Assembly: GCF_009755665.1 (NCBI RefSeq)
Contig: NZ_CP046622.1
Coordinates: 3,348,001-3,412,000, forward strand
Reading direction: 5' to 3'
Length of the DNA: 64,000 bases
From: Variovorax paradoxus
Lineage (GTDB): Bacteria > Pseudomonadota > Gammaproteobacteria > Burkholderiales > Burkholderiaceae_C
Shown one piece after another: positions 1 through 64,000 of this stretch (the first letter of the stretch is position 1; each line of letters begins with the position of its first letter). A model generated the notes under the pieces. The model had not been told where the DNA came from. It saw nothing but the letters and a program-made list of their open reading frames with translations, and searched no databases. The position numbers and the translations under genes were made by a program.

Positions 1-3
1 AGC

Positions 4-951
4 ATGCACGCGACACTCCGGCCTGAAGGCCTTGCACCGGGCTTGCCCAAGCGGTCGCATCTTGCCGCCGCGGGCTTTGCCTGCATGCTGGCGGCCACGT
101 TCATGTGCGGCCTCAGCGAGACCGATGCATGGCCCGCAGCGTTTCACTCCGGCTTCGGAAGTCCGGTGCTGGTGTGCATTACGGTGCTGCTGATCGCATT
201 TGCCGTGATGACGCCGTCGCTGCCACCCACCGAGGCGAGCCCCGCCTTCCCGGCCATCCTGGTGCTCTGCATCGTTGTCGGCATCTATCTTCCCTGGTTC
301 AGCGGCTTGCCCTGGACCGGTGCATGCGCAGGCATGGCGTGGTTCATGGCCGCCTGCCTGGCCCACACGCTCCATGGCGAGGCCATCGAGAGCCGCTGGC
401 GCCAGTACAAGGAGGATGCCCGGCGGCACAGGGAGCGCACGAACCAGACCACGCACCATGGCCTCCTCGTCATGGCGGGGTCGCTACTGCGCATCACGGT
501 GGCGTGGCCTTACCGGCTGATGCAACTCGGCGCCTCGCAATCGCCCCGCCTGGTAATCGCCATCGTGTGCATCTCGATCGCAGCCTTGCCGGCGCAGGAG
601 CGCGCGTGGCAGCTGCCGTTCTCCGCCGCCGTAGCCGGCCTGTTTGTGTTGTTTGCCAGCTTGTGGTTCAACCATGCGGTGCTGGCCCTCCTGCCGGGCC
701 AGAAGCTCGCACGGAGGGGATGGATCGGACTGGCCTTGCTCACGCTTTGGGCCGTTTGGGCAGGCGTGTACTACGGCGCGGGCAGCTGGATCGATACGCA
801 TCTGGGCTGGGGCCCCGCGGCCAATCCATTGGAAACGCAGGTCCGCCGCTTCGGACTCACCTTCTGCGCCCCGCTCCTGCTCATGATGTGGACCTCCGGC
901 TTTTTCAGGCTGGTCAAGGTGCAGCGGCAGTCGCGGACAGGCTCGCGCTAG
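4..951 (+). CDS. Polytopic membrane protein of unknown function
   Basis: The 315-residue product is rich in hydrophobic stretches, roughly at residues 19-37, 53-69, 79-118, 182-198, 204-226, 236-256 and 285-304, so it should cross the inner membrane about seven or eight times. A highly charged stretch near residues 124-147 (many Arg, Glu and Lys) probably forms a cytoplasmic loop. I recognise no family motif. The start lies at the window edge, so the true start could be upstream and unseen. The gene ends 40 bases before the convergent sigma-54 regulator gene, and no partner gene is visible. Confidence 0.6.
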   Translation: MHATLRPEGLAPGLPKRSHLAAAGFACMLAATFMCGLSETDAWPAAFHSGFGSPVLVCITVLLIAFAVMTPSLPPTEASPAFPAILVLCIVVGIYLPWFSGLPWTGACAGMAWFMAACLAHTLHGEAIESRWRQYKEDARRHRERTNQTTHHGLLVMAGSLLRITVAWPYRLMQLGASQSPRLVIAIVCISIAALPAQERAWQLPFSAAVAGLFVLFASLWFNHAVLALLPGQKLARRGWIGLALLTLWAVWAGVYYGAGSWIDTHLGWGPAANPLETQVRRFGLTFCAPLLLMMWTSGFFRLVKVQRQSRTGSR

Positions 952-990
952 AGAATCGAACCGCCCGCAGCCAAGGGTGGTCTCCGCATT

Positions 991-2544
991 TCAGGCCGCG
1001 CGATCCGTGTTTGTCATACGCTCGTACAGCGTCGCCCGCGAAATACCCAGCAACCGCGACGTGGCAAGCTTGTTGCCGCCGGTTGCCGCCATTGCCGCGG
1101 CGATGGCGCGCCGTTCAAGTTCTGCCACCTGCTGCGCGAGTGGCCGCAGCAATGCGGCTTTCTCGTCGGCGTCACCGCCTGCTTGCGGCAACTCGGGTGG
1201 GGCAATCTGCTCGAGCCCCGCTTCGCGCAAGATGCGCTCGAGTTGCGCCGCGTCGATGCGCTGCGAATCGCTGCGCATGGTCACTTGCTCCAGCACGTTG
1301 CGCAGCTCGCGGATATTGCCGCGCCAATGCTGCCCGGCAAGCAGCGCCAGTGCATCGGGTGTGAGTTCGGGCGGCGCCTCGCCGCTGCGCAGCGCCATGT
1401 CTTCGCCCAGCGCTTCGACCAGCGCCGGAATATCGCTGCGGCGTTCGCGCAGGGGCGGCACGCGCAGCGGCAGCACGTTGAGGCGGTAGTACAGGTCTTC
1501 GCGAAACTGGCCGCGGCGCACCAGCTCGGGCAGGTCGCGCGAGGTGGCGGCGATCACGCGCGCATCGAAGGGCACGAGCTTGTTGGAGCCGAGCGGCTCG
1601 ATCTCGCCCTCTTGCAGCGCGCGCAGCAGCTTGGCCTGCAGGCCGAGCGGCATGTCGCCGATCTCGTCGAGGAACAGGCTGCCGCCATCGGCCAGCTTGA
1701 ACTTGCCCTCGCGCCCGCGTCGGTCGGCGCCGGTGAAGGCGCCGGGGGCAAAGCCGAAGAACTCGGCCTCGAGGAGCGTGTCGGGCACGGCCGCGATGTT
1801 GACGCTGACGAACTGCCCCTTGGCCCGCGCAGATGCCGCGTGGATCGCATGCGCGAGCAGCTCCTTGCCGGTGCCGGTTTCGCCCAGCAGCAGCACCGGG
1901 CTGGTCGACTGTGCGGCACGCCGTGCATGGCGCTTTACTTCCACCGCCGCGGGGCTGCTGCCGATAAAGCTGGCAAAGGTGTATTTCGAGCGGCGCTGGC
2001 CATCGGCCGCATGCTGGTAGAGCGGGTTGTTGCGCTGGCTCGCCAGCTCGCGCCGCGCATCGTCGAGGTCGCGCTGCAGCAGCGCAAACTTGCTGATGAG
2101 CGGCTGCAGCGTGGTTTCGGGCTGATCGAACAGCACGATGCCGATGGCGCCGATCACATCTCCCGCCCCGCCCTTTTGTCCCTCTTGCCCGTCGTGCTCG
2201 GCGCGCAGCGGAATGCGGCTGACAACGAAAGTACCTGCTTTGTTGGTGAGCAGGTCAACAAGTATGGGCTCGCCGGTTTCGAGCACGCGCCGCATCTGCG
2301 TGTTGGGAATCACGTCTTCGACCATGTGCCCCATGAACTGGTCGATCGAAGAAAAACCCAGCGCCGGCAAGAAGCGCCGGTAGCCTTCGTTCACCCACAC
2401 GATGCGCCCGCTGCGGTCGACCAGGAACATGCCCTGGCTGATGCTCGAGAACAGATGGAACATCGAGCGCGCAGCCAGCGCGAGGATGCCCTCTGCGTCG
2501 AGGGGCAATGCGGAGGGTGCGGCAACAGGCGGAGCGGCGGACAT
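991..2544 (-). CDS. Sigma-54-dependent transcriptional activator with PAS sensor
   Basis: This is an enhancer-binding protein that would drive sigma-54 RNA polymerase. In the 517-residue form starting at the ATG at 2544, a PAS-like region lies near residues 27-115. The AAA+ domain follows with Walker A GETGTGKE near 221-228, the sigma-54 contact loop GAFTGA near 268-273 and Walker B LFLDEIG near 290-296. A Fis-type helix-turn-helix closes the protein (TSRLLGISRATLYERM). A TTG codon at 2589 would add 15 residues; neither start has a strong ribosome site, and I prefer the ATG because the extension is not domain-like. There is no receiver domain, so signalling is probably through the PAS domain. 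Its targets are unknown. It is divergent from the efflux operon at 2702. Confidence 0.88.
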   Translation of the reverse strand: MSAAPPVAAPSALPLDAEGILALAARSMFHLFSSISQGMFLVDRSGRIVWVNEGYRRFLPALGFSSIDQFMGHMVEDVIPNTQMRRVLETGEPILVDLLTNKAGTFVVSRIPLRAEHDGQEGQKGGAGDVIGAIGIVLFDQPETTLQPLISKFALLQRDLDDARRELASQRNNPLYQHAADGQRRSKYTFASFIGSSPAAVEVKRHARRAAQSTSPVLLLGETGTGKELLAHAIHAASARAKGQFVSVNIAAVPDTLLEAEFFGFAPGAFTGADRRGREGKFKLADGGSLFLDEIGDMPLGLQAKLLRALQEGEIEPLGSNKLVPFDARVIAATSRDLPELVRRGQFREDLYYRLNVLPLRVPPLRERRSDIPALVEALGEDMALRSGEAPPELTPDALALLAGQHWRGNIRELRNVLEQVTMRSDSQRIDAAQLERILREAGLEQIAPPELPQAGGDADEKAALLRPLAQQVAELERRAIAAAMAATGGNKLATSRLLGISRATLYERMTNTDRAA

Positions 2545-2662
2545 GGGCGGATCGTAGCGTGCATCAATCCGCAACAAATCCGGCATCAATGCGGCTGCGG
2601 AATTGTCCAGAATTCACATCCGGCCAAAGAATGCGACTAAAGCCCTCATCCGGCCTTAAGTA

Positions 2663-2678
2663 AATCAATCGTTTGATT
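2663..2678. promoter_or_regulatory. Candidate TetR operator
   Basis: A perfect inverted repeat AATCAA-TCGT-TTGATT lies 24 bases upstream of the TetR-family gene start at 2702. This is the size and place expected of an operator for an autoregulated TetR-family repressor at the head of its own efflux operon. That it binds the neighbouring regulator is inference. Confidence 0.55.
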
Positions 2679-2701
2679 AGCTGCGTGGTCTAATCGCGGG
2701 C

Positions 2702-3424
2702 ATGAGCGCCACCGCCCTTCAAGCCATTACCGCCCGCGCCCCTCGAAGCGACGGCGTTGAAGCGCGCCAGCGCCTTCTCTACGCCGCACTCGCGCTCTTT
2801 GCCGCCAACGGCTACGCCAAGACTTCCACACGCGAGATTGCGCGCAACGCCGGCGTCAACATCTCGGCCATCAGCTACTACTTCGGCGACAAGGCTGGCT
2901 TGTATGCCGCCACCTTCGGCGAGCCGATGGGCGGCAATGCCGGAGACTTCGTGCAGCTTTACGACGCACCCGACATGCCGATCGAAGAAGCGCTTCGCAT
3001 CTTCTTCACGCACATGATCGAGCCGCTGAAGCAAGGCGAGATCGTGCGGCAGTGCATCCAGCTGCACCTGCGCGAAATGCTCGAACCCACCAGCCAGTGG
3101 GCCGAAGAGATGGAGCGCGACATCAAGGCGCCGCACAAGGCCATTGCGGGCGTGCTGTGCCGCCGGCTCGGTCTTGCGCGGCCCGACGACGACGTGCATC
3201 GCCTGACCTTCGCCATCACCGGCCTGGCCATGCAGCTCTTCGTGAGCCAAGACCTCGTCGAAGCGATACGCCCCTCTTTGCTGAACACGCCTCGCAGCGT
3301 CGACACGTGGGCTCAGCGCCTCACAGGCTATGCGCTTGCGCTGGTCGAGGCCGAAGCCGTGCGCCGCCAGGCCGCCGCCAAGCCTGCGGCCGCACCAGTC
3401 CGATCCGGGAGAAAGAAGACATGA
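2702..3424 (+). CDS. TetR/AcrR-family repressor of the efflux operon (CecR/YbiH-like)
   Basis: The 240-residue protein has a TetR helix-turn-helix near residues 20-65 (TSTREIARNAGVNISAISYYF, seen as a shorter core STREIARNAGV...SYYFGDK) and a C-terminal ligand domain that resembles the DUF1956 type found in CecR/YbiH. It probably represses its own operon and is released by a toxic substrate of the pump. Its stop overlaps the start of the outer-membrane factor gene by ATGA, so it is cotranscribed with the three pump genes. An inverted repeat at 2663-2678 is the likely operator. The assignment to the TetR family is firm; the CecR-like label rests on domain style and context. Confidence 0.88.
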   Translation: MSATALQAITARAPRSDGVEARQRLLYAALALFAANGYAKTSTREIARNAGVNISAISYYFGDKAGLYAATFGEPMGGNAGDFVQLYDAPDMPIEEALRIFFTHMIEPLKQGEIVRQCIQLHLREMLEPTSQWAEEMERDIKAPHKAIAGVLCRRLGLARPDDDVHRLTFAITGLAMQLFVSQDLVEAIRPSLLNTPRSVDTWAQRLTGYALALVEAEAVRRQAAAKPAAAPVRSGRKKT

Positions 3425-4920
3425 GAAGACTTCGATTGATTTACACGGTTTGCCTGCCGCTCGGTCTCGGGCTCGGGCTTACCGGCTGCGGCTTCATGAG
3501 GCCGCCCGCCGCGGTGGAAGCGCCGATGCCCGCGCAGTGGCACGCGCCGCTGCCTCACGGCGGCTCGCTCACGTCGCTGGCCGACTGGTGGCGCCAACTC
3601 GACGACCCGCTGCTGGTCGAACTCATTGCCGCGGCCGAAGCCGCGAGCCCCAACGTTGCGAGCGCCGCAGCGCGCGTGGCCGAAGCGCGCTCCACGCGCA
3701 TTGCGGCCGGTGCGGCGCTGCTGCCCAACCTGGACGGCACGCTTTCGGCCAGCCGTGGCGTCTCGGGCTCTTCGCTTGGCTCGGGCGCTTCAGGCGCCTC
3801 GTCCGGCAGCGGCGGCGCCACCGCACTTGCGCCGGTGACCACGCTGCAGGCCGGCCTTCAATCGCAATGGGAAATCGACCTGTTCGGCCGGCTGCGTGCC
3901 GACCGCGATGCAGCGCGCAACCGGCAGGAAAGTGCCGATGCCAAGTGGCATGACGCACGCGTTGCAGTGGCGGCCGAAACCGCCAATGCCTATTTCGCAG
4001 AGCGTGCCTGCCAGCAGCAGTTGCGCGTGTCCGAATCGGACGCCCGCTCGCGCAGCGAAACCGCGCGGCTCACCGACCTTTCGGCACGCGCTGGCTTTAC
4101 CGCACCGGCAGATGCCGCACTCGCACGCGCCAGCGCCTCCGATGCTTCCGGCCGCCTGACGCAGCAGCGCGCGTTGTGCGCAGTGCAGCGCAAGGCGCTG
4201 GTGGCGCTCAGCGGCATCGACGAAACAACGCTGGAGCAAAAGCTCGCAGCCTCGCCGGCGCAACGCGCGCTGCCGGCGGTGGGCAGCATTGCCAGCGTGC
4301 CGGCACAGGCCATCTCGCAGCGGCCCGACGTGTATTCCGCCGAACTGGGCGTGGCCGCCGCAAGTGCCGACGTGGGATCGGCCGAGGCCGCGCGCTATCC
4401 GCGCCTGTCGCTCTCGGGCTCCATCGGCCGCATGCAGATTCGCACCAGCGGCTTTCGCGAATCGCTCGACACCTGGACCGTGGGGCCGGTGTCACTCACT
4501 GTGCCCCTGTTCGACGGCGGCACGCGCGCCGCCAACGCCGAAGCAGCGAAGGCGCGCTACACCGAAGCCGTCTCGCTGTACCGGGCCAACGTGCGCCAGG
4601 CGGTGCGCGAGGTGGAAGAAGCCTTGGTCAACCTCGACAGCACCAACGCACGCGCCACCGATGCCGACACGGCCGTGCAGAACTACCAGGCCTCGTTCGA
4701 CGCCACCCAGGCCCGCTATCAAAGCGGCCTGGCCAGCCTGTTCGAACTCGAGGATTCGCGCCGCACGCTCTTTGCGGCGCAAACCGCGCGCGTCTCGCTG
4801 CAACGCGAACGCACCGAAGCCTGGGTGGCGCTCTACCGCTCGATGGGCGGCGGATGGGCCCGCCCCGAATCGTCCTCTATGACCTCCAACCCGACCGCCA
4901 AGGTCGCGACGTCGCCATGA
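3421..4920 (+). CDS. Outer-membrane efflux lipoprotein, NodT family
   Basis: The 499-residue product is the outer-membrane channel of a tripartite RND pump. It begins with a lipoprotein signal whose lipobox LTGC puts the lipidated cysteine at about residue 23. Two long, repeated, alanine-rich helical halves follow, as in OprM/NodT proteins, with the NPDV-like SQRPDVYSAELG segment near residue 300 that marks this family. The ATG at 3421 overlaps the TetR stop (ATGA), and the stop overlaps the adaptor start in the same way, so the start is well supported by context. The N-terminal part has a Ser/Gly-rich insert around residues 115-135. Confidence 0.92.
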   Translation: MRRLRLIYTVCLPLGLGLGLTGCGFMRPPAAVEAPMPAQWHAPLPHGGSLTSLADWWRQLDDPLLVELIAAAEAASPNVASAAARVAEARSTRIAAGAALLPNLDGTLSASRGVSGSSLGSGASGASSGSGGATALAPVTTLQAGLQSQWEIDLFGRLRADRDAARNRQESADAKWHDARVAVAAETANAYFAERACQQQLRVSESDARSRSETARLTDLSARAGFTAPADAALARASASDASGRLTQQRALCAVQRKALVALSGIDETTLEQKLAASPAQRALPAVGSIASVPAQAISQRPDVYSAELGVAAASADVGSAEAARYPRLSLSGSIGRMQIRTSGFRESLDTWTVGPVSLTVPLFDGGTRAANAEAAKARYTEAVSLYRANVRQAVREVEEALVNLDSTNARATDADTAVQNYQASFDATQARYQSGLASLFELEDSRRTLFAAQTARVSLQRERTEAWVALYRSMGGGWARPESSSMTSNPTAKVATSP

Positions 4921-6149
4921 AAAGAATCAAACGCTCTACCCTCGTCATCGCGCTGCTGGCGCTCGTTGTGGTCGTTGCTGCGGCCGTGTGGCTGACACGC
5001 GGCAAGCCCGCGAACGAATCCGCAACGCCCGCGGCCGCCAAGGGCAAGGACGGCGCACCGCCGCCCCGGCCGTCCCTGACGGTGACTGTCGCCAAACCCG
5101 AGCCCACCGAGCTGACGCTCACCCTTGCTGCCAATGGCAATGTGGCGGCATGGCAAGAAGCCAGCGTGGGCTCCGAATCGAGCGGCCTCAAGCTGGCAGA
5201 GGTTCGTGTGAACGTGGGCGACGTGGTGAAGAAGGGCCAGGTGCTGGCCGTGTTCTCGCCCGAGACGGTGCGTGCCGACATCGCGCAATCGCGCGCCTCC
5301 CTTGCGGAAGCAAAGGCCACCGCCGCCGACGCCGCTGGCAACGCGGCGCGCGCCCGCACGCTGCAAGCCACGGGCGCGTTGAGCCAGCAGCAGATCAACC
5401 AGTACCAGACGGCCGAGCAAACCGCCAAGGCGCGCGTCGAAGCCGCCGAGGCCGTGCTGGCAGCGCAGGAAGTGCGCGGCCGCAATACGCAGGTGCTGGC
5501 GCCCGATGACGGCGTGATCTCGTCGCGCACCGCAACTGTCGGCAGCGTGGTGGCGGCCGGCACCGAACTGTTCCGGCTGATCCGCCAGGGCCGGCTCGAA
5601 TGGCGCGCGGAGGTCACCTCGGCCGAACTCAGCCGCATCGCGGTGGGCACCACAGCCTTCGTGGTCAGCGCAAGCGGCGCGCAGGTGCGCGGCAAGGTGC
5701 GTAGCATCGCGCCCACGGTCGACCCGCAAACGCGCGCGGCACTGGTCTATGTCGACCTGCCGAACGTGCAGCAGAACACCGGCATCAAGGCGGGCATGTT
5801 CGCGCGCGGCGACTTCGAACTCGGACGCAGCTCGGCACCCACCGTGCCGCAGAGCTCCATCGTTCCGCGCGACGGCTTCAACAACGTGTTCATGCTGCTG
5901 CCCGACAACCGCGTGGCGCAGCTCAAGGTGCAGACCGGCCGCCGCGTCGGCGAGCGCGTCGAAATCACCAGTGCGCTGCCCGAAGGCGCGCAGATCGTGG
6001 TGCAAGGCGCGGGCTTCCTGAACGACGGCGACCTGGTGCGCGTCGTGGCGGCGCCCGCACCGGCAGCGGCCGGAGCCCAGCCCGCCGCATCGGCGGCATC
6101 GGCGCCCGCGGGCAACGCGGGCACCAACGAAACAAAGGCACGCCCATGA
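4917..6149 (+). CDS. RND efflux periplasmic adaptor (membrane fusion protein)
   Basis: The 410-residue product links the inner-membrane pump to the outer-membrane channel. It has an N-terminal membrane anchor at about residues 7-25, a charged and proline-rich linker, and then the usual order of a split lipoyl-like domain (VRVNVGDVVKKGQVLAVF near residues 95-112), an alanine-rich hairpin with SQQQINQY, and beta-barrel segments. An alanine/proline-rich tail follows residue 385. The start at 4917 overlaps the previous stop, and its own stop overlaps the pump start (ATGA). The family is MexA/AcrA-like; the substrate cannot be read from sequence. Confidence 0.92.
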   Translation: MKRIKRSTLVIALLALVVVVAAAVWLTRGKPANESATPAAAKGKDGAPPPRPSLTVTVAKPEPTELTLTLAANGNVAAWQEASVGSESSGLKLAEVRVNVGDVVKKGQVLAVFSPETVRADIAQSRASLAEAKATAADAAGNAARARTLQATGALSQQQINQYQTAEQTAKARVEAAEAVLAAQEVRGRNTQVLAPDDGVISSRTATVGSVVAAGTELFRLIRQGRLEWRAEVTSAELSRIAVGTTAFVVSASGAQVRGKVRSIAPTVDPQTRAALVYVDLPNVQQNTGIKAGMFARGDFELGRSSAPTVPQSSIVPRDGFNNVFMLLPDNRVAQLKVQTGRRVGERVEITSALPEGAQIVVQGAGFLNDGDLVRVVAAPAPAAAGAQPAASAASAPAGNAGTNETKARP

Positions 6150-9100
6150 ACGTTTCCGCATGGTCCATCCGCAACCCGATTCCGGCGGTGATGCTGTTCG
6201 TGCTGCTCACCTTCGGTGGGCTGCTGTCGTTCAACGCGATGAAGGTGCAGAACTTTCCGGACATCGACCTGCCGACGGTGACGGTCTCGGCATCGCTGCC
6301 CGGCGCCGCGCCTTCGCAGCTGGAGACCGACGTTGCGCGCAAGCTCGAGAACTCCATTGCCACGGTGCAGGGCCTGAAGCACATCACCACCAAGGTGCAG
6401 GACGGTGCCGCGACGCTCATCGTCGAGTTCCGCCTCGAGAAGCCGGTGCAAGAGGCCGTGGACGACGTGCGCTCCGCGGTGCAGCGCGTGCGCGCCGACC
6501 TGCCGGCCGACGTGCGCGACCCCGTCGTCACAAAGCTCGACTTCGCAGCCCAGCCGGTGCTGGCCTTCACCATCGCCTCGCCGCGCATGGACAGCGAGGC
6601 GCTGAGCTGGTTCGTCGACAACGACGTGACCAAGAAGCTGCTCGCACTGCCCGGCGTGGGCGCGGTCAACCGGGTGGGCGGCGTCACGCGCCAAGTGCAC
6701 ATCGACCTGGACCCGGCCAAGCTGCAGGCGCTGGGCGCCTCGGCGGCCGACATTTCGCGTCAGCTGCGCCAGGTGCAAACCGAAAGCGCGGGCGGCCGTA
6801 TTGACCTGGGCGGCAGCGAGCAGCCGGTGCGCACGTTGGCTACCGTGCAGTCGGCCGACCAGCTCGCCGACTTGCAGATCGCGCTTTCCGACGGCCGCCG
6901 CATCCGGCTCGACCAGGTGGCGCGCATCAGCGACACCATCGCCGAGCCGCGCGCCGCCGCGCTGCTCAACGGCAAGCCCGTGGTCGGCTTCGAAGTGGCC
7001 CGCAGCCGCGGCGCCAGCGAAGTGGAAGTGGGCCGCGCCATCCAGAAGGCGCTGGCCGACCTGCGCGTGCAGCGACCCGACATCGAACTGACCGAAGCCT
7101 TCAACTTCGTCGACCCGGTGGAAGAAGAGTACGACGGCTCGCTGCACCTGCTGTACGAGGGCGCGATCCTGGCCGTGATCGTGGTGTGGCTGTTCCTGCG
7201 CGACTGGCGCGCCACTTTTGTCTCGGCCGTGGCGCTGCCCATGTCCGTGATTCCGGCCTTTATCGGCATGCACCTGCTGGGCTTTTCGGTCAACGTGATC
7301 TCGCTGCTTGCGCTCTCGCTGGTGGTCGGGATATTGGTGGACGATGCCATCGTGGAGGTGGAAAACATCGTTCGCCACCTGCGCATGGGCAAGTCGCCGT
7401 ACGAGGCAGCCATGGAGGCGGCCGACGAAATCGGCCTGGCGGTGATCGCCACCACCTTCACGCTGATTGCGGTGTTCCTTCCCACGGCGTTCATGAGCGG
7501 CGTGGCCGGCAAGTTCTTCAAGCAGTTCGGCTGGACGGCTTCGCTGGCGGTGTTTGCGTCGCTGGTGGTGGCGCGGGTGCTCACGCCGATGATGGCGGCC
7601 TACATCCTGAAGCCGGTGGTCGGCGCCGAAAAGGAGCCGCGCTGGCTCACGGTCTACATGCGCGCGGTGGAGTGGAGCACGCACCATCGTTTCAAGACGA
7701 TGGTGTTCGCCACCCTCTTCTTCTTCGGTTCGCTGGCGATGATTCCGCTGCTGAAGACCGGCTTCATTCCACCGGACGACAACTCGCAAACGCAGATCTA
7801 TCTCTCGCTCGCCCCCGGCTCCACGCTCGCACAGACCACCGCGGCTGCGGAAGAAACGCGAAACCGCGTGATGAAGATCCAGCACGTGAGAAGCGTCTAC
7901 ACCACGGTGGCGGGCGGTAGCGCGGGCGGCGACCCGTTCGCCAACTTCGGCACGCCCGAAACGCGCAAGGCCACGCTCACCATCAAGCTGGACGACCGCG
8001 GAGACCGGCCGCGCAAGCAGGTGATCGAAAACCAGATTCGCGCCGCGCTCGAAACGCTGCCCGGCGTGCGCAGCACGGTGGGTCTGGGCGGCTCGGGCGA
8101 AAAATACATTCTCGCGCTCACCGGTGAAGACCCTGCGGCCTTGGCAAGTGCGGCCAGTGCGGTCGAGAAAGACCTGCGCACGGTGCCCGGCCTCGGCAAC
8201 ATCACCTCGACCGCGAGCCTGATCCGTCCCGAAATTGCGGTGCGTCCCGACTTTGCACGCGCCGCCGATCTTGGCGTGACCAGTTCGGCCATCGCCGAAA
8301 CCTTGCGAGTGGCCACGCTGGGCGACTACGACCAAGCGCTGGCCAAGCTCAACCTTGCGCAGCGGCAGGTGCCCATCGTGGTGAAGCTCGAAGATTCGGC
8401 ACGGCAGAACCTCGACCTGCTCGGCCGCCTTTCGGTGCCTGGTACGCGCGGCCCGGTGATGCTGAGCCAGGTAGCCTCATTGACGATGGAAGGCGGCCCG
8501 GCCGTCATCGACCGCTACGACCGCTCGCGCAACGTCAACTTCGAAATCGAACTCTCGGGCGTCGGCCTGGGCGATGCCAAGACGGCAGTCACTTCGCTGC
8601 CATCGATCCAGAAGCTGCCGCCCGGCGTGCGCGTAACCGAGATCGGCGACGCGGAAGTGATGACAGAGTTGTTCGCGAGCTTCGGCCTTGCAATGCTCAC
8701 GGGCGTGCTGTGCATCTACATCGTGCTGGTGCTGCTCTTCAAGGACTTCCTGCATCCGGTGACGATTCTTTGCGCGTTGCCTTTGGCATTGGGCGGAGCA
8801 TTCGTGGGCCTGCTGATCGGGCAGAAGGCCCTGTCGATGCCCTCGCTGATCGGGTTGATCATGCTGATGGGCATCGCGACCAAGAACTCGATCCTGCTGG
8901 TCGAATACGCCATCGTGGCGCGGCGCGATCACGGCATGAGCCGCTGGGATGCGCTGCGCGATGCCTGCCACAAGCGTGCACGTCCCATCATCATGACCAC
9001 GCTGGCCATGGGCGCGGGCATGTTGCCGATTGCGGTGGGCCTGGGTACTGCCGACTCAAGCTTCCGCTCACCGATGGCGATGGCGGTGATTGGGGGGCTG

Positions 9101-9256
9101 ATTACGTCTACCGTGCTGAGTCTCTTGGTGGTGCCGGCTGTGTTCACTTATGTGGATGACATCGAGCACTGGATTCGGCGAACTGTGCGCAAGCTGCGGG
9201 GGCAGCCGGCTGATCCGCATATTGATGATGACTTGGTGGAGCGGCCGGCGCGTTGA
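6146..9256 (+). CDS. RND family efflux permease (HAE1-like, AcrB/MexF class)
   Basis: The 1036-residue protein is the proton-driven pump of the operon. It starts with the typical first helix after WSIRNPIPAV, and the two-fold repeat of six membrane helices and large periplasmic loops is visible. The adjacent acidic pair of the fourth helix is present in GILVDDAIVEVENI near residue 395-405, and the lysine of the tenth helix is present in GIATKNSILLVEYA near residue 910-925, so the proton relay looks intact. Length is normal for the family. Context with its own TetR gene and outer-membrane factor makes it a complete, self-regulated export unit, probably for drugs or aromatic toxins (inference). 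Confidence 0.95.
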   Translation: MNVSAWSIRNPIPAVMLFVLLTFGGLLSFNAMKVQNFPDIDLPTVTVSASLPGAAPSQLETDVARKLENSIATVQGLKHITTKVQDGAATLIVEFRLEKPVQEAVDDVRSAVQRVRADLPADVRDPVVTKLDFAAQPVLAFTIASPRMDSEALSWFVDNDVTKKLLALPGVGAVNRVGGVTRQVHIDLDPAKLQALGASAADISRQLRQVQTESAGGRIDLGGSEQPVRTLATVQSADQLADLQIALSDGRRIRLDQVARISDTIAEPRAAALLNGKPVVGFEVARSRGASEVEVGRAIQKALADLRVQRPDIELTEAFNFVDPVEEEYDGSLHLLYEGAILAVIVVWLFLRDWRATFVSAVALPMSVIPAFIGMHLLGFSVNVISLLALSLVVGILVDDAIVEVENIVRHLRMGKSPYEAAMEAADEIGLAVIATTFTLIAVFLPTAFMSGVAGKFFKQFGWTASLAVFASLVVARVLTPMMAAYILKPVVGAEKEPRWLTVYMRAVEWSTHHRFKTMVFATLFFFGSLAMIPLLKTGFIPPDDNSQTQIYLSLAPGSTLAQTTAAAEETRNRVMKIQHVRSVYTTVAGGSAGGDPFANFGTPETRKATLTIKLDDRGDRPRKQVIENQIRAALETLPGVRSTVGLGGSGEKYILALTGEDPAALASAASAVEKDLRTVPGLGNITSTASLIRPEIAVRPDFARAADLGVTSSAIAETLRVATLGDYDQALAKLNLAQRQVPIVVKLEDSARQNLDLLGRLSVPGTRGPVMLSQVASLTMEGGPAVIDRYDRSRNVNFEIELSGVGLGDAKTAVTSLPSIQKLPPGVRVTEIGDAEVMTELFASFGLAMLTGVLCIYIVLVLLFKDFLHPVTILCALPLALGGAFVGLLIGQKALSMPSLIGLIMLMGIATKNSILLVEYAIVARRDHGMSRWDALRDACHKRARPIIMTTLAMGAGMLPIAVGLGTADSSFRSPMAMAVIGGLITSTVLSLLVVPAVFTYVDDIEHWIRRTVRKLRGQPADPHIDDDLVERPAR

Positions 9257-9579
9257 TCAACAGCCCAACTCAATTCCAACCACCGCGGCGCGCAGCGCCG
9301 CAGTGGCCTGGTGGCCGAGCGAAGCAAAGGCCCAGATGGGTTGCACTCCCCTCTGTATGCGCCGAGGAGCGGAGGGTTTCGCGGATCAGGGCCGCAGCTG
9401 TCTGAGCGAAGCGAGTTCTGCGGACCCCGCGAAAACCGAGCACCGCAGGTTGCCCCGTAGCGCAGCGCAGGGGTCGCAGACAGTGGGGTCGCCTTTTCTT
9501 TGCTTACTTTCTTTTGGCGAAGCAGAAGAAAGTGAGTTCGCCGCCGGGCGGAATCCCGGCCCCGGAAAATAAAGCCAAC
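9257..9579. repeat. Intergenic repeat-like element with a strong hairpin
   Basis: The 323 bases between the RND gene and tctA hold no credible gene. The right part has an 11-bp stem (CTTACTTTCTT with AAGAAAGTGAG, one G-T pair) at 9503-9536, which can act as a two-way terminator between these convergent genes, followed by a GC-rich inverted repeat near 9541-9560. From memory, stretches of this type occur many times between genes in Variovorax and relatives, so I call it a dispersed repeat; that part is recall, not something the window shows, since it is present only once here. Confidence 0.5.
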
Positions 9580-11094
9580 TCAGCCCGCCAGCCGAGCCAA
9601 CTTCCGATCACTCATCCGCTTGGCAACGCGCGGCAACACCAGCACAGCCACGATGATGACCACCAGCGTGATCGACATGGGCCGCTGGAAGAACACCGAA
9701 GCGCTCCCTTCGCCAATCGACATGGCATTGCGCAGCTGTGCTTCCGCAAGCGGCCCGAGGATCATGCCCACCACCACCGGAGCGGTCGGGAAGTCGAAGC
9801 GCCGCATCACCACGCCAAGCAGGCCGATGCCGTACAGCAAGAACAGGTCGAACGCGCTCTGGCGCATGCCGTAGGCACCCACCGTCGCGAAGATCAAGAT
9901 GCCCGCGTAGAGCTGCGGCTTGGGAATCTTCAGCAGCTTGACCCACAGGCCGACCATCGGCAGATTAAGCACCAGCAGCATCACGTTGCCGATGTAGAGC
10001 GAAGCAATCAGTGCCCACACCAATGCGGCGGAGGTAGTGAACAACTGAGGGCCAGGCTGGATGCCGTAGTTCTGGAATGCGCCCAGCAAGATGGCAGTGG
10101 TATTCGACGTGGGAATGCCCAGCGTCAGCAGCGGAATCAGCGCTGCCGTTACCGTGGCATTGTTGGCGGCTTCGGGACCGGCCACGCCTTCGATGGCGCC
10201 CTTGGTGCCGAACTCGGCCTTCGCATCGGCGTCCTTGGCCAGCTTCTTTTCCGTCGCATAGCTCAAGAAAGTCGGGATCTCGGTGCCGCCGGCCGGAATG
10301 CAGCCGAACGGCGTGCCGATGGCGGTGCCGCGCAGCCACGCCGGAATCGAACGTTTCCAGTCGCGCGCTGTCATGTGCACGCGGGTCAGCTTGTTCTGGG
10401 CTTCGACCACCTTGCCTTCGTAGAGAACGGCATACAGCACCTCGGCGACAGCGAACAGGCCCACCGCCACCAGCACGATCTCGATGCCGTCGAGCAGTTC
10501 GGGAACACCGCCGGTGTAGCGGCCCTGGCCCGAGATCTGGTCCAGGCCGATGCAGCCCGCCGCCAAGCCGACGAACAGCGCCGTCATGCCGCGCAGCGTG
10601 CTCTTGCCGAGCACTGCGCTCACGGTGGTGAAGGCCAGCAGCATCAGCAGGAAATACTCGGGTGGGCCGAGCTTGACAGCGAACTCGGCCACGAATGGCG
10701 CAAACAGCGTGACGATGACGGTGGCGATGGTGCCCGCAACGAAGGAGCCGATGGCGGCGGTGGCGAGCGCGGCGCCTGCGCGGCCGCTCTTGGCCATCTT
10801 GTTGCCTTCCATCGCCGTGACCATGCTGGCCGTTTCACCCGGCGTGTTGAGCAGGATCGACGTGGTCGAGCCGCCGTACATGGCGCCGTAGTAGATGCCC
10901 GAGAAAAAGATCATCGAGGCCGTGATGTCGACCTTGCCGGTAATGGGCAGCAGCATGGCCACCGCCACGGCTGGGCCGATGCCGGGCAGCACGCCGACGG
11001 CCGTGCCCAATGCACAGCCCACCAGGCACCAGAGCAGATTGACAGGGGTGATCGCCGCAGCGAAACCCGCCATGAGTGCGTTGAAGATTTCCAT
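9580..11094 (-). CDS. tctA: Tripartite tricarboxylate transporter, large membrane subunit TctA
   Basis: The 504-residue protein is the large subunit, with about eleven or twelve hydrophobic segments, of a TTT-type importer that takes up small carboxylates using an ion gradient. The family signature is clear: [19 protein letters not shown] near residue 35-52, [15 protein letters not shown] near 75-90, and a second half with [17 protein letters not shown] and [16 protein letters not shown]. It starts one base after the tctB stop and is the last gene of the tctCBA operon. Length is normal for the family. The substrate is unknown; TctA itself is known for citrate in Salmonella. Confidence 0.95.
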
Positions 11095-11095
11095 G

Positions 11096-11632
11096 TCAGA
11101 GCCAGCCTGTGGTCGTGAGGCCCGGCAGATTGATGGCCAGGAACTTGGTGAACATCCAGAACACGGGGGCCGAGATGAGCGCGCCCGTCAGCAGATCGAT
11201 AGACCAGGTGCGCGGCGAGCTGGCCGAAGGCTGGCCGCTCGCGCGGCGCAGGCCCTGCACGGCGAGCAGGTAGCACAGCATGCAACTGAGGATGAAGCCA
11301 ATCGTGGTGATCAGCGCCGCGTTGAGCAGCAGGCCGGCCGATACCCAGACGAAACCCGGCCAGTAGGCATGCTCGGCGCCCGAGGGTGCGTCGAGTTCAC
11401 GAAAGCCGCCGGTGCGCGCCTCCCAAAGAATCCAGGCGCCGCACAAGGTGAGCACGCCCGAGACCAGCCAAGGCAGAAAATTGGGGCCCACGCCGCCGTA
11501 GCCGGCTTCTGAAGAAATGCCGATTGCGCCGAAACCCAGCGCAAGGCCGGTCAGCAGCACACCTGCGCCGACCAGGGTTTGCGGCCATGTGGCCGCGGGT
11601 TGCGGCGAGACCGAGGATTCTGGAGTTGTCAT
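11096..11632 (-). CDS. tctB: Tripartite tricarboxylate transporter, small membrane subunit TctB
   Basis: The 178-residue product has four hydrophobic segments near residues 20-42, 55-72, 92-124 and 147-165, as expected for TctB. It has little sequence signature of its own, so the call rests on topology, length and its place between tctC and tctA. The gene is followed at once by tctA with a single base between stop and start. A strong hairpin at 11659-11680 lies just upstream and may lower its expression compared with tctC. Confidence 0.88.
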   Translation of the reverse strand: MTTPESSVSPQPAATWPQTLVGAGVLLTGLALGFGAIGISSEAGYGGVGPNFLPWLVSGVLTLCGAWILWEARTGGFRELDAPSGAEHAYWPGFVWVSAGLLLNAALITTIGFILSCMLCYLLAVQGLRRASGQPSASSPRTWSIDLLTGALISAPVFWMFTKFLAINLPGLTTTGWL

Positions 11633-11658
11633 TTTTCTCCCGCAGTCAGGGAAAGGAA

Positions 11659-11680
11659 TGGGGCCCGTTGAAGGGCCCCA
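11659..11680 (-). terminator. Intercistronic hairpin between tctC and tctB
   Basis: A perfect 8-bp stem (TGGGGCCC and GGGCCCCA) with a six-base loop lies in the 102-base gap after the tctC stop. There is no T-run, so it is more likely a partial terminator or an RNA stabiliser for tctC mRNA than a full terminator. Periplasmic binding proteins are commonly made in excess of their membrane partners, which fits. Confidence 0.5.
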
Positions 11681-11734
11681 CTATCGAAAGAGCCCCCATC
11701 TTCCGAAGTGCGCGAAGACTGGGGGCGAGCGAAA

Positions 11735-12694
11735 TCAGATCATTCCGGACTTGGCCATGATGGCGCGCAGGCTAGCAAAGTCGTCGTCCACGAACTTGGC
11801 GAAGGCTTCGCCAGAGAGCACGGCCGGCGTCCAGTCGTTCTTCTTGAGCGATTCGGCCCACGAGGGACTCTTGAGGGCGGCCAGCACCATGTCGGTCAGC
11901 GCCTTGCGCTGCTCGGCGGTAATGCCGGGGGCGCCGTACACGCCGCGCCAGTTGCCGATTTCCACGTCGATGCCCTGCTCCTTGAGCGTGGGCACGTTGA
12001 TGCCCGGCAGGCGCTGAGCGGACGTGACCGCGATGGCCTTCATCTTGCCGGCGGCAATGTACTCGGCGAATTCGCTGTAGCCGCTGCCGCCGACGGTGAC
12101 GTTACCGCCCAGGATGGCGGCGGTGGCTTCACCGCCTCCGCGGAAGGCCACGTAGTTGATCTTGGAGGGATCGGCGCCGACCTTCTGCGCGATCATGGCC
12201 GCGGCAATGTGCTCGGTGGAACCGCGCGAACCGCCGCCCCACTTCACGCTGCCGGGGTCTTTCTTGAGCTGCTCGACCACATCCTTCATGGTCTTGAAGG
12301 GCGAGTTGGCCGGCAGCACGAACACGTTGTATTCGGTCGTGGTGCGGACCAGCGGCGTGGCCTGCGACAGGTTGACCGGCGGCTTGCCGGTGATGATGCC
12401 GCCCAGCATGACGGAGCCCATCACCATGAGCGCGTTCGGGTCGCCCTTGGAGCCGTTCACGAACTGGGCCAGGCCCAGTGCGCCCGCGGCGCCGCCTTTG
12501 TTGTCATAGGTGACCGTGTCGGCCAGCTTGGCGTCCGTCAGTGCCTTGCCCAGCGCGCGGCCCGTGGTGTCCCAGCCACCGCCCGGGTTGGCTGGAATCA
12601 TCATCTTGACGTTGGCAGCGGCGCGCGCCGACAACGGCAGGGCTCCGGCGGCGGCCAGCGCGGCCAATGACTTCAAAAAGGTGTCGCGACGCAT
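11735..12694 (-). CDS. tctC: Tripartite tricarboxylate transporter substrate-binding protein TctC (Bug family)
   Basis: The 319-residue product is the periplasmic solute receptor of the TTT system. Its N-terminus RRDTFLKSLAALAAAGA, ending near ARA, fits a twin-arginine-like export signal. The mature part has the Bug fold pattern, with MIPANPGGGWDTTGR near the start and the NKGGAAGALG motif near residue 75. The start at 12694 is preceded by AGGAGA at the right distance; an in-frame extension upstream is not protein-like. It heads the tctCBA operon and is divergent from tctDE, with the shared control region at 12695-12821. Confidence 0.93.
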   Translation of the reverse strand: MRRDTFLKSLAALAAAGALPLSARAAANVKMMIPANPGGGWDTTGRALGKALTDAKLADTVTYDNKGGAAGALGLAQFVNGSKGDPNALMVMGSVMLGGIITGKPPVNLSQATPLVRTTTEYNVFVLPANSPFKTMKDVVEQLKKDPGSVKWGGGSRGSTEHIAAAMIAQKVGADPSKINYVAFRGGGEATAAILGGNVTVGGSGYSEFAEYIAAGKMKAIAVTSAQRLPGINVPTLKEQGIDVEIGNWRGVYGAPGITAEQRKALTDMVLAALKSPSWAESLKKNDWTPAVLSGEAFAKFVDDDFASLRAIMAKSGMI

Positions 12695-12821
12695 CGTTGT
12701 CTCCTGAGAACTAAAGAAAACCTGACTTGGACCTGAGCCGCTATCATGCGCCGCCCCGCTGTCAGTTGGCTGTCCGCCGGACTGGGGAAAACACCGAAGT
12801 ACCATTGCCCCTCCACACCCC

Positions 12822-13502
12822 ATGAAGCTGCTGCTGGTCGAAGACGATCCCTCGATGCAGGTCACCCTGCAGCGCGCCCTCGCCCGCAGCAAGATCGACG
12901 TGCGCATCTGCGGCGACGGCGCGCTGGCGGTCGAGCAATGGCGCGAGCTGGAGCCCGACGTGGTGGCGCTCGACCTGAGCCTGCCCAACCTGGACGGCCT
13001 TCAGGTGCTGGCCCAGGCCCGTGCCGCCGGGCTGCGGACGCCCGTGCTGCTGCTGACTGCCCGCGGCACGGTGGGCGACCGCATCATGGGCCTGAACGCG
13101 GGGGCCGACGACTACTTGCCCAAGCCCTTCGACCTCGACGAGCTCGAAGCACGCATTCGGGCGTTGCGCCGGCGCCACCAGAATGCCGGCCCCGACGTGG
13201 GCCTGAACCCGCAGGAGGTAGGCGGCCTGCGCTTCGAGCCCGAAAGCGGCGCCGTTTACCACCGCGGCGGCATCCTGGAGCTCACGCCGCGCGAGCTGGC
13301 GCTGCTCAAGGCGCTGATGATGAAGCCGGGCCACGCCGTGAGCAAGGAGCGGCTGTTCGAACTGGTGTTTCCGGGCGAAACCGATGTGCAGTACGAGGCC
13401 GTGGAAGTGGTGGTGTACCGCCTTCGCAAGAAGCTGGCGGGCACCGGCGCCGCGCTGATGACGCTGCGCGGCCTGGGCTACCTGCTGCGCGCCGAACCAT
13501 GA
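12822..13502 (+). CDS. tctD: OmpR-family response regulator (TctD-like)
   Basis: The 226-residue regulator has a receiver domain with the acidic pocket at D8/D9, the phosphoacceptor D51 (VVALDLSLPN) and K101 (DYLPKPFD), followed by a winged-helix DNA-binding domain from about residue 125 that ends in LRGLGYLLR. It is divergent from tctC and overlaps the histidine kinase gene by ATGA. By analogy with the known TctDE pair it probably switches on tctCBA when the carboxylate is present; the actual ligand is not visible. Confidence 0.92.
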   Translation: MKLLLVEDDPSMQVTLQRALARSKIDVRICGDGALAVEQWRELEPDVVALDLSLPNLDGLQVLAQARAAGLRTPVLLLTARGTVGDRIMGLNAGADDYLPKPFDLDELEARIRALRRRHQNAGPDVGLNPQEVGGLRFEPESGAVYHRGGILELTPRELALLKALMMKPGHAVSKERLFELVFPGETDVQYEAVEVVVYRLRKKLAGTGAALMTLRGLGYLLRAEP

Positions 13503-14920
13503 AGAAGGCCTTGTCGCTGCGCGCGAGGCTGCTGTTCGGCATTCTCGCGCCGGTGGCGCTGTTCATCGTGATCAACAGCGTAAGCCTGTACCGGCAGAGC
13601 CTGGCAGCGGCCACCACGGCCTATGACCGCACCCTGCTCGCCTCGGCCAAGACCATCGGCGAGCAGCTCGACGTGGAAGGCTACGACGAAGCGGCGCGGC
13701 TGCGCGCCATCGTTCCCTATTCCGCGCTCGAAGCCTTCGAGGCCGACAACCGCAGCCGGCTTTTCTACCGGGTCTCCGCGCTCGACGGCGAAATGGTTTC
13801 AGGCTTTGCCGAGTTGCCGTTCTGGCGCGGCCAAATTCCTGACCGCGGCGCCTATTCGGCGCTGGTCGATTTCTACGACGCACGTTTTCGCAACCAGCCG
13901 GTGCGGGTGGCCGTGTTGCTGCAACCCGTTGCCAGCGCCAAGGGTCGCGGCATGGCCGTGGTGCAGGTGGCCGAAACCCTCGAACTGCGCGAGACGCTGG
14001 TGCGCAAGCTGCTCACCGACATGCTGTGGCGCCAGTTGTTGCTGATGGGCGTGATCGCGCTGGTTACCGTGCTCGTGGTGCAACGCGCCACGCGTCCTGT
14101 GCGGGAGCTCGGCGAGGCCATCGAGAAACGCGCGGCCGACGACCTGTCGCCCATCGATGCACCCGATGCGCCGCGCGAACTGCGACCGCTGGTCGATGCC
14201 ACCACAGAGGTCATGGGCCGGCTGCAACGCCTGCTCGACCACCAGAAGCGCTTTGTTCGCGACAGCGCTCATCAGTTACGCACGCCGCTGGCGGTGCTGA
14301 AGGCGCAGGTGCAGTCGGCACGGCGCGGCGACGTGGCGCCCGAACAGGCGCTGAGCGAGATCAGCCAGACCGTGGAGCGCGCCACAACGCTCGCCAACCA
14401 GATGCTTTCGCTTGCCAAGGTGGAGCAATTGCGCCAGCAGCCGGAATCGGTCCCGCTGGAGCTCGGCGAAGTGGCGCGGCAAATTGCGCTGGACCTCTCG
14501 CCGCTGATCGCCGACAAGGCGCTGGACTTCGAACTGGCCGTGGACCAGCCCGTGACGGTGCGCGCGCACCGCTGGATGCTGCAGGAGCTCACGCGCAACC
14601 TGCTGCACAACGCCATCAAGCAGAGCCCCCGGGGCGGCGCTCTTTCGGTGATGGTCCAGTCCATCGGCGACGAAGCAGTGTTGACGGTGCGCGACGAAGG
14701 CCCCGGCATTTCGGCCGAACTCCGCCAGCGCCTGTTTGCGCCCTTCTCGGCCGGCGACACCGGCAGCGGCTCCGGGCTGGGCCTGGCCATCTGCCGCGAA
14801 ATCGTGCTGGCGCTCGGCGGCCGCATCAGCCTCGAAAACCGCCGCGTGCAGGAAAATTCCGCACAGGTGGTCGGGCTCGACGCTGTCGTGCGGCTCCCTG
14901 TCTACCACCACAATTCCTGA
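13499..14920 (+). CDS. tctE: Sensor histidine kinase (TctE-like)
   Basis: The 473-residue kinase has two membrane helices, near residues 9-26 and 178-200, that enclose a periplasmic sensor region of about 150 residues. A HAMP-like linker follows. The H-box is RDSAHQLRTPL near residue 260, with N-box HNAIKQSP and G-boxes DEGPGIS and GSGLGLAI. All catalytic boxes look intact. The start overlaps the tctD stop (ATGA), which makes the pairing with TctD clear. It should sense tricarboxylate or a related acid in the periplasm (inference from the operon). Confidence 0.93.
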   Translation: MKKALSLRARLLFGILAPVALFIVINSVSLYRQSLAAATTAYDRTLLASAKTIGEQLDVEGYDEAARLRAIVPYSALEAFEADNRSRLFYRVSALDGEMVSGFAELPFWRGQIPDRGAYSALVDFYDARFRNQPVRVAVLLQPVASAKGRGMAVVQVAETLELRETLVRKLLTDMLWRQLLLMGVIALVTVLVVQRATRPVRELGEAIEKRAADDLSPIDAPDAPRELRPLVDATTEVMGRLQRLLDHQKRFVRDSAHQLRTPLAVLKAQVQSARRGDVAPEQALSEISQTVERATTLANQMLSLAKVEQLRQQPESVPLELGEVARQIALDLSPLIADKALDFELAVDQPVTVRAHRWMLQELTRNLLHNAIKQSPRGGALSVMVQSIGDEAVLTVRDEGPGISAELRQRLFAPFSAGDTGSGSGLGLAICREIVLALGGRISLENRRVQENSAQVVGLDAVVRLPVYHHNS

Positions 14921-14922
14921 AT

Positions 14923-15357
14923 ATGGATCGCTTGCGCATCGACAAATGGCTCTGGGCCGCTCGCTTCTTCAAGACGCGGTCGCTGGCTGCGGAAGAGATC
15001 GGCAAGAACCGGGTGCAGGTGAACGGCGACGTCGCCAAGGCGTCCCGCGAGGTCAAGGCGGGCGACACGGTGGCCATCCGCCTCGGCCCCATCACGCGGA
15101 CTGTGACGGTGCGCGGCCTGAGCGGACAGCGCGGCCCCGCGCCGGTGGCGCAGCAGCTCTATGAAGAAACGGCGGAGAGCATTGCTGCGCAGGCCGCAGC
15201 CCGCGAACAGCGCCGCATGGGCAGCGAACCGGCGCTGGCCATCGAGCAGGGCCGACCGACCAAGCGCGACCGCCGGGAGCTCGACGGCGCGGCGCGCCAC
15301 GCCGATTGGGACAACCGCTGGAGCGCATCGATCGATCCGGATGAGTCGGATCGCTGA
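14923..15357 (+). CDS. hslR: S4-domain RNA-binding heat-shock protein Hsp15 homologue
   Basis: The 144-residue protein opens with an S4 domain (RLRIDKWLWAARFFKTRSLA, then KNRVQVNG and VKAGDTVAI) and ends in a basic and then acidic tail. It matches HslR/Hsp15, which binds stalled 50S subunits carrying a nascent chain and helps recycle them. The start two bases after the tctE stop suggests some coupling, although the function is unrelated. E. coli Hsp15 has a similar length. Confidence 0.88.
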   Translation: MDRLRIDKWLWAARFFKTRSLAAEEIGKNRVQVNGDVAKASREVKAGDTVAIRLGPITRTVTVRGLSGQRGPAPVAQQLYEETAESIAAQAAAREQRRMGSEPALAIEQGRPTKRDRRELDGAARHADWDNRWSASIDPDESDR

Positions 15358-15402
15358 CCGCCGATCGCGTACGCTGCGTGTTTTTGCACGGAGCTCCGGT
15401 TC

Positions 15403-16209
15403 ATGGCCAGCCTAAAAAAATACCGCGTCGGCAGCAGCTTCCAACTATCGCAGGTGAGCCCCGGCGAAACCCCATTTCTCGAGGGCAACGAAGCCGCGCA
15501 AATCGCCGAAATAGACGAGCTGGCAGGCGAACTCGACGAAATGCAGGACCTGCTGCATGCAGAAGGCCGCCGCAAGGTTCTGCTGGTGCTGCAGGGCATG
15601 GACACCAGCGGCAAGGACGGTACGGTGCGCTGGGTTTTTTCACGCACCTCGCCGCTGGGCGTGCGCGTGACGGCCTTCAAGGCGCCCACCGACGACGAAC
15701 GCGCGCGCGACTACCTCTGGCGCTGCCACGCGGTCGTGCCGCGCGCGGGAGAAATAGCGGTGTGGAACCGCAGCCACTACGAAGACGTGCTGGTGCCGGT
15801 GGTCGAAGGCTGGATCGACAAGGCCGAGGCCAAGCGGCGCTATGCGCAAATCAACGACTTCGAGCGCCTGCTGGCCGAAACCGGCACGGTGGTCGTCAAG
15901 TGCATGCTGCACATCGACAAGGACGAACAGCGGGAACGCCTGCAGGCGCGTATCGATACGCCGGGAAAGCAATGGAAGTTCAGCATGGGCGACCTCGAGG
16001 TGCGCACCAAGTGGAGCGCCTACCAGCAGGCTTACGACAAGGCACTGCGCGCCACTTCCACGGACCACGCGCCCTGGTACGTGATACCCGCCAACCACAA
16101 GCGGCACCGCAATCTCATGATTGCCAAGCTGCTCATGAAGACTCTGCGGGAGATGAAGCTCAAGGCGCCGCCTGCGGATCCGGCACTCAAGGGAATGATC
16201 ATCAAGTGA
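15403..16209 (+). CDS. ppk2: PPK2-family polyphosphate kinase
   Basis: The 268-residue enzyme moves phosphate between polyphosphate and nucleotides, usually making nucleoside di- or triphosphates. The Walker A-like loop GMDTSGKDG is near residue 65-73, the Walker B/base region WNRSHYEDVLV near 123-133, and the lid segment RTKWSAYQQAYD near 202-213. It is a single-domain PPK2 of usual length. The exact PPK2 class cannot be set without an alignment. It stands alone, 45 bases after hslR, and is convergent with the lipoprotein gene. Confidence 0.93.
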   Translation: MASLKKYRVGSSFQLSQVSPGETPFLEGNEAAQIAEIDELAGELDEMQDLLHAEGRRKVLLVLQGMDTSGKDGTVRWVFSRTSPLGVRVTAFKAPTDDERARDYLWRCHAVVPRAGEIAVWNRSHYEDVLVPVVEGWIDKAEAKRRYAQINDFERLLAETGTVVVKCMLHIDKDEQRERLQARIDTPGKQWKFSMGDLEVRTKWSAYQQAYDKALRATSTDHAPWYVIPANHKRHRNLMIAKLLMKTLREMKLKAPPADPALKGMIIK

Positions 16210-16227
16210 TCGGGCGGGCGACGGATC

Positions 16228-16248
16228 GTCGGCGCGCGCGGCGCCGAC
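16228..16248. terminator. Hairpin between convergent ppk2 and lipoprotein genes
   Basis: GTCGGCGC pairs with GCGCCGAC around a five-base loop in the short gap between the two convergent stop codons. It could stop transcription from both sides, although neither side has a clear T-run. Confidence 0.45.
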
Positions 16249-16259
16249 ACCATCGCGAA

Positions 16260-16928
16260 TCAGGAACGGCGAACGGCCGACTGGCCCAGCACGCGGCACT
16301 TGCCGAATTCGCAGCGCACGGCCCAGGTTGCGCCGTTCGAACACGGCACGTTGTAGGCCTCGTAGCCGGGGCCCTTGGCCGTCAGCTCCGCGCGCGGCTG
16401 GATGCTGCACTGCCCGGCCTTGGCGACGAGCTCGGCGTTGTAGGTGTCCACGCCGGTGCGGCGCGGCGCCAGCACGACTTCGGGATTGAAGGAGTGGCCG
16501 TAGAAGGTATCGCGCACGTTCGGGTCCAGGTTGTGATACCCGCGCTTCGCCATGCAATGCACGATCGCGATCTGCTGGTGCTCGGCAATCACCTCTGCAT
16601 CGGGACGGTACGACATGTCGATCACGGCGGCCGCAATTCCCCCCTGAGCGGCTGCGGCAACGATGCCCTGACCGTGCACGGTGATCAAGCCCAGGCCGAG
16701 CGCCAGCCACATGGCGTCGCCCGTTTCGCTACGCGCAGTGATGCGGGTCGCCGCGGTGCGGCAATCGGCCACATCGCTGTCGTATCGGGCCTTGTCGACG
16801 CCTTGCATGGCCACCATGGGCACATAGGAAAGCCCCGACCCTGTTCCAGGCTCCGTCGGTGTCGGCGGCGTGCTGACGCACCCGGCCAATGCAACAACGG
16901 CGCACACGACGCTCAGCAGCAGCTTCAT
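16260..16928 (-). CDS. Putative lipoprotein of unknown function
   Basis: The 222-residue protein begins with a lipoprotein signal and lipobox LAGC, giving a lipidated cysteine at about residue 17. The mature part has several further cysteines (DCRTAATR, IVHCMAKRGYHN, QCSIQP, VPCSNG and RCEFGKC), which suggests disulphide bonds in the periplasm. A mildly hydrophobic Ala/Gly stretch lies near residues 72-95. I do not recognise the family. It is a single gene with its own upstream region. Confidence 0.7.
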   Translation of the reverse strand: MKLLLSVVCAVVALAGCVSTPPTPTEPGTGSGLSYVPMVAMQGVDKARYDSDVADCRTAATRITARSETGDAMWLALGLGLITVHGQGIVAAAAQGGIAAAVIDMSYRPDAEVIAEHQQIAIVHCMAKRGYHNLDPNVRDTFYGHSFNPEVVLAPRRTGVDTYNAELVAKAGQCSIQPRAELTAKGPGYEAYNVPCSNGATWAVRCEFGKCRVLGQSAVRRS

Positions 16929-17324
16929 GGAGATTCCCTCGTCCTCTTCGCGATAGTTCGGGCGATTTAACCATACAGATGGTTACTTTTGCCCCGGTTT
17001 TGTCGCAAAGCTGCTACGGCGCGGGTGGTTCTAAGAGATTTATTTACGCTCGTTTCTGACCTGCGGAGGGCAATGCACCCGCTCGCAAGTTGCCACGCAG
17101 CGAATTTGAATACTTTGGAAAACCTTTGATCGAGCGCGGTTCACTACGCGTTTTCAGCGTGCCACGATATGCCAGCATGTCGGCAGGCCTCTTGAAAACA
17201 GTCGACAGCGCGCATGGCGTGCATTCATCGCAGCGATGGTCGAAGAGCTTGAGGCATCGGAAAACGCAGACGAAAAAAAGCCGCCGATGGCTTTAAAGCG
17301 ATGCTCGCAGCATTTCCCGAGCAT
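16929..17324. other. Intergenic region without a recognised gene
   Basis: This stretch separates the lipoprotein gene from the tRNA-derived attachment site. Only short reading frames without family features occur. It should contain the lipoprotein gene promoter at its left end. I see no RNA gene or mobile element in it. Confidence 0.5.
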
Positions 17325-17361
17325 GAAAAAAGCCCTGTCAATCCGAAGATTAACAGGGCTT
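17325..17361 (-). terminator. Displaced tRNA-Ser terminator next to attL
   Basis: Read on the minus strand, a stem of AGCCCTGT(T)AATC and GATT(G)ACAGGGCT with a TTCG loop ends in six Ts. It lies seven bases beyond the tRNA 3'-end copy at 17369-17384, on the side away from the prophage. The simplest reading is that this was the original terminator of tRNA-Ser(GCU), pushed 43 kb away from its gene when the prophage inserted. Confidence 0.8.
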
Positions 17362-17368
17362 CATCAGC

Positions 17369-17384
17369 TTGGCGGAACCGGAGG
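17369..17384 (+). repeat. attL core: copy of the tRNA-Ser 3' end
   Basis: The 16 bases TTGGCGGAACCGGAGG are identical to 60716-60731, which is the 3' end of the intact tRNA-Ser plus one base. The sequences differ after both ends of this block. This is the pattern left when a tyrosine integrase inserts an element at the 3' end of a tRNA gene. Confidence 0.82.
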
Positions 17385-17433
17385 ACTTCAAGAATCTAGA
17401 CTGCACAAAGCCTAGCGGGCTGTTTCTGATTTT

Positions 17434-17451
17434 TTACCACACCCTTACCAC
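17434..17451. promoter_or_regulatory. Candidate integrase arm-type sites at the left end
   Basis: Two copies of TTACCAC, at 17434-17440 and 17445-17451, are set 11 bases apart (one helix turn). The same heptamer occurs at the right end upstream of the integrase gene. Lambda-type integrases bind such arm sites with their N-terminal domain. The identity of the sites is inferred from position and repetition. Confidence 0.5.
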
Positions 17452-17675
17452 GGAAAGATCGGGGCAGGGAAGGTCGAGTCAACAGCACCGGTCCATGGGA
17501 GCAGATGTGAACGATGCGACTGGGAGCAAGCATGGGTCGGCATATCGAAGCAAACACAGACGTCCGACGCGTACGGAGGCATACGTCCGGCGCACAGACG
17601 CGGGCTGCAGCCCCGGATATTTCAGAGACGCTGCTCCCGTCCGTCCGCAACGACTCAACGCTAACGTTCTTAAAC

Positions 17676-18539
17676 TCAATTCTTTCCAACACGAGCTCGC
17701 AACCCGGGCACTTTCAGTGATCCCATCATCCGCCAAATCCTTGCAATCGGCAGAAGCATCTGAGACACATACTCATCCTGATTCACACCTTCCACCCCAA
17801 GGCGATCGTGACAGGGGCCGGGCGCGTATATCGTTCCGAACATGCGATCAAATAGGCTAAAGACAGTTGCGTAGTTGCTAAACATACCCGGTCCAGCGCG
17901 TACGTGGTGCCATCGATGCATCGCGGGTGAAACCAAAATCCACCCCAAGAAGCCCAATGTCCATGGCCTGTTGATGTGGACGAACATTCCGTAGAAATGC
18001 CGGACTGATCCGGCAAAAGCTATCGCCCATAAAGGAAAACCCAAAAGGAACAACGCGCCGTAATCTATCGCAGCAGTGGAAACTCTATTGAGTGGGTGAA
18101 ATCTGAACAGCGTAAACCAAGTCATCTCTTCGTCGCTGTGATGCAACGAGTGCGCCGACCAGAGCAGCGGAGAGTGCTCGAACCGATGACGCCAATATCC
18201 AATAAAGTCACCCGTGGCAACGCAAAGAAGTCCAACAATCCATACTGGCCAAACATCCAAGACCGTCGAGAAGAGGATCAATCCGTGGGAACTAAGCACT
18301 TGATAAATGAGGCGGACGAGCATCGAGACCGGCACCGCCACAATCAAGATATCGACGATGTAGACGATTAGATTGATGCGAAGACTGGAAGGATGTAGTC
18401 TTCTTATTTCATTTTTCCAACCTTGCTGGTTGCCTAGAACCGCGAATAGAACCCCCCCCAAGGTTATAAGGATAAGTTCTTTCGCCGCGTCCAATTGATA
18501 CCACAGGCTATCAATCACGAATTGAATCGGCTCGTTCAT
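17676..18539 (-). CDS. Fatty acid hydroxylase / sterol desaturase superfamily protein
   Basis: The 287-residue membrane protein has hydrophobic segments near residues 18-34, 54-84, 92-110 and 150-170. It also has the histidine boxes of the di-iron hydroxylase family: HRFEH, HSLHH about ten residues later, and HRWHH near residue 212. Such enzymes oxidise lipid or carotenoid chains in the membrane; the substrate is unknown here. The gene is visibly more AT-rich than its neighbours, which suggests recent transfer. It lies inside attL as apparent cargo, downstream of the pilin gene but separated from it by a terminator. Confidence 0.82.
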   Translation of the reverse strand: MNEPIQFVIDSLWYQLDAAKELILITLGGVLFAVLGNQQGWKNEIRRLHPSSLRINLIVYIVDILIVAVPVSMLVRLIYQVLSSHGLILFSTVLDVWPVWIVGLLCVATGDFIGYWRHRFEHSPLLWSAHSLHHSDEEMTWFTLFRFHPLNRVSTAAIDYGALFLLGFPLWAIAFAGSVRHFYGMFVHINRPWTLGFLGWILVSPAMHRWHHVRAGPGMFSNYATVFSLFDRMFGTIYAPGPCHDRLGVEGVNQDEYVSQMLLPIARIWRMMGSLKVPGLRARVGKN

Positions 18540-18560
18540 GTACTCCTCATCAGAGCATTG

Positions 18561-18584
18561 AAAAAGCCGCCCGAAGGCGGCCTT
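18561..18584 (-). terminator. Rho-independent terminator of the pilin gene
   Basis: On the minus strand GCCGCC-TTCG-GGCGGC is followed by a run of Ts, 20 bases after the pilin stop codon. It should isolate pilin transcription from the hydroxylase gene. Confidence 0.85.
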
Positions 18585-18602
18585 TGCTGATGCACGCGTA
18601 AA

Positions 18603-19118
18603 TTACGGCGTAGCAGCAACGGTTGCGCCACAAGCAGCCGTGTTGTACTTTACGTCGGCGGTGCTGTTGCAGGTCCACGTGCCATTGGCATCGCGAGCCC
18701 AAGTGATTGCCTTGGCGGTGCCAGCGGTCAGCGTGTTGGCAGCCTTGTTGCCGAACGTACCGACGATCTGAGCCGTGCCGCTAGCAGGGGTGATCGTGAC
18801 GACAGGGTAACCTGCACCGGCCACGGTCGGAGCGCCAGCTTGCGGCGTGCCAGACAGGATGCTCGAAGCGGTAGCGCCAGGATTGCATTCGCCAGCGGCA
18901 GCGCCGATGGTCGTCTTGCCGTTGTTCATGCAATCTTCGATGGCCGTCTTGATGGCGCCGGTTTCGCCCACTGCGCGCGAGACTTGCGACTTGGCGATGT
19001 ACGTTTGGTACTGGGGAATGGCGATGGCGGCCAAAATGCCGATGATCGCCACAACGATCATCAGTTCGATAAGGGTGAAGCCAGCTTGTGCGCGGCTGCG
19101 GAGGGTACGAACGTTCAT
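18603..19118 (-). CDS. pilA: Type IV pilin (PilA-like major pilin)
   Basis: The 171-residue prepilin has a short basic leader ending in QAG, the cleavage point before [18 protein letters not shown], with the conserved Glu at mature position 5. The rest is an Ala/Thr/Gly-rich globular head with two cysteine pairs, including a C-terminal pair (WTC and TAAC) that would close the D-loop. It is a normal-length type IVa pilin that needs host PilD and the assembly machine. It has a sigma-54 promoter-like sequence upstream and a strong terminator downstream. It lies inside the prophage boundaries, which is unusual; no other pilus gene is nearby. Confidence 0.93.
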
Positions 19119-19146
19119 AGAGTTTCCTCGGTTGAGTTTGGGTTCA

Positions 19147-19163
19147 CCGGGGAATGTCCCCGG
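19147..19163 (-). promoter_or_regulatory. Inverted repeat in the pilin leader
   Basis: CCGGGGA-ATG-TCCCCGG is a perfect 7-bp stem with a three-base loop, about 30 bases upstream of the pilin start and inside the predicted untranslated leader. It may stabilise the pilin mRNA. Confidence 0.4.
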
Positions 19164-19178
19164 AGCGCTTCAACAGTC

Positions 19179-19193
19179 GCAGATCGCGTGCCA
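19179..19193 (-). promoter_or_regulatory. Sigma-54 promoter of the pilin gene
   Basis: The minus strand reads TGGCACGCGATCTGC, which has GG and GC elements ten bases apart, as in the -24/-12 consensus. Transcription would begin about 48 bases before the pilin start codon. PilA genes are commonly driven by sigma-54 with the PilS/PilR pair, so this fits established practice for the family. Confidence 0.75.
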
Positions 19194-19318
19194 ATTCTTT
19201 CTACCCATGATTTCTGTAAGAAAGTGTGCCAAATGGAACAAATATGTTCGAGACGGCACTTGAGCAGCCCGCGGCGCTGACAAAGATTGTCGAAAGGTAA
19301 CAAAAATGTCACCGCCGC

Positions 19319-19900
19319 CTAAGCCAGGACGTGGACCCCAAACTCAGCCAGAAGGTAGGCCCGCATGGCCGCCTCCAGATCGGTGGCGCCAAGAGAAGCA
19401 AAGGGACTCGCTGCGCATCTGGCGACCCAACTATCTACGGCAACCACTCTCCCGTCGAACTTCTCGCCGGCAGCAAGAGGGAGCAAGTGGATCCTGTGCA
19501 GCCGAATGAAGGGGCCACCATGCACATAGTCATTGCAGTACGCAGGTACCGGGCGCTGCCCGTAACCAGGCTCATAGACAACAGGACCATGATCAGTCAT
19601 CTCAGGCGACAACCCTTGCGCCCTCGCAACCCAGTAGTTCAGCTGATCGCCAGAAAGATCGGCCACTTTCGGTAGAACGCCCGTCTCGCCTGATCCTAGA
19701 AGGTCCCCGATAAGTTGGTCAACGCTAACTTGGTAATAACTGGCAAGGGCCCTTAGATCGGAGATGCCCGGCTCCCCCTGGCCAGCCTCCCATCTGATGA
19801 GCGTTCGCGTAGTTATCCCGAGGGCCTTACCGAGCTCCTCTTGGGTAATCCTGCGCTCCGTGCGCAGCTTCTTTAAATTCAGTATCGGCTTTGAGTCCAT
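19319..19900 (-). CDS. HTH (XRE) regulator fused to a NinX-like DUF2591 domain
   Basis: The 193-residue protein joins two parts. Residues about 8-62 are a Cro/CI-type helix-turn-helix (RRITQEELGKALGI...RWEAGQGEP). Residues about 80-193 match the layout of the phage NinX/DUF2591 family: a start like QLNYWVARAQG, a central GGPFIRLHRI and an end like AAMRAYLLAEFG. I chose the ATG at 19900 because upstream codons do not read like protein. DUF2591 proteins are phage genes of unknown function, so this supports the view that the region belongs to the phage. A DNA-binding fusion suggests it may act as a regulator; its targets are unknown. Confidence 0.72.
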   Translation of the reverse strand: MDSKPILNLKKLRTERRITQEELGKALGITTRTLIRWEAGQGEPGISDLRALASYYQVSVDQLIGDLLGSGETGVLPKVADLSGDQLNYWVARAQGLSPEMTDHGPVVYEPGYGQRPVPAYCNDYVHGGPFIRLHRIHLLPLAAGEKFDGRVVAVDSWVARCAASPFASLGATDLEAAMRAYLLAEFGVHVLA

Positions 19901-20683
19901 CGCCCGAGGATAGCGACTGCTGCCACGAAGTATTGTTCTCGCATGGCATGCCGGTTCGCGACCAAGCCTGCCGCGCAGAACTGGAGACACACAACCGCAA
20001 GCTGATCTCGCCCGAAGAGCCGCGTTGCGCGCTCTTAGACTGAGTCCTTTGCGTACTCCGAGACTCAGCTGCGCGACGCTGGAACGGGCCCCGCCAACTG
20101 CGCCGACGCCGCATGTAAATATGCCGTCGCTAGATGCAGATAAGCTTTGTAAGGGGAAATAATCCCTTTATTAATCAATAGCTTAGAGGGCCTGCCAGCT
20201 AACTGACACCAACTCACACAACGCGCGAGCGGCGATTCTACCCGGCGAGGCAATCGGCCCAACCCCTTCGAGCCGTCCGGAGACTAAGGCAGTTCGTCGT
20301 TCGGCAAACAACCGCGCGCCAACTCCATACCCATGTTTCTTCCATGGATATAGGTCCGAAAGCGCGGTCTAGACCAATCATTGATAATTTCAATCAACAC
20401 GCTGGCAGCGATTATCACGTGCAACGGCGCAGCTTTTGAGGGTACAAAAGTATTCGAGCCAATGCCCATGCGGGTTTCTGAATGAAATCGCGCCACAAGC
20501 CGCGCCCAGAGCCATGTCCGTCAAGATGCCCGAGCGTTTCCGCGCCTTGCCCACGCCCGCCGTATTGACCAAGAAGTTAACTGCTGTTAGCCCCTGTGAT
20601 CGGTCAAGATAGGAATCGCTGAAAACGCAACTTTTCCACGGTTGGAGCTTCCCCACACCCTAGATATAGTCCGTCCACGTCCT
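19901..20683. other. Intergenic region of the prophage without a recognised gene
   Basis: About 780 bases with moderate GC content and only short frames in both directions. I see no family motif, RNA gene or attachment-core copy. It separates the XRE-NinX gene from the next module and should include that gene's promoter. A decayed gene is possible but not supported. Confidence 0.4.
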
Positions 20684-20740
20684 GTTTCTGATGGTTCAGA
20701 AACGCAGAAGGCCAGGCCCCGCGCCAACGGGGACTGGCCT
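20684..20740 (+). other. Two adjacent stem-loops upstream of the DUF3892 gene
   Basis: The first stem is GTTTCTGA with TCAGAAAC around a four-base loop (20684-20703). The second pairs AGGCCAG and CCCC with GGGG and CTGGCCT, with one mismatch (20709-20740). The pair ends about 125 bases before the start at 20865 and could form a structured RNA leader, a small RNA or a terminator without a T-run. I cannot tell which. Confidence 0.35.
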
Positions 20741-20864
20741 CTGGCCCCAACCTTACTTTCGCTTGGCGGGGGAAACGAACGGCAAAAACCATTCGTGCTA
20801 GCAGCACAAATATTTTTGCATTTCGTGAAGACGACGCCAAGCACTTTTTTTGGGAACTCCAAAA

Positions 20865-21152
20865 ATGAGTACAAATCTGTGCGTCGAAGTTACGCATGTG
20901 CAACTAGATGGCGGCTTTTCGGTCGCAGAAATTGGCGCAGTTCAGAATGGCCGCCTCCTGTGGCGTCTACCTGTGCGAGCCGTCGTTTCGATGTATCGAG
21001 CTGGAGCCCGATTCTTCATGAAGCAAGCCAACGGCAAGGCCGTAGAAATCTACCCGGACGACCGCGTTCCGGGTGTTGATGTGGCGCTTCGGACCACCGC
21101 GGACAAGATCGTGGCGCCCGCGCTCCGCGCCCTGCCCCAGTTCCCGAACTAA
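20865..21152 (+). CDS. Small DUF3892-like prophage protein
   Basis: The 95-residue protein begins VEVTHVQLDGG and ends with a pattern like VALRTTADK...ALRALPQFP, which resembles the DUF3892 family (a short domain with a final alanine- and leucine-rich LP motif). The function of that family is not known. The start at 20865 was chosen because the five codons before it overlap an A-rich stretch. A good terminator follows at 21158. The family call is moderate. Confidence 0.6.
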   Translation: MSTNLCVEVTHVQLDGGFSVAEIGAVQNGRLLWRLPVRAVVSMYRAGARFFMKQANGKAVEIYPDDRVPGVDVALRTTADKIVAPALRALPQFPN

Positions 21153-21157
21153 GTACC

Positions 21158-21184
21158 AAAGCCCGCTCCCGAGCGGGCTTTTTC
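21158..21184 (+). terminator. Rho-independent terminator
   Basis: AGCCCGCTC and GAGCGGGCT form a 9-bp stem followed by five Ts, just after the DUF3892-like gene. Confidence 0.85.
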
Positions 21185-21211
21185 TCGCCTGCCTGTGCCG
21201 TCTGCCTGAAA

Positions 21212-21493
21212 TCACTTAAAGCTTGGCAACCCAAATCCAAAGCCGAAATTCGGACCAGACTTCTTCGCTTTGACGATCTCAGGCTCTTCTTCGCGCGGCC
21301 CCACGTCGAGGTCATCGATCATCTTCTGCAGCTCGAGCAGACCCGCGGCCATGGCAGCCTTGTAGGTACCCATCGACCTCGATTGCTGCTTAAGGACGTG
21401 CCAGTCCTCGCCATACTGTTCGATCAGGCGCCAGCGGTAGGCTCCTTCTTCTTCCTCAACGACGGTAACGGCGATTCTGCGGAGGTCTGGCAT
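21212..21493 (-). CDS. Hypothetical prophage protein (93 aa)
   Basis: The short acidic protein has a compact N-terminal part with VTVVEEEEGAYRWRLIEQ and a Gly/Phe-rich C-terminal tail (NFGFGFGLPSF). I recognise no domain. The ATG at 21493 gives a sensible N-terminus, whereas the longer frame upstream is Arg-rich and overlaps the SRAP gene. It lies 35 bases downstream of the SRAP gene on the same strand and may share its SOS-linked promoter. Confidence 0.65.
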   Translation of the reverse strand: MPDLRRIAVTVVEEEEGAYRWRLIEQYGEDWHVLKQQSRSMGTYKAAMAAGLLELQKMIDDLDVGPREEEPEIVKAKKSGPNFGFGFGLPSFK

Positions 21494-21528
21494 TGCGACA
21501 TCGTCAGCCGCGGGCGCGACGCCAGGTG

Positions 21529-22281
21529 TCAGACGAGGTCGGCTTCTTCTTCGCTGGCCGCCTGCGCTGTCGACGGTGCCGGCCCCGCATCGATGACGTT
21601 CACCGAAGGCAGCAGCAGCATGTCGCGCGCCTCCTCGACCGTGCAGGTCAGCCACCGATCGAAGTCGTGCTCCTCGAGCGGCACGACGGACCGCTTATCG
21701 AACATCACCTGCTTGGTCATCCGATCGATCTCGATCTTGTGCATGCGCGACATCACCGGGTGCAGATTCGCGTTGATGGTGAGCATGGTGTAGCTGTCCC
21801 ATATCTCGCCAGTCTTCAGGTCCGTCCAGCTGTTCCACAGGCCGGCCACGCCCCATGGCTTGCCGTCGGCGCGGCGAAAGCGCCACCACTCGTTTTTCCC
21901 GCTCTCCCAGTTCGGTTCGTCGAAGCTGGCGGCCGGGATGATGCAGCGCTTGCCGCGGGCCCATGCGTCCTTGTAGGTTGGCGACTTTTCCATGCGGTCG
22001 GTACGCGCGTTCACGGTGCTCAGGCGCTTGCCCTTGTCCTCGCCCTTCCGCGGCTTCGACACGGGAATATTCGACGTCGACCAAGGCGGGATCATTCCCC
22101 ACTGCCCCACCACCAGCTCGCGCGCGTACTCCACCTCGTCGGCCCGTCGGACGAAGCTGGCCAGGGAGAGCGGAAACGCCGTCAGCAGGTTCTGCCAGTC
22201 CTTGCGTTGGTTGGACCGCCGGTCGATCTTCCAGAAGGCTTCTATCTCACGCTCTTCCGGGCTGATGTAACGGGTGCACAT
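21529..22281 (-). CDS. yedK: SOS response-associated peptidase (SRAP; YedK/HMCES family)
   Basis: The 250-residue protein starts MCTRY, so after Met removal the catalytic cysteine becomes residue 1, as in all SRAP proteins. Other family parts are visible: NARTD near residue 74, the IIPAASFDEPNW segment near 100-112 and NANLHPVMSRMH near 165-177. SRAP enzymes form a covalent thiazolidine link to abasic sites in single-stranded DNA and so protect them. The start 52 bases from a LexA-type box (22333-22352) fits DNA-damage control. In a phage it may protect replicating DNA. I chose the ATG at 22281 because the cysteine must be second. Confidence 0.93.
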   Translation of the reverse strand: MCTRYISPEEREIEAFWKIDRRSNQRKDWQNLLTAFPLSLASFVRRADEVEYARELVVGQWGMIPPWSTSNIPVSKPRKGEDKGKRLSTVNARTDRMEKSPTYKDAWARGKRCIIPAASFDEPNWESGKNEWWRFRRADGKPWGVAGLWNSWTDLKTGEIWDSYTMLTINANLHPVMSRMHKIEIDRMTKQVMFDKRSVVPLEEHDFDRWLTCTVEEARDMLLLPSVNVIDAGPAPSTAQAASEEEADLV

Positions 22282-22332
22282 GCCCAAATTCTGCACTCAG
22301 GAACGGGTTGACGGGCGAATAACCCTGCCGAA

Positions 22333-22352
22333 TACTGTATGCCTTTACAGTA
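22333..22352. promoter_or_regulatory. LexA-type SOS box between divergent genes
   Basis: TACTGT-ATGCCTTT-ACAGTA matches the CTGT-N8-ACAG LexA consensus exactly, with extra symmetry at both ends. It lies 51 bases upstream of the SRAP gene and 16 bases before the divergent gene at 22369, so it could control both. Confidence 0.8.
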
Positions 22353-22368
22353 CTTTCTGGAGTTCAAC

Positions 22369-22767
22369 ATGACTGAACCCTCCCTAAAGCCCGACTACCA
22401 CACCTGGGTCGGGGCGTTCGTTTCCGAGTGGCTCCGCCTTGCCGAAGGCCAGGCCGACCCTGAAGAATTGCACGAGCAGGCCATGACGCTGTTCCGCGTG
22501 GTCGGCGACCAGCCGGCGGAAGAGATCGCCCTGAAGCACTTCAACAGCTATCCAGACCCCGAAGACCGGGTGCGCGATCCTGAAGGGGCGTTCGCCGAGC
22601 TGGCGGCCGAGCTCGGCATCATCAAGCGCGGCGACCGGCTCGACGACATGCAGATGGATTTCGCCTTTGGCGTGGTCGACCTGTGCGCGGCAATTGGCGA
22701 CCGTTACGGCGACAAGGCCTACGGTAACGCCGGCGACCACATCCGCTCGGTGTATGGGCCTGTGTGA
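22369..22767 (+). CDS. Hypothetical acidic prophage protein (132 aa)
   Basis: The product is acidic and helical, with no signal peptide and no recognised domain. The N-terminus MTEPSLKPDYHTWVG follows directly on the LexA-type box at 22333-22352, so it is probably expressed after DNA damage. I chose the ATG at 22369 because an earlier in-frame ATG lies within the box. It could be an SOS-linked regulator, but nothing in the sequence shows this. Confidence 0.7.
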   Translation: MTEPSLKPDYHTWVGAFVSEWLRLAEGQADPEELHEQAMTLFRVVGDQPAEEIALKHFNSYPDPEDRVRDPEGAFAELAAELGIIKRGDRLDDMQMDFAFGVVDLCAAIGDRYGDKAYGNAGDHIRSVYGPV

Positions 22768-22785
22768 TGGCGTCGGGAGGTCGGA

Positions 22786-23208
22786 GTGCTGTGCCGCGTA
22801 GTTCCGCTGCGATGGCACGGCAATTGGAAATCGCGCATGCAGGTTGCCGGTCAGGCCGGCATGCCTGGCGTGCTGGACCTGCGGAAGGCGAATCGCGAAC
22901 ACTGGGGCAACTCCTTGCAGGCGCGACTCCTGGCCATAAAGAATCTGGAGACGGACGTCCTGCCGGTCCTGCAATACGCACGCGTGCTGACGATCAAGGA
23001 AGGCGGCGTGATGGTCGACGGCTTCGAGATCAGCGCCCGTGGAGCGAAGAGCAAGCCGATCAAGACCCGGCAGACCTGGTGGTGTGTCGGCGTTGCAGAG
23101 CTGGAGATCGGATACGCAGCGCTCGAGCGGATGAACCCGAAATGCAGCACGGGCTTCAGCGTGAACGACGACGACGAAGAGGATTTGCTGCCGGCCTGGC
23201 CGAGGTGA
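22786..23208 (+). CDS. Hypothetical prophage protein (140 aa, GTG start)
   Basis: The protein starts with a GTG preceded by GGGAGG at a good distance. It has a basic N-terminus (VVPLRWHGNWKSR), a central strand-rich part and an acidic end with DDDEEDLL. I do not recognise the family. It is 18 bases downstream of the 132-aa gene and probably forms a small SOS-linked operon with it. Confidence 0.68.
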   Translation: MLCRVVPLRWHGNWKSRMQVAGQAGMPGVLDLRKANREHWGNSLQARLLAIKNLETDVLPVLQYARVLTIKEGGVMVDGFEISARGAKSKPIKTRQTWWCVGVAELEIGYAALERMNPKCSTGFSVNDDDEEDLLPAWPR

Positions 23209-23229
23209 GGCCCCGACGAGCGCATACAA

Positions 23230-24207
23230 CTAGTGTGGTAGCGCGATGCCCAGAAAAGAAGCTGCTGTAACAAGATCAGCGCGGTACTTGCCCAAAGGCC
23301 AGCGATCTGCGGCAATTTGATCGTGATGCGCGAGGACCCACAAAACCAAAACCACGAAGGGATGGCTAAACATATTGCCTTCTTCGCGAGCCTCAATAAC
23401 CTTGGCAGAGTGGACTTCGAAGAGTCTTCTCACGTCACTGGTATGGGCGCCGCTCAACACATCTCTGAATGTCTCAAAAAACAGTTGTGCCTCAGCTTCG
23501 CTAACAGCCGTTGCCAGCTGACCGCAGGTGGCATATACCTTTGCTGAGTGCGCGCTCCACTCCGCTAACGAAAGATTTATACAGGCAAGTTCCTCTGCCG
23601 CTTCCGAGAAGATCAAGTCCGTGGACTCCAGCATGGCCATGGAGCGCGCCACAAGTCGCCTCACATTGGAAGGAACTTCCTTGCCAGCCTTGTAGACCCT
23701 ATCGTGGACGAATTCAGCATAGGCATGCTGCACTAGAGTGCGAATCTGGATTTCGCATGGAGTGTCTCGCGGAACTACGAAATCACCTAGTTTGATGTCA
23801 TCGTTAGCTCGAACGATGAAATGCGTTGACTGGTAATCAAAGACTTCGGGATTCTCATGTACTTCGAAGAGCGGAGACCGATCCTTTCGCGGAGTCCACG
23901 CGTTGCAATTTACTATCGCCCTTTCGACTAGTGCGATATCTGCGTCGAGCAAGACTACGAAGCGAACTCCTAGGACATCTGTTAGCTGAGAAACTGGATC
24001 GTCGTAGGCTTTGCGCTCAATTTTTTCGACCGCTGACAGAGTATCTTTGACGCGGAAACTCGGACCTACCTTGATCAACTGCGAGTACTTCTCAGCAGTC
24101 AGCGTCGCCTCTAAGGAAGCCATGATTGTCTGAATGACGTACTTCCCGTACTCCTTCAGACACGGACGAAGCGCATCAAGCCTCTCTCCGAAGGAGGCAG
24201 GGGTCAT
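23230..24207 (-). CDS. RelA/SpoT-domain protein, probable alarmone synthetase-like enzyme
   Basis: The 325-residue protein has a RelA/SpoT nucleotidyltransferase core at about residues 25-175. Key residues are in place: R52, K54 and S58 in SFRVKDTLSAVEKI, D77 and R82 in DVLGVRF, Y125-S127-H129 in DYQSTH, E152, Q154 and R156 in CEIQIRT, and E165 and H168 in HAYAEFVH. A hydrolase HD domain is absent. The last 150 residues are of unknown type. Such single-domain enzymes make (p)ppGpp or related products, and some act as toxins. The start overlaps the NA37 gene stop (ATGA), and the pair sits behind a LexA-type box. Whether it is a toxin, a signal enzyme or part of defence is not known. Confidence 0.85.
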   Translation of the reverse strand: MTPASFGERLDALRPCLKEYGKYVIQTIMASLEATLTAEKYSQLIKVGPSFRVKDTLSAVEKIERKAYDDPVSQLTDVLGVRFVVLLDADIALVERAIVNCNAWTPRKDRSPLFEVHENPEVFDYQSTHFIVRANDDIKLGDFVVPRDTPCEIQIRTLVQHAYAEFVHDRVYKAGKEVPSNVRRLVARSMAMLESTDLIFSEAAEELACINLSLAEWSAHSAKVYATCGQLATAVSEAEAQLFFETFRDVLSGAHTSDVRRLFEVHSAKVIEAREEGNMFSHPFVVLVLWVLAHHDQIAADRWPLGKYRADLVTAASFLGIALPH

Positions 24208-25274
24208 TCACGAGTCTCCATCAAGCCAGGAACAGTAAGCGTAGTTGACCCGTCTGGGTTGGCTGCCAACGTAATGCTCGACATCAACTCCGGCGGGCTG
24301 GACAGAAAGATTTTCGAGGAAAATGTAATCTTCCGACGACGCTTAAGTTTTGCAGCGACGTATTCAACGTCCTTCTGAACTGCATGATTTGGGAAGCCCT
24401 TTTGCCCAATCATGAAGGTCTCGTAGGCCTGCTTGATCTGCGGAGCCATATGACTTGTCGCAAAGTCGATAACACTTACCACATTTGAAGTGCTGCGAAG
24501 GTCTGTACGGAGCGCTTCGATCAAATCTAGTCTATCGTTCTCGGGCAGCCCTGAGGACTTGATGAAAGTCAGCGTGTTCTCGTAAAAATCTCTTGTCCTT
24601 GCTCGCGCCGAACTTGCAGTGTTGCAACCCAGAAAGCCGTTGTAGAAGTAAAACGCGGCGTGCCGAGTCTCGGTCGAAGTCATTAAGTGATCAAACAAAT
24701 GAACGACATGCTCGTGCGGTTGATATTGCCCTGCGTTGATCGTCGGGTTCGCCACATTTCGCTGCAGGTATCCAATCTTGAACAGTCGTTGACTATCAGT
24801 CATGAAGATGTCCTTCAAATGCTGCAACGAACTAGATGCACCTGCACCCGGCCTGTCCGCCAAACCATCTTGCAATTCAGCTTTCACTGCCATTAGGTAC
24901 GGCAACTGCCCTGCCGTGACCGTTCCTTGTATGAACATCAACTTGCTGTGCGCTAGGTGCTTGTTGTTCTGCGCGCCTGCCAGCATCGTCGCAAGCACTC
25001 GAGCTTGGGAAACAAAGTTGGCGTCATTGCCATCGATTGCATTGCAGGCGAGCTGGAAAAAGCTAGCTGGCGCAGAGTCGACGATCGACACCTCCATTCC
25101 ATTCGCGTTCTTTCCAAGTGCTCCGGTAAGACGACGGCCCACCATCAACTTCGCGGAACTGCCCAACGTTGTAAGCGCCTGACCGCCGGTCGGCACTCCT
25201 GCACTCTTATCAGGTTGGTCGGGCGGAATGTCAAACAGAACGGCTCTACCTATCACAAGCTGCTGCAAATCCAT
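24204..25274 (-). CDS. Nucleoid-associated protein, NA37/YejK (NdpA) family
   Basis: The 356-residue protein resembles the NA37 family. It has an N-terminal half with KHLAHSKLMFIQGTV near residue 105-120 and a KAELQDGL strand near 132-139, then the marker FYNGFLGC near 210-218 and a C-terminal strand pair with KITFSSKIFLSS and TLTVPGL. YejK binds nucleoids in E. coli; its role is not well known, and family members are often found on mobile elements. I use the ATG at 25274 rather than the TTG one codon earlier. The gene precedes and overlaps the RelA/SpoT gene, and a LexA-type box is 70 bases upstream. Confidence 0.75.
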   Translation of the reverse strand: MDLQQLVIGRAVLFDIPPDQPDKSAGVPTGGQALTTLGSSAKLMVGRRLTGALGKNANGMEVSIVDSAPASFFQLACNAIDGNDANFVSQARVLATMLAGAQNNKHLAHSKLMFIQGTVTAGQLPYLMAVKAELQDGLADRPGAGASSSLQHLKDIFMTDSQRLFKIGYLQRNVANPTINAGQYQPHEHVVHLFDHLMTSTETRHAAFYFYNGFLGCNTASSARARTRDFYENTLTFIKSSGLPENDRLDLIEALRTDLRSTSNVVSVIDFATSHMAPQIKQAYETFMIGQKGFPNHAVQKDVEYVAAKLKRRRKITFSSKIFLSSPPELMSSITLAANPDGSTTLTVPGLMETRE

Positions 25275-25344
25275 CAATTGCTTTCATAAAAAGCGAATTG
25301 TCACAGTATGTAGCGCTTTTCTATGAGAGCGATCCCTTGATAGA

Positions 25345-25364
25345 TACTGTACTTTCATACAGTA
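25345..25364 (-). promoter_or_regulatory. LexA-type SOS box upstream of the NA37-RelA/SpoT pair
   Basis: TACTGT-ACTTTCAT-ACAGTA matches CTGT-N8-ACAG exactly and shares its six outer bases on each side with the box at 22333. It is 70 bases upstream of the NA37 start and on the far side is 22 bases from the end of the Rz gene. The only gene pair that reads away from it is NA37-RelA/SpoT. Confidence 0.8.
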
Positions 25365-25386
25365 TTTTGTCAAGCGCGAGAGCTGG

Positions 25387-25941
25387 CTAGGGTGCAGGGT
25401 TTCCGAGCAACTTCCGATCGTTTTCGACCAATGTCAACAGCACGCCTACTTCGGCGTCTCTCTGCTCAACGATGACTCGACCGCTTCGAAGTAGCTCTGC
25501 ACCTCGCGCAGCCAGGTCTGCGAGGACCGCGGATCGATCCGCGATACGCTTGCAGGCAGCTGGGTCGCTTGTGGCTTGGTCCCGATCACGGGCGGCGAAG
25601 GCGGCGAACTGCTGGCGCATCCGCTCAGCATCGCCAGCAGCAGCGCGGCGGCGGCCATCGAGCGCGGCCAGTTTCTTTTCGTAGGCATTGACGTTTTCCT
25701 GTTGAGCTTTGGCATGAGAAGCCTGCATTGCGAGCACCCGCTGCAGGTCTTCGAGGGCCGCGACAGCGCGGCGAGTGTTCTCGGCCTGACGGTCGAGCTT
25801 TTCATCAGCGAGGGTCTTCTGTGCCTTCGACACTTCCGCCCTCGCCTTGAGCACCTGCGTGCGCTCGACGCCGGCCAGCGTAAGAGCAAGCACCAACAGC
25901 AATGCCCATAGCCATGAAGGCACGATGTCTAGGAGCTTCAT
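25387..25941 (-). CDS. Rz: Rz-like inner-membrane spanin
   Basis: The 184-residue product has one N-terminal membrane helix (residues about 8-25) and a long, charged coiled coil in the periplasm, as in Rz-type i-spanins. These join an outer-membrane partner and fuse the two membranes at the last step of lysis. The endolysin stop overlaps its start (ATGA), and an Rz1 gene is nested inside it in another frame, which strongly supports the call. Sequence identity between Rz proteins is low, so the call rests on architecture. Confidence 0.85.
   Translation of the reverse strand: MKLLDIVPSWLWALLLVLALTLAGVERTQVLKARAEVSKAQKTLADEKLDRQAENTRRAVAALEDLQRVLAMQASHAKAQQENVNAYEKKLAALDGRRRAAAGDAERMRQQFAAFAARDRDQATSDPAACKRIADRSAVLADLAARGAELLRSGRVIVEQRDAEVGVLLTLVENDRKLLGNPAP
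25446..25688 (-). CDS. Rz1: Rz1-like outer-membrane spanin lipoprotein, nested in Rz
   Basis: In another frame inside the Rz gene, an 80-residue product begins MPTKRNWPRSMAAA and has the lipobox MLSGC, giving a lipidated cysteine near residue 24, followed by a Pro/Ser-rich SPPSPP stretch. This is the plan of Rz1. A second possible start ten codons later would leave out the basic part of the signal. The fully nested layout is the same as in lambda. Confidence 0.8.
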   Translation of the reverse strand: MPTKRNWPRSMAAAALLLAMLSGCASSSPPSPPVIGTKPQATQLPASVSRIDPRSSQTWLREVQSYFEAVESSLSRETPK

Positions 25942-26534
25942 GTGCTCAGCACCTTGTAAGCACGCGCAGTGATCGCCTTGCGCTCTGCCAGTTTCAGGCG
26001 CGCCGGGCCATTCACGCGCCCAGTGACTTCATAGATATCGCCTCGCTCTGCCGCCGGCAAGCAACCCTTGTACTCAGCGAAGAACCAGCAGGCCGTAAGC
26101 GCAGCGTGCTCCGGCTCGAGCACGAGCGCCGGGTTGTCCACGTAGTCAAAGCCCAGTGCATCACTGGCCGCTCGATAAGCCGCCTCCCAGGTGAGCTGGA
26201 TGAGCCCACGGCCATGGAAGCCCTTGTAGCGCAGATTGCTCAGCGCTGCCGGCTTTCGCACATAGTCCGCCGCTCGATAGCCGCCTCTCACGAATAGGCT
26301 CGGGAAGATGTCGCGAAGCCGGTCGGCAGAGGTGTAGTTAAGGCCCTCTTCCACCTCCGAAAGTGGTCCGTCGCGCCCTTCCGACTCGATGGCCACTTGG
26401 CCGAGGAAACACGCAGCCACCGCGGCCGAGGTGATACGGAAGCGGCTCATGCCATCGTTCAGATGCCACGCGTAGCGCTCCGAGCTGATGCGTGAGGCGC
26501 CGGTGCAGTCGATAAGGGTTTGGACATCAATCAT
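25938..26534 (-). CDS. GH19 chitinase-like endolysin
   Basis: The 198-residue enzyme has the glycoside hydrolase family 19 fold used by many phage endolysins. The catalytic glutamate is in the QVAIESEG segment near residues 45-52. GLNYTSADRLRDIFP near 65-79 and the substrate-groove motif GFHGRGLIQLTW near 108-119 are typical. It cuts peptidoglycan. There is no signal peptide, so release depends on a holin. The ATG at 26534 was chosen because the frame upstream is Arg-rich and not protein-like. Its stop overlaps the Rz start. Confidence 0.92.
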   Translation of the reverse strand: MIDVQTLIDCTGASRISSERYAWHLNDGMSRFRITSAAVAACFLGQVAIESEGRDGPLSEVEEGLNYTSADRLRDIFPSLFVRGGYRAADYVRKPAALSNLRYKGFHGRGLIQLTWEAAYRAASDALGFDYVDNPALVLEPEHAALTACWFFAEYKGCLPAAERGDIYEVTGRVNGPARLKLAERKAITARAYKVLST

Positions 26535-26574
26535 GGTTTGTTCGGCTCTTTCGCCGCGGTAAGGTTGTTCGGGT

Positions 26575-26757
26575 TCATGGCGTGACGCCGGCACAGCGGA
26601 GGTACTGCGCAACGATTGCTTCGGTGTGCCGGTCTCTCTGCGCGGGCGTGGGATTCGCTGGAAGCGTCGGGAGTGGCGGGCAGTCGCGCGCCGCGGGCGG
26701 CTGAGTCGCACACGCCTGCAAGGCCAGTACGAACAGGACGGCTGCCGCTGTTTTCAT
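26575..26757 (-). CDS. Small putative lipoprotein in the lysis cassette
   Basis: The 60-residue product has a short signal with lipobox LQAC, a Pro-rich start of the mature part (CATQPPAARDCPPLP) and a helical end. It overlaps the upstream gene by ATGA. It looks like an o-spanin, but a full Rz/Rz1 pair is present nearby, so it may have another role in the envelope or be a spare spanin. Confidence 0.6.
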   Translation of the reverse strand: MKTAAAVLFVLALQACATQPPAARDCPPLPTLPANPTPAQRDRHTEAIVAQYLRCAGVTP

Positions 26758-27197
26758 GGGCGCCCCCCTTGGAGCTTCTCGTTGGCCCGCTTGATGGTGT
26801 TGTTCACCGTGGCGGCCGGCGCTGGCGTCGGCGCCGGCGCTGCGGTTGCTTTGGCCGCGGCCTTGGCAGTGATTGCCGCCGTGGTTGCGGTCTTGGCCGC
26901 GGCGCCCACCTGGTCGGCCGCTTCGCCCACCGCTTCAGCCGCGCTCGACGTTGCTTTGGCCGCGTCCGTGACTGCGCCGGCAGCGCTTTCGAGTCGAAGC
27001 CCATAGGCCTTCTGAAGTCTCGCAATCTCTTCGAGGGAAGCTTGCCGTTGCTGCTGCACACCGACGAAGTAGCCGATGCTTACGCCACCACCAAACAGGC
27101 CGCCAATCACGACGCACGCATTGAAAACATGGCGGACGGAACGAGCCAGCCGCTTGGTCGGCTCGAGGGGCGACAGGTCGCTATCAACGGGGTGCAT
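26754..27197 (-). CDS. Membrane-anchored, Ala-rich lysis-region protein
   Basis: The 147-residue product has one Gly-rich membrane helix near residues 26-48 and a long, Ala/Thr-rich helix with a PAPTPAPA stretch near its end. It may be a holin or antiholin subunit or a tail-associated membrane protein. The ATG at 27197 has been chosen because the earlier frame is Cys/Arg-rich. It overlaps the gene before it by 14 bases. Confidence 0.6.
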   Translation of the reverse strand: MHPVDSDLSPLEPTKRLARSVRHVFNACVVIGGLFGGGVSIGYFVGVQQQRQASLEEIARLQKAYGLRLESAAGAVTDAAKATSSAAEAVGEAADQVGAAAKTATTAAITAKAAAKATAAPAPTPAPAATVNNTIKRANEKLQGGRP

Positions 27198-27600
27198 GAA
27201 TCTGCTCCTGAAGTTTCCGAACTTGGTCCCGCAGGCCGTGCATCTCTTCGCTTTGCAACTCCAGCTTCTTGCTTTGAGCCTCGAGCTGAGAGTTCTGCAG
27301 TGCAATGAGCTTGGTCATCTCCGCCATCTGCCCTTCCATGCGCGCAAAGGCCTCGCGCACCTCGTTGCGCTCTTCGGCGAATTTGTCGGCTCGGAGCGTC
27401 ATGGCAACGAGCGCAGCGTCGGAGCGCTCTGCCACGCTTCGCCAGTGCGCAATGGCCGAAACGTTGGCCTCGGTATTCGCACCCTCGAGCTGACGCTGCC
27501 CACGCTGATTCCACAGATAGAGCGCGACCGCAACCGCCACGGCGCCGGCGCCGCCGAGCACGCCCTTCAGTTCTGTGAAGACTTGGATGAAATCGCCCAT
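27184..27600 (-). CDS. Putative holin-like membrane protein with coiled coil
   Basis: The 138-residue product has a single hydrophobic segment (residues about 13-33, Gly/Ala/Val-rich) near its N-terminus and then a long coiled coil with many Glu, Gln and Lys. Its place between the last tail gene and the endolysin suggests a holin or a partner of one, but one-helix holins are too varied to be sure from sequence. Confidence 0.55.
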   Translation of the reverse strand: MGDFIQVFTELKGVLGGAGAVAVAVALYLWNQRGQRQLEGANTEANVSAIAHWRSVAERSDAALVAMTLRADKFAEERNEVREAFARMEGQMAEMTKLIALQNSQLEAQSKKLELQSEEMHGLRDQVRKLQEQIHAPR

Positions 27601-27610
27601 GGGTGTCTCT

Positions 27611-27841
27611 TTAGATTTCGATGACTTCGACAGGCAGAGACGGCGCCTCGCCCTCGATGAGGCCGTCACGCACGAACACCGTGGCACCAACGGCGCCGGC
27701 GGCGCCGACGCCGCGCGCGATCAGGAGTCCGCCGCCAGGCAGTTGCACGGTCGCGACCTCGCCCTCGACCGAGGTGATAGTCCCCACCTGCAGCGGACGC
27801 GCCGGCAACAAGTCGAGAAAGACGCGGTAGATGTTTCGCAT
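27611..27841 (-). CDS. Small prophage protein (76 aa)
   Basis: The product is short and strand-rich, with a central GEVATVQLPGGG that suggests a small beta-barrel or OB-like fold. It follows the long tail-tip gene by only three bases and should be translated with it. It could be a tail-tip accessory or be part of the lysis group; no family recognised. Confidence 0.6.
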   Translation of the reverse strand: MRNIYRVFLDLLPARPLQVGTITSVEGEVATVQLPGGGLLIARGVGAAGAVGATVFVRDGLIEGEAPSLPVEVIEI

Positions 27842-27844
27842 GGT

Positions 27845-29716
27845 TCAGTCCACGTGGGTTTCAAGGCCAATGGTTTGCCGCAAGACCGGGCGGTCCCAGC
27901 TCACGGCGGTGCTACGCACCAATCCAAGCCGGGTGGTGGGCCCGTCGACGTAGCGCACCAGTGCGCCAGGCTGGATGATTCCGGTCTCGGCCAGTACCGG
28001 CATGCGCAGGGTCACGAGCGCTTGGCGGCCGGTGTTCGACAGTTCCGCAAGGCCGCGCTGCCGGGCCGCGATTGCATTGGTAATGAGCGGGTGCGTGACC
28101 ATCGGCGCCACCGAGCCGCCCGCCGCGCCGGCGCGCGTGACTTGCCCGAGCACGCCAGCGCCGGTGGTCCCGCTGACGAAGATGCGGTCATAGGCCGGAA
28201 GACTTCTCCACTCGATGCCCTCCACGCTGGTGACCGCACTCGGAAGCTCGAAGTCTGGGGTGAGCGTGTCCCAGGTCCACGGCGTCGCCGGGTAGCGGGG
28301 CAACACGCGCAGAGTCGGCGCAGTGCGGTGCGGCTGCACGTAGCCGCCGGCAGCACCCACGATGTCTTGCACAGCAGCGATGTAGCTGCCTTGGAAGTTC
28401 CACGTGCCGCCCGGGACGCTCCAATCCTCGAGGCCCCAGGCCACATCCCACCCGATGCCCACGCCGTTGATGGTCAGCGCGAGCGCGGCGAGCTGCTGCG
28501 CGGTTAGCGGGCTGGCGCTGGCGTGGTTCAGTGTTGGCGCATAGGGTGCATCGAGGATCGCTGCACGACCCCTGCCCTGCACGCGAATTCGAGCCTTGCC
28601 AAAGCTGCGCTCACGGGTGTAGCTCTCGGCGCACAGCCGAAACGCCACGCCATTGACGCTGGCTTGTATGTCGACAGGATCGCCATTCGGCCCGGGCTCG
28701 ATAAGCGCGAGCGCGCTCGCCGGCAGCGATGCGCCCCATGTCCAAGTCCAAGAGTCCACATCGAGACTCATGCTGAAGGCGTCCGCCTCGATAGATGCCC
28801 CGTTGTCGACACGGTGCAGTGTGATGTGGTTTTCCACGACGTAGACCCTCCTAACTGGAACGATGACCGTCTCGCCGGCGCCATGCCGCTCGCACACAAA
28901 CACCAAGTTCGTGCCAGCACGCCAAGGCGCCTCGAAGACGAGATTGGGATCGGGGATGTAGCAAGGGTCGAGGGGCGGCTCGGGGGGATGCGGAACAGTC
29001 ACCCCAGGAGTCGGCTGCCGTCCGTCCTGATAGCGGTTGCTCCAACCCTTCACAAGGCTCTTGCCGGTGCCGACCACGGACCACCAGCGCCAGCCCGCGG
29101 GCACCGCATCTTGAAAGCGCGTACGGTGCTGGCCGGCGACGCCTCGGATGCCATCCTGGAACGAAGTGGCGACGCGGCGCTGCATCCCTGTTCCGCTCTG
29201 GAATGCCTGCCAAACCACATCGGGGGCGCGAACCCCGTCGGCAAAGGATTGGTCAGCTTCGAGCTGGCGGCGCTTGCCGTCCTGATACCGCATCCACAAT
29301 GGCCGGCGGTGATCGCGAAAGGCATCCTGCCAGCGCTGCTCGGTGCCTGAAGTTAGGCGCACGCCGCTCATAAACCGCGTGTCAAACCCTGCCGGGGAGT
29401 GCTGCGCATCACGCCAAGCCTGTCCCGCTCGCTCTGACCGCGGCGAGGCATCCTGCCAGCGCCCCTGAATTCGCCCAACGAGTGGCCGCTGCGTATCGCT
29501 GAAGTACACCACGTCGCCCCGAAGCGCAGGCTTCGTGAGCGTGACCGCCCCCGAAACCACGAGCCCGAGCACCACGGCGCCGGAAAGCCCAGGCTTCGAG
29601 AGCGTGATTGCGCCACTGATAACCGCGTCGGTGACCGGCGAGCTGCCACCGTCGCCAAAGACGAGATCGCCCGTGTGAAGCGGTGCACCCTCGAAGACAA
29701 GATCGATCGAGGCCAC
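27845..29716 (-). CDS. Tail-tip/host-interaction protein with tandem QDG-type repeats
   Basis: The 623-residue protein (GTG start) has three parts. Residues 1-80 have a doubled pattern like GAITLSKPGL and GAVTLTKPAL. Residues about 86-232 hold about ten tandem units of 14-15 residues, each starting with a motif such as RWQDA, RYQDG, SFQDG or RFQDA. Residues from about 285 to the end look like a phage tail-hub or receptor-recognition domain with strands and a conserved W-rich part. It is the last long gene of the tail operon, where a host-contact protein is expected. The exact function is inferred from position. Confidence 0.62.
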   Translation of the reverse strand: MASIDLVFEGAPLHTGDLVFGDGGSSPVTDAVISGAITLSKPGLSGAVVLGLVVSGAVTLTKPALRGDVVYFSDTQRPLVGRIQGRWQDASPRSERAGQAWRDAQHSPAGFDTRFMSGVRLTSGTEQRWQDAFRDHRRPLWMRYQDGKRRQLEADQSFADGVRAPDVVWQAFQSGTGMQRRVATSFQDGIRGVAGQHRTRFQDAVPAGWRWWSVVGTGKSLVKGWSNRYQDGRQPTPGVTVPHPPEPPLDPCYIPDPNLVFEAPWRAGTNLVFVCERHGAGETVIVPVRRVYVVENHITLHRVDNGASIEADAFSMSLDVDSWTWTWGASLPASALALIEPGPNGDPVDIQASVNGVAFRLCAESYTRERSFGKARIRVQGRGRAAILDAPYAPTLNHASASPLTAQQLAALALTINGVGIGWDVAWGLEDWSVPGGTWNFQGSYIAAVQDIVGAAGGYVQPHRTAPTLRVLPRYPATPWTWDTLTPDFELPSAVTSVEGIEWRSLPAYDRIFVSGTTGAGVLGQVTRAGAAGGSVAPMVTHPLITNAIAARQRGLAELSNTGRQALVTLRMPVLAETGIIQPGALVRYVDGPTTRLGLVRSTAVSWDRPVLRQTIGLETHVD

Positions 29717-29720
29717 GGGC

Positions 29721-30098
29721 TCAATCCATTACCAACGAGCCGAGGATCGCGCGCGCGCCGGCATAGAGCAGCGTGCCCGTGGTGCCGCTCACCTTGAGAG
29801 CGCCGCTGCCCGCCATGTCCGTCACATCGCCCGCGCCGATGAGCGTGCCCGCGCCGTTGAACAACGTGAAGTTGTCGGCGCTGCCTTGTACGAGGATCAT
29901 GTCGCCGGCCGGGTCGCCCTGCTCGAACACCAGCTGATGCGCGACCAGACTCGCGGCCGGTTGTGCGAACCTCAGCGTAACAAGCGCCGTCGTGCCCGCG
30001 AACAGGATCGCATAGGCGGGGTCGTCGTCGGCATCGAGCAGTGCCGCCATGCCGAGCAGCATGGCGTCGTTGGCGGCGGTCGTGTGCGTGAAGCTCAT
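29721..30098 (-). CDS. Small tail-associated protein (125 aa)
   Basis: The product is hydrophobic for a soluble protein and strand-rich, with a repeat-like NFTLFNGAGTLIGAGDVTD segment. The start at 30098 overlaps the LamG protein stop (ATGA). It may be a tail-tip or fibre accessory; no family is recognised. Confidence 0.6.
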   Translation of the reverse strand: MSFTHTTAANDAMLLGMAALLDADDDPAYAILFAGTTALVTLRFAQPAASLVAHQLVFEQGDPAGDMILVQGSADNFTLFNGAGTLIGAGDVTDMAGSGALKVSGTTGTLLYAGARAILGSLVMD

Positions 30099-31135
30099 GG
30101 GACCAACTCCACCCCGCCGCTCGCGACACTCAGGTTGTCTGCGATCACCGCACGGTAGTTGTGCAGGTAGTCGTACGTGACCACCGAATAAGCCTCCGCA
30201 GCGTCGATGTTGGTGAAAACATACGCGCCCGTCGTCGCATCGCTCCACGTCTCGCCGACCGTTGCGCCATCGCGCTCACGCACGAGACGCACCCGACGCT
30301 TCAGCGGCAGGTTTGCAGGTAGGCTTTTCTCTTTCACGGTGCCGACAAGCCTTCCTTCGGCACCGAGGATCTGGAAGTTGCGGTAGAGCCGTCCTGCAAA
30401 CAGCGGCCTGGCTCCCGAGTAGGCCGCGGCCGGTTGACCAACAGCCAGTGCATAGCGCTGTTGTCCGATCAATATCACCGCCTCGTCAGGAAACGGCGCC
30501 GAAGGTGGCGTGAAATTGGCGCTGTACCAGCCGGTGCCCCTCGTAATGCGGACCTCGTCGATCAATCCCGCATAGTCGTAGGCCGCGTTCCGCATGCTGA
30601 CCTGCGCGCCAATGGCGAGTTGGCCAACTTGATTCGAGAAGTTGACGGCGTTCGCGACGCTCGCCTCGACAACTCCGTCGACACACGCATAGATCGTTCC
30701 CGCCTTCCGAGAGATCGCGACGTGATGCCATGCGCCGTACAGCGACGAGGTGCCAGTCACGAGACTGGCGGTGGTGATGCCGTTCCAGCCATAGAAATGC
30801 AGACGCCCCGCCGCGTTGACCTCCATTTGCCAGCTCGCCTGATTGGTCTGGTAGAAGTCAACAACCTGCATCGCGCGCCCGGTGTTGGTCGGCTTCACCC
30901 AGGCTTCAACCGTGAAGTCTCCCGTACCGAAGACAAAGGACTGCCCGCCCTGCGTAGTGATGAAATCACCGCTCCCATCGAGTGACAAGCACGAACCGCC
31001 GAACTTCGAGTCGGCCGTCGTGAGCTTCGCCCCGTCGGAGGCCTGCCAAAGGTTGTGCATCGCGTCGACGACGTTCGTCGACGCGTTCGGGCCGTCCAGG
31101 TGCAACAGCGCGACTGGAGCGTAGGTAGTGGCCAT
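30095..31135 (-). CDS. LamG/concanavalin-like tail protein
   Basis: The 346-residue protein has an N-terminal LamG-type jelly-roll domain (residues about 5-225), with the marks DGSGDFITT, FTVEAWVKP, WHHVAISRKAGTIYACVDG and DEVRITRGTGWY. Such domains bind sugars, and on phage tails they usually contact the cell surface. The C-terminal 110 residues form a carboxypeptidase-regulatory-like strand domain. The ATG at 31135 shares bases with the previous stop (TAATG). It is likely part of the adsorption apparatus. Confidence 0.8.
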   Translation of the reverse strand: MATTYAPVALLHLDGPNASTNVVDAMHNLWQASDGAKLTTADSKFGGSCLSLDGSGDFITTQGGQSFVFGTGDFTVEAWVKPTNTGRAMQVVDFYQTNQASWQMEVNAAGRLHFYGWNGITTASLVTGTSSLYGAWHHVAISRKAGTIYACVDGVVEASVANAVNFSNQVGQLAIGAQVSMRNAAYDYAGLIDEVRITRGTGWYSANFTPPSAPFPDEAVILIGQQRYALAVGQPAAAYSGARPLFAGRLYRNFQILGAEGRLVGTVKEKSLPANLPLKRRVRLVRERDGATVGETWSDATTGAYVFTNIDAAEAYSVVTYDYLHNYRAVIADNLSVASGGVELVP

Positions 31136-32358
31136 TAGCGCCACGGGCCCGTGACATCGACCAAGATCATCCCCGAGTTCGAGGGACTGGGCACCGTGCT
31201 GGCGCCGCTGTTAGACACAATGAGCCCGATCAGGTTTCGGCCAGACAGTGTCCCGGTGCCTGCATAGATCGCCTTGTGCTGCAGGCCGCCGAGGCCGATC
31301 TGCGGCACCGACAGCAGGCCCGGCACGTCGCATCGAGGCTCTTGTCCGAACGGCGAGGTGTTGAGGTAACGACGAGAGAGGCGCATCGATCCGTCGACAC
31401 GGCTTGGAAAGACACCCAGCGTGCTGTCCATGCCTGACACGGCGGTGCCCCCCGTATATGGGACCGAGTTGTTTCCGAGCGATGACCCCACACCCGTCCA
31501 GTCGCGAGGCATGAAGAGCTGCGCATTCGCGGCACTTTCGAAGCAGCCATAGGTGGGGAATCCGGTGCCCGTACCCGGCTGAACGCCAAGCGCACACGCG
31601 TAGGCGTCGCCACCAGGGCGCAGGGAGATCATGTCGCCGAAGCCGCGCAATGACCCGAGGACGTAGCCGTTGAACGAGCTTCCGTTCGCCACATAGGGGG
31701 AGATGTGGATGAAGAACACCCGACCGTCGCCCACGATGACCCACGATGCCGGCTGTACGGACGCCTCGGCCTTTACCCACCATCCGCCACCTTCCGCAAG
31801 CAAGGCCGATTGCGACGATGTCGGAAACCGCCCTGTGCCAGTATCGATGTCGGACATCGTCTCCATGCCGACAAGGCGCGCGTTCGCCGTGTAGTTGTCA
31901 TCCACGCGCAGGTACATGCGCGTGCCTGCGAGGTCCGCGCTGCGATAGGCTGCCTTGTTCGTGCCTGAGAAGGGCTTCTCCCAGCCCAGAGGGGCAATCT
32001 TGCTCGTGATCGTGCCGGTATAGGCTCCGTCCGGCAGCGCCGTCAGAAAGGTGCAGCTTGTGGCGTTCGGTTTGGTCTGCACCTTCTGCTCGCCGTTCAT
32101 GTCGGCAAAGCCTGTCGGACCGCCGGTCACGCCAGCCAGGAAGATCACCGCGTTCGGGATCGCTGCGTGCGCGCCCGACCACGTGAGTGTTGCAACGCCT
32201 GAGGCCACGACCAGGGAGGTGATGGCCTTCGTATCGAAGCCATCCTTCAGTACCGCGTCCAGCAGAGCCACCAGCGTGCCATTGGCGTTGGTCAGTGCGG
32301 GCGCATTCGCCATCTCGCTGGTGTAGAGCTTGACCGATGTGTCGACGAGAGAAGTCAT
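31135..32358 (-). CDS. Phage tail/virion protein (407 aa)
   Basis: The protein has a helical N-terminal part with SLVDTSVKLYTSEMAN and then a strand-rich body. Proteins of this layout are common in the tail-tip region of betaproteobacterial siphoviruses. The ATG at 32358 was chosen because the upstream frame is not protein-like. I do not assign a sharper role. Confidence 0.65.
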   Translation of the reverse strand: MTSLVDTSVKLYTSEMANAPALTNANGTLVALLDAVLKDGFDTKAITSLVVASGVATLTWSGAHAAIPNAVIFLAGVTGGPTGFADMNGEQKVQTKPNATSCTFLTALPDGAYTGTITSKIAPLGWEKPFSGTNKAAYRSADLAGTRMYLRVDDNYTANARLVGMETMSDIDTGTGRFPTSSQSALLAEGGGWWVKAEASVQPASWVIVGDGRVFFIHISPYVANGSSFNGYVLGSLRGFGDMISLRPGGDAYACALGVQPGTGTGFPTYGCFESAANAQLFMPRDWTGVGSSLGNNSVPYTGGTAVSGMDSTLGVFPSRVDGSMRLSRRYLNTSPFGQEPRCDVPGLLSVPQIGLGGLQHKAIYAGTGTLSGRNLIGLIVSNSGASTVPSPSNSGMILVDVTGPWR

Positions 32359-32366
32359 TGATTGCC

Positions 32367-33995
32367 TCAGGTTGCAGGGTTGTCCACGTCGCCACGGACG
32401 ACGGTCAAGAAGGAGTAGTCGGCCGCCGATGCGGGGCCCTGTTGCACGGTGCGAACCATCCAGACTCCGAACATGGCGCCGACTGTGTTGGCGCGCAGGA
32501 GATTGCCCGGGACCCATCCGCCGCCCCAGCCCGCCGGCTGGATCGTGAAGAACGGCTTGTTGTTGACGCTGTTGATCGGCTGGATAACGGCGTTGATCGA
32601 GAACTCGCCGAGGTTGCCGACGTGCTCGCCGAAAACTTCGACCGTCGACGTTGTCTTGAAGCGCAGCGCCCACCGCTCGGTGTAGGCCCCATCGTTGGTG
32701 ACCGTGATCGGGTATCCGACTGTGTTGTATGTGCCGGGTGCCGGGTCGCCGACAGGGACATCAGAGAAGGTCGTGCCGTTCCATGTCGCTTGGTCGAACA
32801 CCAACGAGACCCGGGCCTTCATGTCGCCGGCCCGCAGCGCGCTCGAAACGTAGGAGCCGATCGGATAGTCGTGCGTGAGAGGCCGCGTGAAGGTAATGGT
32901 CCCATCGATCTGAGCGTCACGCTGCAGACCCGTGTCTTCGATGCTGTGCTCCACCCGCACCGGCTGGGAATAGCCCGTCACGTCATTCCATGTGACGGTG
33001 CCCGCCTCGAGGTTCTCGCTATACCCGGTCTCGATGACGTGCCCGTCGTTGCCGAGCACCCGCACGCGCGAGAGCCGCGTACGACCCACGTTCACCACAC
33101 CGCCGTTGACGGCGGTCGCTGGCGCTGTCGTCGCCCGATGGCCGACCACCGCCAGTTCGCCAGGGCGGAAGATCGGCACCCGCCCGTCGCTGGGCAAGCG
33201 CACTGGGTCGATGCCCAGCAGATCGGCATCGAGCGGCAGGTAGGTAAAGGCGACGGCGTTGTAACGTAGCGTCTCTTGCCGGATCAGATCGATGTAGGCA
33301 GTGGTCAAGCCCGGGATGTCGAGAAACGACAGATCAACGGGCGTGGCGCCGGCCGGCGCCGAAGGCGTGACGCCCACCAGCTTGACCACGCCCGTCGTGT
33401 AGTTGATGCGGCCCTTCACGCGCGGCTCATCGATGGTGCCGTCGCTGTCTGCCGAGTAGTTGAAAGTCGTGCCGTCCTGCATCGTCCCGAGGACGCTGAA
33501 GCTGCCCGTGCGAATGGGCGCGGTCGCAATGCGGAATGTCGAGAGGTAGGTGTTGAAGGGCGTGAATGCACCGTTCACCGGCGCACCCGCCACGCCGCGC
33601 CAGTCGGTGACCGCCGGCGCCATGCCGGCGGGCCAGGTGTTCAGCACCACCTCACCCTGCCCCGACGTCAGCGTGCCGACCTTTGTTCCATTGCCGGTGA
33701 TCGGAGACAGGTCCACATGCAGGTCGCCGCTGGCCTTTGACACGTACCGCTTGCCGCCGGCGCTGAAGCTCACGCCGGACAGCACGAAGGCGTTCGCGAC
33801 ATTGGTCTTCAAGTGCAGTTCGTCCATGTCGCCAGAGAACGACGTGCTGCCGGACGCGGCGCTTGCGTACTTGGCCGCGGCGCTGTTGGCGCCCGCGAGG
33901 GACATGCTCAGCACGGTGTTCGCCGAAATCGCGAGGAAGCTCGAGAGCTCGAGCGCATTGCCGGTCTCTTCGAAAGGAATGGTGACGTTTGCCAT
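32367..33995 (-). CDS. Phage tail protein (542 aa) with a DG-x-GxINYTTG repeat unit
   Basis: The protein is strand-rich and lies between two long tail genes. Near residues 182-210 it has the segment SDGTIDE...GRINYTTGVVKL, which resembles the four repeats of the next protein upstream (34008-36050), so the two share a domain type. The end has large aromatic clusters (GWGGGWVPG). It is a likely baseplate or tail-fibre component. Confidence 0.65.
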   Translation of the reverse strand: MANVTIPFEETGNALELSSFLAISANTVLSMSLAGANSAAAKYASAASGSTSFSGDMDELHLKTNVANAFVLSGVSFSAGGKRYVSKASGDLHVDLSPITGNGTKVGTLTSGQGEVVLNTWPAGMAPAVTDWRGVAGAPVNGAFTPFNTYLSTFRIATAPIRTGSFSVLGTMQDGTTFNYSADSDGTIDEPRVKGRINYTTGVVKLVGVTPSAPAGATPVDLSFLDIPGLTTAYIDLIRQETLRYNAVAFTYLPLDADLLGIDPVRLPSDGRVPIFRPGELAVVGHRATTAPATAVNGGVVNVGRTRLSRVRVLGNDGHVIETGYSENLEAGTVTWNDVTGYSQPVRVEHSIEDTGLQRDAQIDGTITFTRPLTHDYPIGSYVSSALRAGDMKARVSLVFDQATWNGTTFSDVPVGDPAPGTYNTVGYPITVTNDGAYTERWALRFKTTSTVEVFGEHVGNLGEFSINAVIQPINSVNNKPFFTIQPAGWGGGWVPGNLLRANTVGAMFGVWMVRTVQQGPASAADYSFLTVVRGDVDNPAT

Positions 33996-34007
33996 CTGAA
34001 TTGATCC

Positions 34008-36050
34008 TTAGGAGGCCACGACGTCGATCGCCCAGGCCGGCTTGTTCTTGCGCAGGTAGACGTTGTCCCAGGCTGTCAGCAACAGGGCGAGCGGGGTCGG
34101 AACAACGGTGTTGGCGTTGAGCGTGAAAGTGCCGGCGGCATAGTCGACCGCCCCGACCGCGAGCAACTGCCCGGCCAGGTGCATGTAGAGCACGCCGGCC
34201 CCGTCGTCCGTGATGAGGTAGGACGCCGCGGGGCCCCAATCCACGATAGGTGTCGCAAGGTACTTTCCCTGTAGCTGCCCTGTGACGGTCAGCGAAACCG
34301 AGCCCGGCGAAATGCCCGTGACGCCGAAGCTGCCCGAGCCGCTTGCGATGGCGACCGATGCAGTCGCGAGCGTGGCGGTGTCGACGGTCACATTGACCGG
34401 CGTGCCAGGCGCAGGGATCGTCGTCGGGCTGAGCCGGAAGGTGCCTTGCGCATAGTTCACCGTGCCCGTGCCATAGCCGGTCAGATTGCCCGCTCCGTCG
34501 TCGGTCACGGTCCGCGGCGTACCGTCATTCCAGGTGATCGTCAGGGCGCCGGGCTCGATGCTTTTGGCGCCAGGCGCGAGCGACGACACGCCGCTGGTGT
34601 TGAAGGGCCAATAGAACTTGCCACCGTTGTCCAACGTCAGCAGCTCGCTCGAGCGCGCCGCCTGCGGCTCGACCCACTGGTAGATGACCTCGCTGCCGAC
34701 ATCCGGCAGCGCCCCAAGCGTGACAGACACGGTTCCGGTAGTGAAGTTGACCGTGCCGGCCCCATAGCCGCTGTCCGGGCCGCGAATCGCGCCCGAGCCG
34801 TCATCCCGGATGACATACCAGCGGCTGGCGACCATGTAGGCGACGGACAGCGTGCCCGCCACTGGCGCTGGCTCGATGGTCCGCACGTAGGAGAGCGCGC
34901 GGCTTTCGGCGGTAACGCGGATGCTCTGCGACTGGGTGACAGCCTGGGGCACCTGCGCCGGCTGGTACGTGATGTCGAAGGTGAGCGCGCTGGTGCCAAA
35001 AACGTTCGTCAGCAGCGACAGAATGCCGTTGTCATAGTCGATGGTGCCGACTTGGGTTCCGGCGCTCATGAGGCGGCCGCCGCTGTCGCTCACGGTCACT
35101 GCCCCGTTCACCACCGTGAGGGTGTTCGGCTTGATCGCCCCGCCGACAAACAGGCTTTGCGACGTGGTGAACGCGAGCGTGACGCTCGATGTGACCGCGC
35201 CGCCGCCGGACACGACGCCCGCGAGCAACTGGTTGCTGCGCGCGTCGGCAATCGGCGTCTCAATCTGCGCGCTCGGCACGAGCTGGGTGAAGATGCCCGT
35301 GGCTTTGACCGAGAAATCGCCCATGCTCGCCCCTTCCTCGAGGGGCACCACGCCGTAGTACTTGGCCGCGTCCGCCACGATGACGCTGCTGACCTTCGTC
35401 GCTGCCGCGAGTTGGGCCTTGGTCGGATCGATGCGGGCTACATCGAAGCCGGGAAAGTCGGCGCGCAGCGGGTCGCTGATCTTGAGCGTGAGCACGTAGC
35501 GCTGAAAGTCCCCTTGTGCATCGGTGAACGTGGACAGCACCACCGAGGCCTCGGTCACGCGCACGTACTGGATGAACTGGTCGGGGAACCCTTCACGCTT
35601 CGTCAGCGCCAGCGTGCTTCCGATGGCCGGCAGGTCGTCTGTACGCTGGAAGATCTGGATCGTGGCCTGACCGTTGATGTGGTTGCCGAACAAGAACCCG
35701 GCGTAGTTCGGCCCGACGCTCAGATAAGCCTCGATGCGCGAGATGGCCGCGGTGCGCACGTCGAAGGTTTCGCCCGCGAACATGGTGACGGAAACGTTCG
35801 GGTCGTTCGGTGGCTCGGCAATGATGAGGTTCGCGCCCATGTAGGTATCGGTGTCGTCCGATTGCACCCACACATGCACCTTGCGCGCGCTCACTCGCCC
35901 GGCTGCGCGGTCGACCTCGGAGATGTCGGGAAAGATGGCATTGCTGGAGCCGTCGACAACGACATTCGCCGTGGGCGCGCCACCGCCTTCGGGAACATCG
36001 TCCATCACTTGGGACTTCACCAGCTTCACGTCGCCTTTAAGAATCGTCAT
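34008..36050 (-). CDS. Phage tail protein (680 aa) with four ~97-residue repeats
   Basis: The N-terminal 250 residues form a mixed domain. The rest contains four copies of a strand motif of the form DDG-x-G-x-L...G-x-V-x-Y-x-x-G-x-x-x-L at about residues 318-346, 412-445, 514-541 and 612-646. Such modular beta repeats are found in extended tail-tip or fibre proteins. It is next to the tape measure region and transcribed with the tail operon. Confidence 0.7.
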   Translation of the reverse strand: MTILKGDVKLVKSQVMDDVPEGGGAPTANVVVDGSSNAIFPDISEVDRAAGRVSARKVHVWVQSDDTDTYMGANLIIAEPPNDPNVSVTMFAGETFDVRTAAISRIEAYLSVGPNYAGFLFGNHINGQATIQIFQRTDDLPAIGSTLALTKREGFPDQFIQYVRVTEASVVLSTFTDAQGDFQRYVLTLKISDPLRADFPGFDVARIDPTKAQLAAATKVSSVIVADAAKYYGVVPLEEGASMGDFSVKATGIFTQLVPSAQIETPIADARSNQLLAGVVSGGGAVTSSVTLAFTTSQSLFVGGAIKPNTLTVVNGAVTVSDSGGRLMSAGTQVGTIDYDNGILSLLTNVFGTSALTFDITYQPAQVPQAVTQSQSIRVTAESRALSYVRTIEPAPVAGTLSVAYMVASRWYVIRDDGSGAIRGPDSGYGAGTVNFTTGTVSVTLGALPDVGSEVIYQWVEPQAARSSELLTLDNGGKFYWPFNTSGVSSLAPGAKSIEPGALTITWNDGTPRTVTDDGAGNLTGYGTGTVNYAQGTFRLSPTTIPAPGTPVNVTVDTATLATASVAIASGSGSFGVTGISPGSVSLTVTGQLQGKYLATPIVDWGPAASYLITDDGAGVLYMHLAGQLLAVGAVDYAAGTFTLNANTVVPTPLALLLTAWDNVYLRKNKPAWAIDVVAS

Positions 36051-36053
36051 GCG

Positions 36054-36446
36054 TCAGACCTCGATCAATCGCAGCGTGGCGATGTAGGGATAGGAATCAG
36101 GGGGAAGCTCGGGACGTGCGAGCGGCGTCGCCTCGATTGGCTCGCCAGGTGCGAATTGCACATTGAAGATTCGCCCGTCCGCGAGCGTCAGCACGTGGAC
36201 ACCCACGGCATCCGCCGCAGCGAGCGCGCGCAGTGCCTTGAGCACCCCGCGATCAATCCAGCCGGCATCCGAGGTGCCCTGCAGGGTCAGCGGCCGGCCG
36301 GCAAGCTTGGTGGCCGCGTCGATCAGCAGCGCGCCGGTGACCGAATACTCGGCGGACTTCTCGACCGGGCTCCAGTTGAATTCATCCGCCCAAACCATGC
36401 CGCGCGGGATTTGGATCGAACCGAGGGTGTGATGTGTGGTCGCCAT
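36054..36446 (-). CDS. Small tail-assembly protein (130 aa)
   Basis: The 130-residue protein lies directly downstream of the tape-measure gene and starts four bases after its stop region. It has a FNWSPVEKSAEYSVTGALLIDA segment (given here in part: FNWSPVEKSAEYSV) that is typical of small phage proteins in this place. It may be a distal-tail or tape-measure-associated factor. Confidence 0.65.
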   Translation of the reverse strand: MATTHHTLGSIQIPRGMVWADEFNWSPVEKSAEYSVTGALLIDAATKLAGRPLTLQGTSDAGWIDRGVLKALRALAAADAVGVHVLTLADGRIFNVQFAPGEPIEATPLARPELPPDSYPYIATLRLIEV

Positions 36447-36450
36447 CTGC

Positions 36451-39168
36451 TTACGTCGAGGCGACGCCCTTGGCCTGCCCCAGCCGCGCCATGAGGTCTT
36501 GGATGATGTCGGCGCCGGCGTTGTCGGTGTTCACAGCACCGAGAGAACTGCCGTTGAGATTGATGTCCACCCGGACATTGCGAAACGATTCCTGACGGGG
36601 GATCGTGGTGGGCGTGCCCGGCGTTCCGCTGGCTTGGCTAAAGGTCACTTTCTCCGCCGCCTTCAACAGCGCGAAGCTCAGCGTGTCGCCCCCGTATTTC
36701 TTCTGTCCGGGGTTGTTGAAATACTGGACGTTGCCCTGCTCATCGGCGAACTCGCGGGCGATGCTGCGCGCCTTGGCATCGTCATCGACGCCGGCATTCT
36801 TCAGGAAGGCGGCGATGCCCGTGAGGGTGCCGAGGTCACTGCCGGCGACAACGGTGTTGCCGTTCTTGTCGGTCGAGAAACCGTTTTTGTCCACACCAAG
36901 GCGCTTGCGTTCCAACACCTGCTCGCGCTCCTGCAACGCAATCGCCTTCTCGCGCGCCTCGATGTCGCGCTCGCGCGCGCTGGTCACGTTCTGCAGCGCG
37001 CCTGCGAGTTCGTTGGCGGACTTGACCGCATCGGACTGCGCATCCCGCAGCCGCAGAGTCGAGCGGCCGGCGCCGTCGACCACCATCTCGAAGCCGCGCA
37101 TGGCGGCTTGCGCCTGCACCCAGCCGGGTGCGACGCCGTTGCTCGCCGCGATGGCGGCATCGGCCGCCCGCTTCCACGCTTCACCGAGGCCGATGGCGGT
37201 CGCCTTGCCACTGTCGCGGATGAGTTCGAAATCCCGCAGCGCAGTCTTGGCAGCGACCTCGAGGGCCTCTTTCGTCTCGATGCCTGCGCGCGAGAACGCC
37301 GCGGCAATCTCAGCGGCCGCCTGTTCCTGCGCCTTGCTGTTCTCGCCCGCCGATCCGGCAGCGGCGATGTTGGCCTTGCGCAGTTCCTCGAGCTTCTGCA
37401 CGGCCAGCTCAAGGTTTCCGGTGGCGATTGCCTTTGCGTATTCTTCACGCAGACCGACCACTGAAGCACGCGCTTCCTCGGCCTTCACCCGCTGCGCATC
37501 GGCTGCGCTGGCCGACTTCTGGCCCGCCTCCTTCGCGCTGTCGCCGGCGGCTTGCATCGTGGCCGCCATATCGGTGAATGCCGCGGCGCTCGCGGTGGTC
37601 GCCGTCGTGGTCGCCTCGGCACCGGCGGTCAGCCCAGCCCATCCCGTCCGCGCCAACTCCGCGCCCTCGGCCGCCCGGTCGAAAGCTTCCGAAGCCTTCT
37701 CGCCGAAAGCCTCTGTGACCCCCTCCATCCCGGCAGCCGATTCGCGGACATCGGCTGCCGCCTGCTTGAACGCCGCAGACACGCCGCCGAAGGTGATCTT
37801 CGATAGCCCTTCGATGATTGCGGCGGTTCCGCTCAAGATATCGCGGGACACCCCGGCGAAGGCCTGGGCCACCCGAAACACCACCGCGATGAGCGTGTTG
37901 GCGCCTGCAGTTGCGACGCCCCAGGCCGTTTGCACGACGCTGCCCGTGGTCTGCGCCTTCTGCCCGAAGCTGTCGAGCAGCTCCCCCACACGGCCGGCCA
38001 GCGCCTGCGCCTTCGCGATCAAAGCGGGCACATCGACGCTCGCGATGAACGCCTGCACCCATTTGATGCCGTTCTGAAAGGCCGACGCAATGGCGGTTCC
38101 GAAGCGGCCCACGGTGCCGTCAGCCACCGCTGCACGCAGCGCCCCGGCCAGCTTCTCGACACCATCCTTCAGCACAGGCAGCACCGGCGTGGTCAGGGCA
38201 TTGGCGGCCGTGTTCCACGCGGTGCGCAGGCTGTCGAGCGCACCGTTGAGGTTGTTCTGCATCACGGCCGCCGTATCGGCTGCGCTGCCACCGGCATCCG
38301 TCAGAGCCTTCTTCAATTCATCGAGCTTGCCGACACCCTGATTCAGCAAGGCGCGCAGAGCGGGCCCGGCCTCCTGCCCGACCGCCGCAATAGCTCGTTG
38401 CCCCGCCGGACCAGCGGCGGCCAGCTCGTGCAAGGCCTTCTCGAAGTTGGTCGACGTGATGCCGGCCGCGGCCAGTTCCGTGCGGAACTTGCTGGCCGGG
38501 TCCGAGAACTGCGAGAGGACAGAGTTCAACGCCGTACCCGCGCGGCTCGCGTCAATGCCTGCGTCGGCGAACTTCCCGATGACAGCCACGGTGAATTCGA
38601 GGCCGAGGCCGAGCGAGTTCGCAAGCGGCGCGGCATAGCTCAGAGCCTGCGCCAGGCCGGTCACGCTGGTGTTCGTGGCGTTGGCGCCCTTCGCCAGTAC
38701 GTCCGCGACCCGGCCCGAGTCGGAGAACGCCAGGCCAAGGCCCGTGACGATCTTCGTCAGGTACTCGGCGGAGGTGGAGAGCTCGATTCCGCCCGCACGG
38801 GCGAGCTGCATGGCAGCCGGGAGCGCCTCAATCGCCTGCTTGACGCTCAACCCCGCCTTCGCCAGATTTTCGAGAGCGCCGGCAGCCTCGAGTTCGGTGA
38901 AGCCAAATCGCGTATCCGCTGCGGCATCCGTCGCGGCCTTGCGCAGCGCGCGCATTTCGGCAGCAGTAGCGCCGGTCGCCGCCTGCACACGGCTGAGCGC
39001 CTGCTCGAGGTCGGCACCGCCCTTCACCCACCCGGCAAAGGCCTGAATGCCGAAGTAGCTGAGCACCACCGCGGCGAATGCGGCGAGGCGGCTCTGCAGC
39101 TTGTCGAACACCTTGGACGCATCGTCCTTGGCATTGATGAGAATCTGAATCGGCTTGGGAGTGGCCAC
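36451..39168 (-). CDS. Phage tail tape-measure protein
   Basis: The 905-residue protein sets tail length. The N-terminal 260 residues have the TP901-type pattern (ALSRVQAATGATAAEM, GALENLAKAGLSVKQA, YLTKIVTGLGLAF and ASRAGTALNSVLSQF). A hydrophobic middle part near residues 390-470 and long Ala-rich helices follow, with a Gln/Arg/Glu-rich coiled coil near 760-800. The length suggests a tail of about 130-140 nm by the usual rule of about 0.15 nm per residue (inference). It is the longest gene of the phage. Confidence 0.93.
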   Translation of the reverse strand: MATPKPIQILINAKDDASKVFDKLQSRLAAFAAVVLSYFGIQAFAGWVKGGADLEQALSRVQAATGATAAEMRALRKAATDAAADTRFGFTELEAAGALENLAKAGLSVKQAIEALPAAMQLARAGGIELSTSAEYLTKIVTGLGLAFSDSGRVADVLAKGANATNTSVTGLAQALSYAAPLANSLGLGLEFTVAVIGKFADAGIDASRAGTALNSVLSQFSDPASKFRTELAAAGITSTNFEKALHELAAAGPAGQRAIAAVGQEAGPALRALLNQGVGKLDELKKALTDAGGSAADTAAVMQNNLNGALDSLRTAWNTAANALTTPVLPVLKDGVEKLAGALRAAVADGTVGRFGTAIASAFQNGIKWVQAFIASVDVPALIAKAQALAGRVGELLDSFGQKAQTTGSVVQTAWGVATAGANTLIAVVFRVAQAFAGVSRDILSGTAAIIEGLSKITFGGVSAAFKQAAADVRESAAGMEGVTEAFGEKASEAFDRAAEGAELARTGWAGLTAGAEATTTATTASAAAFTDMAATMQAAGDSAKEAGQKSASAADAQRVKAEEARASVVGLREEYAKAIATGNLELAVQKLEELRKANIAAAGSAGENSKAQEQAAAEIAAAFSRAGIETKEALEVAAKTALRDFELIRDSGKATAIGLGEAWKRAADAAIAASNGVAPGWVQAQAAMRGFEMVVDGAGRSTLRLRDAQSDAVKSANELAGALQNVTSARERDIEAREKAIALQEREQVLERKRLGVDKNGFSTDKNGNTVVAGSDLGTLTGIAAFLKNAGVDDDAKARSIAREFADEQGNVQYFNNPGQKKYGGDTLSFALLKAAEKVTFSQASGTPGTPTTIPRQESFRNVRVDINLNGSSLGAVNTDNAGADIIQDLMARLGQAKGVAST

Positions 39169-39249
39169 GAGAATTTAGGTCGGTTGAGGCAGGAGCCGAT
39201 TGCTTTTCAGCGGCAGCCCATGGCGCCTGAAAACAAGCACCACGGGTTG

Positions 39250-39277
39250 CCGCTGCCCGCGGCGATGCGGGCAGCGG
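39250..39277 (-). terminator. Hairpin after the major tail protein gene
   Basis: CCGCTGCCCGC and GCGGGCAGCGG form a perfect 11-bp stem with a six-base loop five bases after the major tail protein stop. Without a T-run it may act as a partial terminator, giving more major tail protein than tape measure. Confidence 0.55.
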
Positions 39278-39282
39278 TGCAG

Positions 39283-40071
39283 TTAGGAGGCGACGGGGCG
39301 GCCGTCCGCGTAGATGGCCTCGACGTTGGCGGGCTTGAGCACCTCGAGGCCGAACTGCAGTTGCACGAAGTCGGTTCCCTCGGCGATGAGCGGGAGGTCG
39401 CCCGTGGGAGTCAGCACGACCTTCGGCATGTAGAAATCGCGGTTGGCACCGGATGCGTTGTCCGCGACGATGCGCAACGCGCCGAGCACTTCGGCCTTGC
39501 CGCCGGTCTTGACCCGCTCGAAGGTGCCAGCGACCGGCGTGTAGCCGAACTGCACATCGCCTGCAACGATGGCGCCGCCCTCGATGATCTGGACGCGCCC
39601 GGTTTCGAGGTCAACGTTGTAGTCGTCGCCTGCATCGAACGTCACGGTTCCGGCTTCGTCCTTGACCGTGACAGCGGTCACGTTGCGCACACCCAGCGGG
39701 TTTGCCGCGGTGGCGCCCAGTTGGTAGAACCGCCCGGGTTCGACGCGGCGCAGCTCTGCGGACACAGCAACGGCAGTCTGCGAAACCACCTGCCGCGTGC
39801 CAGCCAGCCACAGCGCATAGTTCGACGCGTTCACGTTGTCGCAGTTGAGCGCGCCAGTCCGGTTGATGCGGACGGTCAGCGACTTGTCCTTTTCACCCTG
39901 CGCCGTTTGCGAGCTGTAGTGCTCGGCCTTTTCGGTGTCGATGGTGAGATTGACGCCCGGGCAGTTGCCGAGCGGAATCTCGCCCGTCAACTCTTCGTTG
40001 GCGTCGTAGGGGTCGAAATACGTGCGGCCGCGCGGGATCGCATATTCGTCTTTGATGTGGACAACAGGCAT
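39283..40071 (-). CDS. Major tail tube protein
   Basis: The 262-residue protein has a strand-rich layout and lies between the head-tail joining genes and the tape measure, where the tube protein is expected. The body has a repeated TVKDEAGTVTFDAGDDYNVD-type strand pattern (shown in part) found in tail tube proteins of the TTP family. The ATG at 40071 was chosen because upstream codons overlap the previous gene. The tail chaperone gene with a programmed frameshift, usual between tube and tape measure, is not visible. Confidence 0.8.
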   Translation of the reverse strand: MPVVHIKDEYAIPRGRTYFDPYDANEELTGEIPLGNCPGVNLTIDTEKAEHYSSQTAQGEKDKSLTVRINRTGALNCDNVNASNYALWLAGTRQVVSQTAVAVSAELRRVEPGRFYQLGATAANPLGVRNVTAVTVKDEAGTVTFDAGDDYNVDLETGRVQIIEGGAIVAGDVQFGYTPVAGTFERVKTGGKAEVLGALRIVADNASGANRDFYMPKVVLTPTGDLPLIAEGTDFVQLQFGLEVLKPANVEAIYADGRPVAS

Positions 40072-40094
40072 GGTGGAAGCTCCAGGGGAAAGGT

Positions 40095-40502
40095 TCAGGG
40101 TTGCCCGTCGAAGCGGGCGCCGGTGGTGAAAAGAAGGTCGACGCCCACAAGGCCGTCTTCGGGGTACTGCGGTGCGCCGACCAGCAGCAGGGAAAGGCGC
40201 TCCCAGCGCCGCCCTGCCGCCTCGCCGGGCGCCCAGTTGTGCAGCGCGCCAACCACGGCAACGAATGCCGCATCGACAAGCGCCGCCGCTTCGTCGCCCT
40301 TGGTCGTCAACAGCGTCACCCGGTAACCCGGCTGCACGTTCACTGCGCCGGCCTTGCTGTCGGCGACCCGGCAATCTGCGAACGAAACAGAGGCCAGCGG
40401 CCGCGCTGAGCGGCTGCCCTTGTCGGACGTGAAGCCCATGACGGTCCAATCAGCGAGAACCTCCCGGACACGGCCAACGATGACGGGCTCAAGTGCAAGC
40501 AT
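40095..40502 (-). CDS. Head-tail or tail-completion protein (135 aa)
   Basis: The product has the length and place of the tail-terminator/minor tail U-like proteins. It lies between the FII-like joiner and the tube gene and has a helix-strand pattern (LVDAAFVAVVGALHNWAP). No clear motif is seen, so the role is assigned by synteny. Confidence 0.6.
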   Translation of the reverse strand: MLALEPVIVGRVREVLADWTVMGFTSDKGSRSARPLASVSFADCRVADSKAGAVNVQPGYRVTLLTTKGDEAAALVDAAFVAVVGALHNWAPGEAAGRRWERLSLLLVGAPQYPEDGLVGVDLLFTTGARFDGQP

Positions 40503-40504
40503 GG

Positions 40505-40801
40505 TCAGACGCTCCGCAACACCAAGCGCACGAAGCCGAGGCCGTCTTGCTCCGCCGTCTCGACTACGTAGGCGATGCCGTCAATCGTTAGCGCACTGTC
40601 CCGCTCGAGTGCACCGAGCCCTGCAACAGGCCCCGTACATTCGGGCGCCGCGGCATCGACTTCGCCACCGAAGGGTGCGGCGTAGGGCTTGTCGAAGATG
40701 ACAGGCACATCAACGCCCTCGACCACTGCGATGGCGTTGGCAAGGCGGCCGAGCACCGCGCCATTGGCGCGGGCTTCGAGGGCGGCGAAGGGCGTCGACA
40801 T
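40505..40801 (-). CDS. Head-tail joining protein, FII-like
   Basis: The 98-residue protein has the layout of lambda gpFII: an N-terminal helix, a VFDKP-type strand, then RDSALTIDGIAYVVE and a GLGFVRLVL end. gpFII finishes the head and lets the tail bind. The start at 40801 is four bases past the DUF2190 gene stop. The call is supported by its neighbours. Confidence 0.65.
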   Translation of the reverse strand: MSTPFAALEARANGAVLGRLANAIAVVEGVDVPVIFDKPYAAPFGGEVDAAAPECTGPVAGLGALERDSALTIDGIAYVVETAEQDGLGFVRLVLRSV

Positions 40802-40805
40802 CGCT

Positions 40806-41129
40806 TCAGGCGTTGAGGTGGACCCAAGCGGTGGTAGCACCCGCGCCGGCGGCCTTGGCGGCGTAGCCGGCCAGGGTGTTGCCGCTGGCGGTGGTCGTGA
40901 GCCGGTCGTTCGCGTCATCCCAATACAGGAGCGCGCCCTGAACCGGAGCGTCGGCAGCCAGCTTGGCGAGTTCGACCACGCCTTTGACGCGCAGCGCGCC
41001 GGTGGAGCCCGCCGCGATGTCGGCGACCGCGATACCGACGCGAGCGCCGATCACCACCACGGCACCCGACGCCACAGCCGAACCCGGCGTGTAGTCGAGC
41101 ACGTTGCCTTCTTGAACAAAATTCTTCAT
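40806..41129 (-). CDS. DUF2190 capsid-associated protein
   Basis: The 107-residue protein starts MKNFVQEGNVLDYTPGSAV and has the later GALLYWDDANDRLTTT element, the mark of DUF2190. These proteins decorate the capsid, often as trimers or fibres. The gene lies directly behind the capsid gene, as usual. Confidence 0.82.
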   Translation of the reverse strand: MKNFVQEGNVLDYTPGSAVASGAVVVIGARVGIAVADIAAGSTGALRVKGVVELAKLAADAPVQGALLYWDDANDRLTTTASGNTLAGYAAKAAGAGATTAWVHLNA

Positions 41130-41193
41130 GACGTTTCCTTGAGGAAGTTGAGATGTGCTGTGCCGGCAGGGCCGTGAGGCCCTGCCACGGGCA

Positions 41194-43287
41194 TCAGGCG
41201 CCGGCGTTCTTCGCGAGGGTGCGGAAGTCGAGCGGCGACACACCGGCATCGATGCGCACCTTGAACTCGGTACCGTCGACGTTCCAACCGGCCTTCTGCT
41301 CGAGGTACGGCTGATCGTTGCCATCGAGGTAGCTCACTTCGATGGTGTCGGTGGCGTTCTGGTCGGCGGCGCCATACCAGGCGGTCGGCGAGGCGGCATC
41401 GAGCCGCGCGTCCGAGATGACCTCGAAGGTGTCGCGCACCGAGTTCGGAACGGTGTTGTTCTTGCTGGCGGCGCCCACTTCGAACTCGCTCGCCTTCACC
41501 ACGTTAGCGACGCCGCGCAGCGCACGCGGCACGAGCAGGTACTTCAGGCCGATGTTCAGCGCCGACTTGCCTTGCTTCTGCACAGCCATCGCCGCGCCCA
41601 TTGCATCGACGCTCGCGGTGGTGATCGCGCCGGCAGCCATCAGGTTGGCGTGATCGGCATGGAACAGAGGAATGCCGTCGCTCATGGCCGGATTGCTGGT
41701 CAGCACCGCATACACCAGATCGCCCACTGTGCGGATGGCAGCACGGCCCATCAGGCGCGGAACGCGGGTGAACGCGTCCATGTCGTCATTGATGACGGCT
41801 TGCCGCGTGATGCTGAAAAGTTCGCCGAAGGTCGCGAGCATCACGGTTTCGCCGCGCTCGCCAAGCGTCGCGTACTTGTACTCGGCGCCTTCGGCCACCT
41901 TGCGCAGGCTCGGGAACGCGTTCAAGTCGACGCGCTTGCCGGGCTTGAAGTCGCCGAGCGAGCCGGCCCGGGTCCACAGCGGGAACGTTTCATCGGCTTC
42001 GGTGTAGCCGCGCAGCAGCGACTTGTTCGCCACGTTCGCGAGCAGGCCCGGGAAGTCGCTGGTGCTGTGCGTGAACGCGGCGCCGATGAATGCCATCTTG
42101 TCGAGGCCATCGGTCTTGAAGCCGGCGCGAGCCAGGCTGGAGCGAGCCAGTTCGGCGAGCGTGTAGCCGCGGAAGGGGTTTGCACCTTCGGGCTTCTCCA
42201 GACCGGCACGCGCGAGCAGCGCCTGCGTGGCGGCGTTGCGCTGCTTGTCGGATTCGTCTTCGACGGTGGTCACATGGGCGCCTGCCACGGGCGTTGCGCC
42301 GGTGGCGAGGTGCGCGAGCAGGCGCGTGCCGGCCGCCTCGACGGTCACGGCGTGATCGTCTTCGCAGGCACGCTGGATATCGGCGACGCCGGGCTGTGCG
42401 GCAAAGCGCGCGAAGCTCGCACGGATGCCCGAGCGGCGCGCCTGATCGGCGGCCAGCACTGCGGCGGCATCCGGTGCCACGACAGGTGCGGCGGGGTTGG
42501 CGGGAACGGCGGCGGTTCCGCCGCCGGCCGCAGCTGCGCCGGCAGCGCCGATGGAGGCCAGCAGCACATGGGAACGGAATTTCATAGAGTCCTCTTCAGC
42601 GGAAAGAGCGGCAGGCGCCGCGGTGGTGCCCTCGGCCAGCAGAGCAGCCGGCAGAGAGCGGTAACGGTTGAGCGGGAGGTCGCGCGCGGCGCTGGCGGCA
42701 ACAGGCATCGGGTCGGTGACCGCATCGATGAACTTCGCGGCGAGCGCCTCGGCCGCCGTGTAGAAGTGGTCTTTGCCATCGGTCAGCAGGGCCAGCATCC
42801 CGGGCTGATCGCCGGTGCGCACCGCGTAGCTTGTGGACATCGCCGCCGCCCAGGTGTCGAGCTGATCGGCGAGTTCGCGCAGCTCGGCGCTGTTGCCGGC
42901 GGCGTAGGTCCACGGCGCGTGAATCATGAGCATGGCGTTGTCCGCCATGTGCACCTTGTCGCCGGCCATGGCGATGAGGCTGGCAATGGAGAACGCCATG
43001 CCGTCGACTTCCGTCGTCACGGTCGCCTTGTGGCGACGAAGCGCATTGAAGATGGCCAGGCCATCGGGGACGCTGCCGCCGATGCTGTTGATGCGGACGG
43101 TGATCTGATCGGCGTCGACGGCCTGCAGTTCACGAACGAAGGAAGCGGCGCTGACCGTTTCCTCCCACCAGCTTTCTCCGATGTCGCCGTAGATGTAAAT
43201 CTCGGCTGCGGCTGCTACACCCAGCGCGGCTGCGGCGAGGGCTGTGCGGCGGCGAATTGCGTACCAGGTGTTTTGCGGTTTGCTCAT
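41194..43287 (-). CDS. Fused ClpP-like prohead protease and major capsid protein
   Basis: The 697-residue protein joins two functions. Residues about 28-200 are a ClpP-like protease with the oxyanion part INSIGGSVPDG, Ser100 in GMAFSIAS and His123 in MIHAPW. The C-terminal part (about 300-697) is a Mu gpT-like major capsid protein (IGAAFTHSTSDFPGLL, FSITRQAVINDDMDAFTRVP). Fusions of this kind are known in other phages. An internal ATG at 42585 with AGAGGA at a good distance could make a separate 463-residue capsid protein. A linker of Ala/Pro lies near residues 240-275. Confidence 0.9.
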   Translation of the reverse strand: MSKPQNTWYAIRRRTALAAAALGVAAAAEIYIYGDIGESWWEETVSAASFVRELQAVDADQITVRINSIGGSVPDGLAIFNALRRHKATVTTEVDGMAFSIASLIAMAGDKVHMADNAMLMIHAPWTYAAGNSAELRELADQLDTWAAAMSTSYAVRTGDQPGMLALLTDGKDHFYTAAEALAAKFIDAVTDPMPVAASAARDLPLNRYRSLPAALLAEGTTAAPAALSAEEDSMKFRSHVLLASIGAAGAAAAGGGTAAVPANPAAPVVAPDAAAVLAADQARRSGIRASFARFAAQPGVADIQRACEDDHAVTVEAAGTRLLAHLATGATPVAGAHVTTVEDESDKQRNAATQALLARAGLEKPEGANPFRGYTLAELARSSLARAGFKTDGLDKMAFIGAAFTHSTSDFPGLLANVANKSLLRGYTEADETFPLWTRAGSLGDFKPGKRVDLNAFPSLRKVAEGAEYKYATLGERGETVMLATFGELFSITRQAVINDDMDAFTRVPRLMGRAAIRTVGDLVYAVLTSNPAMSDGIPLFHADHANLMAAGAITTASVDAMGAAMAVQKQGKSALNIGLKYLLVPRALRGVANVVKASEFEVGAASKNNTVPNSVRDTFEVISDARLDAASPTAWYGAADQNATDTIEVSYLDGNDQPYLEQKAGWNVDGTEFKVRIDAGVSPLDFRTLAKNAGA

Positions 43288-43333
43288 GAACTGAGGGCCT
43301 CTGTGTTGAGGCCCTCAGTGTCAAAAAACCGGC

Positions 43334-43361
43334 GTCCGGTTTTTAGGGGAGAAACCGGATT
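43334..43361. repeat. 28-bp direct repeat, copy 1, at the portal gene end
   Basis: The 28 bases begin GTCCGGTTTTTAGGGG and end CCGGATT; 25 of 28 bases equal those at 45165-45192. On the minus strand both copies fold into a hairpin with TCCGG...CCGGA ends. Copy 1 covers the last two bases of the portal gene and is followed by an AACCGG-ACG-CCGGTTTTTT hairpin that could end transcription. Confidence 0.7.
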
Positions 43362-44907
43362 ATTTTCTGCGCCGGCCTTCTTCCTCTTCTTCCGGCTCGG
43401 GCTTTGCGCTCGCCGCAGCCACCACGTTGGCGGGCGTTGCCGCATTGCTCGAGAACACCAGCGCACGCCTTGCCGCATCCTTGCGGAAGGCATCGACTTG
43501 CTCGATGACGTCGTGCGGGTTCCCGCCGCGGCGGCGGATGACTTCGACCTCACTCGCGAAGCCGGCCTGCACGAGCTTCTCCCACGCGTTGGCCTCTTTC
43601 ATCGGGTCGATCCACGGCATGCTCTGCCCGATGAAGAGCGCATCATCCTCGGTGCCCGGCACTACGTCGGAGGGAATCGGCACGGCACCACTCAGGTGGG
43701 CGACCTGCACGAACGTCTCCCACGACGGCTGCACGAACATGCCCACGAACTCGTCGGCCAGGACTGCGTAGTGGACCCATTGCTCGACCAGCTCCTGCCG
43801 TTGCGCGCTGTAGCTGCCGTCGTAGTCCCGGCTCACACTCGAGTAACTCGCGCCGATGCCGGCGCAGAACGCGCGCAACTGCCCCGCGCGCCAGGCGATG
43901 AGGTTCGGATTCGGTCGGTTGCTGTCGATCATCCCGACCTCTTCGCCCACGGTCAGCGTGTCGAGGATCATCCCGGGTTGCATCCTCAGATCGCGCGGCA
44001 ACACATTGCCCTTCTCATCGCGCGGAGGTTGCGGCGAGTTCTCAGGCTGGAACCCGTTCGTCTCGTTCCGCTTCACATAGGCAGTCAACGAAGCCGCCAC
44101 CTTGGCAGCAATGCGCTCGCTTTCTTCGTAGTCCTTGAGGTCTTCACCGCGCGTGATGACACTCGCAAATTCCGAAACTCCCCGGCGCTGGTGCAGGCGG
44201 TCGATGGTGGCCGTGTGGAGCATGCGCTCGGCAGGAATGAACTTCAGCCCGCTCGCGTTCATGAAGGTCATGCCCTCCCGCGGGTCGCCCTTGTAGACCC
44301 AATACCCGGTCGCCTCACCCCACGCGTTCGACTGGATACCTTGCCGGATGCCCTTGCTCGGGTCGTCATAGTCGAGAGGCACGAAGTCGGGTTCGAAAAG
44401 CTCAAGCGAATACGGCACCCGCGTGCCGTGGTTGAGGAAGGGCACAGGGCCCACGAGCTGCTGTGCGAACGCCTCACCGTCGCGCAGCCAGGTGTAGGCC
44501 GTGAGGCGCTGCGCCAGCGGCCAGCGGTAGCGCCCCGTGACCTCGGGCCGGCGCTGCCAATCGCGGTGCGCTTCGCGCAGAAGGGCTGCGTATTCCGAAT
44601 GGATAGAACCGTCTGCGCGGCGTGGCTGCGGCTCCACGCCGATGCCCGTGGGCCCTACCACGTTGTTAACCAGCACGCGGAGAGCGCCGCGGCTGATGTC
44701 GTGATTGCGCTCGAGATAGCGCGCGTGCGCGCGCACGGCCGCGGCACCCGCGCCAACAAGCGTGTCGGGCGAACTGTTGTCCATGCGCCGCACGCGCTGC
44801 TTGTTCGGCTTCGCGCCTTCGTAGTGCGCCAGCGCCCGGCGCGCCTGCGCGCGGCGAAGGCCGGCCAACGGATTTACAGCACCAACGATGCGATCAACGA
44901 TGTTCAT
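43360..44907 (-). CDS. Portal protein, lambda family
   Basis: The 515-residue protein forms the dodecameric DNA gate of the capsid. It has lambda portal features: N-terminal RMDNSSPDTL, ARYLERNHDISRGAL, VNNVVGPTGIG and the later GASYSSVSRDYDGSYSAQR motif near residue 365-383. The last part is Ala/Pro- and Glu-rich. It starts two bases after the gpW-like gene. Length is close to the family's usual size. Confidence 0.93.
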   Translation of the reverse strand: MNIVDRIVGAVNPLAGLRRAQARRALAHYEGAKPNKQRVRRMDNSSPDTLVGAGAAAVRAHARYLERNHDISRGALRVLVNNVVGPTGIGVEPQPRRADGSIHSEYAALLREAHRDWQRRPEVTGRYRWPLAQRLTAYTWLRDGEAFAQQLVGPVPFLNHGTRVPYSLELFEPDFVPLDYDDPSKGIRQGIQSNAWGEATGYWVYKGDPREGMTFMNASGLKFIPAERMLHTATIDRLHQRRGVSEFASVITRGEDLKDYEESERIAAKVAASLTAYVKRNETNGFQPENSPQPPRDEKGNVLPRDLRMQPGMILDTLTVGEEVGMIDSNRPNPNLIAWRAGQLRAFCAGIGASYSSVSRDYDGSYSAQRQELVEQWVHYAVLADEFVGMFVQPSWETFVQVAHLSGAVPIPSDVVPGTEDDALFIGQSMPWIDPMKEANAWEKLVQAGFASEVEVIRRRGGNPHDVIEQVDAFRKDAARRALVFSSNAATPANVVAAASAKPEPEEEEEGRRRK

Positions 44908-44909
44908 AT

Positions 44910-45140
44910 TCAGCCTTGCTCGCCGTCGAAGCGGGCGACGGAGTAAGAGAGTCCACCGAAGGTGGCTTGGCCGCCGCCGGTTTCGTTGGCAAAGCGGCGC
45001 TCCCACTCCAAGCGCCCTTTGCGGATTTCCGCCAGGTCTTCTTGGGTATGGGTTCGCCCGTTGAACTGCACGGTCTTGCCCGAGAGCACTGCGGCTTCGG
45101 CGGCCAGGTAGGCGGTAAGCATGTCTTTTGCGATGGTCAT
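44910..45140 (-). CDS. Head-tail connector, gpW-like
   Basis: The 76-residue protein has the helix-strand-helix plan of lambda gpW, with GKTVQFNGRTHTQEDLAEIRKGR in part (GKTVQFNGRTHT...EIRKG). gpW is needed for the head to accept a tail. It lies just upstream of the portal gene, the usual place. Confidence 0.8.
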   Translation of the reverse strand: MTIAKDMLTAYLAAEAAVLSGKTVQFNGRTHTQEDLAEIRKGRLEWERRFANETGGGQATFGGLSYSVARFDGEQG

Positions 45141-45150
45141 GGCAATGAAG

Positions 45151-45522
45151 CTATCCGTTTGTGAGTCCGGTTTTTAGGGGCGATTCCGGATTTTTCGCGG
45201 GTGCCGTGCGCGGTGGGCGCTGGCCCACGATTTCGTAGATGCGGGTTCGGCTCAGCCCGTGGCGCCGCATCAGTTCATCGACGTTCGACCCCGTGAAGTC
45301 CCGGCGGATCGATGCATCACGCACGGACCGATCCGGCGCCGGGATGTAGATGTCTTGGCCGCCGAGACGCCGGCGCAGGCCACGCACCAGCGCTGCAGCG
45401 AAGACGCCGGCCATGCCTTCGTGCATGCCGATTTCTTCACGCACGATGCTGGTGAAGTCGTGCTCCAACTGCACCGCGGCGTCTTCGGATTGCCCAGGTG
45501 TGAGCGAGGTAGGTTCAGTCAA
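45151..45522 (-). CDS. Mor-family transcription activator-like protein
   Basis: The 123-residue product resembles the Mor/C activators of phage Mu. The dimerisation part is near residues 20-60 and the DNA-binding part has GGQDIYIPAP, RDASIRRDFTG and the helix-turn-helix ELMRRHGLSRTRIYEIV near 83-99. Mor activates middle genes in Mu; here the gene lies inside the head operon of a lambda-like phage. Its C-terminal codons overlap the second 28-bp repeat. The start overlaps the terminase stop (ATGA). Confidence 0.78.
   Translation of the reverse strand: MTEPTSLTPGQSEDAAVQLEHDFTSIVREEIGMHEGMAGVFAAALVRGLRRRLGGQDIYIPAPDRSVRDASIRRDFTGSNVDELMRRHGLSRTRIYEIVGQRPPRTAPAKNPESPLKTGLTNG
45165..45192. repeat. 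28-bp direct repeat, copy 2, in the Mor-like gene end
   Basis: This copy is in the last codons of the Mor-like gene and matches 43334-43361 at 25 of 28 bases. The two copies enclose exactly the gpW and portal genes (about 1.8 kb). Confidence 0.7.
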
Positions 45523-47582
45523 AGGCGGTCACTCCATTCATCGGATGCAAACGAGCGCGGCGCAGGTGCTGGCCGCGGCGCGGGTCTTGGTGGCGTTGGT
45601 GCTGGCGCGCGCGTGGGCAGCGCGGCCGGCTGGGTCGGAGCCGGCTCAACGGCGGCCGGACCGCTGAAGAGGTCGCGAGTGGGCTGCACAGCCGCCTCGA
45701 GTTCGCTCCAGCGCCTGTCGGTGTGGTTGTGAAGGCCGAGGCCGAAGGCAGCGTGCAGCGCGTAGTTGCGGTTGTCGAGCACTTCGTTGCGCGGCCTGCG
45801 CTTGACCCATCGGTAGACCTCTTTGCCGTGGACCTTCACGAGAATGCGCTGCTCGGCTGTGAGCTGCTCGAACCACTCTTTCGGCAGCTCTTGGCTGAAG
45901 TGCACGTAGCCGGGGCCCGGCGTTTCGATGGCAAGCTGCCCGAGCAGCAAGTCTTTCGCCGAGTCCACGCCGACATTCCACAGCTTGATGCCGTTCGGAA
46001 TCTTCTTGCCGTTCCAGCGCACCTCCTGCGGGCTGCTCGGGCCGAGCACGGGCACGTTCTCTTCGCCGCGTCCCTTCACCGCGCGCAGCTTGGGGAGCTG
46101 GTGCTGCATCTTGCGCACCCAGTTGTAGACGGCCTGCGTCTGGTCGCTCGAGTCGATCGAGATGGCACTCAGGCCCATCGACCCGCCATGCCACGCCTGC
46201 ACGTAGCGGCTCGACAGGTAGGCGGCGACCGGCTCCCAATCGTCTTCAGATGCCGGGTTTCCTTGGATGACGTGGTGCTCGACATGCCACGACTCCAAGC
46301 CGCGGCCCCACGCCCATACATCGATTTCCCAGCGGTCGCGCTGCACGTCGACACCAGCCGTCAGCACCAGGCCGCCCGCCGGGACCGTCTTCAATGGGTA
46401 GGCCTCCGCACGGGACTGCAGCGCATGCTCATCGGTGCGCTCGCCAACCACCTCCCACGTCTCGCCGAGCGTTTCGTTCACGAAGAGCTGCATCGGCCCC
46501 GCGTCGCCGCGGGCCACTGCGTCGAGCGCTTCCTCGAATTCCTTGACGATGCTCTCCCAGGTGCGCTGCGGGCTGTACGCCGCCCAGATGTGCAGGCCCA
46601 GCGTCTTCGGCGGCCGGGTCGGCATGCCGGTGCTGTCGCGCCAAATGCGATCCGGACCGAACCTCTTGCCCGTCTTCTCGCACACCCATGTGCCTTGCAT
46701 CGGGAGCCCGCCGTGCAGGAAGTCGCTCTGCCGAATGGACTTGCGGCAGTGCGGGCACACATGCCGCACGCTGGCCGGGTTGCCGCGGTCCCACTTGAAG
46801 CCGTGCAGCATTTCCTTTCCGCCCCACTTCAGCGGGTGCTCAAGGCCGCAGTGCTTGCAATCGATGTAGAAGCGGACGAAGCCCTCGGCGTTGAGCACCG
46901 CGCGCTCGACATGGCACAACCCTTTGAAGCCAGGCGTCGATCCACCCACGAACTTCGGATAGGGCGCGCCTTCGAGCCGCCCCTTCGCCAAGCCGCCCGG
47001 GTCGCCGGACTTCTCGATGGTCTGGTCAAAGGCAGACCACTCATCGAGGATTGCAATCGCGACCGTGATCCGCCGATAGGCTCGCTTCGCCTTCCCGCCC
47101 AAGAGGTGAAGCACGCTGTCGCGAAACTTCTTCATCTTGATGGTGTCGTCGCTGCCGCCGCCCTTGCGGCGAGCAGCCTGCACCGCAGGCACGCCGTCGC
47201 GCGCATCGAGGATGGGGTCGATTTCACTCTTGACGTAGCTATCGCGGTCGTCGTCGGTCGGTTGCCAAAGCGCCTGCTTGCGCCGGCGGTGCGCGATGTT
47301 GTAGGCCACGAACGCGGTAATCATCTTCGTGTAGCCGACGCGCTTCGACTTCTCCACATCGAGTTCCTCGATTCGGTCGTCGCTCATGAAGTCGAGGATG
47401 CCGACCTGAAACGACCATGCGAGCCATCCGCCCTTCTGGTGAGAGCTTTCGCCAGCCAGCTTGAAGTTGTCGCGGGCCCACTCGCTCAGCGTCTGAAAGA
47501 CCTCGGCGCGAAGGCTGCTCAAGCCGAGCGCTACCGCTTTGCCCACGGCGCGCAATGTTTCACGCGAAACGTGCATGGCCAT
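45519..47582 (-). CDS. Terminase large subunit, GpA family
   Basis: The 687-residue enzyme cuts and packages phage DNA. The lambda-type Walker A is EKSKRVGYTKM near residues 77-87, the Walker B part TVAIAILDEWSAFD near 167-180, and a CxxC pair zinc element (CKHCGLEH, CPHCRKS) near 240-285. The nuclease part is in the C-terminal half with GVDVQRDRWEI near 405. An Ala/Pro-rich tail follows residue 645. GpA-type terminases work at cos sites, so the phage probably has cohesive ends. The ATG at 47582 overlaps the small subunit stop (TAATG). Confidence 0.94.
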   Translation of the reverse strand: MAMHVSRETLRAVGKAVALGLSSLRAEVFQTLSEWARDNFKLAGESSHQKGGWLAWSFQVGILDFMSDDRIEELDVEKSKRVGYTKMITAFVAYNIAHRRRKQALWQPTDDDRDSYVKSEIDPILDARDGVPAVQAARRKGGGSDDTIKMKKFRDSVLHLLGGKAKRAYRRITVAIAILDEWSAFDQTIEKSGDPGGLAKGRLEGAPYPKFVGGSTPGFKGLCHVERAVLNAEGFVRFYIDCKHCGLEHPLKWGGKEMLHGFKWDRGNPASVRHVCPHCRKSIRQSDFLHGGLPMQGTWVCEKTGKRFGPDRIWRDSTGMPTRPPKTLGLHIWAAYSPQRTWESIVKEFEEALDAVARGDAGPMQLFVNETLGETWEVVGERTDEHALQSRAEAYPLKTVPAGGLVLTAGVDVQRDRWEIDVWAWGRGLESWHVEHHVIQGNPASEDDWEPVAAYLSSRYVQAWHGGSMGLSAISIDSSDQTQAVYNWVRKMQHQLPKLRAVKGRGEENVPVLGPSSPQEVRWNGKKIPNGIKLWNVGVDSAKDLLLGQLAIETPGPGYVHFSQELPKEWFEQLTAEQRILVKVHGKEVYRWVKRRPRNEVLDNRNYALHAAFGLGLHNHTDRRWSELEAAVQPTRDLFSGPAAVEPAPTQPAALPTRAPAPTPPRPAPRPAPAPRSFASDEWSDRL

Positions 47583-48133
47583 TACTGCCCCACCTCTTCC
47601 GCAAAGGCATCGTCTGCGTTGCCTTCGTCGTCGGACGCCATGCCCTCCAGTTCGGCCACCACGAGCTTTCCAGTGGCGCGAATCCACTCGTTGCGCGCGT
47701 TGGCAATGACCTGCTGCACGGTCGCCTTCGCTTCGTCGGGCAGGTCGGGGCACGCCTTGCGCAGCGCTCCCTCGAGTTGCTCGAAGCGATCCACGACCGC
47801 GCTGGATGCCATGCCGAGAACGTCAGCCAGGAGGCCGATGGGCGCGAACTCGCCGCGCGCCACGGCGTTCTTGATGTCCTGTGCTTCGCGCTGGCTGCGT
47901 GCGAGTCGGGCACGCTCCTGCACGAGGTCGAGGCCGCCGTCTTCAATCGATGCGCGGCCGGCGGCCACCTCGCGCAGCCGTTCGCAATAGGCGAGCAGCC
48001 ACGCATGCGCCGTCTGGCCGCGCTCGATGACGCCCTCCCCGATCAACTGGCTCACCTTCGCTTCGCTCACGCCGATCAACACCGCGAACTCCGCTTGCGT
48101 GATGCCCACGCTCATAGCCTCAACAGCCTTCAC
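47582..48133 (-). CDS. Terminase small subunit, Nu1-like
   Basis: The 183-residue DNA-binding protein has an N-terminal winged helix (GITQAEFAVLIGVSEAKVSQL, in part) and a long helical middle with ERARLARSQREAQDIKNA, matching Nu1 of lambda. It recognises the packaging site and directs GpA. The GTG at 48133 has AGGGGG just upstream; an ATG six codons later is the alternative. Confidence 0.85.
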   Translation of the reverse strand: MKAVEAMSVGITQAEFAVLIGVSEAKVSQLIGEGVIERGQTAHAWLLAYCERLREVAAGRASIEDGGLDLVQERARLARSQREAQDIKNAVARGEFAPIGLLADVLGMASSAVVDRFEQLEGALRKACPDLPDEAKATVQQVIANARNEWIRATGKLVVAELEGMASDDEGNADDAFAEEVGQ

Positions 48134-48259
48134 TTAACCCCCTTAGGAAGGTCGGTGAACAGCCCGAGGACGCGGTTCGAATTACCCGTATCCGACGCTT
48201 CGCAGAAGGACCCGAGCCCGGGGGGGTGCCGCACACTGTTGGTGCGTTGCCGTTGAGGT
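48134..48259. other. Candidate cos/packaging region
   Basis: The 126 bases upstream of the small terminase gene have no gene and contain a GC-rich element with seven Gs (GCCCGGGGGGGTGCCGCAC) near 48216-48234. In lambda-like phages the cos site lies just before the small terminase gene. This is placement only; the cut site cannot be seen. Confidence 0.3.
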
Positions 48260-49039
48260 TCATACGCCCGCCGCCTGCCTGATGCGGAAGCGGATGCGCC
48301 GCTCGATGTACGCATCCACATTGGACTTGTCGGCCACTGCCTCCATGCTGAGCCTCGGCTCATAGATGCCAACGCGCACGAACATCAGCACAGGGCGCAC
48401 CTCTACATCTTGCGTGCCGCTGGCCGCCCAGATGCCGGGCGCCAGGTGCGAGGTGGGACCACTGCGCAGATGACCATAGGCCACGAAGTAGCGTCGGCCC
48501 GTGCGCGTCTTGGTGCCCTTGTGCACATTGGCCTTGCGCCGTGCCGTCATGTTGGCGCGGTAGCCCTGCTCGCCCATCGTCTGGAAGTAGGTCAGCAACT
48601 GCACAAGGAAGGCGCCACGCAGGTTGCCGCGCCCATCGTCGCTGCCCGGGAAGGGAGTCTCAGGAATGGCGGTCTGATAGCCAGAGGGCAGGATGCCTGC
48701 ACGCCGCAGTGCCACCTCGCTGCGCTTGTCTCGGCGTGAGCCGCCGAACTCCTGCGCTTGGAGAATCCTCTGCGGGTCCACGCCCTTGCCGCCGTAGTAG
48801 GTAGGCTCGACAGCCACGCTCAGATCGTCGGGCTTGGCCCTGCGCACATAGACGCTGTTGAGGATGTACGCGGTGGGCCGGTCGAAGGCTGCGGCCATTT
48901 CCTTGCGCATCTCGCGGCGCAGGTGAAAGCCGCCATCGTTCAACGCCGCGGCATAGGCTTGCTTGATCTGCTGGCCGCTCAGCTTCTCCATGACGCCAAG
49001 CACGGACTCAATGCCGGTGAGCTTCAGGTCAATGCGCAT
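48260..49039 (-). CDS. Phage structural protein, possibly minor tail Z-like
   Basis: The 259-residue protein has an N-terminal helical half with LKLTGIESVLGVMEKLSG and RREMRKEMAAAFDRP, a feature seen in gpZ-like tail completion proteins, and a basic middle (MTARRKANVHKGTKTRTGRR, in part). It lies upstream of the terminase, which is not the usual place for gpZ, so the role is uncertain. The ATG at 49039 has GGAGG before it. Confidence 0.55.
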   Translation of the reverse strand: MRIDLKLTGIESVLGVMEKLSGQQIKQAYAAALNDGGFHLRREMRKEMAAAFDRPTAYILNSVYVRRAKPDDLSVAVEPTYYGGKGVDPQRILQAQEFGGSRRDKRSEVALRRAGILPSGYQTAIPETPFPGSDDGRGNLRGAFLVQLLTYFQTMGEQGYRANMTARRKANVHKGTKTRTGRRYFVAYGHLRSGPTSHLAPGIWAASGTQDVEVRPVLMFVRVGIYEPRLSMEAVADKSNVDAYIERRIRFRIRQAAGV

Positions 49040-49917
49040 TCCGCCTCCTGTTCGATCAGACGGCGCACGCGTTCGGTGTACGCCTGAAACGTCTCGCGGT
49101 TGATGCTCAAGTCCGCCTCGTTCCATGGCCGCATGCCAAGCTCTGCGGCCTTTGCCTCGATGGTTCTGCGGTCGGTATCCCACGGCAGGGCCGGGGTGCA
49201 TTCGCTCACGTCATCGCGCCACCCGGCATTGCGCAGCCAGGTGTGGAACTCGGGAACGAACCGGCCCTTGTCCTTGCTCCACTTCACGCTGTGCCGCTGC
49301 ACGGCAATGGCCGCGAGCATGGCCTGCTGCAACGCCGCATCGGGCCCGAGCCGGCGCCAACGCCGCTCCGCCTTCGCCCGGTTGGCATGGTTCGGGTAGT
49401 CCGAAAAGACTTGATCGAAACCCGTCGCCCCCCCATCGGGGGGTAGGGGGGTACGGTTCTTTGACGGTTCTGAAGATTCGGGTGTCATAGCTATGACACC
49501 CTTTACGTCCGTGGTGACACCCTTTGCGTTCTGGGTGACACCCTTTTGGTCCGGAGAAAGGGTGTCATCTTGACCACCTTGTGGATAACCGGGCTCGGCA
49601 TCTGTAACAGGCAGCGGCGCGACCTGCGAAGGCAGCAGCCCGCCCTCGATCCAGACCTGCGCAATGCGGTATTCATTGGTGTGTCCCCGCCCAGTGCGAT
49701 CCGACACACGCTCAAGCCAGCCCGAGGCCAGCATCTTGGAAATCTGCCGCTGCACAGTGCTGCGGCTCTGCATGGTCTTGCGTGCCAGCTCATCGAGCGA
49801 AGGCCAAATGCGCGTGCCGTCGTCGCGCGCATGGTCCGCCATCGCCAGGGCGAGCAGCCGCTCGCTGCCGCCCACTGGGTAGCGGTCGAACACCATCGTC
49901 ATTACCCGGATGCTCAT
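49024..49917 (-). CDS. Replication initiation protein with HTH domain
   Basis: The 297-residue protein has an N-terminal winged-helix domain with LDELARKTMQSRSTVQRQISKML (in part: SRSTVQRQISKML) near residues 48-80, as in phage replication proteins like O and DnaA-loader partners. The middle is low-complexity, coded by the iteron cluster at 49480-49567 (KGVT repeated). The C-terminal part has aromatic clusters (FHTWLRNAGWRDD). By analogy with lambda O, it likely binds the iterons inside its own gene and starts replication. The start overlaps the upstream stop (ATGA). Confidence 0.78.
   Translation of the reverse strand: MSIRVMTMVFDRYPVGGSERLLALAMADHARDDGTRIWPSLDELARKTMQSRSTVQRQISKMLASGWLERVSDRTGRGHTNEYRIAQVWIEGGLLPSQVAPLPVTDAEPGYPQGGQDDTLSPDQKGVTQNAKGVTTDVKGVIAMTPESSEPSKNRTPLPPDGGATGFDQVFSDYPNHANRAKAERRWRRLGPDAALQQAMLAAIAVQRHSVKWSKDKGRFVPEFHTWLRNAGWRDDVSECTPALPWDTDRRTIEAKAAELGMRPWNEADLSINRETFQAYTERVRRLIEQEAECALT
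49480..49567. repeat. Iterons inside the replication gene: candidate phage origin
   Basis: Three direct copies of TGACACCCTTT start at 49494, 49515 and 49536, exactly 21 bases apart (two helix turns). They are flanked by inverted copies, GGGTGTCA at 49480-49487 and AAAGGGTGTCA at 49557-49567. The left inverted copy and first direct copy form the 18-bp palindrome GTGTCATAGCTATGACAC. Lambda also has its origin iterons inside its O gene. Confidence 0.7.
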
Positions 49918-50435
49918 GACGCCCGACGCCCTCCCAAGCCATCGAAGTGCCCGCCGGATTGCCGCCACTTGTTGCCCTTGCGAATCTGCGACGAATAGCC
50001 GCGCGAGAGCCCGTGTCGCTCATCGAGCACCGCGCAACTTTCCGTGCTGGCCCGGATGGCGTTGACCCCATCGGCCGTCAACGTCGCGCGTGCACGTCGC
50101 GCCATCGCGATTCGAATCCGATGGTCCGGTGCTTTGGGTTTGCCAACGCAGGCTTGCGAGCGCGTGCGCGCCGCCAGGTGATCGGGATGCACGCACCGTT
50201 CCGTGCCGCAACTCACGCCAATCTGAAAGCCCTCTTCCACCGGGCCACGCACGAGCAACCAGAGCAAGCGCTGCACGTTCCAAAGCCGCCCTCCCCGTCC
50301 GCCGATTCGCCATTGCGGGTGCAGGCCATCGAGCGAATAGCGGTTCCAAACCAAGCAGTCGCCGACCTCATCGACCCGCTCGAGCAGAGCCTGCAAGCCA
50401 ATGTCGGGCAGCCGTGCCATTTCGCCATCGCTCAT
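49914..50435 (-). CDS. HNH-nuclease-like prophage protein (173 aa)
   Basis: The protein has an SCGTERCVHPDHL motif near residue 80-92, which looks like the HNH-type core of homing or phage HNH nucleases. The first part has a strand and helix pattern with a WNRYSLDGLHPQWRI segment. The C-terminal part is basic (RIAMARRARA). It lies between the CII-like regulator and the replication gene, and starts and ends overlap neighbouring genes. It might nick DNA or be a DNA-binding relative without nuclease activity. Confidence 0.6.
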   Translation of the reverse strand: MSDGEMARLPDIGLQALLERVDEVGDCLVWNRYSLDGLHPQWRIGGRGGRLWNVQRLLWLLVRGPVEEGFQIGVSCGTERCVHPDHLAARTRSQACVGKPKAPDHRIRIAMARRARATLTADGVNAIRASTESCAVLDERHGLSRGYSSQIRKGNKWRQSGGHFDGLGGRRAS

Positions 50436-50962
50436 GTCTGCGGCGCCTTCCGCATGCGGCTGCGCAGCATCGCCATGGCATGCCCTATCGTCGCAATCGC
50501 CTCTTGGGCGCAATGGTCGGCCCTCCGAATCTGTGAGCCGCTCACGGCACCATCGCCGACCCGCACAGTGTCGGCAGCCGCTCGCACGAAGTCCGCGAAG
50601 GCGCCCTGCATCAGCATGAGCGCCTCGACCGGATCACCACCCGACTGGTCCGGCGTCGACGGCGTGCAGGTATGACCCAGCGCCTCGGCCATCGCATGCA
50701 GGATCGCGTAGTTACCGCTGAAGGTCTGCAGCGCGATCAGTTCTCGCGGATTCGGCTGGTGCGAAACCGTGTTCGGGTTGGCCTTGTGCGTGAGCGTGTT
50801 CGCGCTCATCTCCATGCGGCTGGCCAAAGCAGCCACTCCGCCCGGGTACTTGTGCACCGTGTTGTAGATCGCATCGAGGATGTCTTGCCCCGGCTGTCTG
50901 GAGGGCATGGCCTCATCCGCGCCATAGGCGAGATGGTTCGGAATTGAGAAAGTTGCGTTCAT
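50432..50962 (-). CDS. CII-like phage regulator (Phage_CP76 family)
   Basis: The 176-residue protein has the start DILDAIYNTVHKYPGGVAALASRMEMSANTL (in part: YNTVHKYPGGVAALAS) and the later HQPNPRELIALQTFSGNYAILHAMA (in part: LNP-like PRELIALQTFSGNYAIL), which fits the CP76/CII family found in betaproteobacterial phages. It should activate lysogenic promoters or control early transcription. It lies in the early leftward operon behind cro. Confidence 0.8.
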   Translation of the reverse strand: MNATFSIPNHLAYGADEAMPSRQPGQDILDAIYNTVHKYPGGVAALASRMEMSANTLTHKANPNTVSHQPNPRELIALQTFSGNYAILHAMAEALGHTCTPSTPDQSGGDPVEALMLMQGAFADFVRAAADTVRVGDGAVSGSQIRRADHCAQEAIATIGHAMAMLRSRMRKAPQT

Positions 50963-50997
50963 GCAAACCTCAAGAGAAAGAAAGAGCCAGGCAGACC

Positions 50998-51258
50998 ATG
51001 GAAGCAGCACTCACCCCCACGCCAGCCGAGCGAATCGACGCCATCGAGCAATTCCTGCAGCAGCTCGTGCTCCTGCTCGAGGTGGAGCCAGAAATCAACC
51101 GCGAGACCGTTTCGGCATGGATCGAAATCTGCTCTGCGAGCGCCCTGGCGCACGGCGCGCGAACGCCGAGGCAGACCGTGACACTTCAAGGCTTGTGCAG
51201 GCGCGTTCTGACGCCGGCCGTCGATGTGCTGCGACCGGCCGACACGCGGATGGCGTGA
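50998..51258 (+). CDS. Possible small protein between cII and cro, opposite strand (86 aa)
   Basis: The frame codes an acidic, helical protein (ERIDAIEQFLQQLVLLLE) that reads like a real product. It runs against the direction of the early leftward operon and fills most of the 443-base gap between cro and cII. A purine-rich stretch before the ATG may be a ribosome site. If real, its promoter would lie in the cII start region. Confidence 0.4.
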   Translation: MEAALTPTPAERIDAIEQFLQQLVLLLEVEPEINRETVSAWIEICSASALAHGARTPRQTVTLQGLCRRVLTPAVDVLRPADTRMA

Positions 51259-51405
51259 ACGCGCGAAAGCGCGGCGCTCGCGAAGTACGGCGCGCGCCTG
51301 CGGGGGAGATGCATGAAAGGTCATCTGTGCCGGCGCACCCTCCCCGTGAAAGCGCCACACCGAAGCCGGTGGGGCCCAAGACCAAGCAGCACCAAGAGCG
51401 CCCAA

Positions 51406-51624
51406 TCAGGCATGCGCGCCCTGCTTCGCATCGGACGATGCAGATGCGCGACCGAACTGGGCCGCCAGAAAGATGTGAGGGAAGTCGAGCTTTACCTGCG
51501 GCGGAATGCCGCGAGTAATCCAGTTTTGGACACGCTGCACGCCCCCTTGGGTCTTGTCGTACCCAAGCAGCACCGCCAGTTTGGTCGGCCCACCCAGCTC
51601 ACGAATGAGTTCCTTGTCGGTCAT
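51406..51624 (-). CDS. cro: Cro-like repressor
   Basis: The 72-residue DNA-binding protein has a helix-turn-helix in ELGGPTKLAVLLGY...GVQRVQNWITRGIP, like YdaS/Cro proteins of phages. It is divergent from the CI-type repressor across an 80-base region with three operator sites. It should turn down the repressor gene and favour lytic growth. Confidence 0.8.
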   Translation of the reverse strand: MTDKELIRELGGPTKLAVLLGYDKTQGGVQRVQNWITRGIPPQVKLDFPHIFLAAQFGRASASSDAKQGAHA

Positions 51625-51631
51625 GGCGCGT

Positions 51632-51686
51632 ATTAAACATGGTGTTTATACACATGTCAACGCGGTGTTTATCAACACTTTGTTTA
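51632..51686. promoter_or_regulatory. Early leftward promoter with three repressor operators
   Basis: Three sites fit T(A/C)AAC-N5-GTTTA: 51634-51648 (perfect palindrome TAAAC-ATGGT-GTTTA), 51657-51671 and 51672-51686. The first two are 23 bases apart, centre to centre. On the minus strand TTGACA (51660-51655) and TTTAAT (51637-51632) are 17 bases apart and give a sigma-70 promoter for cro that overlaps the first two operators. Confidence 0.8.
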
Positions 51687-51704
51687 GCGCCGGAGAATCT
51701 CGGC

Positions 51705-52370
51705 ATGCATGAATCCGTCTCGCGCCTGCTTGACTACGCCCGCCGAAAGTCTCCCGAATTCGCCAGACCGGGGAACGACTTTGCGCGCCTACAGGTGCAG
51801 CTCCAAGTGTCTTCAGCAACCCTCACCAACTGGAAAAGCCGCGGCATCTCGAAAGAAGGCGCCATTCGCGCCGAGCGCGAACTTGGGTGCTCTGCCAACT
51901 GGATTCTCACCGGCGAAGGAGATGAGGACGCACAAGCGAAGGCGGTCGACACCGCCGAGTTCGTAGAAGTGCGCCGAGTCGATGTGTCGTTCTCCAACGG
52001 CGAGGGCCGGATCGTCTACAACGAAGACGACCGGCCTCCCCTCTCGTTCAGGGCAGACTACCTTCGAAAGCTCGGAATCAACAAAGGGAATGCCATCGTT
52101 GTGGATGCCATCGGCATCAGCAATGAGCCGAAGATTCGCGATGGCGCCGTGGTGCTCTTGAATCGCGCCGACAAAACCCGCCTCAATGGAGAGTTCTATG
52201 CCTTCCGCGTCGACGGCGAACTGCTCATCAAGCGACTGCAAACCGTCGAGGGCGTCGGAATTCTTGCGATTGCAGAGAACAGCGACTTCAAGCCGAAACA
52301 GAAGATATACACCGCGGCCGACGATTTCGAAGTGATCGGTCGCGCGGTCTGGACCGGCATCGAGCTTTAA
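51705..52370 (+). CDS. cI: CI-type prophage repressor with S24 domain
   Basis: The 221-residue protein has an N-terminal HTH domain (LQVSSATLTNWKSRGISKEGA, in part) near residues 30-55 and a C-terminal S24 peptidase-like domain. The Ser-Lys pair appears to be S139 (GISNEPKIRDG) and K176 (LLIKRL). The usual SMEP part reads SNEP, and no clear Ala-Gly or Cys-Gly cleavage pair is seen in the linker. It should hold the prophage silent by binding the five operator sites. Release may be by self-cleavage or by an antirepressor; sequence alone does not decide. The ATG at 51705 is the best start. Confidence 0.88.
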   Translation: MHESVSRLLDYARRKSPEFARPGNDFARLQVQLQVSSATLTNWKSRGISKEGAIRAERELGCSANWILTGEGDEDAQAKAVDTAEFVEVRRVDVSFSNGEGRIVYNEDDRPPLSFRADYLRKLGINKGNAIVVDAIGISNEPKIRDGAVVLLNRADKTRLNGEFYAFRVDGELLIKRLQTVEGVGILAIAENSDFKPKQKIYTAADDFEVIGRAVWTGIEL

Positions 52371-52373
52371 CGC

Positions 52374-52892
52374 TCAGGTGCCAGGAGCCCTGCATCCTTG
52401 GCGGTCGCATTCAGCCTGAAGCCGATCCACCAATCGGTCGGCGCCCGACACACGGTTTTGGCACGTTGTCGCGGCCGCTTGCATCTCAGATGCGATAGCC
52501 TGATTGCGCGTCGCCCCAGCGAGATTGTTGTTTGAACTCGCGGTGCGTGACGCCATCGCGCGTTGTTGCTCTTCGCAAGCCACACGCTGCCGATCCGCGT
52601 CGAGCTTCGCATCGTTGAGCTTTACCCAGCGCTCACGCTGCATGCGCTCATCGGCCAGGGTGTCCGTAAAAGTTTTCTTGTCTCCGCCACTGCCAGGCGC
52701 GCCAGCGGGCGACACAGCCGCTTTAGTCGGATCGGGACCTGAAGCCGGCCGCACTTCGACCTTACTACCCGCGCTACCGGCACACGGCGTCTGCTGAAAC
52801 TGCAGCTTGCCAGTCGCATCGGGGCATTTGTAGACCTGCGCCGTTGCACTCGAGGCAGCGACAAGACAACACAGCACAAACAACAGCTTCAC
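52374..52892 (-). CDS. Secreted DUF4124-domain protein beside cI
   Basis: The 172-residue protein (GTG start with a GGAGGG ribosome site) has a signal peptide ending near SATA and then a DUF4124 motif (VYKCPDATGKLQFQQTPC) near residues 20-38. The remainder is a Gly/Pro linker and a helical, cysteine-containing region. It lies convergent to cI, and its upstream DNA is adjacent to the rightward early promoter. A gene here is often made in the lysogen. A role in changing the envelope or blocking superinfection is possible, but that is inference. Confidence 0.72.
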   Translation of the reverse strand: MKLLFVLCCLVAASSATAQVYKCPDATGKLQFQQTPCAGSAGSKVEVRPASGPDPTKAAVSPAGAPGSGGDKKTFTDTLADERMQRERWVKLNDAKLDADRQRVACEEQQRAMASRTASSNNNLAGATRNQAIASEMQAAATTCQNRVSGADRLVDRLQAECDRQGCRAPGT

Positions 52893-52948
52893 GAGTCCCT
52901 CCGATTCGAGCTTTAAGCGGCCCGTCAACTAATTTTGCTCGACTCACT

Positions 52949-52988
52949 TAAACACCGTGTTGACAGACTTATAAACGCCATGTTTAAT
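52949..52988 (+). promoter_or_regulatory. Early rightward promoter with two repressor operators
   Basis: The sites TAAAC-ACCGT-GTTGA (52949-52963) and TAAAC-GCCAT-GTTTA (52972-52986) match the operators at 51634-51686 and have the same 23-base spacing. TTGACA (52960-52965) and TTTAAT (52983-52988), 17 bases apart, give a promoter of the same build as the cro promoter. It should drive the gene run from 53014 to 59331 and be shut by CI. Confidence 0.8.
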
Positions 52989-53013
52989 TCGCCATCCCAA
53001 CCAAGGAGTTGCT

Positions 53014-53217
53014 ATGGCGAAATCGATCACCGCGGGCCGCAGGTACCGCTGCTACTACACCCCACGCGACAAGCTGGGGCACCTCACCCAGTCGGAAACC
53101 GGCTACCTCCCGTTCGTGCAGCTTCGCGCCGCTAACGCTGAAGACGCCCAAGTTGCCGCCAACCACGTCACCGGCTGCCCCGTCGCCGATGTCGTTCGCC
53201 TCGAGCACGCGAGCTAA
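53014..53217 (+). CDS. Small early phage protein (67 aa)
   Basis: The first gene of the rightward early operon codes a basic protein with two strands and two helices (TAGRRYRCYYTPRDK). I recognise no family. Its start is 26 bases after the -10 box, leaving a very short leader. Confidence 0.65.
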   Translation: MAKSITAGRRYRCYYTPRDKLGHLTQSETGYLPFVQLRAANAEDAQVAANHVTGCPVADVVRLEHAS

Positions 53218-53220
53218 GCG

Positions 53221-53595
53221 ATGCGCGGCGTCAAAGCTCACCACGCCACGAGCACGGGCGCAGCCTCAGGCTTTATCCCGACCGGCTCGACGCGCGTAGA
53301 CATCTGGATTCGCAAGGTCGGCACTCGCCGCCAGGCGTTCTACCGCTGCCCCGCCGTTGGCGTCTCGGCATGGCAGGCCATGGGGCTCCCGCTAGCCGAC
53401 AAGGCGCTCAAGGCAGGCACCGTCTCGCTGCCCGGCATCGAAGGCGGAACCGTTCGCCTTCATACCGAAGACGCGCCCACGCACCCGATGCACGAAGCGT
53501 TCGGCAGGCAGGCGCAAGCCCTCAACGGTCAGATCGACGCGTTGAACCTTTCGGCCGCTGGCGCGGCGCCGGCCATGCAAGGCGGTGTCGCATGA
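53221..53595 (+). CDS. Early phage protein (124 aa)
   Basis: The protein has a basic N-terminus and a compact middle (VDIWIRKVGTRRQAFYRCPA). It follows the 67-aa gene by three bases. No recognised domain; it may be a DNA- or RNA-binding early protein. Confidence 0.6.
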   Translation: MRGVKAHHATSTGAASGFIPTGSTRVDIWIRKVGTRRQAFYRCPAVGVSAWQAMGLPLADKALKAGTVSLPGIEGGTVRLHTEDAPTHPMHEAFGRQAQALNGQIDALNLSAAGAAPAMQGGVA

Positions 53596-53933
53596 GCATC
53601 GCGCAGCACACGCCGGGGCCGTGGTTCGTCGAGCCGTGCACCGAAGGCCCGAGCTGCGGCATGTGGTCGGTGGCCCGCTGGAATCCCGCGCCGGAACCCG
53701 GGTACGACTACGAGTCCATGATCGACGCGCACGGCGGCGAAGCACTGTTCGGCAGCCCCGCCGAGGCCCGCGCCGCCATCGCCAAGGCCGAGGCAGTCGA
53801 CGACTACAAGGGCGTCCGCTGCATCTGTGTCCAGACAGGGTGCCGCGCAGGCCCCGGATGCCCGCACTACGGCGCCAACTGCAGGGGCCACATCACCGCC
53901 ATCGCCGAGGCCACCGGGAGCGCAGCATCGTGA
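53592..53933 (+). CDS. Early phage protein with cysteine cluster (113 aa)
   Basis: The protein starts IAQHTPGPWFVEP, a start often seen in small phage proteins, and ends with a run of cysteines (CICVQTGCRAGPGC...NCRGH) that may bind zinc. It overlaps the gene before by ATGA and the next gene by GTGA. No function known. Confidence 0.65.
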   Translation: MSIAQHTPGPWFVEPCTEGPSCGMWSVARWNPAPEPGYDYESMIDAHGGEALFGSPAEARAAIAKAEAVDDYKGVRCICVQTGCRAGPGCPHYGANCRGHITAIAEATGSAAS

Positions 53934-54241
53934 GCGCCGTCCCCTTCGCCTATGTTCGCGACACCTACGGCGTGCCCGCAGCTATCGGCCGGCGCGTCAC
54001 CGTCGATGGCAGGCCTGGCGTGATCGCCGAGGACCGCGGCCATTACATCGGCGTCAACTTCGACGCCCACAAGCCGGGCGACATCCGCAACGCGCATCCG
54101 ACCTGGAAGGTTGAATACCTCGGCATGGGCGCGGTGCGCCCGATGACGCGCAGCCAGCGCCGCTACGAAGCCTTCCTCGATGCGGATTCCGGCCTGCGCT
54201 TCGGTGAATGGCTGCGCACAACGTGGGCGAAGGCGGTCTGA
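53930..54241 (+). CDS. Early phage protein (103 aa, GTG start)
   Basis: The product has a strand-rich N-terminal part (RVTVDGRPGVIAEDRGHYIGV) and a helical, basic C-terminal part. The GTG overlaps the stop before it. I recognise no family. Confidence 0.62.
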   Translation: MSAVPFAYVRDTYGVPAAIGRRVTVDGRPGVIAEDRGHYIGVNFDAHKPGDIRNAHPTWKVEYLGMGAVRPMTRSQRRYEAFLDADSGLRFGEWLRTTWAKAV

Positions 54242-54513
54242 TGGCCTTCCTCTTTCGCTGCCCCGAGTGCCGCACGCGGCGTCGCAGCCATGGCCTGTTC
54301 ACGCAGCACCTGCGCGAAACCGGCCATCGCCTGTGCCGGTGTGGCGGATACCACTACGAGCACCGCCCGGGTTCGCCCTACTGCGAGCGCAACCCAATGA
54401 GCGCGGCGCTGCTCGCGAGCCGGCACGGCGCCTCTGACGAAGAGGTGTTCGACATCGCGCTCGAGATTGCCCTCACCACTCCGGGCCGCGCCGTCGCGGC
54501 CTGCCCTTTCTGA
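54241..54513 (+). CDS. Zinc-ribbon-like early protein (90 aa)
   Basis: The protein begins FLFRCPECRTRRRSHGL and has further cysteines and histidines (HLCR-like RLCRCGGYHYEH, SPYCERN), so it likely binds one or two zinc ions. The start shares a base with the stop before it. Its role may be in transcription or DNA contact, but no family is recognised. Confidence 0.62.
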   Translation: MAFLFRCPECRTRRRSHGLFTQHLRETGHRLCRCGGYHYEHRPGSPYCERNPMSAALLASRHGASDEEVFDIALEIALTTPGRAVAACPF

Positions 54514-54523
54514 AAGGCCGGCC

Positions 54524-54685
54524 ATGCGCTCGACCTCATTTCAAGAAACCGGCGTTGGCCTTCTGAGGACATCGCCCGTGAAGCCCATCCCGGGCTTTCT
54601 CGCGACCGCCGCTGCGTTGGCGGTCTTCATCGTCCTGCCCATCGTGCTTGCCGCGATGTGTGTCTACGGCTGGAGCACACCATGA
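54524..54685 (+). CDS. Small membrane protein (53 aa)
   Basis: One hydrophobic segment near residues 25-48 (ATAAALAVFIVLPIVLAAMC) makes this a likely one-helix membrane protein. Such small genes are frequent in early phage operons and can act on the host envelope. The function is unknown. Confidence 0.55.
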   Translation: MRSTSFQETGVGLLRTSPVKPIPGFLATAAALAVFIVLPIVLAAMCVYGWSTP

Positions 54686-54849
54686 TTGTGATCGTTTCCC
54701 CTCGCCCGCGGCGCCCCAAGCAGCCGCAACAAACCGGACCCATCGGCGGCCTCGCCGACAGCCGATTCCATTACACGCCGAGCTTCGCGACCGACATCCG
54801 CAAGACGCTCAAGCGCATCCGCGCAGAGCAGCGAGGTACGCGGCCATGA
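54682..54849 (+). CDS. Small basic early protein (55 aa)
   Basis: A short, basic, proline-rich protein that ends in KTLKRIRAEQRG, suggesting contact with nucleic acid or ribosomal parts. It overlaps both neighbours by ATGA. No recognised family. Confidence 0.5.
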   Translation: MIVIVSPRPRRPKQPQQTGPIGGLADSRFHYTPSFATDIRKTLKRIRAEQRGTRP

Positions 54850-55190
54850 CGACGACCACCACCGGCGTTTTCTTCGTGGGCAAGGACTATCCGGGCCGCC
54901 CCGCCGTCAGCGAACACCACGACGACAGCAAGACCTTCGTGCTGAAGATGCGCGTGATCGACAACCAAGGCCCCGGCCGCGTCGAGGGCTACGTCGTGCG
55001 TTGGCCCGGCGCCGCCGCCGAAGCGTGGCGCAAAGCCAACCCCGCAATCAAGGCCGGCGATGCGCTGCGCCTGGTGCTCATCAATCCGCGCTCGCTTCTC
55101 GGGCCGCGCGGCACCCCCGAAACCAGCGCCCAGGTCAGCACATGCGAGCTGCTGCCGGCGCGCGCACCCGCCACGGCGCAAGCCGCCTAA
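54846..55190 (+). CDS. Early phage protein (114 aa)
   Basis: The product has a likely OB-like strand pattern (TFVLKMRVIDNQG, GYVVRWPG, GDALRLVLINPRS) and an Ala-rich end. It lies just before the dNMP kinase gene. A DNA-binding role is possible but not shown. Confidence 0.58.
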   Translation: MTTTTTGVFFVGKDYPGRPAVSEHHDDSKTFVLKMRVIDNQGPGRVEGYVVRWPGAAAEAWRKANPAIKAGDALRLVLINPRSLLGPRGTPETSAQVSTCELLPARAPATAQAA

Positions 55191-55209
55191 CCCTTTCGAG
55201 ATTTCACAC

Positions 55210-55905
55210 ATGAAACAACACATCATCGGCTTGTCAGGCTGGGCAGGCTCCGGAAAAGACACCGTGGCCGATCTGCTCGTGGCGCACGCGCACTTCCGCA
55301 AGCTCGCCTTCGCTGACGCCCTCCGCGCAGAGGTCGCCGACGCCTTCGGGTTGACGCTCAAGGAACTGGCAACCCCGCACCTGAAGAGCACGCCCAACAC
55401 GGCCCTGCGGATGCGCGGCGCGCCGCGCGACTTCCTCGCTGCCGTGGTGCTATCGCTCAGCGTGGCCGCACCCGACCACCGCACGCCGCTCAGCGACGAA
55501 TGGCTCGACCTGCCGCGCACGCCGCGGCAAATCCTGCAGTGGTGGGGCACCGAGTACCGCCGGTCGCAGCATGGCCGCTATTGGACGCGCGCCCTTTTGT
55601 CCCGGCTGGTGGAATACCAGCGCAACGGCGAAAAGCGGTTCGTCATTACTGATGTGCGCTTCGACAACGAAGCCGACACCCTGCGCACCGCCGGCGGAAC
55701 CATCTGGCAGGTCACCCGGCCAGGCTACTGCGGCGAGGGAGAGAACGCCCACGTCAGCGCGACCAATGGCACCCGGTTTCAGCCCGAAGCGGTCATCGCC
55801 AACCTGCACGATGTTCGCCATCTGCAGGGCTTGGTGCTGACCGAATTCATCGCGCGAGACTTCGGGCTCGACCGCGCAAGCATTCGATTTGCGGTGAACG
55901 CATGA
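55210..55905 (+). CDS. Deoxynucleoside monophosphate kinase
   Basis: The 231-residue enzyme has the P-loop GWAGSGKDTVAD near residues 10-21, a later QILQWWGTEYRR element and the FVITDVRFDNEAD motif near 150-162, which fit the phage dNMP kinase family (T4 gp1-like). It gives dNDPs for phage DNA synthesis. Some phage members accept modified dNMPs, which is of interest because a cytosine methyltransferase gene follows with a four-base overlap. Confidence 0.85.
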   Translation: MKQHIIGLSGWAGSGKDTVADLLVAHAHFRKLAFADALRAEVADAFGLTLKELATPHLKSTPNTALRMRGAPRDFLAAVVLSLSVAAPDHRTPLSDEWLDLPRTPRQILQWWGTEYRRSQHGRYWTRALLSRLVEYQRNGEKRFVITDVRFDNEADTLRTAGGTIWQVTRPGYCGEGENAHVSATNGTRFQPEAVIANLHDVRHLQGLVLTEFIARDFGLDRASIRFAVNA

Positions 55906-56819
55906 GAGCTATCGACCTCTTCGCAGGTGCCGGCGGGTTCTCCACCGGCGCCGTGCAGGCTGGATGCACAGTGGTGTGGGCGGGCAACCACTGGCAAGCC
56001 GCGGTGGACGTTCACGCCGCCAACCACCCACACACCGAGCACGCATGCCAGGACTTGCAGCAAGCCGACTGGCGCGCAGTGCCCGCCCACGATCTTCTTC
56101 TGGCCTCCCCCGCCTGCCAAGGGCACAGCCCGGCGCGCGGCAAAGAGAAGCCGCACCACGACGCGCTGCGCAGCACCGCGTGGGCGGTCGTCTCGGCAGC
56201 CGAGTACCACCGCCCGCCGGTGCTGATCGTGGAGAACGTTCCCGAGTTCTCCGATTGGGCGCTCTATCCTGCGTGGCAGCTTGCGATGGAAGCGCTGGGG
56301 TACGCCCTTGCACCGATGGTGATCGATGCAGCGAATCACGGCGTGCCTCAACATCGGAGCCGGCTGTTCATCGTCGGCACACGCAGCAAGCACCCGATTT
56401 CCCTGAAGCTGCCCCAGCGCGAGCACGTTCCCGCGAGCGCTATCGTGAATTTCGACGCGGGCGCATGGTCCCCCATCCGCACGGCGAAGCGCAGCCCCGC
56501 GACGCTTCGGCGCATCCACCAAGGCCGCCGCGACCTCGGTTGTGGGCGCTTCCTAATTCCGTACTACGGCAGCGGCTCGGGACTCACCGGGCGGAGCATC
56601 CATAGACCTATCGGAACCATCACTACGGTTGACCGCTGGGGCGTAGTGCGCGGCAACCGCATGCGGATGCTCCGAGCAGACGAAGCGCGCGCCGCGATGG
56701 GCTTTCCGGGTGACTACCAACTCCCGGCGCAACACAAGGCCGCGATGCACATGCTGGGCAACGCCGTTTGCCCGCCTGTCGCACGCGATCTGATCGCCAG
56801 CCTCTTGGAGGCCGCATGA
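55902..56819 (+). CDS. DNA (cytosine-5-) methyltransferase
   Basis: The 305-residue enzyme methylates C5 of cytosine in DNA. Family motifs: DLFAGAGGFS (motif I), ASPACQGHS with the catalytic Cys (motif IV, reading PAC where PPC is usual), IVENVPEF (motif VI), QHRSRLF (motif VIII) and GNAVCPPVA (motif X). The target-recognition part is short, so the recognition site may be simple. No restriction enzyme gene is next to it, so it is probably an orphan that protects phage DNA. It overlaps the kinase and PP-loop genes by four bases each. Confidence 0.93.
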   Translation: MRAIDLFAGAGGFSTGAVQAGCTVVWAGNHWQAAVDVHAANHPHTEHACQDLQQADWRAVPAHDLLLASPACQGHSPARGKEKPHHDALRSTAWAVVSAAEYHRPPVLIVENVPEFSDWALYPAWQLAMEALGYALAPMVIDAANHGVPQHRSRLFIVGTRSKHPISLKLPQREHVPASAIVNFDAGAWSPIRTAKRSPATLRRIHQGRRDLGCGRFLIPYYGSGSGLTGRSIHRPIGTITTVDRWGVVRGNRMRMLRADEARAAMGFPGDYQLPAQHKAAMHMLGNAVCPPVARDLIASLLEAA

Positions 56820-57571
56820 CCCGCATCGTTTGCCAGTTCTCATGCGGAGCCGCCTCGGCGGTCGCAACGAAGCTCGCGCTCGCCCAGTACAGCGGGACGC
56901 ACGACGTGCAGATCATCAATGCCTTCCTCAAGCAAGAGCACAAGGTCAACCGCCGGTTTCTGGCCGATTGTGAGAGTTGGCTCGCCCGCCCGGTCACTGT
57001 GCTGCGCGATGAAAAGTACGGCGCATCGACGGTTCAGGTCTTCCGGCGCGAACGCTTCATGAAGGGGCCGAACGGCGCGCCCTGCTCGCGTCTGCTCAAG
57101 CGCAAGCTGCTCGATGCGTGGAAGCAGCCAGGCGACATCATGGTGTTCGGCTACACCGCCGAGGAAGAAGACCGCCTAGACGACTTCCGCGAGCGAAATC
57201 CTGACCGCCCAGTGATCGCGCCGTTGATCGACCGCGGCCTCTCAAAGAGCGACTGCAAAGCGATGGTCGAGCGCGCCGGGCTCGTGCCTCCGCTCATGTA
57301 CCGCCTCGGCTATGACAACGCGAATTGCATCGGATGCGTGAAGGGCGGCGAGGGCTATTGGCGCGCGATTGCACAGGACTTCCCCGAAGAGTTTGAAGAG
57401 CTGTGCCAGGTGCAGGACGAGATTGGCGAAGGCGCTTACCTCTTCCGCGACCGAAAGACCGGTATCCGCTACTCGCTGCGCGACCTTCCGCCCGGCCCAG
57501 TCCGACGAAACGAAGCGCTGCCTTCGTGCTCCTTTTTTTGCGACATGGCCGAACAGGAGTACGCAGCATGA
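56816..57571 (+). CDS. PP-loop (PAPS reductase-like) protein with cysteine pairs
   Basis: The 251-residue protein starts with a PP-loop-like FSCGAASAVATKLAL, as in phage proteins of the PAPS-reductase/ATP pyrophosphatase group. Further marks are FGYTAEEEDRLDDFRERN and NCIGCVKGGEGYW, with another pair CSFFC near the end, which may hold an iron-sulphur cluster. Related proteins in phages are of unknown role; true PAPS reductase, sulphur transfer to nucleic acid and nucleotide activation are all possible. It shares overlapping ends with the methyltransferase gene. Confidence 0.78.
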   Translation: MTRIVCQFSCGAASAVATKLALAQYSGTHDVQIINAFLKQEHKVNRRFLADCESWLARPVTVLRDEKYGASTVQVFRRERFMKGPNGAPCSRLLKRKLLDAWKQPGDIMVFGYTAEEEDRLDDFRERNPDRPVIAPLIDRGLSKSDCKAMVERAGLVPPLMYRLGYDNANCIGCVKGGEGYWRAIAQDFPEEFEELCQVQDEIGEGAYLFRDRKTGIRYSLRDLPPGPVRRNEALPSCSFFCDMAEQEYAA

Positions 57572-58023
57572 AGCGCCGATACCCTCGCTCCAACGTCAAT
57601 CCGGCGACGTGGGCAATGCTCATCGCCGCACGCCAGGACACGCACCCAGGCACCGCCGATGACGTAATGCTCAAGCTGCACGATGCGTTTTGCCAGCTCA
57701 AGGCCGGCACGACCGACGATGACTTTTTCGACCGCCTCGCATCGTGCATTAACGTCGGACTCGTGCGCGCCGAACAGATCGACCCGGTATGTGTCGCGCC
57801 GATGGTCGCCGCGCGCGATGCGCTGATCCGATGCGACGGCATCCGCGGGCGCCATGGCCGCTATGGCTTCGACGGGCCCGGCCTCCACGCCATGACGGCA
57901 GGCCTCGAGGTCTACGAAGAAATGTTGCGCAACAGCACGCCGCAGCAGATGGCCGAGGCCGCAGCAACTTTCCACCACCTCACGCTGCGCCAGGCCGCAG
58001 CAGAACAGCGAGCGGCAGCATGA
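57568..58023 (+). CDS. Early phage protein (151 aa)
   Basis: A mostly helical product with a basic start (KRRYPRSNVNP) and regular helices such as ADDVMLKLHDAFCQLKAG. It overlaps both neighbours (ATGA). No recognised domain. Confidence 0.6.
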   Translation: MKRRYPRSNVNPATWAMLIAARQDTHPGTADDVMLKLHDAFCQLKAGTTDDDFFDRLASCINVGLVRAEQIDPVCVAPMVAARDALIRCDGIRGRHGRYGFDGPGLHAMTAGLEVYEEMLRNSTPQQMAEAAATFHHLTLRQAAAEQRAAA

Positions 58024-58379
58024 GCAGCAGGACCGCCCTTTGGCGCGTAGTGAAGCGCCTTGCCCCGGAGCTGGAACCATCCCGACGCGTCGAGCTGGTC
58101 GAAGCCATTCTCACAACCACCGACGCGATGGCGGCAACCGAGATTGCCTCAGCCGGCCCGCTCGTGTCCGTGGCTGGGGTCGATGTCACCGCCAACCGGA
58201 TGACGGTCGAGTTTCACAACCCCCACGACCTGCACACGCTGCAGGACGCGGCGCGCCTGGTGCGCCGCTCTGGGTATCCGCTTAGCGCAGAGGCGCTCGA
58301 AGGCTTGCACGCCCGGCTCAACGCTGCCGCCGCGCTGCAAAGACGCCTTCGCAGCACACACCAGAAGGTTCCCGCATGA
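58020..58379 (+). CDS. Early phage protein (119 aa)
   Basis: A helical protein with a strand-rich centre (VSVAGVDVTANRMTVEFHNP) and a basic end. The start and stop overlap neighbours by ATGA. No family is recognised. Confidence 0.6.
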   Translation: MSSRTALWRVVKRLAPELEPSRRVELVEAILTTTDAMAATEIASAGPLVSVAGVDVTANRMTVEFHNPHDLHTLQDAARLVRRSGYPLSAEALEGLHARLNAAAALQRRLRSTHQKVPA

Positions 58380-59134
58380 GTCCGCCAGAATTCATCAATA
58401 CGCGCCGCGTGCCAGTCAGCCAATTCCCGCACGAGCGCCCCATCCTGTTCTCCGCGTCCATGGTGCGCGCGCTACTCGACGGCAGCAAGACGCAGACGCG
58501 GCGCGTGGTGAAGCCGCGGCGCGACCGAGGCATCGGCTGTGACCTGGCGCCGCATGAGATCGCCGGCGAGATCAATGGCGGCGACTTCACGAATGCCGTG
58601 TACGGCGCGCCGGGCGAGCGCCTATGGGTCCGTGAGTCATGGCAAGGTCCGCTCATCGATAGCGACCTCTTCGAACAACATGGCGGCGACATGGCCCCGT
58701 TCAGGAAGCCTGACTACTGCCGCTACGCCGCAGACGGTGGCCCGCGGCCCGAATACCTCGATGCCGACGATAGGTTGCGGCAAGGCTGGAAGCCAGGCAT
58801 TCACATGTTCCGCTGGGCCAGCCGCATCACTCTCGAAATCACCGGCGTTCGGATCGAGCGCCTGCAGTACATCACGGAAGCCGACGCCCTCGCCGAGGGT
58901 ACGCCCGGCGGCCACGGGACCGTACCCGGGTACGGCTATGCCGCGACACCAGTTGAGCACTACCGCTGGCTATGGGAATCGCTCAATGCCGCCGGACGCC
59001 CCGTGCTCCCCGCTGATCCACAAGCCAAGCGCTACTGCCGTGTGAAAGCGTGGCTCGACAAGCATCCCGACACCACGAGCTGGGCCGCAAACCCGTGGGT
59101 GTGGGTCGTTGAATTCAGGAGGTTAGAAAAATGA
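58376..59134 (+). CDS. ASCH/PUA-like phage protein
   Basis: The 252-residue protein has the pattern RPILFSASMVRALLDGSKTQTRR near residues 21-42 (in part here: MVRALLDGSKTQTRR), GERLWVRESW, FRWASRITLEITGVRIERLQ and ends with NPWVWVVEFRR. This is a very common phage protein with an ASCH/PUA-like fold and is likely to bind RNA or modified bases. The exact role is not known. It lies just before the AlpA-type gene. Confidence 0.8.
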   Translation: MSPPEFINTRRVPVSQFPHERPILFSASMVRALLDGSKTQTRRVVKPRRDRGIGCDLAPHEIAGEINGGDFTNAVYGAPGERLWVRESWQGPLIDSDLFEQHGGDMAPFRKPDYCRYAADGGPRPEYLDADDRLRQGWKPGIHMFRWASRITLEITGVRIERLQYITEADALAEGTPGGHGTVPGYGYAATPVEHYRWLWESLNAAGRPVLPADPQAKRYCRVKAWLDKHPDTTSWAANPWVWVVEFRRLEK

Positions 59135-59331
59135 AGCTGTTGCGCATCCCCGAGGTCTGCCAACGCGTGCGCCGCGGAAAGTCCACGATCTACAGCGAGG
59201 TCAAGAAGGGAACTTTCCCGGCGCCAATGAAGCAAGGCAGCGGCAACTACTGGCTGGAGTCGGAAATCGACGCCTACTTGCAGAAGCTCATTTCTGAGCG
59301 TCCAGCCAATCCGCCCACGCCTGCATCATGA
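59131..59331 (+). CDS. AlpA-family DNA-binding protein, possible excisionase
   Basis: The 66-residue protein has a MerR-like helix-turn-helix (LLRIPEVCQRVRRGKSTIYSEVKKGTFP in part: RRGKSTIYSEVKKG) and the YWLESEIDAYL end typical of AlpA and phage excisionases. It is the last gene of the early rightward operon and its last 44 bases overlap the end of the convergent integrase gene, so transcription of the two genes may interfere. Confidence 0.82.
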   Translation: MKLLRIPEVCQRVRRGKSTIYSEVKKGTFPAPMKQGSGNYWLESEIDAYLQKLISERPANPPTPAS

Positions 59332-60505
59332 GTACGCGGTCGTCCCAGTACTCCGCACGGTTGTATGCGCCCTTGAGTCTGGCGTCGACCTCGTGCGACA
59401 GCTGCTTTTCGATGAAGCGAGTGTCGACCTTCAGGCGCTCATCCAAGACGGTACGGGCCATCGCCCGGAACCCGTGGGGCGAGTGTTTCCCTTCATAGCC
59501 GCAGGCATTCAACCGCCCCGACAGAGTTCCCTCTGACAGCGGCTTGCCATAGCGCCGGCCCGGGAACAGCCACCCCTCATTGCCAACGACGCCTTGGTGC
59601 TGCCGCAGCAGCTCCACGACTTGCGGAGCGAGGGGCACCCAGTGCTCAAGCCTGCCCTTCATGCGCTCGGCCGGTATGACCCACCTGGCCTGTTGAAGAT
59701 CAAACTCGGCCCACGTCGCTTCACGAATCTCTGTTGGTCGCTGAAACACATACGACGAAAAAAGCAGCGCCGCGCGCACCGTCCAGTTCTCGGTCCGGCG
59801 CAAGGCGACCATCAGCGCCTTCACGTCAGCATGATTCGTGACGGCAGGAAAATTCATGGCCTTGCGCGTCTTGAAACTGCGCAGCGTGCCCATCGGCACC
59901 GGAGACGCGAGCAAGAGCGGTCGGCTCTCGTCGTCGATCCCGAACTCGAATAACTCGCGCAGCCACATGCGCAGCCGCCGCACCATCTCGAAAGCACCGC
60001 GCTCTTCAATCGCACGCAATATTTCGAGGATTTCGGCGCGCGTCACCAGGTGCGGGGCCTTGGCGCCGAGCCTCGGGAACACGTCCTTCTTCATGGCGGC
60101 TTCGATGTTGCCGCGATAGACGGCGCTCTTGTCGCTCTTCGTAGTGGCCATCCAGTCGTCGAACAGCAAGCGCAAGGTGTCGGGCGATGCAGCGCTTGCG
60201 CGGGCCTTTTTTTCTTCGGCCCGCTTCTCCGCTGGATCGGCGCCAGCGGCGATGAGCCGGCGCGCCTCTTCGGCCTTTTCGCGCGCAAGCGCCAGAGTCA
60301 CGGTGGGCCACCGCCCGAGCGTCAGGTCGGTGCGCCTGGTGGTCGAGTAGCGCAAGACCCAAGAGGCGGAGCCGTTCGGCTGCACCACGAGCATTAATCC
60401 GTCGCCGTCGCCAATGCGCTGCGGCTTCTTCTTCTCGGCGGCCACCTTGGCGGCCTCCGTCAATCGAGCCTTGAGTGCCAGTGCCGTGAGTGTGTGTCGA
60501 GCCAT
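59288..60505 (-). CDS. int: Tyrosine integrase (DUF4102/P4-type)
   Basis: The 405-residue recombinase has an N-terminal arm-binding DUF4102-like domain (GDGDGLMLVVQPNGSASWVLRY) near residues 33-55, a core-binding SAM-like domain near 115-200 and a catalytic domain with R in QRPTEIREATW, HGFR near 343, LSHEV near 372 and the nucleophile in GAYNRAEYWDDR near 383. It cuts at the 3' end of tRNA-Ser. The start at 60505 was selected because upstream codons are in the arm-site region. The candidate arm sites are at 60517-60580. Confidence 0.95.
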   Translation of the reverse strand: MARHTLTALALKARLTEAAKVAAEKKKPQRIGDGDGLMLVVQPNGSASWVLRYSTTRRTDLTLGRWPTVTLALAREKAEEARRLIAAGADPAEKRAEEKKARASAASPDTLRLLFDDWMATTKSDKSAVYRGNIEAAMKKDVFPRLGAKAPHLVTRAEILEILRAIEERGAFEMVRRLRMWLRELFEFGIDDESRPLLLASPVPMGTLRSFKTRKAMNFPAVTNHADVKALMVALRRTENWTVRAALLFSSYVFQRPTEIREATWAEFDLQQARWVIPAERMKGRLEHWVPLAPQVVELLRQHQGVVGNEGWLFPGRRYGKPLSEGTLSGRLNACGYEGKHSPHGFRAMARTVLDERLKVDTRFIEKQLSHEVDARLKGAYNRAEYWDDRVLMMQAWADWLDAQK

Positions 60506-60516
60506 GGGCGCGGGTT

Positions 60517-60580
60517 TTACCACACCGCTTTCTGAGAGGGTCTTACCACAGGCCAAGCGCCCTACCACGGCGCGTACCAC
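60517..60580. promoter_or_regulatory. Candidate integrase arm-type sites at the right end
   Basis: TTACCAC occurs at 60517-60523 and 60543-60549, with CTACCAC at 60562-60568 and GTACCAC at 60574-60580. They lie in the upstream region of the int gene and match the pair at the left end (17434-17451). Integrase binding here may also limit its own expression. Confidence 0.55.
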
Positions 60581-60645
60581 GCGCTGCGGCTGGCTCGGCC
60601 TGGAAAACGTTGGAAAAGCCAGGTACGCTAAAGACGCTCAGCCAA

Positions 60646-60681
60646 AGAAAAAGCCCCGTAAATCAACGATCTACGGGGCTT
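60646..60681 (-). terminator. Terminator carried by the prophage behind tRNA-Ser
   Basis: Read on the minus strand, AGCCCCGTA and TACGGGGCT with a short loop and later Ts lie about 36 bases beyond the tRNA. It resembles the original tRNA terminator now at 17325-17361 and would replace it after integration. Confidence 0.8.
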
Positions 60682-60715
60682 ATTCGGAAGGTTATGGATT
60701 GCTCCAAAACCTCAA

Positions 60716-60731
60716 TTGGCGGAACCGGAGG
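60716..60731 (+). repeat. attR core in the tRNA-Ser 3' end
   Basis: The same 16 bases as at 17369-17384. All but one base belong to the tRNA gene, so integration leaves the tRNA whole. Confidence 0.82.
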
Positions 60732-60809
60732 GATTCGAACCCTCGATGAGGCTCTACACCCCATACTCCCTTAGCAGGGGAGCACCTTCGGCCACTCGGT
60801 CACAGTTCC
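60717..60809 (-). tRNA. tRNA-Ser (GCU)
   Basis: A 93-base tRNA on the minus strand begins GGAACTG and ends CGGTTCCGCCA with CCA encoded. The anticodon GCT is at 60775-60773 (in plus numbering) in the loop CTGCTAA between CTCCC and GGGAG. A long variable arm and the GGTTCGAATCC T-arm loop agree with class II tRNA-Ser, which reads AGC/AGU codons. It is the integration target of the prophage and is intact. Confidence 0.95.
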
Positions 60810-60835
60810 TGAAAGAAGCCGAGATTATGCCACTG

Positions 60836-62104
60836 TCAGGCGGCAGGTTGGTCCAGATCGAAGGCTTTGTGCAACGCGCGCACCGCCAATTCCATATATT
60901 TTTCGTCGATGACGACCGAGGTCTTGATCTCGCTGGTCGAAATCATCTGGATGTTGATGCCCTCTTCGCTCAGCACGCGGAACATCTTGCTGGCGACGCC
61001 CACGTGGCTGCGCATGCCGATGCCCACGATGCTGACCTTGCAGATCTTGGTGTCGCCCACGATCTCGGTCGCGCCCAGCGAGGGCATGACTTTCGATTGC
61101 AGCAGGTCGACCGTCTTCGCATACTCGTTGCGGTGCACGGTAAAGCTGAAGTCGGTGCGACCGTCCTTGCTGAGGTTCTGGATGATCACGTCGACTTCGA
61201 TGTTGGCGTCCGCCACGGCACCGAGGATGTGATACGCGATGCCCGGCTTGTCGGGCACGCCCAGCACCGAGATCTTGGCTTCGTCGCGGTTGAAAGCGAT
61301 GCCGGATACAACGGCTTGTTCCATGTTTTCGTCTTCCTCGAAAGTGATCAGCGTGCCGGACTTGGCCTCTTCATTGATGTCGATGTCCCAGGGCGTGAAG
61401 CTCGAAAGCACGCGCAGGGGCACCTTGTATTTGCCGGCGAATTCCACCGAGCGGATCTGCAGCACCTTGGAGCCCAGGCTCGCCATCTCGAGCATCTCTT
61501 CGAAGCTCACGGTCGAGAGGCGGCGCGCATCGGGCTCCACGCGCGGGTCAGTGGTGTAGACGCCGTCCACGTCGGTGTAGATCAGACACTCGTGGGCCTT
61601 CATGGCGGCCGCAATGGCCACGGCCGAGGTGTCGCTGCCGCCCCGGCCCAGCGTGGTGATGTTGCCGCTGTCGTCCACGCCCTGAAAGCCGGTAATGACA
61701 ACCACCTTGCCGGCATCCAGGTCGGCGCGGACGCGTTCGTCGTCGATGCTCTCGATGCGGGCCTTGGTGTAGGAGCTGTCGGTGCGCACCGACACCTGCC
61801 ATCCCGCGTAGCTCACGGCTTCCATGCCTTCGGCCTGCAGGGCAATGGCCAGCAGCGCGGACGAAGCCTGTTCGCCGGTGGCGGCGAGCATGTCGAGTTC
61901 GCGGCCGTGGGCGTCGCTGGGTTTGCTCGGAGCCAGCTCTTTGGCCAGGCCGAGCAGGCGATTGGTTTCGCCGCTCATGGCACTCGGGACCACGATCATC
62001 TGGTGGCCGGCGCGCGCCCACTTCGCGACGCGCTTGGCGACATTCTTGATGCGCTCGGTCGAGCCCATCGACGTACCGCCGTATTTGTGAACGATCAATG
62101 CCAT
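60836..62104 (-). CDS. lysC: Aspartokinase
   Basis: The 422-residue enzyme phosphorylates aspartate at the first step to lysine, threonine, methionine and isoleucine. The N-terminal kinase part has the signature VHKYGGTSMG, the nucleotide part GRGGSDTSAVA near residue 153-163 and two C-terminal ACT domains (from about 265) that bind feedback inhibitors. Length is as in other proteobacterial single-function aspartokinases. It follows tilS by 67 bases and lies upstream of the tRNA-Ser gene. Confidence 0.96.
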   Translation of the reverse strand: MALIVHKYGGTSMGSTERIKNVAKRVAKWARAGHQMIVVPSAMSGETNRLLGLAKELAPSKPSDAHGRELDMLAATGEQASSALLAIALQAEGMEAVSYAGWQVSVRTDSSYTKARIESIDDERVRADLDAGKVVVITGFQGVDDSGNITTLGRGGSDTSAVAIAAAMKAHECLIYTDVDGVYTTDPRVEPDARRLSTVSFEEMLEMASLGSKVLQIRSVEFAGKYKVPLRVLSSFTPWDIDINEEAKSGTLITFEEDENMEQAVVSGIAFNRDEAKISVLGVPDKPGIAYHILGAVADANIEVDVIIQNLSKDGRTDFSFTVHRNEYAKTVDLLQSKVMPSLGATEIVGDTKICKVSIVGIGMRSHVGVASKMFRVLSEEGINIQMISTSEIKTSVVIDEKYMELAVRALHKAFDLDQPAA

Positions 62105-62171
62105 GGGTGAATTCAGAGAAAAAGAAAGGGCCGCTGCACTCCCGAGTGCCGACGCGGCGCCCTGCAAGCCG

Positions 62172-63149
62172 TCAGCGCGAAGCCTTGGGCGAGGGCCTGG
62201 AATTGTACCAATGCAAAAAATCGCCCCGCCGCTCGACGAAACCGTTGGCCACCTTGAGGTGGATGCGGTGGCCGCGGGTCGTGCACGCTTGCAACTGGCT
62301 CAGCAATTGGTCGAGCTGCGCCGCGCTGGGGACGCAGCCGTGCGCCTGCATCAGCCAGTATCGCAGCAGGTTGGCTTGGCGCGCATGTGAAAGCAGCCGC
62401 AGTGGGGCAATGCGCGGTGGAGCGCCCACTGTGGCCAGGTCTTGCGCCGCCAGTTCGCCCAACAGCTCCTGCGCCTGCGCGGCATGGCCGATGCTGCGGG
62501 TGAAGGTGGAGCGGAATTGCGGAAAAGCCTGCGCCAGCGCCGGCAACAGCACGGCGCGGATGCGGTTGCGGGTGTAGCGCTCGTCCTGGTTGGTCGGATC
62601 CTCGATCCAGGGCAAGTCGAGCCCCTTCAGCCAGGCACGGATATCGGCACCGGGCACGGCCAGCAACGGCCGGTAGATGTCGAGCCCATGACGCTGCGCA
62701 TGCGCCGGCATGGCCGCAAGGCCCGGCAACCCCGCCCCCCTGGACAAGGCGAGCAGCAGTGTCTCGACCTGGTCGTCTGCATGGTGCCCGAGGACTATTG
62801 ATTTGATAGCGCCAGCCGATTCGCCCGAGAGAGCCATTGCTGCAAAGGCCTCGTAGCGCGCACGCCGTGCGGCATCTTCAGGACTGTCGCCCCGCGCATG
62901 CCGGGCATCGACGCGATGGACGACCAGCGGCACGCCCAGCCGCTCACACACCTCGGCGCAATGCCGCTCGAAATCGTCGGCCACAGCTTGCAGCCCGTGG
63001 TGTACATGAAAGGCCACCACCTGCCCCGGCCATGCCGACGCGCAAGCGGCCAGCAAGGCCGTGGAATCCGCCCCGCCGCTGAAGCCCACCGCCAACGGCA
63101 GATACGCTGGCTCGAACGCGGCCATCGCGCGTTCGAAGGCTTCGTTCAT
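62172..63149 (-). CDS. tilS: tRNA(Ile)-lysidine synthase
   Basis: The 325-residue enzyme changes the wobble cytidine of tRNA-Ile(CAU) to lysidine. The PP-loop SGGADST is near residue 24-30, with HHADDQVET near 122-130 and the RYTRNRIRAVLLP motif near 190-202. It is at the shorter end of the family, since the C-terminal region is reduced. It lies 11 bases behind accA. Confidence 0.93.
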   Translation of the reverse strand: MNEAFERAMAAFEPAYLPLAVGFSGGADSTALLAACASAWPGQVVAFHVHHGLQAVADDFERHCAEVCERLGVPLVVHRVDARHARGDSPEDAARRARYEAFAAMALSGESAGAIKSIVLGHHADDQVETLLLALSRGAGLPGLAAMPAHAQRHGLDIYRPLLAVPGADIRAWLKGLDLPWIEDPTNQDERYTRNRIRAVLLPALAQAFPQFRSTFTRSIGHAAQAQELLGELAAQDLATVGAPPRIAPLRLLSHARQANLLRYWLMQAHGCVPSAAQLDQLLSQLQACTTRGHRIHLKVANGFVERRGDFLHWYNSRPSPKASR

Positions 63150-63160
63150 GGGGCGCTTGC

Positions 63161-64000
63161 TTATCTGCCGGTGTCGGCCTTGGTGTCGTTGAAGCGCCCG
63201 TAGCTTTGCAGGCGTTCGTAGCGGCGATCGAGCAGCTCTTTCGGCTTCAGGTCGCTGACCTGGCGGAAGGCGTCGTTGAGCGCGCGCTTGAGAAAAGCAG
63301 CCATTTGGCGGTGGTCGCGGTGCGCGCCGCCGACCGGCTCGTTCACGATCTTGTCGACCAGGCCCAATGCCTTCAGGCGGTGCGCGGTAATGCCGAGGGC
63401 ATCGGCCGCTTCCTGCGCCTTGTCGCTGGTCTTCCAGAGAATGGAAGCGCAGCCTTCGGGGCTGATGACCGAGTAGATGGAGTACTGCAACATCAGGAGC
63501 TGGTCGCCCACCGAGATTGCGAGGGCGCCGCCGGAGCCGCCTTCACCGATGATGGTGACGATGATCGGCACTTCGAGCTGCGCCATCTCGTAGATGTTGC
63601 GGCCGATGGCTTCGGACTGGCCACGCTCCTCGGCGTCGATGCCGGGATAGGCGCCGGGCGTATCGACGAAGGTGAAGACCGGCAGCTTGAATTTTTCGGC
63701 CGTCTTCATGAGCCGCAATGCCTTGCGGTAGCCCTCTGGCTTGCTCATGCCGAAGTTGCGCGCGGTGCGCTCTTTGGTGTCGCGCCCCTTCTGGTGGCCC
63801 AGCACCATGCAAGGCGTGCCATTGAAGCGTGCAAGCCCGCCGACGATCGAAAGGTCGTCCGAAAAATGCCGGTCGCCATGCAGCTCGACGAAGTCGGTGA
63901 AGATTTCGTTGACGTAGTCGAGCGTATAGGGGCGCTCCGGATGCCGTGCGATCTTGGTGATCTGCCAGGGCGTCAGGTCGCTGTAGATGTCTTTGGTGAG
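63161..64000 (-). CDS. accA: Acetyl-CoA carboxylase carboxyltransferase subunit alpha (partial)
   Basis: The visible 279 residues cover the C-terminal part, and the gene runs past the window edge. Family marks include [42 protein letters not shown] and [10 protein letters not shown]. AccA joins AccD to transfer carboxyl from biotin to acetyl-CoA for fatty acid synthesis. The order accA-tilS-lysC is a host gene block. Confidence 0.96.

Follow-up and report, generated by a model that had tools for sequence, protein, structure and literature searches.

The window, a 64,000-nucleotide stretch of the Variovorax paradoxus genome, contains a prophage with terminase, portal, tape measure, tail, O-like, S24 repressor, and integrase genes. 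The integrase adjoins a tRNA-Ser, the end of which recurs as a 16-base repeat at window positions 17369-17384 and 60716-60731, possibly the attachment site pair. If 17369-17384 is an attachment site, a type IV pilin-like open reading frame (ORF) (18603-19118) lies inside the prophage edge. Among 50,697 named-phage records, we found no DNA near-identical to window positions 20000-44000.

On the minus strand of this prophage (window positions 23230-25277), a gene for an NA37-family protein is followed by a gene for a RelA/SpoT-type enzyme, and the stop of the first and the start of the second share the sequence ATGA. This overlap and a LexA-type box upstream had been described in an initial sequence-only reading, and both were confirmed here. 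The features discussed below are as follows.

24204..25277, minus strand: NA37-family protein, 357 amino acids as called from TTG; the ATG at 25274 is the start in relatives
23230..24207, minus strand: RelA/SpoT-type pyrophosphokinase, 325 amino acids, without a hydrolase domain and with a C-terminal helical part
25345..25364, no strand assigned: LexA-type box TACTGT-N8-ACAGTA, an exact palindrome 67 nt before the called NA37 start
25346..25373, minus strand: sigma-70-like promoter TTGACA-N16-TACAGT, 10/12 matches, with the LexA box overlapping the spacer and the -10 element
22333..22352, no strand assigned: second exact LexA box, located where the SRAP gene (minus) and the ORF starting at 22339 (plus) diverge
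22339..22767, plus strand: ORF downstream of the second LexA box, which overlaps the called start; the likely start is 22369
21529..22296, minus strand: SRAP gene, an SOS-associated neighbor (PF02586, 92.6 bits)

Upstream of the pair and in the same direction lie a glycoside-hydrolase-19 (endolysin-like) gene and a small ORF, possibly for an Rz-type spanin, and the pair itself stands ahead of two plus-strand ORFs and the SRAP gene. The ORF at 22339..22767 has no Pfam match. Pfam scans of the nearest other ORFs (22339+, 22786+, and 25387-) revealed no antitoxin family, and no SLATT-profile match adjoins the window pair.

The two proteins

The only Pfam match of the enzyme is RelA_SpoT (PF04607, 57.8 bits). 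Its ATP-site and Mg residues are kept, and R52, K54, S58, D77, E152, Q154, and R156 are invariant in 35 sequences, which upholds the initial description of a RelA/SpoT core that has its key residues and lacks a hydrolase domain. The kept catalytic residues suggest that the enzyme transfers pyrophosphate. In PHROGs, the enzyme belongs to phrog_32462 (E = 2.5e-79), for which no function is known there. Its predicted structure (pLDDT 88) matches SAS1/SAS2 (TMt up to 0.80), CapRel (Foldseek E = 6e-6), and long RSH enzymes.

Like RelQ/SAS1 and RelP/SAS2, the enzyme combines this fold with the donor-site and Mg residues and with the G-loop tyrosine, which binds the guanosine substrate in known enzymes (excerpts of PMC5794853). 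By sequence, it is nearer to RelQ/RelP, its best PDB matches, than to CapRel (E = 0.005). It differs from RelQ and RelP in its length (325 amino acids versus 209 to 237 in the PDB chains), its G-loop consensus (P-x-x-F-D-Y-Q-S), its near-obligate NA37 partner, and its mobile context; in the alignment with RelQ, the P-x-x-F-D-Y stretch has no counterpart of the H-K that precedes the RelQ tyrosine. For the tRNA-modifying FaRel2, a smaller basic acceptor patch than in alarmone synthetases has been described (excerpts of PMC11782079). CapRel carries a C-terminally fused pseudo-zinc-finger antitoxin domain; the match of our enzyme to 7ztb covers profile positions 39-164 only. Long RSH enzymes (RelA, SpoT, and Rel) have an N-terminal HD hydrolase and C-terminal TGS/ACT domains, which are absent here by Pfam and at 325 amino acids. 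The PADLOC candidate PDC-S33 matches the RelA/SpoT region (E = 6e-10) and covers enzyme residues 23-165 only; NA37 has no match in PADLOC. The host genome itself has two long RelA/SpoT frames (785 and 782 amino acids), which could blunt a plain (p)ppGpp effect of the enzyme.

The NA37 protein has a single, marginal Pfam match (PF04245, 25.5 bits against a cutoff of 24.6) and belongs to phrog_1974 in PHROGs (E = 8.8e-37), again with no function known there. Fifty alignment columns are invariant in 21 sequences. The structural model is of moderate quality (pLDDT 75, pTM 0.53); it stands out only in the comparison with Escherichia coli YejK, on which the overlay is loose (rmsd 11.2). As judged by profile and predicted fold, the protein fits the NA37/YejK family. 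NdpA/YejK is common to two otherwise different Pseudomonas phages (excerpts of PMC10305613).

Pairing across genomes and viruses

To count pairings, loci were fetched with the enzyme alone (80 genome loci out of 411 relatives and 80 viral loci out of 81) and scanned with an NA37 profile built by iteration. Counting was limited to loci with 1,100 nt or more of upstream sequence; a contig end came too close in six genome loci and one viral locus, which were left out. Within the family found with the enzyme, NA37 is the immediate upstream neighbor, on the same strand, in 73/74 genome loci and 61/62 viral loci; the exceptions are L008, with a shortened enzyme, and L143, in which both genes are broken. 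The reverse search, from NA37 alone, recovered the enzyme in 41/42 viral loci, and the sole exception (L190) is truncated where its contig ends. Distant RelA/SpoT viral loci have NA37 in only 1 of 17 cases. In 300 genomes of the same order, NA37 matches were present in 40 and enzyme-profile matches (E ≤ 1e-20) in 7. NA37 is next door by coordinates to the four strong enzyme matches (G000, G031, G050, and G137) and not to the three weak ones. Since only 4 of these 40 genomes have NA37 beside the enzyme, NA37 in general is no predictor of the enzyme; among the NA37/YejK/NdpA nucleoid proteins, it is the subgroup of the window that is tied to it, and the family at large is not.

The arrangement of the pair is equally uniform. 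NA37 comes first in 139/139 pairs, and the intergenic gap, with starts as called, ranges from -50 to +19 nt in 138 of them, with -4 the commonest value. The remaining pair, L143, was kept in the 139; its gap of 874 nt results from both genes being in pieces. Removal of identical enzymes left 130 pairs, 123 of which had near-full-length proteins and entered the trees. Across these 123 pairs, the NA37 and enzyme tree distances had a correlation of 0.87 (permuted maximum, 0.16), which rose to 0.90 without three long branches (120 pairs). In the comparison with the phage contig L082, NA37 differs synonymously at 28 codons and nonsynonymously at 9, and the enzyme at 30 and 13, respectively; this synonymous excess fits constraint on both genes.

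Chance neighborhood is ruled out by the pairing counts in both directions and by the 300-genome survey. The sequence-only reading had suggested that the pair may act together and had named, beforehand, a wide adjacency search as the possible refutation; the claim withstood that search. The strict pairing, the overlap, and the order together suggest one complex or a gated pair.

Ten phyla are named in the record titles, many of which belong to metagenome bins that are possibly misplaced; isolates carrying the pair include Pseudomonadota, Bacillota (Clostridium and Sporomusa), and Thermodesulfobacteriota. In the 50,697 named-phage records, tblastn (E ≤ 1e-5) detected no relative of the window NA37 or of the L106 NA37 and only partial relatives of the enzyme.

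Further observations come from single loci. The one distant viral locus with NA37 (L148:7372-9464) encodes a very divergent RelA/SpoT protein (20% identity) with NA37 directly upstream, so NA37 may have joined two enzyme lineages. In Clostridium aestuarii, a second, distant RelA/SpoT ORF (L022:12508-13491) lies 1.5 kb from the pair on the opposite strand. A BRCT-domain gene stands 2 nt upstream of NA37 in a viral contig (L117:7997-8917), and an Mrr-type restriction endonuclease gene stands 16 nt upstream of it in L124 (250-1311).

LexA-type boxes in the prophage, the host, and relatives

Only three exact LexA boxes occur in the 5.57-Mb genome, and two of them are in this prophage. With up to one mismatch, there are eight sites, compared with one for the reversed control. 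Besides the two exact prophage boxes, these eight comprise two sites ahead of radical-SAM genes, one by a DEAD_2 helicase frame, one adjoining a frame with a SulA match just below the cutoff, and two next to scanned ORFs without a family match. The site upstream of the host lexA is only a 3-mismatch variant. The helix of the host LexA resembles the E. coli recognition helix. Since the promoter scan overall was not better than shuffles (2 found versus 1.6 expected), the weight rests on the coincidence of promoter and LexA box: by sequence, the exact palindrome lies on TTGACA-N16-TACAGT, the operator-over-promoter arrangement expected of a member of the host LexA regulon. The two boxed cassettes of the prophage face each other, with their boxes (22333-22352 and 25345-25364) about 3 kb apart.

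Across relatives, the core CTGT-N8-ACAG was observed in 13/127 upstream regions, while shuffles predict 0.53 and random windows of the same loci contained it in 13/2,057 cases. Leaving out the window and L082, which nearly duplicates it, gives 11/125. The boxed loci cluster in the clade of the window (12/15 rows) and stand apart from it in L052, L131, and L134; the 12/15 includes L006 (a 2-mismatch site) and L007 (a short upstream region), both outside the 13/127. On the FastTree tree, the box label needs six changes. Within the window's clade, L002, L003, and L005 have no box, and the first two are the nearest relatives outside the phage of the window. The box of L084 sits just within the called NA37 start, which is probably called too early, and that of L134 precedes an S24 gene that stands before the pair.

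Instead of the LexA-type box, three of four Bradyrhizobium copies have GAAC-N7-GAAC, the recA-type box of that genus, 77 to 87 nt upstream of the pair. In each of these three genomes, the recA match also has this motif some 150 nt ahead of it; L037 and L056 nearly duplicate each other. The fourth Bradyrhizobium locus (L027), with a shortened NA37, has no GAAC-N7-GAAC in 12.4 kb. GTTC/GAAC-N7 matches outside the alphaproteobacteria (L016, L042, and L019) are probably due to chance, and the gram-positive pattern GAAC-N4-GTTC had 1 match versus 0.5 expected. Sites with fewer than 3 mismatches are missing from four of the copies read in E. coli, Klebsiella, and Ochrobactrum. The same holds for three of the four E. 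coli/Klebsiella loci read; the remaining one, L210, carries a 2-mismatch site that lies 74 nt ahead of an upstream HTH gene. A bare CTGT-N8-ACAG inside this HTH gene is the sole core in the 16.3 kb of L210, for which at least one core appeared in 29/200 shuffles.

Universal SOS control is rejected, as 114/127 upstream regions lack CTGT-N8-ACAG. The proposal that the pair is SOS controlled therefore divides: LexA control in the clade of the window is well supported by these sequence patterns, but it is not a general trait. SOS control is thus an addition made more than once and not what defines the pair.

Genomic settings and possible roles

The pair occupies cargo sites in phages, integrative elements, and plasmids. 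In 17 loci, many of them near copies, it converges on the antiterminator Q gene at -11 to 50 nt. In six loci (L130, L134, L136, L137, L138, and L140), it follows an S24-type repressor gene at a distance of 20 to 109 nt and in the same orientation (assignment Pfam checked in L134, L136, and L140), which is where rexAB sits in lambda. In E. coli L725 and CEC15, it resides in P2-like prophages, in one of them between ogr-like and D genes (2/5,426 genomes at the search sensitivity used); a conjugative Klebsiella plasmid carries it; and one element with the order integrase-SLATT-NA37-enzyme lies beside DprA/RecQ. Such sites suggest competition between mobile elements, and phage-carried defense hotspots provide a precedent (excerpts of PMC9122126). 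Near the pair, S24 repressors and UmuC reach only about twice their density in the 3- to 9-kb flanks, the type I methylase reaches 3-fold (3 versus 3 cases), and the integrase reaches 1.3-fold, so these densities were not used as evidence.

The toxSAS systems (FaRel2-ATfaRel2, PhRel2-PanA, and CapRel) resemble the pair in having a single synthetase domain with kept catalytic residues and no hydrolase, in forming a two-gene or fused unit, and, in some cases, in their location on mobile elements. Their synthetases are toxic alone and neutralized by the partner, and the product is tRNA-PP or (pp)pApp. The toxSAS partners named in excerpts of PMC11782079 and PMC8832971 are PanA, pseudo-zinc-finger, Tis1-like, and hydrolase proteins; the partner in the window, NA37, is none of these. 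The sequences are best read as encoding a mobile two-gene unit, toxSAS in kind and new in its partner. More specifically, we assign a probability of about 0.5 to the pair being a gated growth-blocking effector in which NA37 restrains the enzyme and infection or DNA damage is the trigger. NA37 would tether the enzyme to DNA or keep it in check; once freed by infection or DNA damage, the enzyme would pyrophosphorylate a nucleotide or tRNA, and growth would stop. LexA repression would limit the amount of the unit made from this prophage, DNA damage would increase it, and the outcome may be abortive infection or the exclusion of rival phages. We infer that NA37 binds both DNA and the enzyme and that the enzyme is active. 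A restraining or sensing role for NA37 fits the strict pairing and the invariable NA37-first order.

The main tension is that LexA control would switch the unit on just as the prophage itself is induced, at a stage when blocking growth could harm the phage. NA37 might go on restraining the enzyme at that point, pending a second trigger, or the product might benefit the phage. The same timing favors a device of phage physiology, in which SOS induction would lead to (p)ppGpp, slower host macromolecule synthesis, and a shifted lysis timing, with no antiphage role. The genomic position behind the endolysin-like gene is consistent with this, as is the antiterminator Q gene within 1.5 kb of the pair in 18 loci versus 2 in the flanks (Pfam checked on L102). 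Plasmid and integrative-element copies, however, have no annotated lysis gene in the stretches read, a P2-like prophage copy lies between ogr-like and D genes, and the SOS box is usually absent, so we consider this explanation unlikely.

Next to the pair, 12/130 loci have a DUF4231/SLATT-type gene, which does not occur in the 3- to 9-kb flanks (assigned by Pfam on L125 and in the others by clustering with L125). SLATT is predicted to be a nucleotide-responsive pore (excerpts of PMC7159879), and SLATT-bearing nucleotide-signal systems have the SLATT/DUF4231 gene in the operon. The pair could, by analogy, be a signaling system, with the RelA/SpoT enzyme in the cyclase role, a separate membrane protein as the killer, and another target in copies without SLATT. 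DUF4231 or SLATT is annotated at two E. coli loci, and BEC1-S17-ESBL-07, KFu023, and SCU-102 have the SLATT form of the module. SLATT is, on the other hand, missing from the window and from 118/130 loci, and 9 of the 12 SLATT loci form one clade, the tree needing four changes; signaling through a membrane protein seems an unlikely explanation. At the E. coli loci L261:3698-7719 and L260:5528-8078, the SLATT/DUF4231, NA37, and GTP pyrophosphokinase genes are consecutive, one set by an integrase gene and the other by a relaxase gene.

Two overlapping genes with a putative restrainer first, carried on phages, plasmids, and islands, are also what toxin-antitoxin addiction would look like, with the pair merely keeping its own element in the cell. 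Usual antitoxins are far smaller than the NA37 partner of about 355 amino acids. The strong conservation of NA37 also argues against addiction, and the LexA control and the SRAP and SLATT neighbors point to a response (SRAP lies within 1.5 kb of the pair in seven loci, the window and L082 among them, versus one in the 3- to 9-kb flanks), leaving little room for this account. That NA37 is the active part, an antisilencer against H-NS-type silencing with the enzyme as an accessory, is highly improbable: NdpA2 of Pseudomonas does counter MvaT and raise island transfer with TprA, but its partner is an RHH regulator and not a RelA/SpoT enzyme (excerpts of PMC8565334), and the enzyme is kept in 41/42 viral NA37 loci of the subgroup.

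The gated effector could also be part of something larger. In this doubtful extension, the pair would be a widespread immune pathway in which NA37 reads the state of cellular DNA and sets free a RelA/SpoT-type enzyme, whose product would be a new pyrophosphorylated messenger. A SLATT pore would have been coupled to it in one lineage, and temperate phages would have wired the pathway to whichever LexA operator the host uses, DNA damage thereby arming the cell against competitors.

The initial suggestion that the system is undescribed stands in part. No paper naming the NA37-RelA/SpoT pair was among the matches listed in the open-licence literature, and the pair is unnamed in excerpts of PMC8832971, PMC11782079, PMC9122126, PMC10561277, PMC13310844, PMC13092281, PMC8565334, PMC10305613, and PMC7159879. 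Excerpts of PMC13092281, however, describe 42 validated E. coli systems with YejK among their domains, and the YejK-bearing DefensePredictor system validated there, a precedent for a defense role, may or may not be the NA37-enzyme module.

If the gated effector reading is true, NA37/YejK proteins, so far mainly nucleoid proteins, would gain a partner enzyme and a job, and a widely spread branch would be added to alarmone-based defense. The pair would also offer a clean case of one module placed under the DNA-damage switches of different hosts.
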